NCBI GenBank assembly: GCA_029558435.1
Contig: JAKQEZ010000052.1
Span: 1-8,833, forward strand
Direction: 5' to 3'
From: Bacteroidota bacterium
Lineage (GTDB): Bacteria; Bacteroidota; Bacteroidia; Flavobacteriales; Crocinitomicaceae
DNA: 8,833 nt
The notes under the pieces were generated by a model. That model searched no databases and had not been told where the DNA came from. It saw only the letters and a list, made by a program, of their open reading frames with translations. The position numbers and the translations under genes were made by a program. Shown piece after piece: positions 1 through 8,833 of this stretch. Within the stretch, counting starts at the first letter, position 1. Each line of letters begins with the position of its first letter.

Positions 1-2607
1 CAAATTCAACAAATAAAAGGTGTAGCAGAGATTACTGTTTTAGGAGGAGAGGAAAGAGAAATACAAGTAAAAATAAATCAGGACAAACTGAAATTGTATA
101 AAATTTCAATGGTTCAGGTTGTTGAAGCAATTAATCGTTCTGGCTTAGACTTACCTGCTGGAAAGGTGCAAACCGAAAAAGAAAGTAATTCAGTTCGTTT
201 AACGGGAAAATTCACATCTATTGAGGATATTAAAAATGTCCAAGTCGCTATGCCTGTTTTAGGAAGTCCAGTTTATGTAAAAGACATAGCAGATGTAATT
301 GATGGTATAAAAGAAACAACTTCCATAAGTCGCTACAACGGTAAAAACGGCATTGGTTTAATGCTGAAAAAACAAGGAGATGCAAACGCAGTAGATGTTT
401 CAAAAGCAGTTCGGGAGAAATTTCAATCTATCGAACAACAAAATGCCAGTTCGGGTGTGAAATTTATTATTGCAGACGATAGCACCGACAACACGATTGC
501 AGCCGTTAATTCTGTAGTTTTTGATTTGATTTTAGCGGTGTTATTGGTCTCGTTAGTAATGCTTTTATTTCTACGAAGTTTTAGAAATTCATTAATCGTT
601 TTGGTAGCTATTCCAACATCTTTAGTTACCGCATTCGCTGTGATGTGGCTTTTGGGTTACACCTTAAACTTAATGACTTTGCTTGCAATGTCTTTAATCA
701 TTGGTATTTTGGTAGATGATGCTACCGTAGTTTTAGAAAACATTCAAAAGCACTTAGATAAAGGAAAAGACAAACGAACTGCTGCAATGGATGGCAGAAT
801 GGAAATTGGCTTTGCTGCATTATCCATCACCTTGGTTGATGTTGTGGTTTTCTTGCCTATTCTTTTTCTTCAAGTGTTTGTTGCTGATATGCTCAAGCAG
901 TTTTCGGTTGTAGTAGTAACTTCTACTCTCACCAGTTTATTGGTTGGTTTTACTTTAACGCCTTGGATGGCTTCTCGTATTGGCAAAAAAGAAGACTTAC
1001 AACCTACCAATTTTTTCAATCGCTTTTTACTATGGTTTGAAATTCAATTAGAAAACTTTAATGAATGGTATGGTCGCAAATTAGAATGGGTATTGAACCA
1101 TAAATTAGCTTTTACAGGTATCGTTATTGTGCTTTTTGCAATGACTTTAGGCATTATGAAACAAGGTATTATTGGTAAAGAATTAATTTCAACTGGCGAC
1201 CAAGGAAAATTTAGAATGGCATTAGAATTTGATAAGTCCACATCTATACATCAAAACAATTTAATTGCTCAAAAGATTGAAACATACATTATTCAACAAA
1301 CCGAAGTAGCAACGGTGTTCAGCAATATTGGCGGACCAAGCACTGGCATTGGAAGTTTGGGAGTAGGTTCAGCAAATAAAACGGAATTTACTATTCAATT
1401 AAAATCCAAAAAGGAATTGAATAATTTACCTACCGAAACATTTATGAAAAATCTTCGGGAAGAACTAAAGTCAAAATTTCCGAGTATCAATTATTCAATG
1501 GCAGCATTGGGTTTAATTCCACGTTCAGCACCAATTGAAATTACGTTAAGCGGTAGCAATTTGGACTTGGTGATGAAAACAGGCGATGAATTGAAAACGG
1601 TAATTGAAAAAATTCCCGGTGCGGATAATGTTCGCTTATCCGTTGAAGCAGGTAGCCCCGAATACAAAATAATTCCCGACAAGGATAAAATGCAACGATT
1701 GGGTTTAACAACGGCTTATGTTGGTTTGAACCTAAGAACAGCGTTTACAGGTAATGATGATGCAACCCTAACCGAAAACGGAACGGAATATCCTGTGCGA
1801 ATTTGGTTAGATGAATTTAGCAGACGAAATTTTGAAGATGTTCAACAACTTTCCATTATTAACCCAATGGGGATACCAGTTGAAATTTCACAATTTGCAA
1901 GCGTTGAGCAAGACAATTCTCCGTCATTGTTAGAACGAAAAGACCGACAACCAGCGGTTACTTTAACGGCAGACGCATTAGGCAGACCATCAGGAACTGT
2001 AGCAGACGATGTAGTAGCTTATCTAAAAGAAAATCCATTGCCAAACGGAATACAAATGACTTGGGGTAGCGACATCAAAAGACAGAATGATAGTTTTGGA
2101 GCATTAGGTTCTGTTTTACTCATTTCGTTTTTACTGATATACCTGATTATGGTAGCACTTTACGACAGTTTTATTTATCCATTTGTAGTATTATTTTCTA
2201 TTCCAGTAGCAGCAATTGGGGCATTTTTCGCTTTGAATTTGTCGTTAAGTAATTTGAGTTTATTCGCTTTATTGGGTTTAATTATGCTAATGGGCTTAGT
2301 GGTAAAAAACGCTATTCTAATTGTTGATTTTACCAATCAATTAAAAGCAGAAGGCATACATTTTAAAGAAGCCTTAATCATTGCAGGAAAGGGTCGTATG
2401 AGACCAATCCTAATGACAACCCTTTCAATGGTAGTTGGTATGCTTCCCATCGCAATGGCGACAGGAACAGCAGCAGAATGGAAAAACGGTTTGGCTTGGG
2501 TAATCATTGGCGGACTTCTATCATCTTTAATTTTGACCGTATTTTTAGTGCCAATGGTCTATTATTTAGTTGACACAGCAAAAGAAAAAATAAACAGAAG
2601 AAAATAG
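1..2607 (+). CDS. RND-family multidrug efflux permease (AcrB-like), N-terminus cut by window edge
   Basis: Inner-membrane proton-driven pump subunit, which would work with a periplasmic adaptor and an outer-membrane channel. The reading frame is open from base 1, so the true start lies upstream; the TTG at 94 is internal. The visible 868 residues begin in the porter region after TM1. By family length (about 1030-1060 aa) roughly the first 160-170 residues are missing. TM2-TM4 lie near residues 170-245, with the proton-relay pair in GILVDDATVVLENI (D239, D240). TM8-TM12 lie near 700-855, with the relay lysine in GLVVKNAILIV (K769), followed by RMRPILMTTLSM. The DD plus K set points to the HAE1-type drug and amphiphile pumps; substrate is unknown. 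The gene ends with TAG and a basic tail. It shows no sign of damage and appears to be the resident flank of the array downstream. Confidence 0.95.
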   Translation, partial: QIQQIKGVAEITVLGGEEREIQVKINQDKLKLYKISMVQVVEAINRSGLDLPAGKVQTEKESNSVRLTGKFTSIEDIKNVQVAMPVLGSPVYVKDIADVIDGIKETTSISRYNGKNGIGLMLKKQGDANAVDVSKAVREKFQSIEQQNASSGVKFIIADDSTDNTIAAVNSVVFDLILAVLLVSLVMLLFLRSFRNSLIVLVAIPTSLVTAFAVMWLLGYTLNLMTLLAMSLIIGILVDDATVVLENIQKHLDKGKDKRTAAMDGRMEIGFAALSITLVDVVVFLPILFLQVFVADMLKQFSVVVVTSTLTSLLVGFTLTPWMASRIGKKEDLQPTNFFNRFLLWFEIQLENFNEWYGRKLEWVLNHKLAFTGIVIVLFAMTLGIMKQGIIGKELISTGDQGKFRMALEFDKSTSIHQNNLIAQKIETYIIQQTEVATVFSNIGGPSTGIGSLGVGSANKTEFTIQLKSKKELNNLPTETFMKNLREELKSKFPSINYSMAALGLIPRSAPIEITLSGSNLDLVMKTGDELKTVIEKIPGADNVRLSVEAGSPEYKIIPDKDKMQRLGLTTAYVGLNLRTAFTGNDDATLTENGTEYPVRIWLDEFSRRNFEDVQQLSIINPMGIPVEISQFASVEQDNSPSLLERKDRQPAVTLTADALGRPSGTVADDVVAYLKENPLPNGIQMTWGSDIKRQNDSFGALGSVLLISFLLIYLIMVALYDSFIYPFVVLFSIPVAAIGAFFALNLSLSNLSLFALLGLIMLMGLVVKNAILIVDFTNQLKAEGIHFKEALIIAGKGRMRPILMTTLSMVVGMLPIAMATGTAAEWKNGLAWVIIGGLLSSLILTVFLVPMVYYLVDTAKEKINRRK

Positions 2608-2616
2608 CCATCGCAC

Positions 2617-2685
2617 AGGTGTAAGCACATTTGCAATTCGCACAAGCCAACGCACAGTCCAAAAATTGCAAAAGAGCTTACACCT
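2617..2685 (+). repeat. Long imperfect hairpin, left copy of a two-copy family
   Basis: Two 22-nt arms (2617-2638 and 2664-2685) pair at 20 of 22 positions around a 25-nt loop. The only two mismatches sit in GCACATT opposite AAAGAGC, giving A.A, C-G, A.A. The loop contains CGCACAAGCCAAC (2639-2651). A second hairpin at 8638-8704 has the same mismatches and loop motif but different stem bases. It starts 10 bp after the RND stop, so it could also help end that transcript, although no T-run follows directly. It may be a structured RNA or a folded-DNA target; function unknown. Confidence 0.85.
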
Positions 2686-2846
2686 TTACCACCCAAAGAA
2701 AAATTATTTTTTAAAATTCCCTTCCCTTATAAAATTTTTAAAACCACTACCCACAGCCGACACAAACAGCCCCATTCGCACTCGACAATGACAGCGAAAC
2801 TCACAGCAGACAAGGACTTTACAACCTCGACAGACAGAAGGCCAGC
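2686..2846. other. Non-coding spacer between hairpin and first palindromic repeat
   Basis: About 160 bp with no credible gene. It begins with a very AT-rich stretch (about 2696-2745) and continues as GC-richer sequence up to the inverse core of the first attC-like repeat. A 34-codon ATG frame at 2788-2892 runs into the repeat and is not considered real. I see no GTTA-type unit start here, so any left boundary of a unit upstream of the first repeat is degraded or absent. Confidence 0.6.
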
Positions 2847-2979
2847 TTATAACAGCGGTTTGGCAAAAGTGGCGGTTCAGTGCTTCGTATGACAATTTTT
2901 TGTATAATTGAAGTGCGGTTCTTCGCATAAAACTTTGTGGTGAAAATCGCCACCTTCGCCAAGCCGCAAAACGTTATCG
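2847..2979 (+). repeat. attC-like palindromic repeat, copy 1
   Basis: 133 bp, bounded by TTATAAC (2847-2853) and GTTATCG (2973-2979). Inner arms 2855-2874 and 2948-2967 pair at 17 of 20 positions. One unpaired base (A2854) on the left faces five (2968-2972) on the right, between outer and inner boxes. The centre is variable and contains a small CAATT/AATTG stem. Its left flank (GGCCAGCTTATAAC) does not match its own right flank beyond GTTAT, but does match the right flank of copy 3. Overall form and length resemble the large attC sites of chromosomal integrons such as the Vibrio VCR. Predicted crossover is between G2973 and T2974. The repeat is seen directly; the attC assignment is inference. 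Confidence 0.9.
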
Positions 2980-3020
2980 GATATTCTAAAACAACGACAG
3001 TGCAAACAATAAACTGACAA
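2973..3020 (+). promoter_or_regulatory. Cassette 1 leader with conserved CTAAAA and ACGACAGTGCAA
   Basis: A 48-bp leader between the repeat and the TTG start of the helicase gene. CTAAAA lies exactly 13 bases after the core G (2986-2991), as it does at 7385 and 8439 in the other two units. The 12-mer ACGACAGTGCAA (2994-3005) recurs at 8446-8457. There is no recognisable Bacteroidota promoter or Shine-Dalgarno sequence. It may be a conserved cassette 5' end or an untranslated leader; function unknown. Confidence 0.5.
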
Positions 3021-6000
3021 TTGGAAACAGTAGGACACCTAAATATTATTCAAGAGTTACAGCAACTTAACGACAACCTAACACTTTGGTTGACGGAGAG
3101 CAATGACGGGCAGATATTTGAGGTTTTGACAATCAAACAAAACAAGGAATACCAAACTTTACTTGACCGACTTCTTAAAAATGAAATTCTTCCGTTAGTC
3201 AACAAGGACATTGACGGCATACAAAAAATTATTCGTGCTGACTTTGACACGAAAACGAAAACTCACTATATCGTTTACCAGCACAACGACAATCTTCAAC
3301 CTATTTGCAACCCGACAATAAAAGCACTTAAATCTTTGTTGTCAGGGCTTGACAGTTTGAAGAAACAAAACCGTTTCGGTTTTGTGATTTCTGACGAAAC
3401 CATATTAACAAATCAAAGCGAAGCTTCGCTTCGCTTTGTAGGTTTATTTGAGTTATTCAAACAGCAGAACCTTCTCAATAAAAATTTTCTTGCACCCGAA
3501 CTATCAGACACAAGACCAAATTTTCAATCCGACATTTATTCTGTTTTCAAATGTTTTGAAGCTATTTTAGAAAGTAATCAAGATGAAACCTTGAAAGAGA
3601 TTTTTACAAAATCTCTTTCTGAAAAACGGACAAGCCGTTTTTCTAAGTATTCGGAAATTTTAGAGGAGCTTGAAAAGGTTAAGGTTACAGCAAATTCAAT
3701 TCATCGAAGCGGACAGACCGCTATCAAAGTTGTTGTAAAGTCAGAGGACAGAGAAACCTTTTTGCCAACACTTAATGAAATGAACAACACCTGTTATTTC
3801 TTACTTGAAAGAGACCTTTCCAAAGACAAAGGGCAAATCACAGGGCAATTTTCAACTAAAAATTATAGTGGTAGATTTTTTGCAGACACAGCCGGACACA
3901 TTTTTATTCCAGTTCAAGGAATAAAACGCCAACCTTTTGTTAAAGCCATTCAACAAGGGTTTATTTCTGATTACGGATTTGATTTTAATCCGGTGCAATA
4001 CTTTGACAGTTTCCGTTACTTCTACAACAAATGGGAACATCTAAATACAATTACGGAACTCAACCAAACAAAGCAGGACTTACTTAAAAAGTGGCAAACA
4101 CTTCCCGACCAAGAAAGAGAATTCATTGAAGAAAATGCTTTCAAAGCAAAATATATTGAACGTGAAGAAAGCACAAACAACCCTGCAAACATTCGGTTTA
4201 CGCTAACGGAAGAGTTTAGAAATTGGGATAAGTTGAAAGAATTGAAGCGAAACGAAGTGAACCTTTCCATTGATGATAAATTAATTGGAAAAATTCAGGA
4301 CTACAATCCTTCGGATTGTTTCCTTGTTATCAAAGACGCAAAAATTACAGTTGACGAAATTCCAGCGAATGGAGACTTGCTTCAAGATGTAAGAATGGAA
4401 ACAAGTCAATTCAAAAAGCAAGTTGAAGCGTGCAAAAAATTTGAAAATAAAGACATTGTTAATCCAGAGTTGTGCGGAATACTTGCCACACCTGAAAGAA
4501 TTCCCCAACCGAATAGAATTGATATTGACTATGATGGTTTCATTAAACAAGTCAAAAATAAAAATCTTAAAACAGACCAAACACAAAGAGAGGCAGTGCT
4601 TGAAGCACTGCATTACAAACCAGTTTATTTAATTCAAGGACCGCCAGGAACAGGTAAGACAACTGTAATAGTTGAACTCATTCAACAAATTATTTCACAA
4701 AACAGCAATGCAAAAATTTTAGTTACATCACAATCGAATTTAGCGGTTGACAATGTTTTGGAACGACTGCCCGAAAACATTTTGTTTATGCGTTTGGCAG
4801 CAGACGAGGACAGAATTAGCTATGATATAAAAGAACATTCATTTCAAAGCAAGCTCAAACATTGGGTAAAGGACACACAAGAAAACTCTACCGAGTTTTT
4901 TCAAAAGCACTTTCAAAGTAAGATTAAAGAAAAAGCATTAGTAACCTTTTACAACTTCTATTCAAACAACATCAGAACAGGAAATGAAACTGCCTTCGGC
5001 AGTTTTAATAATCTGTTGCGTATGCAGAACCAATATATCAAGGAACTATTTGGAAATGCAAAAAACTTCAAAGAGGTTGACCAAATCTTTAATGAAAAAT
5101 TAGGCAAAGAATTTCAGCAGTTAAAGACAATTCAAAAAGATTGGTTTGCTTTTCTTTCTAATGCAGACACAGACGAGGGAGCAAAGAAGAAGTCAATGCT
5201 AAATGACGGAAGCAACGAAATTGACTTGCGAACTGCATTTGTAAAATCTGTCAATGTTATTGGTGCAACTTGCATTCACATTGCAAGCAGTCAATACAGC
5301 AAAATCAATTTCCGTTTTGATTATGTGATAATGGACGAAAGCAGTAAAGCATCGCCAGCCGAAAATCTTGTTCCAATAAATATGGGTCAGAACATCATTT
5401 TGATTGGCGACCACAAGCAACTTCCACCAGTAATAACAAGAGAAGAAGCGGTAAAACAAAAAGTAAAAGACAAGTTAGAGGACAACGGACTTGATATTGA
5501 AAAAGAGTTTGGTGAAAGTTTATTTGAAAAACTGATTACAGCATTTGAAGCAAATGAGAATTTACACAGCTTCATAAAAATGTTAGACATTCAATATCGT
5601 ATGCCAAGACAAATTGGAAATTTGATTGGTAGGTTTTTCTACAACGGCAAATTGAAAAATCCTGACATCAAACTACTTCCAAACTTTGACAAGGATAAAT
5701 TTCACGAACTGAAATTCAAAATGCCAACTACTTCAATCTTTGACACAGCAACGGATAAAGAAATTGAAGTTCCTAATTCAGTTGTTTTTGTTAGTACTTC
5801 TAACCAACAAAATCCAAACGACAACGACAACAAATTTAACAGAAGTAATGAATGCAACAAAAACACGATTAAAGAAATATTAAAGCAACTTAACAAACTA
5901 TACCCAGACAATTTGAAAAGAGAAAAACCATTGACAATTGGAGTGATTGCTGGTTATAGAGGACAAGTAAATTTATTGAAAGACAGCATTGATTTACAAC

Positions 6001-6350
6001 TATACAAAAATTTCTTAAAGACAGACGAAGAAGGAAAAGCAGAAACATTGATTGAAATAAATACCGTAGATAAGTTTCAAGGAGCAGAAAGAGACATTAT
6101 CATTTACGACATCGTAAAAAGTAGTAAAGGCGGAAGTTCAATTGGCTTCCTTGATGACTACCGAAGAATAAATGTTGCCTTTTCACGAGTGAAAAGATTG
6201 TTGATTGTTGTTGGAGACAGCGAATATATTTTGAAAAGAGCAACACTAAATCCAAGCGGAAAATTTACAGAATTTAAACTCAAAGAAATTGTTGCAGAAC
6301 TTGACAGACAAGGAGTAATTGTTCACAGCTTAAACGAAATGATACAATGA
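3021..6350 (+). CDS. N-terminal pseudokinase fused to superfamily 1 (COG1112/DNA2-Upf1-like) helicase
   Basis: Predicted cytoplasmic ATP-dependent nucleic-acid helicase with a kinase-like sensor domain. Residues about 15-220 follow the protein-kinase fold: EVLTIK (K39), hinge-like YIVYQHND (83-90), APE (158-160) and SDIYS (170-174). Catalytic residues are lost: the HRD region reads FGFVISDETIL (119-129) and the DFG position reads VGLFE. Helicase motifs are intact: GPPGTGKT (540-547), MDESSKASP (DE 772-773), GDHKQLPP (796-803), QYRM (858-861), VDKFQGAERD (1016-1025), RRINVAFSR (1048-1056). The TTG start at 3021 is chosen because an in-frame TGA (3015-3017) lies just upstream and later starts would cut the kinase-like lobe. 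Its stop overlaps the next gene by four bases (ATGA), implying coupled translation. The kinase-helicase architecture recalls the helicase of Mokosh anti-phage systems; that function is inferred. Confidence 0.92.
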   Translation: METVGHLNIIQELQQLNDNLTLWLTESNDGQIFEVLTIKQNKEYQTLLDRLLKNEILPLVNKDIDGIQKIIRADFDTKTKTHYIVYQHNDNLQPICNPTIKALKSLLSGLDSLKKQNRFGFVISDETILTNQSEASLRFVGLFELFKQQNLLNKNFLAPELSDTRPNFQSDIYSVFKCFEAILESNQDETLKEIFTKSLSEKRTSRFSKYSEILEELEKVKVTANSIHRSGQTAIKVVVKSEDRETFLPTLNEMNNTCYFLLERDLSKDKGQITGQFSTKNYSGRFFADTAGHIFIPVQGIKRQPFVKAIQQGFISDYGFDFNPVQYFDSFRYFYNKWEHLNTITELNQTKQDLLKKWQTLPDQEREFIEENAFKAKYIEREESTNNPANIRFTLTEEFRNWDKLKELKRNEVNLSIDDKLIGKIQDYNPSDCFLVIKDAKITVDEIPANGDLLQDVRMETSQFKKQVEACKKFENKDIVNPELCGILATPERIPQPNRIDIDYDGFIKQVKNKNLKTDQTQREAVLEALHYKPVYLIQGPPGTGKTTVIVELIQQIISQNSNAKILVTSQSNLAVDNVLERLPENILFMRLAADEDRISYDIKEHSFQSKLKHWVKDTQENSTEFFQKHFQSKIKEKALVTFYNFYSNNIRTGNETAFGSFNNLLRMQNQYIKELFGNAKNFKEVDQIFNEKLGKEFQQLKTIQKDWFAFLSNADTDEGAKKKSMLNDGSNEIDLRTAFVKSVNVIGATCIHIASSQYSKINFRFDYVIMDESSKASPAENLVPINMGQNIILIGDHKQLPPVITREEAVKQKVKDKLEDNGLDIEKEFGESLFEKLITAFEANENLHSFIKMLDIQYRMPRQIGNLIGRFFYNGKLKNPDIKLLPNFDKDKFHELKFKMPTTSIFDTATDKEIEVPNSVVFVSTSNQQNPNDNDNKFNRSNECNKNTIKEILKQLNKLYPDNLKREKPLTIGVIAGYRGQVNLLKDSIDLQLYKNFLKTDEEGKAETLIEINTVDKFQGAERDIIIYDIVKSSKGGSSIGFLDDYRRINVAFSRVKRLLIVVGDSEYILKRATLNPSGKFTEFKLKEIVAELDRQGVIVHSLNEMIQ
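3365..3385. repeat. Perfect 9-bp hairpin inside pseudokinase coding region
   Basis: ACAAAACCG and CGGTTTTGT pair perfectly around a TTT loop. It falls in the codons of the segment that replaces the kinase catalytic loop. It is one of seven short perfect hairpins noted in this gene. Confidence 0.7.
3414..3438. repeat. Perfect 11-bp hairpin with TTC loop inside pseudokinase coding region
   Basis: CAAAGCGAAGC (3414-3424) and GCTTCGCTTTG (3428-3438) pair perfectly around TTC. It encodes residues around QSEASLRF, between the degenerate catalytic loop and the degenerate DFG position. It is the strongest of the in-gene hairpins and is GC-richer than its surroundings. Confidence 0.8.
3621..3643. repeat. 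Perfect 9-bp hairpin inside helicase-fusion gene
   Basis: GAAAAACGG (3621-3629) and CCGTTTTTC (3635-3643) pair perfectly around ACAAG. It lies near the C-terminal end of the kinase-like domain (residues about 201-208). Confidence 0.7.
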
Positions 6351-7252
6351 GCAAGGAGCAAAACAAACCGCAACAAAAATTCCAAAGGGAGTTTACGATG
6401 TTCAAAGACAATCGTAAACCCGACTTTGAATTAAAAACCATTTTTGAAATCTATTTGCCATTTTGGTTTTGCAGACAGAATGTAGTTGTTGAAAGAGAAA
6501 TAGAATTAGACCGTTTCAGCAAAATCATTTTGCAAACTATTCAAAATGGTTTTACCAAACATTCTGAAGTGTGTGATTTTTTAGGAGTAGAAACAAATTC
6601 ATTTGTAACAACCCAATTTCATTTTCTCCTCAAAAATGGATTGCTGAATGAAACACCAATCAGCAACGACACAGAATATGAAATCACTTTTGAAGGCTTC
6701 GCTTTCCTCGACAGGAAAAAGAAAATAACAGCAGTTGAAACAGTTGATTTTGAATATTTCTACAACGACTTAACACTTGAATTTTTGGACAAGCACCGCT
6801 TTGATTTTGTAGTAAACGACTTGACAAAAGAGTTTGTGGACACAAGCAAACCGCTTGACACTAAAAACATTTCAGAGGGAAAGAGAGCAAAGTTTTCGGG
6901 CTATCAAGTTTTACAAACAAACTTGCTTCCACCAAACAGAATTGAAATTCCGCACAAGAACAAACCTTATAATCTCAACAAAGTTGAGTTTGCAAACTTC
7001 TTCAACAAACAGTTTCAAGACAAATCATTTTATGACTTTGAAAGTAACAACATTGAAACGCATAAGCGTTCTATTTGCTTTTTAGCTTTTGAATATGAGG
7101 ACAACACAGGAGTTAAAATATATGACATCAGACATTTCAAAAAAACAGTAAAAGAATTTGATCGACACGAATTAGAGGAAAAACTAACTAAGCAGACGAC
7201 TGACTTTTACAAGAAAAATCCCTTGACGAATGGAGAGAAGAACATCCGATAA
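6347..7252 (+). CDS. Unrecognised 301-aa partner of the helicase with a probable winged-helix segment
   Basis: I do not recognise the family. The ATG overlaps the helicase stop (ATGA), so the two are almost certainly co-translated and probably act together. There is no signal peptide or membrane segment. Residues about 50-130 look like a winged helix: helices around RFSKIILQTIQNGFTKHSEVCDFLGV and a second helix ending FLLKNGLLNE, then a beta-wing-like YEITFEGFAFLDRKKK. The rest is charged, with many aromatic residues. I find no HxK(x)4D phospholipase-D motif, which is expected of the Mokosh partner, and no other catalytic signature I can name. The stop codon TAA (7250-7252) lies within the inverse core of repeat 2, and the last codons are fixed by the site, so the C-terminus may have been cut or set at cassette formation. 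Possible roles are nucleic-acid sensor or effector for the helicase. Confidence 0.88.
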   Translation: MSKEQNKPQQKFQREFTMFKDNRKPDFELKTIFEIYLPFWFCRQNVVVEREIELDRFSKIILQTIQNGFTKHSEVCDFLGVETNSFVTTQFHFLLKNGLLNETPISNDTEYEITFEGFAFLDRKKKITAVETVDFEYFYNDLTLEFLDKHRFDFVVNDLTKEFVDTSKPLDTKNISEGKRAKFSGYQVLQTNLLPPNRIEIPHKNKPYNLNKVEFANFFNKQFQDKSFYDFESNNIETHKRSICFLAFEYEDNTGVKIYDIRHFKKTVKEFDRHELEEKLTKQTTDFYKKNPLTNGEKNIR

Positions 7253-7378
7253 CACGGGTTTGGCAAAAGTGGCGGTTCAGTGCTCCGCAGACACATTTGT
7301 GGTTAATCAAAGTTTGGTTCTCCGCATCAACATTTGTGGTGAAAAACGCCACCTTCGCCAAGTCCGAAACCGTTAGCG
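7247..7378 (+). repeat. attC-like palindromic repeat, copy 2
   Basis: 132 bp, bounded by CGATAAC (7247-7253) and GTTAGCG (7372-7378). The arms share TTTGGCAAAAGTGGCGG and GCCACCTTCGCCAAG with copy 1, and the same 1-versus-5 unpaired spacing recurs (A7254 on the left). The inner box differs in sequence from copy 1 but keeps partial pairing. The centre has its own CACATTTGTG hairpin and differs from copies 1 and 3. The left flank matches the start of cassette 1 and the right flank matches the end of cassette 2. Predicted crossover is G7372/T7373. Confidence 0.9.
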
Positions 7379-8426
7379 GTCAGGCTAAAAAAACCGAACG
7401 TAAAACAAAAATTGACAATCAAAAATGACGAAATTTAGTTGGGACATTATTCAAAAACAATCAGACGAAATTTTATCGTGTGGACTTAACAAATTGAAAA
7501 CTCAACCGTTTTGCGACACTTCGACAGTAAGTGAAAAAGGGTTTGGAAATTACCTAATATCGCTTGACAAAGTTCCGTTTTATGTTGGAGAAGGAAAAGA
7601 ACTTATTAAAAGACTTAAACAACAATTCAAGCCAACAACATCAACTTTTTACAAGAATTTTGAGAAACTAAATTCTACAAATCAACTTGCAAAATCTACG
7701 ACAATTGACAAATTTAAAATTCAATTTATTTCGACAAATATTGGACGAAAAGAAGTAGAAGAATTTGGAATTGTAAACTTGCCAACAAAACTTAACGGCT
7801 TCCAACTTGACAAACGGAAAAAGTTTGCGATTGCAGACCAGAAAGGACTTTGGAATGCTGTTCAAGAAAATTATTTACAACTTTTAGAAGAAGGCGAAAT
7901 TAAAATCCTAAAAGCGACTTTTACTTCTTGGTTTGACGCAAAAATTGTTAGTTCGGCTGGACTTTATCTTGTGAAAGACAAATCAAACAAACTAATTTAT
8001 ATAGGAGAAAGTTCCGACATTGGAGAGCGAATAAAAACTCATAGCGGACGAACATATTTTTCTGCACTTAGGAGACATATAGGAACTGACATTCTAGGAT
8101 TTGAACTTCAAGAAATTAAAGGTAAAAAACGGTATTTTAACGAAATAGAAGACAGAAAAGTAACTGAATTTTTAAAAACGTGTAAAGTGACACTTTTTCC
8201 AGTTGCATTTGGACGTTATGAATTGGAAGAATATTTAATAAAAAAACACAGACCATTCTTAAATCGAAAAGACAATAAAGATTAATAAACAAGCCCGAAC
8301 CGCTAACAGCAGTTTGGCTAAATGGCGGGTTCAGTGCTACATTGAACATTTGGTTTTTAAATGAATATTAGCGCTAAAATGAAAGTAAGTGCTTCTAAAT
8401 CCGCCACTTCGCCAAGCTGCAAAACG
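7373..8426 (+). mobile_element. Putative integron-type gene cassette 2 (tandem GIY-YIG protein)
   Basis: A 1.05-kb unit between the proposed crossovers of repeats 2 and 3. It is a typical cassette size, with a single gene in the same direction as the repeats, a 5' leader of under 50 bp and 15 bp between the stop codon and the inverse core. Its start GTTAGCGGT (with the shared G) is the exact complement of its end ACCGCTAAC (8299-8307), and GGCT/AGCC matches continue with a one-base shift. CTAAAA is present 13 bases after the core G. The leader to the ATG (7379-7424) is A-rich with no Shine-Dalgarno sequence or clear promoter. Confidence 0.55.
7425..8285 (+). CDS. Protein with two tandem GIY-YIG nuclease domains
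   Basis: Probable DNA-cleaving (or formerly cleaving) protein of 286 aa made almost entirely of two GIY-YIG folds. Domain 1: NYL (42-44), FYVGEG (52-57), R63, and VEEFGIVNLPTKLN (E112, N124). Domain 2: GLYLV (179-183), IYIGES (191-196), R202, and LEEYLIKKHRPFLN (E268, N280). Both domains appear to keep the family's two tyrosines, arginine, glutamate and asparagine, and the two C-terminal segments align without gaps. A linker of about 50 residues (125-175) separates them. There is no separate DNA-binding or membrane region. Known GIY-YIG families include UvrC, homing endonucleases and some restriction enzymes, most with one such domain; this one fits none that I can name. ATG at 7425 follows an A-rich leader. 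It sits alone in its cassette. A defence or restriction role is only inferred. Confidence 0.9.
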   Translation: MTKFSWDIIQKQSDEILSCGLNKLKTQPFCDTSTVSEKGFGNYLISLDKVPFYVGEGKELIKRLKQQFKPTTSTFYKNFEKLNSTNQLAKSTTIDKFKIQFISTNIGRKEVEEFGIVNLPTKLNGFQLDKRKKFAIADQKGLWNAVQENYLQLLEEGEIKILKATFTSWFDAKIVSSAGLYLVKDKSNKLIYIGESSDIGERIKTHSGRTYFSALRRHIGTDILGFELQEIKGKKRYFNEIEDRKVTEFLKTCKVTLFPVAFGRYELEEYLIKKHRPFLNRKDNKD

Positions 8427-8432
8427 TTATAA
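8301..8432 (+). repeat. attC-like palindromic repeat, copy 3
   Basis: 132 bp, bounded by CGCTAAC (8301-8307) and GTTATAA (8426-8432). It shares the 5' arm (TTTGGC, TGGCGG, GTTCAGTGCT) and the 3' arm (CGCCACTTCGCCAAGC) with the other copies. The inner box is GCAG/CTGC where copy 1 has GCGG/CCGC, a compensatory change. The 1-versus-5 spacer asymmetry is again present. The centre (8337-8400) is unrelated in sequence and includes TAGCGCTA. Its right flank (GTTATAAGC..GCCT) is the complement of the left flank of copy 1. Confidence 0.88.
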
Positions 8433-8637
8433 GCAAGCCTAAAAGACGACAGTGCAACCATAAACAGACGACTAAAAACTGAACATTAATACAAAAGCAA
8501 ACCATTTCGACAAGTGACCAACATACAGACCATATTTCAAACGGACAACGAGTAAGCCGACACTCATTGCCGACCCTTCTGTATTTTTTATTTTCCCCAC
8601 CGCACATTTTTTTTAATTCAATTTTAGCCAGCCGCAC
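8433..8637. other. ORF-less start of a third unit
   Basis: No credible coding frame on either strand. The first 40 bp resemble the leader of cassette 1: CTAAAA at 8439-8444, 13 bases after the core G, then ACGACAGTGCAA at 8446-8457 followed by a shared ATAAAC. After that come short T-rich tracts (8583-8594, 8607-8614) and no further recognisable signal. This may be a cassette that lost its gene, a non-coding cassette, or the chromosomal sequence beyond the array. Confidence 0.55.
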
Positions 8638-8704
8638 AAATGGCACATTGGCTTTTGCCCCTAACGCACAAGCCAACCCTTCGGCAAAAGCCAAAGAGCC
8701 ATTT
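8638..8704 (+). repeat. Long imperfect hairpin, right copy of a two-copy family
   Basis: Arms 8638-8659 and 8683-8704 pair at 20 of 22 positions around a 23-nt loop. The two mismatches are in GCACATT opposite AAAGAGC, identical to the hairpin at 2617-2685, while most stem bases differ and still pair. The loop holds the same CGCACAAGCCAAC (8665-8677). The 3' arm runs into six T residues (8702-8707), so this copy could act as an intrinsic terminator, but the conserved mismatches and loop suggest a more specific role. Confidence 0.85.
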
Positions 8705-8786
8705 TTTGCCAACGCACCTTTGAGAATGTTGAAAATATTTTGATTACTTTTTATCTTGCAAAATGAGATACAAAATATTTTAAAAC

Positions 8787-8794
8787 TATATTTG
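8787..8794 (+). promoter_or_regulatory. Bacteroidota-type -7 box (TATATTTG)
   Basis: TATATTTG matches the Bacteroidota -7 consensus TAnnTTTG exactly and lies 21 bp before the ATG at 8816. I see no good -33 TTTG at the usual spacing, so the promoter call is only moderate. Confidence 0.4.
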
Positions 8795-8803
8795 CGACTT
8801 GAA

Positions 8804-8819
8804 TCATTTGAACAAATGA
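8804..8819. promoter_or_regulatory. Operator-like palindrome over a start codon
   Basis: TCATTTG and CAAATGA form a perfect 7-bp inverted repeat with a 2-bp AA spacer. It sits just downstream of the -7 box and includes the ATG at 8816-8818. Its position would suit repression, possibly autoregulation by the gene that starts there. Confidence 0.4.
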
Positions 8820-8833
8820 ACAGAATAAAAGAA
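8816..8833 (+). CDS. Possible start of a new gene, cut by window edge
   Basis: ATG at 8816 opens a frame reading MNRIKE to the last base. It follows a TATATTTG box and an A-rich leader. Small XRE-type helix-turn-helix regulators in Bacteroidota often start in a similar way, and the palindrome over the start would fit such a regulator, but six codons cannot establish the family. Confidence 0.35.

Follow-up and report, generated by a model that had tools for sequence, protein, structure and literature searches.

Does the stretch of DNA analysed here, a window of 8,833 nucleotides from a Bacteroidota bacterium, carry an integron cassette array and, if so, what kind of enzyme moves its cassettes? 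A preliminary description had reported three imperfect palindromes in one orientation bounding two gene units, and had left a choice between a divergent integron and a separate ssDNA-hairpin recombination system. On sequence evidence, the window is very probably a two-cassette stretch of a Bacteroidota integron-type system, with a likely recombinase from a tyrosine-recombinase clade that is not IntI. Alignment, exact coordinates and comparison of the cores confirmed three folded sites on the same strand bounding two units, with each unit's own ends paired (Table 1), and the structural caller, taking both strands together, found three sites in the window. The three repeats, at spacings of 4399/4400 and 1054, showed 79% mean column identity on alignment. 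Flank comparison also confirmed, for S1 and S2, that the two flanks of one palindrome are mismatched; the length of 132 bp first given for the sites was not upheld, exact TAAC...GTTA sites measuring 126–127 bp. The two matches from an Rfam search were weak (E 0.054 and 0.93) and fell outside the sites; no integrase was found in the window. The outermost cores of the window match each other.

Table 1. Sites, units, cores and genes of the window
Feature	Position	Strand	Basis or remark
attC-like site S1 (TAAC...CGTTA)	2850..2976	+	alignment; 114.5 bits with model R1 (S1 in R1 training set)
left core of S1, CTTATAAC			part of preceding unit or host DNA
opening core of unit 1, GTTATCGGAT	2973..2982	+	read from sequence
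cassette unit 1, 4399 bp	2974..7372	+	matching ends; boundaries placed at G|TT by analogy
MkoA-like SF1 helicase (Mokosh anti-phage system), 1109 aa, listed TTG start	3021..6350	+	PADLOC MkoA E 1.2e-134; AAA_11/AAA_12
second gene of unit 1, 301 aa, weak MkoB match	6347..7252	+	PADLOC MkoB E 4.3e-6, model positions 5–159 of 610
closing core of unit 1, ATCCGATAAC	7244..7253	+	read from sequence
attC-like site S2, closes unit 1	7250..7375	+	109.1 bits with R1 (S2 in training set)
opening core of unit 2, GTTAGCGGT	7372..7380	+	read from sequence
cassette unit 2, 1054 bp	7373..8426	+	matching ends; boundaries placed at G|TT by analogy
GIY-YIG domain protein, 286 aa, gene of unit 2	7425..8285	+	PF20815 E 3.1e-12, PF01541 E 2.3e-10
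closing core of unit 2, ACCGCTAAC	8299..8307	+	read from sequence
attC-like site S3, closes unit 2	8304..8429	+	119.3 bits with R1 (S3 in training set)

Unit 1 resembles the Mokosh system in its strongly matching MkoA helicase, but departs from it in having a short partner gene of weak similarity to MkoB; the product of this second gene had no Pfam match at 0.001. Its TAA stop codon doubles as the TAA of the TAAC of S2. Relatives of the GIY-YIG gene of unit 2 were sought in viral contigs, where none was found.

Pairing of cores at unit ends was measured on the first 56 pairs of neighbouring sites that share a strand in the fetched loci, among them the two pairs from the window. After GTTA, the match ran for 2.54 on average; shuffling the partners gave 0.73, reaching at most 1.30 in 2000 shuffles, and comparison with the flank of the site itself gave 0.64. 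In 20 of the 56 pairs the match covered 5–6 nt. Random palindromes without paired unit ends, which the preliminary description had named as speaking against an array, are contradicted, since the pairing exceeds that in all 2000 shuffles. With a better caller and a criterion of GTTR plus at least 4, the cores matched in 153/204 units of viral contigs, 89/105 of genome contigs and 61/73 near recombinases. Cores matched in 212 of the 231 units shorter than 1200 bp in one giant array, where 229/231 units were concordant at the fourth base, which can be A or G, so that the core reads CGTTR; of the GTTA said to be conserved, the GTT therefore stands and a fixed A does not. The RRY part of GTTRRRY is not conserved in array sites. 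Single sites with self-matching flanks were also considered as a candidate class and found unsupported (12/301 own-site flank matches, as against 6.4 when shuffled, with a maximum of 14).

The sites were present in 120 of 296 sampled Bacteroidota genomes, compared with 1/249 in Pseudomonadota. Cultured organisms with such sites include Flavobacterium silvisoli, Algoriphagus aquimarinus and Hymenobacter siberiensis. The giant array, which lies on a chromosome from a MAG, holds 319 sites by the structural caller and 354 by cmsearch matches over about 507 kb of 4.27 Mb; the caller placed 319 sites on one strand, 1 on the other and 1 in a shuffled control. Units of 150–2500 bp (n = 280) had a median length of 691 bp, and the main ORF ran in the array/site direction in 191/215 units; in viral contigs, gene direction relative to the site was reversed. 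Among 106 near-identical full-length cassette pairs in the giant array, the downstream neighbour differed in 100. For selected near-identical pairs, identity ended at CGTT (70 left and 64 right boundaries), which places the break within CGTT. Matching cores and new neighbours together bear out a shuffled cassette array in Bacteroidota. That the repeats are instead a palindromic family between genes (MITE, REP or terminator) is scarcely credible: they are abundant, structured and, in the window, intergenic, as such a family would be, but their cores pair across units and not within a site, their strand is constant, and whole cassettes are duplicated with new neighbours. A MITE, specifically, fits neither the unit structure nor the shuffling of whole cassettes.

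For the structure of the sites, 96 were aligned, giving a consensus in which the stem measures 10 bp, the spacer is 1 x 5 and A x C oppositions are conserved. Paired bases filled 92.0% of cells, as against at most 42.4% when slid, and both sides had changed in 17 of 22 pairs; the covariation score was 0.435, compared with 0.108 shuffled and at most 0.076 slid. This strong stem covariation bears out a folded site. No extrahelical bases were seen on the L'' arm within the 10-bp stem of the 96-site consensus, from which single sites may deviate; the asymmetry of the consensus lies in its spacer. The arms were more stable on the bottom strand in 254/278 sites, as they are in integrons; for whole sites the preference was less clear (192/278, and 1/3 in the window), and a single conserved T.G pair points to the top strand instead. 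Covariation and arm stability are compatible with recombination as a folded bottom single strand.

A different account would make the window an ordinary CALIN, with classical attC sites served by the true IntI of other Bacteroidota or in trans. True IntI over the cut-off was present in 84 of the 296 sampled Bacteroidota genomes, attC sites are variable, with pairing that may reach past the R boxes to 9–11 nt and with C usually preceding GTT (available text of PMC2727003), and IntI1 recombined one of two tested attC sites of a Polaribacter phage (available text of PMC9892861). Against this, the sites are negatively associated with IntI (23/120 site-bearing versus 61/176 other genomes; odds ratio 0.45, p 0.004), the IntI in those 23 survey genomes lies away from the listed sites, and 0 of 138 listed sites fell within 15 kb of 23 checked IntI positions (one per genome). 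In two further sets of site-bearing hosts, IntI over the TIGR02249 cut-off was found in 0/15 and 0/8 (one of the eight being a MAG labelled Proteobacteria). Three rounds of collecting classical attC sites yielded 12 rows, of which 6 had the right orientation, then one, and then fourteen from 4/20 loci; a small home-made model, R2, built from 9 sites of 2 loci, gave 39 matches in 20 IntI loci. At E up to 10, R2 had no match in the window or in 8 stretches of arrays, a result that is weak evidence since R2 matched only 8 of its 20 IntI loci. The new site model had no match in the IntI loci, and none in the Polaribacter phage P12002L. Taken together, we consider an ordinary CALIN unlikely, and retain an integron-type system with its own recombinase. 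Integrons as such have been reported in Bacteroidota (PMC8618304, available text). The available text on IntegronFinder 2.0 gives one complete Bacteroidota integron, in Salinibacter, and earlier only In0 elements (PMC9024848), and Bacteroidota are not among the 11 taxon attC models in the available text of PMC8352920.

The neighbourhoods of larger arrays, where an IntI or other tyrosine recombinase had been proposed as worth seeking, yielded a separate tyrosine-recombinase clade, whose genes usually lie upstream and share the strand of the array. The IntI-specific insertion was absent in 17/17 aligned clade recombinases and present in 22/22 IntI, the 32 insert columns holding 1 residue in the former and 32–33 in the latter. 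Six columns (R, K, H, R, H and Y) were invariant in 14/14 clade recombinases and are, by our own assignment, the putative catalytic residues. In a tree, clade recombinases and IntI were separated from XerC/D and XerA (98/93). Six array-clade recombinases scored 178–226 with TIGR02249 (the IntI model, cut-off 265), and six clade proteins scored 199.7–217.6 with NF040815 of NCBIfam, just under its cut-off of 220; the best PDB sequence matches were archaeal Xer (147.7 and 139.6 bits), then IntI4 (125.1). As with archaeal XerA and bacterial XerC/XerD, these are simple tyrosine recombinases lacking the IntI insertion, but unlike them they accompany cassette arrays that have docking sites. N-terminal HARP/XPB-like modules, numbering one to three, were carried in 55 of the 94 recombinase-bearing genomes; their identity is suggestive only, since the HARP match reached 17.8 in Pfam against a cut-off of 25 and the fold comparison stayed above E 0.001.

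Across the 296 genomes, the recombinase was present in 71/120 site-bearing and 23/176 other genomes (odds ratio 9.6, p 8e-17), where the genomes are related, odds ratios ignore descent, and both the profile used (A3, built mostly from array neighbours) and its threshold (1e-70, chosen by hand) favour association. The association was strongest for the module-bearing form (48/120 versus 7/176, odds ratio 16.1) and was weak for the module-less form (23/120 versus 16/176, odds ratio 2.4, p 0.014). Of 138 listed sites, 37 lay within 15 kb of a recombinase. Two of 13 fetched recombinase neighbourhoods showed no site, those of loci L289 and L291 had weak sites (33.9–49.7 bits), and the L283 array was divergent from its recombinase. 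The docking position was likewise regular: the first cassette's 9-nt core was found after the recombinase in 36/41 loci (32/36 distinct loci with genes fetched twice removed), where 0.35 was expected, and the attI-like docking sites share the motif TATAARNRA|GTTR. The giant array had no attI motif directly after the recombinase, its first core lying 2.6 kb downstream. These data also bear on whether the recombinase could be a passenger, with host XerCD or another enzyme moving the sites. The clade is close to XerA-type enzymes, and no strong recombinase match was obtained in 49 of the 120 site-bearing genomes, including 9 that have at least six sites; set against this, 26 distinct docking sites with the common motif lie 12–249 bp after the recombinase stop codon, and 34 of the 37 near sites are on the same strand and downstream. 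We regard a passenger role as quite unlikely, and take the clade recombinase as the probable enzyme of the arrays.

By the features tested, the system works like an integron and is not an IntI integron. With integrons, Vibrio superintegrons included, it shares cassettes made of a gene and a folded site, complementary cassette-end cores, a GTTR core preceded by C, a docking site next to the integrase gene, giant arrays on chromosomes, and defence and toxin-antitoxin cargo. It departs from them in a recombinase that lacks the IntI-specific insertion, forms its own clade and often bears N-terminal modules, in a site whose 10-bp stem has no extra bases, whose spacer is 1 x 5 and whose A x C oppositions are conserved, and in a docking motif proper to the Bacteroidota system. 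Its recombinase gene mostly reads in the same direction as the array, unlike that of class 1 integrons, where the integrase gene is divergent from the array. The alternatives of a divergent integron or a separate hairpin system find support; recombinase, docking motif and, with the small model used, site family all differ from those of IntI integrons. For Vibrio, arrays of as many as 301 cassettes and genome shares reaching 3% are cited (PMC11023631, available text); the giant array, the largest seen here, exceeds them in number of sites.

Among phage records, 13 from Flavobacterium phages were matched, over 24% of the query, and the plasmid records searched gave no match. Flavobacterium phage mumin6-1 has ten sites, with matching cores in 7/9 units and an eighth with one mismatch. 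The phage CALINs of Qi et al. 2023 (PMC9892861, available text) are similar in carrying methyltransferase cassettes in Bacteroidota phages, but P12002L lacks sites of this family.

The sites, core pairing, covariation, order and strand, docking position, shuffling and recombinase association, as read from sequence, are consistent with the following mechanism. A cassette would consist of a gene or operon with one attC-like site, and the likely recombinase would come from the clade apart from IntI, its site-linked form carrying one to three HARP/XPB-like modules. The recombinase gene would as a rule lie directly before the array, in the same orientation, and the attI-like docking site would come next. 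The bottom strand of a site would fold, top-strand A x C oppositions becoming T.G pairs, and the recombinase would cut within CGTT, most likely at G|TT. The cassette would leave as a circle, its two complementary cores facing each other, and re-enter at attI or another site. The window's host presumably has such a recombinase, and a role for the N-terminal module is likewise presumed.

We take the system as a variant form of the integron, possibly the one preceding the IntI insertion. Rather more boldly, and with somewhat better than even confidence, we propose a second integron lineage in Bacteroidota and their phages. Its recombinase would never have gained the IntI insertion and would instead recognise folded DNA by its HARP/XPB-like modules. 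The lineage would represent a surviving pre-insertion stage, or else cassette recombination arisen independently from Xer-like enzymes; in its phage branch, gene polarity would have been reversed. The purpose of the IntI insertion could be tested directly in such a system, which also provides cassette recombination with an enzyme of another kind. Its many defence and toxin-antitoxin cassettes form a large reservoir, and a single family of sites connects hosts with phages. Integron activity is commonly attributed to IntI with its extra domain, and surveys seek IntI and classical attC; with sites in so many sampled genomes, the system may therefore be largely unseen. Full-text searches, reaching mainly open-access journal papers, turned up no description of such arrays or of a clade recombinase as an integron integrase. 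Some clade proteins are publicly named 'site-specific tyrosine recombinase/integron integrase' or 'XerD'.

The three attC-like sites of the window, S1, S2 and S3, delimit two units in one orientation, as the preliminary description had claimed. Unit 1, between S1 and S2 (4399 bp), carries the gene of an MkoA-type helicase together with a short partner gene, and unit 2, between S2 and S3 (1054 bp), a gene for a GIY-YIG protein; in both, the opening bases are complementary to the closing bases of the same unit. The length of 132 bp given for the sites was reduced to 126–127 bp without the outer cores, and the GTT part of the proposed GTTA core held, the family-wide core (the cassette-end bases) being CGTTR with A or G as the fourth base of GTTR. 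The outermost cores, left of S1 (2846-2853) and right of S3 (8426-8434), are complementary over GTTATAAGC, which reads as if one older site had received two cassettes. Self-matching flanks of single sites showed no excess over chance across sites. The TAAC of S2 (7250-7253) provides the TAA stop codon for the second gene of unit 1. The array is flanked by two long inverted repeats (2617-2685 and 8638-8704) with a shared motif, one with CGCACAAGCCAAC and the other with ACGCACAAGCCAAC; a similar ACACAAGCCAACGC occurs in the loop of a short site class near 77 bp.

Features of the window and short recombinases of three viral contigs
Feature	Sequence	Position	Remark
RND efflux gene	window	1-2607	
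attC-like site S1	window	2850-2976	same strand as S2, S3
attC-like site S2	window	7250-7375	same strand as S1, S3
attC-like site S3	window	8304-8429	same strand as S1, S2
Short viral recombinase	L066	4183-5013	matches A3
Short viral recombinase	L067	4735-5562	matches A3
Short viral recombinase	L105	9459-10253	matches A3

Alignment supported a site layout of TAAC/GTTA, a 1 x 5 spacer, a 10-bp stem, two pairs between A x C oppositions and an inner stem. Across 96 sites, 92.0% of cells were paired, both sides had changed in 17 of 22 pairs, and the covariation score was 0.435, compared with 0.108 for shuffled and at most 0.076 for slid alignments. The arm patterns used for collection bias part of the 10-bp stem towards pairing; columns outside these patterns also covary (for example 14/146 in 86, 15/145 in 90, 27/133 in 86 and 28/132 in 87 of the 96 sites). 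Three conserved A x C oppositions, present in 96, 69 and 85 of the 96 sites, become T.G when read on the other strand. For classical attC sites, use of the bottom strand is described in PMC2727003. Here the bottom-strand fold was the more stable in 254 of 278 distinct sites when arms were folded, in 192 of 278 for whole sites and in one of the three whole sites of the window; a simple bottom-strand rule is weakened because columns 17/143 form a T.G pair in 71 of 96 sites, a mismatch on the bottom strand. At their variable end, long sites contain imperfect repeats of ~22 nt such as GAACATTTGTGCTTCTATT, read by eye, which may give rise to the length classes of sites.

In viral contigs, sites were collected with a right-arm pattern (at least 120 matching stretches), in genome contigs with a left-arm one (at least 118). 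Among the genome titles listed, 79 of 80 named Bacteroidota taxa, as read from the titles, and the remaining one a MAG named Proteobacteria. R1, a covariance model of the site family trained on the 96 sites, matched 120 of 296 genomes sampled across the phylum Bacteroidota. Among 249 Pseudomonadota genomes its only match was that MAG (L178/G016), whose three sites represent either contamination or transfer.

The recombinase accompanying the sites was called with profile A3 at E <= 1e-70 (94 of 296 genomes positive). Of the 120 site-bearing genomes 71 had it, against 23 of the 176 without sites, an odds ratio of 9.6 to be read with A3 having been built mostly from array neighbours and the genomes being related by descent. 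The form with an N-terminal module inside the match (55 genomes) gave 48 versus 7 (odds ratio 16.1), the remaining matches 23 versus 16 (2.4), and true IntI (84 genomes) 23 versus 61 (0.45). A strong A3 match was absent from 49 of the 120 site-bearing genomes. Of the 118 genome stretches retrieved solely through the site pattern, 12 encode such a recombinase at more than 390 bits, at least two of the 12 also being A3 members. Outside the SSA2 genome with its giant array, 37 of 138 listed sites lay within 15 kb of the recombinase, and none of the 138 was near the 23 IntI positions checked. Where the preliminary description had proposed looking for IntI or another tyrosine recombinase near larger arrays, a non-IntI clade was found, with 34 of the 37 near sites downstream and on the same strand. 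Of 13 fetched recombinase neighbourhoods, 11 contained sites and two none. Where present, the sites were downstream and on the same strand, except in L283, with a divergent array, and L290, with one of two sites upstream; L289 and L291 had weak sites only.

The best matches to the IntI profile TIGR02249 covered both its halves and not its middle in all 15 host genomes, and its cut-off was passed in none of these nor in eight further genomes. The IntI insertion was absent from all 17 clade recombinases aligned with 22 IntI and 11 Xer sequences. In a tree, sixteen of the 17 formed one group (95/78), IntI another (100/100) and XerC/D a third (100/99). When two archaeal XerA, E. coli XerD and two viral-contig enzymes were added, viral and host enzymes grouped together (98/95), and this group, IntI and two unclassified enzymes split from XerC/D and XerA (98/93). 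If the root of this unrooted tree lies among Xer, the insertion would most simply be a gain on the IntI branch. Two Bacteroidota recombinases of ~280-290 aa lacking the insertion (L347, L348) stand beside IntI and the clade in the trees.

Many clade recombinases carry an extra ~70 residues, in up to three copies. One recombinase matched Pfam HARP weakly (17.8 bits, below the cut-off of 25). A module modelled at pLDDT 85 was nearest in fold to the N-terminal part of XPB (E 0.008), followed by the SMARCAL1 HARP domain (E 0.12); a HARP entry among the fold matches is titled 'substrate recognition domain'. The XPB N-terminal part and HARP both bind unusual DNA, and the module may aid recognition of the folded site.

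Insertion of the first cassette at an attI-like docking site would place the opening core of that cassette behind the recombinase gene and before the first site. This was the case in 36 of 41 loci (expected 0.35), or 32 of 36 after removal of duplicate-fetched genes. Twenty-six distinct docking sites, 12-249 bp past the stop codon, share the motif TATAARNRA|GTTR, which was not seen directly behind the recombinase gene of the giant array.

That array, on the chromosome of MAG SSA2 (CP058707.1), contained 354 R1 matches at E <= 0.01 within 540 kb, the best 300 all on the minus strand. Structurally called sites extend over 3,475,741-3,982,497. A structural caller run without R1 counted 319 sites, compared with one on the other strand and one in shuffled sequence. 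Among units below 1200 bp, cores matched in 212 of 231, and the A-or-G fourth base was concordant in 229. Near-identical full-length copies made up 106 cassette pairs (128 cassettes), and the downstream neighbour differed in 100 of these pairs. In pairs preselected as alike inside and unlike outside, identity dropped at CGTT at either end (70 left and 64 right boundaries). Near-identical cassettes with new neighbours and breaks at CGTT are the trace that would be expected from site-specific cassette shuffling.

An attC covariance model, also proposed in the preliminary description, was represented by the home-made R2; built from only nine classical sites, it gives no more than supporting evidence. 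In 20 IntI loci R2 matched 39 times, with some sites hit on both strands; the window and eight array stretches had no R2 match, and R1 conversely had none in the 20 IntI loci. Among the features tested, cassettes and an attI position are shared with IntI integrons, whereas the integrase family, the IntI insertion and the attC model (the small R2) differ. Judged from sequence, the Bacteroidota system appears to work like an integron, with a considerable probability of being a lineage of its own.

Polarity differed between sources: the main ORF ran against the site in 93 of 105 viral-contig units (L001-L120 and L400) and with it in 71 of 80 genome-contig units (L121-L238), or, by contig majority, against in 44 of 51 viral and with in 34 of 40 genome contigs. 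Median unit lengths were 379 bp (viral) versus 731 bp (genome). Three viral contigs encode a short recombinase (265-277 aa) without the N-terminal module, two of which were placed in the extended tree; nearby sites are divergent from the recombinase gene and, on the opposite strand, start from its 5' end. Flavobacterium phage mumin6-1 (L400) has ten sites at 2343-7759, with matching cores in seven of nine units and one mismatch in an eighth, and DNA methyltransferase genes among the sites.

Cargo was scanned for 100 of the 126 usable distinct cassette proteins of the giant array. Matches include PIN and ParE domains, GmrSD, AbiH, a CD-NTase-type cyclase, HEC-05, PD-Lambda-1 and TIR models, with which the MkoA of the window fits. 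An Arr-like ADP-ribosyltransferase is encoded by a cassette (L280:1173-1745) close to the giant array's 5' end.
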